Assembly (NCBI GenBank): GCA_948888345.1
Contig: CAQTPN010000018.1
Span: forward strand, 1-11,227
Source of the DNA: an uncultured bacterium
GTDB lineage: Bacteria > Cyanobacteriota > Vampirovibrionia > Gastranaerophilales > Gastranaerophilaceae
Direction of reading: 5' to 3'
Length of the DNA stretch: 11,227 bases
The notes under the pieces were generated by a model. That model worked only from the letters and a program-made list of their open reading frames with translations. It ran no database searches and had not been told where the DNA came from. Below, one piece after another: positions 1 through 11,227 of this stretch. Numbering within the stretch: the first letter of the stretch is position 1; every line of letters starts with the position of its first letter. The position numbers and the translations under genes are program-made.

Positions 1-1386
1 TAATGCCATAGAGCTTGCACAGGTTGAACCCATTGAAGTTGAACCGTTTGATTCTAATACATCGGATGTTACCCTTATGGTGTACGGGAAATCTTTTTCA
101 TCAGGCAAAGCGGGAACATTTGCGCGTTCTGCTAAATTACCATGGCCGATTTCACGTCTTCCGGGACCTCTTAATGGTTTTACTTCACCAACAGAGAAGC
201 CGGGGAATATATATTTATGCATATAGCTTTTTTTAGTCAAAGGGTCAACGCCGTCTAATTCTTGAGCCATTTGGGGACCTGCTAAGGTTGCACAGGACAG
301 AATCTGGGTTTGACCTCTTGTAAATACGGCGCTTCCGTGTGCTCTTGGAATTACGCCTACTTCACACCAGATGGGGCGTACTTCAAAAGTTTTCCTGCCA
401 TCAGCTCTAACGCCTTCATTTACAATCATTGCTCTCATTATTTTCTTTTCAAGAGCTTTGAATTCTTCCGCTACAAAATCAATTCCCGTTTCTTCCATCA
501 TAGTTTTAATAGGATGGTTGTCATCAAGGGCTGTTACTTTATCTTTAACAATTTGTTTTGCTTCATCAAGTTTGTTTTTTCTGTATTCGCGGTCAAAATT
601 ATGATAAGCATCTGAAATCATATCATAACAATTATCTTTAATGATTGCTGCAAGTTCAGATGTATCATAAGGATTTACAAAGTTTTCACGTTCAACGCCG
701 CAGCGGTTTGCAAATTCAATTTGTGCTTCACATTGTTTTTTGATTTCAACTTGCGCAAATTCAACAGCAGCCATAATATCGTCTTCTGTTACGAATTTGC
801 ATCCGGCCTCAACCATAATAACAGAATCCATAGTTCCTGCTACAACGATATCCATATCTGATTTTTCAGCTTCCTGATGGGTCGGGTTTGCAATCATCTG
901 TCCTTCTATTCTGCCTACGCGAACAGCACCGACAGGGCCTTCAAAAGGAGCACCTGAAAGCATTAAAGCGGTTGAAGCACCCAAAATTGCTAAAGTATCA
1001 GGCTGATTTTTCTGGTCATAGCTGAATAATTGAACAACAACCTGAACGTCGTTTCTGTATCCTTTAGGCCACAGAGGTCTGATTGGTCTGTCTATTAATC
1101 TTGATACCAAGATTGCTTTTTCTGAAGATTTTCCTTCGGTTCTTGTAAAGCCTCCGGGGATTCTTCCGATTGCTGACATTCTTTCTTCATAATCAATTAA
1201 TAACGGGAAAAAATCAATCCCAACACGGGGTTCTTTGCTTACCGTTGAGTGGATAAATAACATTGTATCTTCACATTTTACGGTAACTGAGGAAGTTGCA
1301 CTCTGTGCATATTTTCCTGTTTCAATTTCTACAATCTTCCCGCCGATTGTAACTTGCATTTTTTTAGATTCCGGCATGTTTTCCAT
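1..1386 (-). CDS. pnp: Polyribonucleotide nucleotidyltransferase (PNPase), N-terminal 462 residues; cut by left edge
   Basis: PNPase degrades RNA 3' to 5' with phosphate, releasing nucleoside diphosphates, and is a core part of bacterial mRNA turnover. Translating the minus strand gives an uninterrupted frame from ATG at 1386 to the window edge. Residues about 11-140 are the first RNase PH domain, with RIPGGFTRTEG (75-85) and SRLIDRPIRPLWPKG (95-109). Residues about 236-310 are the helical linker. The second RNase PH domain starts near 313 and contains GPGRREIGHG (407-416) and the VLESNGSTSMGS block near the edge. The KH and S1 RNA-binding domains lie outside the window. The start at 1386 has only a purine-rich leader (AGAAAGAAAAG) rather than a clear ribosome site; ATG at 1377 is an alternative. 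It is divergent from the hydrolase gene. No rpsO gene, the usual upstream neighbour, is present. Identification is secure. Confidence 0.97.
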   Translation of the reverse strand, partial: MENMPESKKMQVTIGGKIVEIETGKYAQSATSSVTVKCEDTMLFIHSTVSKEPRVGIDFFPLLIDYEERMSAIGRIPGGFTRTEGKSSEKAILVSRLIDRPIRPLWPKGYRNDVQVVVQLFSYDQKNQPDTLAILGASTALMLSGAPFEGPVGAVRVGRIEGQMIANPTHQEAEKSDMDIVVAGTMDSVIMVEAGCKFVTEDDIMAAVEFAQVEIKKQCEAQIEFANRCGVERENFVNPYDTSELAAIIKDNCYDMISDAYHNFDREYRKNKLDEAKQIVKDKVTALDDNHPIKTMMEETGIDFVAEEFKALEKKIMRAMIVNEGVRADGRKTFEVRPIWCEVGVIPRAHGSAVFTRGQTQILSCATLAGPQMAQELDGVDPLTKKSYMHKYIFPGFSVGEVKPLRGPGRREIGHGNLAERANVPALPDEKDFPYTIRVTSDVLESNGSTSMGSTCASSMAL

Positions 1387-1581
1387 TTTTCTTTTCTTTC
1401 TTAAATTTTCTACACTTCTTTATTTTCTTTAATTTTATAATAAAGACGAATGAAAAGAAAGAAAAATTAATATTGCTTCATATTGCAAATAAAAATAATA
1501 TTCCCTTGTCGGATATTTGCTATTTGTGATACGCTCTGCTAAGATGATAAATATTAACCGTGCCCAAAGAAAGGGACGAAT
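1387..1581. promoter_or_regulatory. Divergent intergenic region between pnp and the hydrolase operon
   Basis: This 195-bp AT-rich spacer must hold the start signals for both directions. A plus-strand promoter is visible at 1517-1545. On the minus strand the pnp leader is purine-rich; TATAAA/TATTAT-like sequences around 1431-1442 could serve as a -10, but no good -35 is paired with them. The exact direct repeat ATATTGC occurs at 1470-1476 and 1480-1486, spaced by 10 bp. No small gene or strong hairpin was seen. Confidence 0.5.
1517..1545 (+). promoter_or_regulatory. Candidate sigma-70-type promoter for the hydrolase-acyltransferase operon
   Basis: TTGCTA (1517-1522) and TAAGAT (1540-1545) are 17 bp apart, and TG at 1537-1538 forms an extended -10. 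Transcription would begin near 1552, giving a leader of about 30 bases before the TTG start at 1582. Each hexamer matches consensus at four of six positions. The call rests on spacing and placement only. Confidence 0.45.
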
Positions 1582-2523
1582 TTGACGATAAATAAAGCAT
1601 TGCGGGCCGCATTAGCAGTATTATCTTCCAGAGATATTGATATTAAGAAGAATTATCCGCTTGCAAGAGAATTTGAAAAAATAAAATCGTGGCGTTTGAA
1701 AAAGCCCGAACTTTACCATATCTGGGAGCATAATATAAGCCGCGGGAAATATGATATTCCCGTAAGAATTTTTACACCTGTTGAAAATAATTCCAATACC
1801 CTGCTTTTATTTTTCCATGGCGGAGGATGGGTTACAGGAAATATAGACAGCTATGACGGAGTTTGTTCCGATATGTCTAAATTAACCGGCCACAGAGTAG
1901 TTTCGGTTGATTACAGGCTTGCTCCCGAATATCGTTTTCCCTGCGGGCTGGAGGATTGTTATACTGTCGCAAAAGAAATATTTTTAAACAGTGATTTATT
2001 TAATGTTAAACCTGAAAATATTATATTAATAGGAGACAGTGCAGGCGGAAATCTTGCTGCAGCAGTTTCCCTTCTTGCGCGCAACCGCAAAGAATTTTTA
2101 CCGTCTGCACAAATTTTAATATATCCTGTCCTGGCATCCGACCATTCGGAAAATTCCCCGTTTGCATCCGTACATGAAAACGGAACAGGGTATCTGCTAA
2201 CGGCAAAACGTGTAAGAGATTATATGGAGCTTTACTCTTCTTCAAAATCGGATTTTGATAATCCGTATTTTGCGCCGCTTATCTCAAAGGATTTTTCAAA
2301 TCTTCCATCCACTCTCATTATTACGGCGCAATACGACCCTCTGCGGGATGAGGGAGAAGAATACGGGCATAAATTGCTTGCATCGGGCGGATGTGCAAAA
2401 ATTGTGAGGATACCGGATGTGCTTCACGGGTATTTTTCTCTTCCAAGCTGGTTTGCGCAGGTGAGAAAAACCTATGATATTATTAATGAATTTTTAGAGG
2501 AGCAAAAATTTAATGAGCAATAG
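1582..2523 (+). CDS. Alpha/beta hydrolase, HSL (hormone-sensitive lipase) family esterase
   Basis: This is a 313-residue serine hydrolase expected to cleave carboxylic esters; the true substrate is unknown. It has the HSL-family oxyanion motif HGGGW (79-83), the nucleophile elbow GDSAGG (151-156, Ser153), an acid residue in QYDPLRDEG (Asp252) and a histidine in VLHGYF (His282). The catalytic triad is therefore complete. VDYRLAPE (109-116) is also typical of the family. No signal peptide is seen, so it is probably cytoplasmic. The start is TTG at 1582, preceded by AAGGGA at 1571-1576; the first in-frame ATG is about 97 codons later, beyond the oxyanion motif. Its end overlaps the acyltransferase start by 11 bases, so the two are probably translated together. 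Family assignment is strong. Confidence 0.92.
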   Translation: MTINKALRAALAVLSSRDIDIKKNYPLAREFEKIKSWRLKKPELYHIWEHNISRGKYDIPVRIFTPVENNSNTLLLFFHGGGWVTGNIDSYDGVCSDMSKLTGHRVVSVDYRLAPEYRFPCGLEDCYTVAKEIFLNSDLFNVKPENIILIGDSAGGNLAAAVSLLARNRKEFLPSAQILIYPVLASDHSENSPFASVHENGTGYLLTAKRVRDYMELYSSSKSDFDNPYFAPLISKDFSNLPSTLIITAQYDPLRDEGEEYGHKLLASGGCAKIVRIPDVLHGYFSLPSWFAQVRKTYDIINEFLEEQKFNEQ

Positions 2524-3787
2524 AGTTTTGCCAAGGTGGCGGCGTTTGGATAATGCAGCAAAAATATTCCCGTCAAACAGCAGCCTGCGGGATTCTAAAG
2601 TGTTTCGTTTTACATGTGAACTTAAAGACTATGTTGATGATGTAATTTTGCAATCATCTTTAGATAAGACTATGGAACAGTTTCCCTTTTACCAATCCGT
2701 GATGAAAAGGGGACTGTTCTGGTATTACCTTGAAGAAAGCAATATACGCCCTGTTGTAGAAAAAGAAAGCCGTCCTCCCTGTATGCCTTTATATGATGAA
2801 AACCGGGAAAAATTACTATTCCGCGTGCTTTATTATAATAAACGTATTAGTGTTGAAATGTATCATACATTGACGGATGGCACAGGTGCTCTGCAGTTTT
2901 TGCGGACTCTTGTTTATTATTATCTTTTGGAACGCTATAAGGAAGAATTTGCAAGTAATCCTCCCTTGCTGGATTATAATGCCTCATGGTTTCAAAAGCA
3001 GGATGACAGTTTCCAAAAATATTACGAAAAACCTGCAGGAACAAAGACTTTAAAGCGGAAAAAGGCGTTTCGTTTAAAAAAAGAATTTCTGCCTGATAAT
3101 CATCTGGCAATTATAGAAGGAAAGCTGTCACTTAAAGCCTTGCTGGAACGCTCAAGGTCCATGGGTATGACCATAACGGAACTTTTGACGGCTTTATTTA
3201 TAAAGGCTATTTATCAGGAAATGAGTTTAAGGGATAGAAAAAAGCCCGTAGTGATTACAATACCTGTAAATTTGCGCAATTATTTTCCTTCGGAAACAGC
3301 GCGCAACTTTTTTACTGTAATTAATGCCGGATATGATTTCAGCTGCCAGGATGACAGCATTGAAGCAGTTGCTGCCCATATAAGGCAGGTATTCAAAGAG
3401 GAATTGAAGAAAGAAAAACTCAGAGAACAAATGAATATCTGGTCGGCATTAGAACACAATCCTTTTATTCGTTTACTGCCTCTTTTTATAAAAGATGCGA
3501 TATTGCAGGCTGCATCTTTTGGTATGAGAGGAAAGGCAACAGCCTCTTTTTCAAATGTGGGGCGGGTTGCAATGCCTGAAGAAATGGAAAAATACATAAG
3601 TCTTTTTGATGCTTTTACCTCTCCAAATATCTTGCAGGCATGTTCCTGCTCTTTTGGAGATAATTATGTTATAAGCTTTGCATCACCTTTTTTAGACCAT
3701 GATGTTGAATGCAACTTTTTTAGGTCTTTGAGTCTTATGGGTATAGAAGCGGAAATTATCACCAATAAAATAGAAACAGAAGGATAA
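2513..3787 (+). CDS. Condensation-fold acyltransferase (alcohol acetyltransferase / PapA5-like)
   Basis: This 424-residue protein has the architecture of the CoA-dependent acyltransferase/condensation superfamily, often annotated as alcohol acetyltransferase (COG4908). Such enzymes move an acyl group from a thioester to an alcohol or amine. The active-site motif is YHTLTDG (117-123); the family pattern is HHxxxDG, so the catalytic second histidine is His118 while the first is replaced by Tyr. PVNLRNYFPSETARNF (251-266) and SNVG (347-350) match the conserved C-terminal-lobe positions as I recall them. No membrane segment or signal peptide is seen. AGAGGAG lies about 9 bases upstream of the ATG, inside the end of the hydrolase gene. 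Pairing with an esterase suggests acylation and deacylation of one product, possibly a lipid, but the substrate cannot be read from the sequence. Confidence 0.82.
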   Translation: MSNRVLPRWRRLDNAAKIFPSNSSLRDSKVFRFTCELKDYVDDVILQSSLDKTMEQFPFYQSVMKRGLFWYYLEESNIRPVVEKESRPPCMPLYDENREKLLFRVLYYNKRISVEMYHTLTDGTGALQFLRTLVYYYLLERYKEEFASNPPLLDYNASWFQKQDDSFQKYYEKPAGTKTLKRKKAFRLKKEFLPDNHLAIIEGKLSLKALLERSRSMGMTITELLTALFIKAIYQEMSLRDRKKPVVITIPVNLRNYFPSETARNFFTVINAGYDFSCQDDSIEAVAAHIRQVFKEELKKEKLREQMNIWSALEHNPFIRLLPLFIKDAILQAASFGMRGKATASFSNVGRVAMPEEMEKYISLFDAFTSPNILQACSCSFGDNYVISFASPFLDHDVECNFFRSLSLMGIEAEIITNKIETEG

Positions 3788-3793
3788 TCATTT

Positions 3794-4459
3794 ATGTTAT
3801 ATTGTGAAAAATGTAAAATAAGTGCAGCGGGCAATATTGAAAAATGTCCTCTTTGCGGAGGAAACTTGTCGGGCGATATTTGTGACGATGCGGAGGCATT
3901 TCCTGTAATTCCACCCGTAAAACCGAAGCGTTATTTGACTTTTAAAATACTTATTCTTATTAGTGTTATCACTGCAGCTGTGTGTTTTGCGGTGAATGCA
4001 AGCACGGAACTGCAAAGCTGGTGGTTGAATTATGTTCTTGCTGGGTTTGCAAGCTTCTGGATTATTTTTGGTATGGCAATAAAAAAGCGTGAAAATCCGG
4101 TAAAAGCTGTTTTGTGGGTTAATATTGCGGCTTCCCTGCTGCTTCTTTTATGGGATTTAGCTACAGGTTTTTTATGCTGGTCTATTAATTATGCTCTTCC
4201 TGTTTTATATATATGTGCAATATTTGCTATCGTTGTATTGTCTTGCTTTTTGCACTTAAAGCCACAGGATTATATATTCTACCTTATACTGAATATTCTG
4301 CTTGGAATGATTCCTTTGATATTATACCTTTTTAGTGTGCCTGATGTTGTTTATCCTTCTGCAGTTTGCGCTGCAATAAGTATTGTTACTATGGCAACAT
4401 TGATTATTTTTAAAGGTGGTGCCCTAAAAGAAGAACTGGATAGAAGGCTGCATATATAA
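3794..4459 (+). CDS. Zinc-ribbon integral membrane protein (DUF6320-like)
   Basis: A 221-residue protein with an N-terminal zinc ribbon (Cys4, Cys7, Cys18, Cys21) followed by a charged linker and about six hydrophobic segments (roughly 49-67, 79-95, 105-121, 131-152, 160-181, 188-206). The ribbon should face the cytoplasm. It resembles proteins labelled DUF6320 that I recall next to alcohol acetyltransferase and alpha/beta hydrolase genes in Clostridia; this is from memory and unverified. AGAAGGA (3778-3784) overlaps the acyltransferase stop and sits 9 bases before the ATG, so the gene belongs to the same operon. It may anchor or regulate the two enzymes at the membrane, but no function is established. 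Its stop is one base from the convergent HCP-like gene. Confidence 0.8.
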   Translation: MLYCEKCKISAAGNIEKCPLCGGNLSGDICDDAEAFPVIPPVKPKRYLTFKILILISVITAAVCFAVNASTELQSWWLNYVLAGFASFWIIFGMAIKKRENPVKAVLWVNIAASLLLLLWDLATGFLCWSINYALPVLYICAIFAIVVLSCFLHLKPQDYIFYLILNILLGMIPLILYLFSVPDVVYPSAVCAAISIVTMATLIIFKGGALKEELDRRLHI

Positions 4460-4460
4460 A

Positions 4461-5936
4461 TTATATTATACCTGCATTAAATTCTTTTGTGAGAGCATTT
4501 ATTATGTGCGGATTAATTATAGAATTCGGGCATTTTGAAAAGTATAGTTTTTTAGGGTTGAAATAAAGTGTACTTAACAGAATATTTAAAGTATTCGGTG
4601 TACAATGGGTGAATATTAAATTTAAATTTTTGCAATTTCTTTCTTTTAAGATATATATTAAAAGCTGAATTTCAACCGGAGAATCAAGCTCTATCAATGT
4701 TTTATCTTTAAATTGTTTTACAATTTCTTCTTTTTTATATGAACCTATAATAACATATATATCTTCATCTTGGGCCTTTTCGATAATTTTGCTGATTTCT
4801 TTTGTGTTGTATTTTAATTTAATTTTAGTATTTTTTTCAACATCCTCTGCAGTAAAACCTGTTGAATTCAGTGCATTTTCAATCAACGGTTCAAAATCAT
4901 TATTTTCAACCCTTATCATTTTTTCAGGAGAGATAATTTTTGTTGTATAAATTGTTCCGTGGCGAAGATAATCCACCTTTTGCAAGAAATTTTGCGTGGT
5001 GAAAATCGGGCCTTTAAAGTTTGTAAAATCAACCTGCGCATTTTCATATCCAAAATGTGCGATTAAATTTTTATACTTTAAAAAATGCGGATAACAAAAA
5101 GCGGTAAACAGGCTTGAATTTGTGTAGACATTGATTTTCCTATCACCGATTGCATTTAATAATTTATCAAGCTCGTTTAAATCGGAACCTGAAACAAGAA
5201 TTGATTTGCCTTCTTTTATTTCAAAGTTTATATCTGTTTCAATTCTTTTTCCGTAAGTTTCTTCAAGGGTTTCAGTTAACTTCTGCCAGATATCAAAGGA
5301 GATTTTTGAAAAATCACATATATTTTGCTTCAGTTTTTCAGTTTTTTTAGATGAAATATTTGTTAAATTAAGGAATTTTAAGATTTGAAAATTCCATTCA
5401 AAGTTTTGATACCCTAAAGAAGCTAATTTTTCAATATTTATACTTGTTGTTCTTGCAAAAAACGCTATAAGTTCAATTAAATCAAACTTTTTTGGTTCAT
5501 ATTCGCGTCTTTTTTCAGAAACAATTGTCTCGCCCAGCCTTAAAAGGTTTGTGCGGGAAGGGTTAATCGGAAGCTTGTGGGCATTTTCAACAAGTTCGTA
5601 TTTTATGCTTTTTTCTTTAGCATTTTTTAAATAACATTCTCTTACCTTAAATTTATCTTCTTCAAGAGAATATAAGAGTTTTTTGTAATCATCCAGCTTA
5701 AATGCTGTATTTATAAGTATTACAGAAAGTGCGTGTACTGCATTTTGAATGATTTTATCATCTTTCATATTAAAATCTGAAAGCTTTACAACATAAAATG
5801 CAATTTGCTTAATTTCATTTAGTAATAATTCTTCAAGTGCATAAACCGAAGGGTCTATTGTACAGCCTCCGTTTGAGCCTTCCGATGTATTGCAGTTATT
5901 GGTATCCTGATATTCGTTAAAAAAATTGTTTGTCAT
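4461..5936 (-). CDS. Hybrid cluster protein (prismane) homologue lacking the metal-cluster ligands
   Basis: This 491-residue protein follows the hybrid cluster protein (HCP) pattern along its length, including VSGSDLNELDKLL (248-260), GPIFTTQNF (309-317), an IYTT segment (329-332), DFEPLIENAL (347-356) and a C-terminal INPHIINALTKEF block. Canonical HCP uses an N-terminal cysteine cluster and a hybrid Fe-S-O cluster held by His, Glu, Cys and a persulfide Cys, and acts in nitric oxide or hydroxylamine reduction and protein S-nitrosylation. By my alignment those ligands are gone. The GHDL histidine is Ser251, the HSEML glutamate is Ser275, the TTNC cysteine is Asn316, and the GGCDG cysteine is Ser399. 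SWYEQKA has become THCTPNT. A segment of about 25 residues with two further ligand cysteines is missing near 415-420. Only Cys15 and Cys25 might remain of the N-terminal four. The reading frame is intact. Two sampled 60-base lines (4621, 5341) are only 18-22% G+C. No ribosome site precedes the ATG. Confidence 0.82.
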   Translation of the reverse strand: MTNNFFNEYQDTNNCNTSEGSNGGCTIDPSVYALEELLLNEIKQIAFYVVKLSDFNMKDDKIIQNAVHALSVILINTAFKLDDYKKLLYSLEEDKFKVRECYLKNAKEKSIKYELVENAHKLPINPSRTNLLRLGETIVSEKRREYEPKKFDLIELIAFFARTTSINIEKLASLGYQNFEWNFQILKFLNLTNISSKKTEKLKQNICDFSKISFDIWQKLTETLEETYGKRIETDINFEIKEGKSILVSGSDLNELDKLLNAIGDRKINVYTNSSLFTAFCYPHFLKYKNLIAHFGYENAQVDFTNFKGPIFTTQNFLQKVDYLRHGTIYTTKIISPEKMIRVENNDFEPLIENALNSTGFTAEDVEKNTKIKLKYNTKEISKIIEKAQDEDIYVIIGSYKKEEIVKQFKDKTLIELDSPVEIQLLIYILKERNCKNLNLIFTHCTPNTLNILLSTLYFNPKKLYFSKCPNSIINPHIINALTKEFNAGII

Positions 5937-5954
5937 AATACAGAATATTTTATT

Positions 5955-5983
5955 CTTGTATTGTAAAGAATAAATCGCCTCAA
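5955..5983 (-). promoter_or_regulatory. Weak candidate promoter for the HCP-like gene
   Basis: On the minus strand TTGAGG (5983-5978) and TACAAG (5960-5955) are 17 bp apart, within the 60-base gap after the PdxA gene. Transcription would start about 12 bases before the ATG at 5936. Matches to consensus are moderate, and read-through from the PdxA gene is equally possible. Confidence 0.25.
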
Positions 5984-5996
5984 GGATTAATATCTT

Positions 5997-6890
5997 TTAA
6001 GATAATTTCAGGGCAAGATTTATGGCTTCAATCATTCCTTCAGGGTTTGCAATGCCTTTTCCCGCAATATCATAGGCAGTACCTGATGATGGGGAAGTTC
6101 TGATTATTTTTAAACCTATGGTTGTATTTACGACCTTTTTAAAGCATAGGGCTTTAACGGGGCAAAGGCCCTGGTCATGATAAGAGGCAAGTATACAGTC
6201 ATAATCCTGCTTTTGGTTGTTAATATATTTTTCTCCGACATGTGCAAAAAGTCCGTCTGCACTTAAAGGCGGGGTAATGTTAATTCCGATTTTTCTTAGA
6301 TGATTTATAGCGGGAGTCATTATTTCAATTTCTTCAAAACCCAGAATTCCATTTTCTCCTGCATGCGGGTTTAGTGCACAAAGGGCAAAACGGGGCTTTT
6401 TGATGCCGCATTTTTCAATTAAAAATTTATTTGTTCTTAAAACTTTTTCTATAATTAAATCTTTTGTCAGTTTAATGTCTTTAAGTGCAAGGTGGCGGGT
6501 CAGAAGAAGCACCCTTAAATCATTTGAGATAAACATCATTTCCGCTTTTGAATTTTCATCTCCTAAGAATTCCTGTAAAATTTCAGTTTGCCCTGAATAT
6601 TTATATCCTGATTTATGAAGGGCTTCTTTTGAAACAGGGGCTGTTACAATTGCATTTATTTTTCCTTTATTTGCAAGAGATGAAGCTGTTTTTAATGCTT
6701 CAAAGCAGAATCTTCCGTTATCGGATGGGTCAATTTCAATTGTTTCATATGTTTTATTTAATGCACCGTTAAGATTTTTTCCTATTATTAAAACCTGATT
6801 TTCCGGTAAATTCAGCGCATTTAGGGCTTTTATTGTTATCTCTTCTCCAATGCCCAGAATATCTCCTGTTGTGATTGCAATTTTATTCAT
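5997..6890 (-). CDS. pdxA2: PdxA-family dehydrogenase, probably 4-phospho-threonate/erythronate dehydrogenase (PdxA2)
   Basis: PdxA-family enzymes are metal- and NAD-dependent oxidative decarboxylases. Classical PdxA acts on 4-phosphohydroxythreonine in vitamin B6 synthesis, whereas PdxA2 members act on 4-phospho-threonate or -erythronate and yield dihydroxyacetone phosphate. The protein has 297 residues, shorter than E. coli PdxA (329). Metal ligands are intact: TRHLALKD (His133), NPHAGE (His176) and YHDQG (His238). The N-terminus reads TGDILGIGEE where GDPAGIGPE is usual. The substrate-binding GHTE motif is SGQTE (Gln101), and RTSxxxGTA contains Ser268-Ser269 where a histidine is usual. PdxA2 is preferred because the gene overlaps the acid-sugar kinase by 8 bases (ATGAATAA). 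A B6 role cannot be excluded. It has no clear ribosome site and probably relies on coupling with the kinase. Confidence 0.85.
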   Translation of the reverse strand: MNKIAITTGDILGIGEEITIKALNALNLPENQVLIIGKNLNGALNKTYETIEIDPSDNGRFCFEALKTASSLANKGKINAIVTAPVSKEALHKSGYKYSGQTEILQEFLGDENSKAEMMFISNDLRVLLLTRHLALKDIKLTKDLIIEKVLRTNKFLIEKCGIKKPRFALCALNPHAGENGILGFEEIEIMTPAINHLRKIGINITPPLSADGLFAHVGEKYINNQKQDYDCILASYHDQGLCPVKALCFKKVVNTTIGLKIIRTSPSSGTAYDIAGKGIANPEGMIEAINLALKLS

Positions 6891-8196
6891 TTATGTGGTG
6901 CTCAAAATATTTTACTATATCAATGAGGGTGGATGAAGTACCTAAATTTCCTGATTTTGTAACAATCAGCTGGGCATTTGAATCCATACAAAGGGGGATT
7001 GACGGGAGGATGGAATCTACAACCTGCAAGTATTCGCAATTTATGGCTTTAGAGCATCTGTAAGATGTTTCTCCGCCTATTGTAATCAGAATAAATTGTG
7101 CTTTTTGCTTGATTAAATTTGCAAGCTTTGCAAGGTAATCAGTTATTCTTTCCGCCAAGTCTTCTTTTGTAATGCCTTCATCTATTAATTTGTTCTTTTC
7201 TGCATCATTGGACAGTTCTTCTTCAAGATTACATACATGAACTGCTACAATATTATCCTTTACAAGGTTTGATACTATTCTTTCAATAAGTGTTTCATCG
7301 GGGCCTTTTAAGATATCATCAAGATGAAGCGGTACAAAATATGTGTTTTGAATGTCTGTATCCATTTCAAGTTTTTTCATCTGCAAAGCCGTTAAAGATG
7401 TTGCGGAGCCTGAAAGTATTAATTTTGGAAGGTTTGGTATTTGTTTTTGAACAGGGGGTTTGATTTCACTAAGCCAGACAGCACCAAGAGCATGAGCAAG
7501 GCCTGCTGAACCTGCCGGTAATATATTAAAAGAACTTTTTTGCATTGCAAGAACTATCTGCTCAAGGTCAACTGTGGACACGGAATCCATCACAATTAAT
7601 TTTTTACCTGCTGAAATTAATTCATTAAGTTTCAAGGCAATAGGGCCTGCACCTTTTGTTATTGTTTTAAGTTCAATTGAGGCCACCAAATCCTGTGCAT
7701 TTTCGCTCAAGCCTTTTTTTAAGATATCAGGAATATAAGAGTCATATATCGGAGCTTTGGGGTCGCGTGCAGCATCTGTTCTTTCAATCGGGATACCTTT
7801 TAAAAGCTGATATCCGCCGATTGTAATTCTTCCTTCCTGTACAAAAGCAGGGGCTACAATTGCGGCATCATACCCCGTGGCTTCAAGCATTGCAAGAATT
7901 TCAACCGGGATATTTCCTCTTAAAGTTGAATCAATTTTTTTATAAAAATATTCTATTCCAAATTTTTCTTTTAAAACCCTTGTGGCTTCAAATACTATTC
8001 TGCCTGCATCTTCCGGGTCTATATTTCTTGTTTCGTTGCAAAGTGCCCATGTTTCAACATTTAAATGATTTTCATTTAATGAATTTATATCAAGGATAAT
8101 TTCAGTATTTGAACCTTTCATAAAAAATTGAAGAGCAGTATCGTTTGCACCTGTAAGGTCATCAGCTACTATCCCTATAGAATTAGAAATTAACAT
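6883..8196 (-). CDS. Four-carbon acid sugar kinase (former DUF1537), threonate/erythronate kinase type
   Basis: This 437-residue protein belongs to the ATP-dependent kinase family formerly called DUF1537, which phosphorylates four-carbon acid sugars such as D-threonate, L-threonate or erythronate at O4. The N-terminal domain carries ADDLTGANDTA (11-21) and KKIDSTLRGN (86-95); APAFVQEGRITIGGYQL follows at 115-131. The C-terminal nucleotide-binding domain has GSAGLA (229-234), IGGETS (373-378) and VTKSGNLG (412-419). Length and domain order are normal for the family. The ATG follows the ssb stop codon with no gap, and AGGGA (8210-8206) inside ssb lies 9 bases upstream. The dehydrogenase for the next step follows immediately. 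Which acid sugar is used (dtnK- or otnK-type) cannot be told from sequence alone. Confidence 0.93.
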   Translation of the reverse strand: MLISNSIGIVADDLTGANDTALQFFMKGSNTEIILDINSLNENHLNVETWALCNETRNIDPEDAGRIVFEATRVLKEKFGIEYFYKKIDSTLRGNIPVEILAMLEATGYDAAIVAPAFVQEGRITIGGYQLLKGIPIERTDAARDPKAPIYDSYIPDILKKGLSENAQDLVASIELKTITKGAGPIALKLNELISAGKKLIVMDSVSTVDLEQIVLAMQKSSFNILPAGSAGLAHALGAVWLSEIKPPVQKQIPNLPKLILSGSATSLTALQMKKLEMDTDIQNTYFVPLHLDDILKGPDETLIERIVSNLVKDNIVAVHVCNLEEELSNDAEKNKLIDEGITKEDLAERITDYLAKLANLIKQKAQFILITIGGETSYRCSKAINCEYLQVVDSILPSIPLCMDSNAQLIVTKSGNLGTSSTLIDIVKYFEHHINE

Positions 8197-8538
8197 CTAC
8201 ATCATTCCCTGAGCTTCATCTTTTTTGGAATTCATAAGTCTTAAATTGGTGCACCTTATAAGGTATCTTTCAACCATCTCTCCATCCGGTGCCTGCCATT
8301 TGCTTGAAACTAACCTTCCTTCAATGCCGACAAGACTTCCTTTTTTCACCCATTCACCCGCAATTTCTGCTTGTCTGTCCCAAACTTCTATATTAAACCA
8401 GTCTGTTACCTGTTCTTTCGTTCTTGAATCCCAACGGTTAACAGCAACAGAAAATGTGGTTTTAATTTTTCCGTTGTCATAATATTTCATCTCCGGGTCT
8501 TGTCCTGCGCGTCCTACTATAACAACTGAATTTACCAT
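8197..8538 (-). CDS. ssb: Short single-stranded DNA-binding protein (OB fold, no acidic tail)
   Basis: SSB coats single-stranded DNA during replication and repair. The 113-residue product is almost only the OB fold: MVNSVVIVGRAGQDPEMKY at the start, DWFNIEVWDRQAEIAGEWVKKG in the middle, and a GIEGRLVSSKW strand. The start is placed at 8538 because AAAGGA (8552-8547) sits 8 bases upstream, the protein then begins like other SSBs, and the predicted transcription start near 8573 falls after the longer ATG at 8577. The Gly/Pro-rich linker and the acidic DDDIPF-type tip that normally recruits partner proteins are absent; the protein ends KKDEAQGMM. This may be an accessory SSB rather than the replicative one. 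It is translationally linked to the kinase gene downstream. Confidence 0.93.
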   Translation of the reverse strand: MVNSVVIVGRAGQDPEMKYYDNGKIKTTFSVAVNRWDSRTKEQVTDWFNIEVWDRQAEIAGEWVKKGSLVGIEGRLVSSKWQAPDGEMVERYLIRCTNLRLMNSKKDEAQGMM

Positions 8539-8546
8539 TTTTGTAT

Positions 8547-8552
8547 TCCTTT
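8547..8552 (-). promoter_or_regulatory. Ribosome binding site that decides the ssb start
   Basis: AAAGGA on the minus strand is 8 bases before the ATG at 8538. It supports the 113-residue SSB over the 126-residue reading that starts at 8577. Confidence 0.7.
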
Positions 8553-8579
8553 TATATAAATATTTTCTTCTTTGCACCG

Positions 8580-8608
8580 ATTATATTATTAAAAAGATTT
8601 CAGTGCAA
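8580..8608 (-). promoter_or_regulatory. Promoter of the ssb-kinase-pdxA2 operon
   Basis: A perfect TATAAT (8585-8580 on the minus strand) is preceded, 17 bp away, by TTGCAC (8608-8603). The -35 matches consensus at only three positions, so an activator may help. The expected transcription start is near 8573, giving a leader of about 35 bases. A near-palindrome at 8606-8624 overlaps the -35. Confidence 0.65.
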
Positions 8609-8624
8609 CTTTTGCGAAAACTTG
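8606..8624. repeat. Imperfect 19-bp inverted repeat at the ssb promoter -35
   Basis: The sequence caacttttgcgaaaacttg has arms CAA-TTTT and AAAA-TTG around a GCG centre, with one mismatched pair per arm. It covers the upstream edge of the -35 box, a position suited to an operator. It does not match a LexA box that I can recognise. It could also arise by chance in AT-rich DNA. Confidence 0.3.
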
Positions 8625-8644
8625 ATAAACCCTTTTAATACGCG

Positions 8645-10456
8645 CTATTCTGTCGGAGTGTCATCCGGAGCATCTGATACAACTTGATTTCTGCCGTTTC
8701 TTTTTGCAATGTAAAGGCATTTATCAGCATATTCTATTAACTTTTCTGTTGTATCGCCGTTTTCAGGCATAGCGGCAACCCCTAAGCTTATTGTAACGTG
8801 AGTCCAGTCGCCTGTTGCAAGTTCAAATTCTTTATTTCTTACAGCTTCGCAAATTTTTACTGCAGTTTTAACCGCATCTTCTTTGTTTGTATTGGTTAAA
8901 ATTACGGACATCTCTTCGCCGCCGTACCGGCAGGGGATATCTGTTGAGCGGATATTGCGTTTTATGGTCTGGGCTACCTGTCTTAAAACAGCATCTCCGG
9001 ATTGGTGGCCGTATGTATCGTTAAATTTCTTAAAGAAATCAATATCCACCATTATTAAAGAAAATACGCCATTATACCTTTTTGCAGTCTGGATATTTGT
9101 TGTCATCTGTTCCTGAAAATACCTGTGGTTAAACATTTCAGTAAGCCCGTCCGTTACGGCTAATTTATAGGTGTGCTCATAATCTCTTGATGTAATTAAA
9201 TATTTTACAATATAGGCACAGGCGAAGGTTAAAATGCTTAATACAAACTGCGCGGTTAAATTTACCCAGATATTAAATATTCCCATAAGAAGTATGGAAA
9301 CTACAAAGTATGCAGCCTGCAAACCGAAGAATAACAAAACGGATTTTAGAGGTGATTTGAAATTCATAATTCCGAACCCTGTTAAAAAAGCTATTAAAAG
9401 GGCGATTAAAATATCATAAAATGTACCTGTTTTTTTAATGAAATTATTATCAAGAAGATTATTTAAAAATGTTGCTTGAACTTCAACCCCCGGGAACATA
9501 TATGATACAGGGGTGCTTTTTATATCAGAGAGGCTGTTTGCTGTTACCCCTACAAATATAATTTTATTTTTAAAATTATCGTCTAAAAACTTTCTGTCAT
9601 TTTTCTTAACCGCATCTGATACTTTCCATAAAGGAACATATCTGAAACTCCATTCCGGTCCGTACCAGTTTAAAATAAGCTTTCCTTCTTTTGTGAGCGG
9701 GAGAATATGGCCCTTATCAAGTATAATTCTGCCGTCAGGTTTCATTTTAAAATTATTTTTATCAATATTTAAATGGTTTAGCCCTGCAAGGACTGTAAGA
9801 TGTTTAAAATAGGCATTGTCGTAGTATGAAAACGGCGGCATAGTTCTTATTATGCCGTCTTTATCTCTTTGGACATTTATTAAGCCTATATTTTTTGTGC
9901 CGTTTAAAATTTCATCAATAATCGGGCGGCAGTTTGTATAGAATAAATCAGGGTTTTGTTTAATTAAAAAATCATTTTCAACCGTATTTTTTATTGAATC
10001 GGGCAGTTGCGGCGGAATTCTAACTTCTGAAGGATAATTATCCAAATTCATTGAAACATAAACATTCTTATTATTGTTTACAGCTTTAATAAGTTCGTAA
10101 TCGGAATCGCCGTCAGCTCTGTATTTTTTTAAAAATAAAAGGTCAAAAATTATCATATCCGGATTGCTTAATTCCAATTGATTAATTAGATTTGCCCAGA
10201 AAGACCTTTGAACGGGCCAGCTGCCGTATTTATCCACAATGTATTCATAGCTTGCATCGTTTACATCTATGATTACAATATCGTCAGAAGTTTTTTTGTA
10301 TTTTGAAACTATATTCTGCCTTAAATCAAAGGTAGTATTTTCAATTTTTGTTAAAAAATCTTTAGATGAGGGGATTGAAATTAAATATAAAAATACCCCG
10401 AATACGAGAAGAGATGCCAAAATATAGGAGGCTTTAATCCAAATTTTCTTATTCAT
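8645..10456 (-). CDS. Membrane-bound diguanylate cyclase with CHASE2 sensor
   Basis: This 603-residue protein should synthesise c-di-GMP from two GTP in response to an extracytoplasmic signal. A first membrane helix (about 12-29) leads into a CHASE2 sensor domain (about 40-335, with VIIDVNDASY, WPVQR, IIFDLLF and FPGVEVQA). Three helices follow (about 346-364, 372-393, 398-421), which is the standard CHASE2 topology. The GGDEF domain (about 432-595) has TDGLTEMFNHRYF (435-447), DIDFFKKFNDTYGH (471-484) and the active-site loop GGEEM (512-516). The inhibitory I-site RSTD (503-506) lies five residues before it, so product feedback is expected. The signal is unknown. The start overlaps the upstream 61-codon gene by 8 bases, without its own ribosome site. 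Confidence 0.95.
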   Translation of the reverse strand: MNKKIWIKASYILASLLVFGVFLYLISIPSSKDFLTKIENTTFDLRQNIVSKYKKTSDDIVIIDVNDASYEYIVDKYGSWPVQRSFWANLINQLELSNPDMIIFDLLFLKKYRADGDSDYELIKAVNNNKNVYVSMNLDNYPSEVRIPPQLPDSIKNTVENDFLIKQNPDLFYTNCRPIIDEILNGTKNIGLINVQRDKDGIIRTMPPFSYYDNAYFKHLTVLAGLNHLNIDKNNFKMKPDGRIILDKGHILPLTKEGKLILNWYGPEWSFRYVPLWKVSDAVKKNDRKFLDDNFKNKIIFVGVTANSLSDIKSTPVSYMFPGVEVQATFLNNLLDNNFIKKTGTFYDILIALLIAFLTGFGIMNFKSPLKSVLLFFGLQAAYFVVSILLMGIFNIWVNLTAQFVLSILTFACAYIVKYLITSRDYEHTYKLAVTDGLTEMFNHRYFQEQMTTNIQTAKRYNGVFSLIMVDIDFFKKFNDTYGHQSGDAVLRQVAQTIKRNIRSTDIPCRYGGEEMSVILTNTNKEDAVKTAVKICEAVRNKEFELATGDWTHVTISLGVAAMPENGDTTEKLIEYADKCLYIAKRNGRNQVVSDAPDDTPTE

Positions 10457-10634
10457 AAATTATATTATAATTTGAAAATTCCATTTCATCAATAATGTCA
10501 AAAACAGGGTTTATATTATGGAATTCAATTTTTCTGTCGTGATTGTATAAAAATTTTATAAGGCTGTCTGCTGCCTTAAAATTCAGGTTTGAATAAGATA
10601 AAAAATTCAAAAGACATTCTTCATTCGTGTTCAT
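10449..10634 (-). CDS. Small hypothetical protein (61 aa) overlapping the diguanylate cyclase start
   Basis: I do not recognise this protein. It is small, acidic, without a membrane segment or signal peptide, and ends in MEFSNYNIIYE. Support for a real gene is contextual: its stop overlaps the start of the cyclase by 8 bases (ATGAATAA), the same overlap seen between the kinase and PdxA genes, and the cyclase lacks its own ribosome site. Against it, no clear ribosome site precedes its ATG. It might act as a leader peptide that couples translation, or as a small cytoplasmic partner of the cyclase. Both are guesses. Confidence 0.5.
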   Translation of the reverse strand: MNTNEECLLNFLSYSNLNFKAADSLIKFLYNHDRKIEFHNINPVFDIIDEMEFSNYNIIYE

Positions 10635-10730
10635 AGGTTAATTGTCTTATATTTTTTAAAATTAAAAATCAACCGTTTAGGATAATTTTAATCCCTTTTC
10701 TTAAACCAAATGGAGGATATTTGTTAATGC
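10635..10730 (-). promoter_or_regulatory. Gap between LCP-family gene and small ORF, with weak promoter elements
   Basis: On the minus strand TTGATT (10672-10667) and TATAAG (10651-10646) are separated by 15 bp, short of the ideal 17. If used, the transcript would begin within a few bases of the small gene's ATG and be nearly leaderless. An interrupted hairpin (GTTTA/TAAAC with an inner GGAT/ATCC) lies upstream, but it is not followed by a clean T-run, so I do not call a terminator. Read-through from the LCP gene is possible. Confidence 0.25.
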
Positions 10731-11227
10731 CTATGAGCCGGCAAGGACTATGGTAAAATCCCTTGCAGCTTTGTTTAAGCCTATAGGGTCATATACAGTC
10801 TGCTTATTTTTTATATCGGGAATATTTTTCTTTAAACTTACAATAACATCTGTCGGCAAATCAAGGTTATGAATTGCAATATGGTCATGTCCAAGTTTTG
10901 TTGCAGATTTCATATTTACATTCATGCCGTTATTTTCAAGTGCCTGCTTTATATCAATGGCTTTTGTTTCCATATCGGATGTGTATAAAATGCCTACAGA
11001 AACTGGACCATTTAGAGCTTTTGGCTTATCTCTGTATACCAATCTGTTAATGATATCCTGAGTTTTTTCAGGGTCTAAAATCCAATAGCTGATACTGCCT
11101 CTTTGAGATGGAGACCCCGGAAGAGTAGCTACCTGAACAGTTGTCATATCAATGCTCTTAGCAAGGGCTGCGTATTGAGATAACTCATAAACCGATAAAT
11201 CAGTTAAAATATATTTTGGCATTACCT
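10731..11227 (-). CDS. LCP-family (LytR-CpsA-Psr) cell-envelope protein, C-terminal part with LytR_C domain; cut by right edge
   Basis: LCP proteins sit in the membrane with an outward catalytic domain that attaches glycopolymers to peptidoglycan or other envelope carriers. Only the C-terminal 165 or so codons are visible. TDLSVYELSQYAALAKSID, VATLPG and SYWILD belong to the end of the LCP domain. The stretch from about GPVSVGILYTSD to the end at FTIVLAGS fits a LytR_C domain. The frame stays open to the edge, and the ATG at 11222 has no proper ribosome site (AGGTA directly abuts it), so it is an internal Met rather than the start. The LCP catalytic residues and membrane anchor lie outside the window. 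Assignment is by motif style and moderately sure. Confidence 0.75.
   Translation of the reverse strand, partial: VMPKYILTDLSVYELSQYAALAKSIDMTTVQVATLPGSPSQRGSISYWILDPEKTQDIINRLVYRDKPKALNGPVSVGILYTSDMETKAIDIKQALENNGMNVNMKSATKLGHDHIAIHNLDLPTDVIVSLKKNIPDIKNKQTVYDPIGLNKAARDFTIVLAGS

Follow-up and report, generated by a model that had tools for sequence, protein, structure and literature searches.

A divergent hybrid cluster protein-like family lacking the hybrid-cluster ligands in Gastranaerophilales

What becomes of a metalloenzyme fold when the ligands of its defining cluster are gone? The hybrid cluster protein (HCP) is a nitric-oxide-handling iron-sulfur enzyme (hydroxylamine/NO reductase), and the unusual cluster that defines it is among the oddest metal clusters known. 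Within the stretch of 11,227 nucleotides analyzed here (the window), we confirmed the presence of a divergent HCP-like gene (Table 1). The window protein scores 70.3 bits with the Prismane/CODH superfamily profile PF03063, whose gathering score is 27, and its predicted model has the HCP fold, so that an earlier sequence-only reading, which took it for an intact HCP homologue, holds as far as the fold is concerned. Its scores of 141.6 bits for TIGR01703 (hydroxylamine reductase) and 146.3 bits for NF003658 are below the curated cut-offs of 360.8 and 367, respectively. We class the protein as a member of the Prismane superfamily and do not call it an HCP, and the evidence supports an intact HCP-fold protein without the hybrid-cluster ligands, not a pseudogene. 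Its identity to the Ni,Fe-CO dehydrogenases (CODH), of which CODH-V is the type with a hybrid cluster, is only 7-12%, with 330-400 residues of the model covered. Rfam gave no match inside the window at gathering scores.

Table 1. Features of the window discussed in the text
Feature	Position	Strand	Basis or remark
Divergent HCP-like gene, 491 aa	4461..5936	-	Profile, protein and model evidence
Cys15 codon, canonical C15 of the [4Fe-4S] site	5892..5894	-	Cys in 212/212 (another alignment: 78/93)
Cys25 codon, canonical C21	5862..5864	-	Cys in 196/212, Phe in 13
Ser251 codon, His244 ligand position	5184..5186	-	Alignment
Ser275 codon, Glu268 ligand position	5112..5114	-	Alignment
Phe317 codon, Cys312 ligand position	4986..4988	-	Alignment; earlier note had Asn316
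Ser399 codon, about the persulfide Cys406 position	4740..4742	-	Register less sure; shifts in other alignments
Cys445 codon, new family cysteine beside lost Glu494 ligand	4602..4604	-	Canonical Tyr/Phe
Thr446 codon, Glu494 ligand position	4599..4601	-	Alignment
Cys469 codon, new family cysteine past next strand	4530..4532	-	Canonical Thr/Ser
pdxA-type gene	5997..6890	-	60 bases upstream of the HCP-like gene, same strand

In an alignment of 136 proteins, all twelve marker residues, including the seven hybrid-cluster ligands (H244, E268, C312, C406, C434, C459 and E494), are present in each of 38 canonical proteins (30 from the order, seven from named plasmids and one cyanobacterial). In comparison with these HCP classes I-III (PF03063/TIGR01703), the window protein has all seven hybrid ligands replaced, together with C3 and C6. 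Two of the four [4Fe-4S] cysteines are kept, C15 and C21 (as C25); the absence of C3 and C6 bears out the loss of the N-terminal CxxC that had been noted before. The earlier list of ligand substitutions is also right, Ser251, Ser275, Ser399 and Thr446 included, except that Cys312 falls on Phe317, a position with Phe in 57 of 93 divergent proteins. Across 212 divergent proteins (93 plus 119, a partly redundant set with near-duplicates), none of the seven ligands is kept in 169 (66+103) and one in 43 (27+16), counts that vary with the alignment used, as those for C15 do. The 119 proteins represent a longer form of about 530 aa, and 115 of them have Asp at the Glu494 position, which is Thr in the window.

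The family has gained two cysteines that canonical proteins do not have. The pair C445/C469 is found in 208 of the 212 divergent proteins, a partly redundant set, and in none of the 38 canonical ones, where the canonical counterpart of C445 is the Tyr of WYEQKA, adjoining the ligand Glu494. Counted singly, C15 is present in 212 of the 212 proteins, C445 in 209 and C469 in 208; C106, an Ala in the window, is present in 197. The exceptions to the pair are three full-length proteins (L094, L097 and L102) in which both cysteines are gone together, and a fourth (P0020) that has a different C-terminal end and retains C445. Both AF2 models place a strand-helix-strand unit here (E438-442, C445, H447-459, E463-466, C469 in one; E468-472, C475, H477-488, E493-496, C499 in the other), with the cysteines three residues after consecutive strands and the first of them beside the Glu494 position. 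From this strand order, we infer that C445 and C469 would lie close in space. Confidence in both models is lowest at the N terminus, around C15 and C25, with residues 1-26 and 1-22 below 50.

A protein search returned 32 relatives, of which 27 (P0001-P0027, 482-509 aa) align with 94-100% of the query at 32-78% identity. A further search with 32 diverse members gave 832 clusters at E<=1e-10, not every one of which need be divergent, and the 119 proteins that were new among the best 120 examined make up the second part of the set above. Two of the new proteins have a named source: one is a 'hypothetical protein [bacterium]' and the other comes from Candidatus Stercorousia, which is a genus of Gastranaerophilales. 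Scanning genome contigs with the single protein produced no match, and an alignment-based scan produced two loci. The family profile matches 360 of the 383 sampled genomes of the order to which the relative L002 belongs, taken as Gastranaerophilales. About 333 of the 383, counted by eye, have a match at E<=1e-70, a threshold chosen because genomes with canonical HCP only reach 1e-32 to 1e-68; the intermediate G019 (1.5e-75) passes it as well. HCP over the TIGR01703 cut-off is present in 130 of the 383 genomes and PF03063 matches 346. By eye, about 110 genomes have both proteins, and about 220, or two thirds of the carriers, have the divergent protein without an HCP over the cut-off; these absences are soft because the completeness of the sampled genomes is untold and draft genomes may hide an HCP.

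The divergent protein is under purifying selection. Among 61 computed pairs, the 42 with dS <2 have dN/dS values of 0.036-0.319, and the window compared with L002 has 0.16 at a dS of 1.54; these are simple pairwise Nei-Gojobori counts for pairs preselected by shared words. One of the genome matches listed (G346) has an internal stop and the others listed have none. No relative of the divergent protein was found in viral contigs, and 45 plasmid and six phage records match only at <60% identity, the annotated plasmid matches among the 20 listed being hcp genes and the phage matches unannotated; a mobile element was rejected on these grounds.

The family appears to have arisen from HCP through forms that still exist. 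In a quick tree of 72 chosen rows, 50 divergent proteins form one clade and 18 canonical proteins another (SH-aLRT 100 each), and four intermediates (L125-L128) branch between them, L128 being weakly placed on a long branch. A search with one intermediate gave 109 proteins, one of them already in the set, and the other 108 were used in a graded series: all seven hybrid ligands are present in 62, and the others have 6, 4, 3, 2, 1 or 0, a few of them being fragments with ligands missing by truncation. The intermediates of the lineage (L125-L128 and P0152-P0163) keep two or three of the seven, and some have C469 only; in P0156-P0163, for example, three hybrid ligands and all four [4Fe-4S] cysteines are found together with a Cys already at 469. 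Unlike the window protein, L125 and P0155-P0163 retain all four [4Fe-4S] cysteines and, unlike the divergent family, none of the intermediates has C445. Because the series is graded, the hybrid-cluster ligands look as if they were lost stepwise in this lineage, judging by the sequences. A protein of 618 aa (P0244), in which PF08984 is fused to the Prismane domain, has the four [4Fe-4S] cysteines but lacks the cysteine pair and all but one of the seven hybrid ligands, and perhaps represents a separate ligand loss.

No order-wide gene neighborhood of the divergent gene was found among 63 loci, the setting varying by clade. A glutaredoxin-like gene with a CPYC motif is located directly upstream in 25 of the 63; 12 of these loci belong to one clade and 13 to a second, and no locus of either clade is without it. 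The 12-locus clade has a classical glutaredoxin (PF00462, E=3.2e-19; nine of the 12 loci are in the tree, and L089, L092 and L093 are near-copies of tree rows), and the 13-locus clade a GST_N_3-type glutaredoxin (E=1.6e-15). The gap to the HCP-like gene is 1-12 bases in 24 of the 25 loci, and at L119 the predicted start overlaps. Cross matches between the two glutaredoxin subfamilies are weak (22-34 bits), so the pairing arose twice or one glutaredoxin was exchanged for the other. Profiles built from the genes beside the target, which could overlook further glutaredoxins nearby, gave one further match (L072) in 1,136,493 bases around the 63 loci, none near the intermediates L125-L128 and none near the canonical HCPs L005-L034, where flanks are at most about 1.5 kb. 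No glutaredoxin gene adjoins the HCP-like gene at the remaining 38 loci, among them that of the window. Of 20 genomes from the window-type clade, 19 encode a PF00462 glutaredoxin in a short frame elsewhere (G001 showed none), which says little because 13 of 14 control genomes have one too.

The window's own surroundings are not shared widely. At 5997-8196, directly upstream of the HCP-like gene, a PdxA-type dehydrogenase gene and a gene for an SBD_N/NBD_C kinase (D-threonate kinase-like) overlap by eight bases, a pair that resembles four-carbon acid sugar pathways; the pair is unconserved in relatives, and the PdxA-type neighbor is absent from the other 62 loci. Within 1-4459, a plus-strand block of three genes (alpha/beta hydrolase, acyltransferase-like and DUF6320) is located between the PNPase cluster and the HCP-like gene. 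None of the other 62 loci has this block; its GC content is 0.37-0.40 compared with 0.29, and it looks like an insertion. Several relatives have one of the genes of the window's PNPase cluster downstream of the HCP-like gene on the same strand. At 17 loci (L067-L081, L085 and L088) the HCP-like gene adjoins a gene for a convergent protein (about 1286 aa), followed by genes for proteins of roughly 632 and 796 aa. The 1286-aa neighbor (L070) has no Pfam match, and neither does the 163-aa frame at 10731-11222 of the window at E<=1.

A conserved cysteine pair together with an upstream glutaredoxin would indicate thiol or metal redox chemistry. Our leading reading, to which we give a probability of about 0.4, is that cysteines in the former cluster pocket form a redox site which glutaredoxin reduces. 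A large clade would have branched from HCP, keeping the fold and losing the ligands of the Fe-S-O cluster step by step, while the old metal site gained C445 at a strand tip by the lost Glu494 and C469 at that of the following strand, with C15 retained. The new cysteines would form a dithiol/disulfide (or persulfide/nitrosothiol) redox site, reduced by a glutaredoxin whose gene immediately precedes that of the HCP-like protein in two clades and lies at another place in the genome in the window's clade; we infer both the reactivity of C445 and C469 and the electron flow from glutaredoxin. Counted against a thiol site are the 38 loci without an adjacent glutaredoxin, the retention of C15 and mostly of C25, neither of which a plain disulfide site needs, and the Asp common at the Glu494 position, which would suit a metal site equally well. 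More tentatively still, the family, which most sampled genomes of this gut order carry, may be a fourth HCP superfamily branch without the cluster, in which a metal enzyme became a cysteine redox protein stepwise and upstream glutaredoxins were recruited more than once.

We consider it rather unlikely that the cofactor was instead exchanged, the new cysteines holding with C15 and C25 a metal site of a simpler kind, such as zinc, a single iron or an ordinary Fe-S cluster. The near-invariance of C15, C445 and C469 together would suit such a site, as would C106 and the Asp at the Glu494 position in most proteins, though the window has Ala and Thr there. Some glutaredoxins carry Fe-S clusters, which also counts in its favor. 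However, the motif of cluster-carrying glutaredoxins is CGFS, and the 24 glutaredoxins listed have CPYC, the dithiol motif. The stretch with C15 and C25 is also the least confidently modeled, C25 is replaced by Phe in some proteins, and C15 is less constant in the other alignment (Table 1).

The sequence-only reading had favored a metal-free fold with a non-redox job such as partner binding, small-molecule sensing or regulation of a true HCP. The window protein does keep the fold without any hybrid-cluster ligand, and three full-length relatives do without the cysteine pair, yet we judge this reading unlikely given that nearly all members have gained the pair, with one cysteine beside a lost ligand, and that two clades are tightly paired with a glutaredoxin. 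Regulation of HCP as the chief role is further weakened because, by eye, about two thirds of the carrier genomes have no HCP over the cut-off. It is very improbable that the protein is a still unrecognized cluster-binding HCP with ligands at shifted positions: four conserved cysteines are left in the window protein (C15, C25, C445 and C469), but each of the 212 divergent proteins keeps at most one of the seven ligands, and no His or Glu is among the columns conserved in at least 85% of 92 divergent proteins (P0028 excluded). A decaying HCP copy, which low similarity to HCP and a shortened C-terminal domain might suggest, is contradicted by dN/dS values well below 1 and by the spread of the gene, with one internal stop among the matches listed, through most sampled genomes of the order, as the earlier argument against simple decay had anticipated.

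With a cysteine redox site, the family would work like the thiol-disulfide redox proteins without being a member of them; the two cysteines of its conserved pair may lie close in space, judging by strand order. It differs from HCP classes I-III in its new cysteines and in the glutaredoxin upstream in two clades. Among the open-licence papers listed, no title or abstract opening describes a ligand-free or glutaredoxin-linked HCP, or an HCP in this order, in line with the earlier statement that no ligand-free class was known. Passages of PMC1484493 make no mention of ligands, and PMC10210160 states that isolated genes often encode class I and III HCPs.

For annotation, with PF03063 matching 346 of the 383 sampled genomes and a full HCP present in 130, PF03063 counts alone would overstate HCP-type nitrogen-oxide handling in these bacteria. 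A conserved family that keeps the fold without the cluster, together with living intermediates that retain two or three of the seven ligands, would let the change in a metal enzyme's chemistry be watched.
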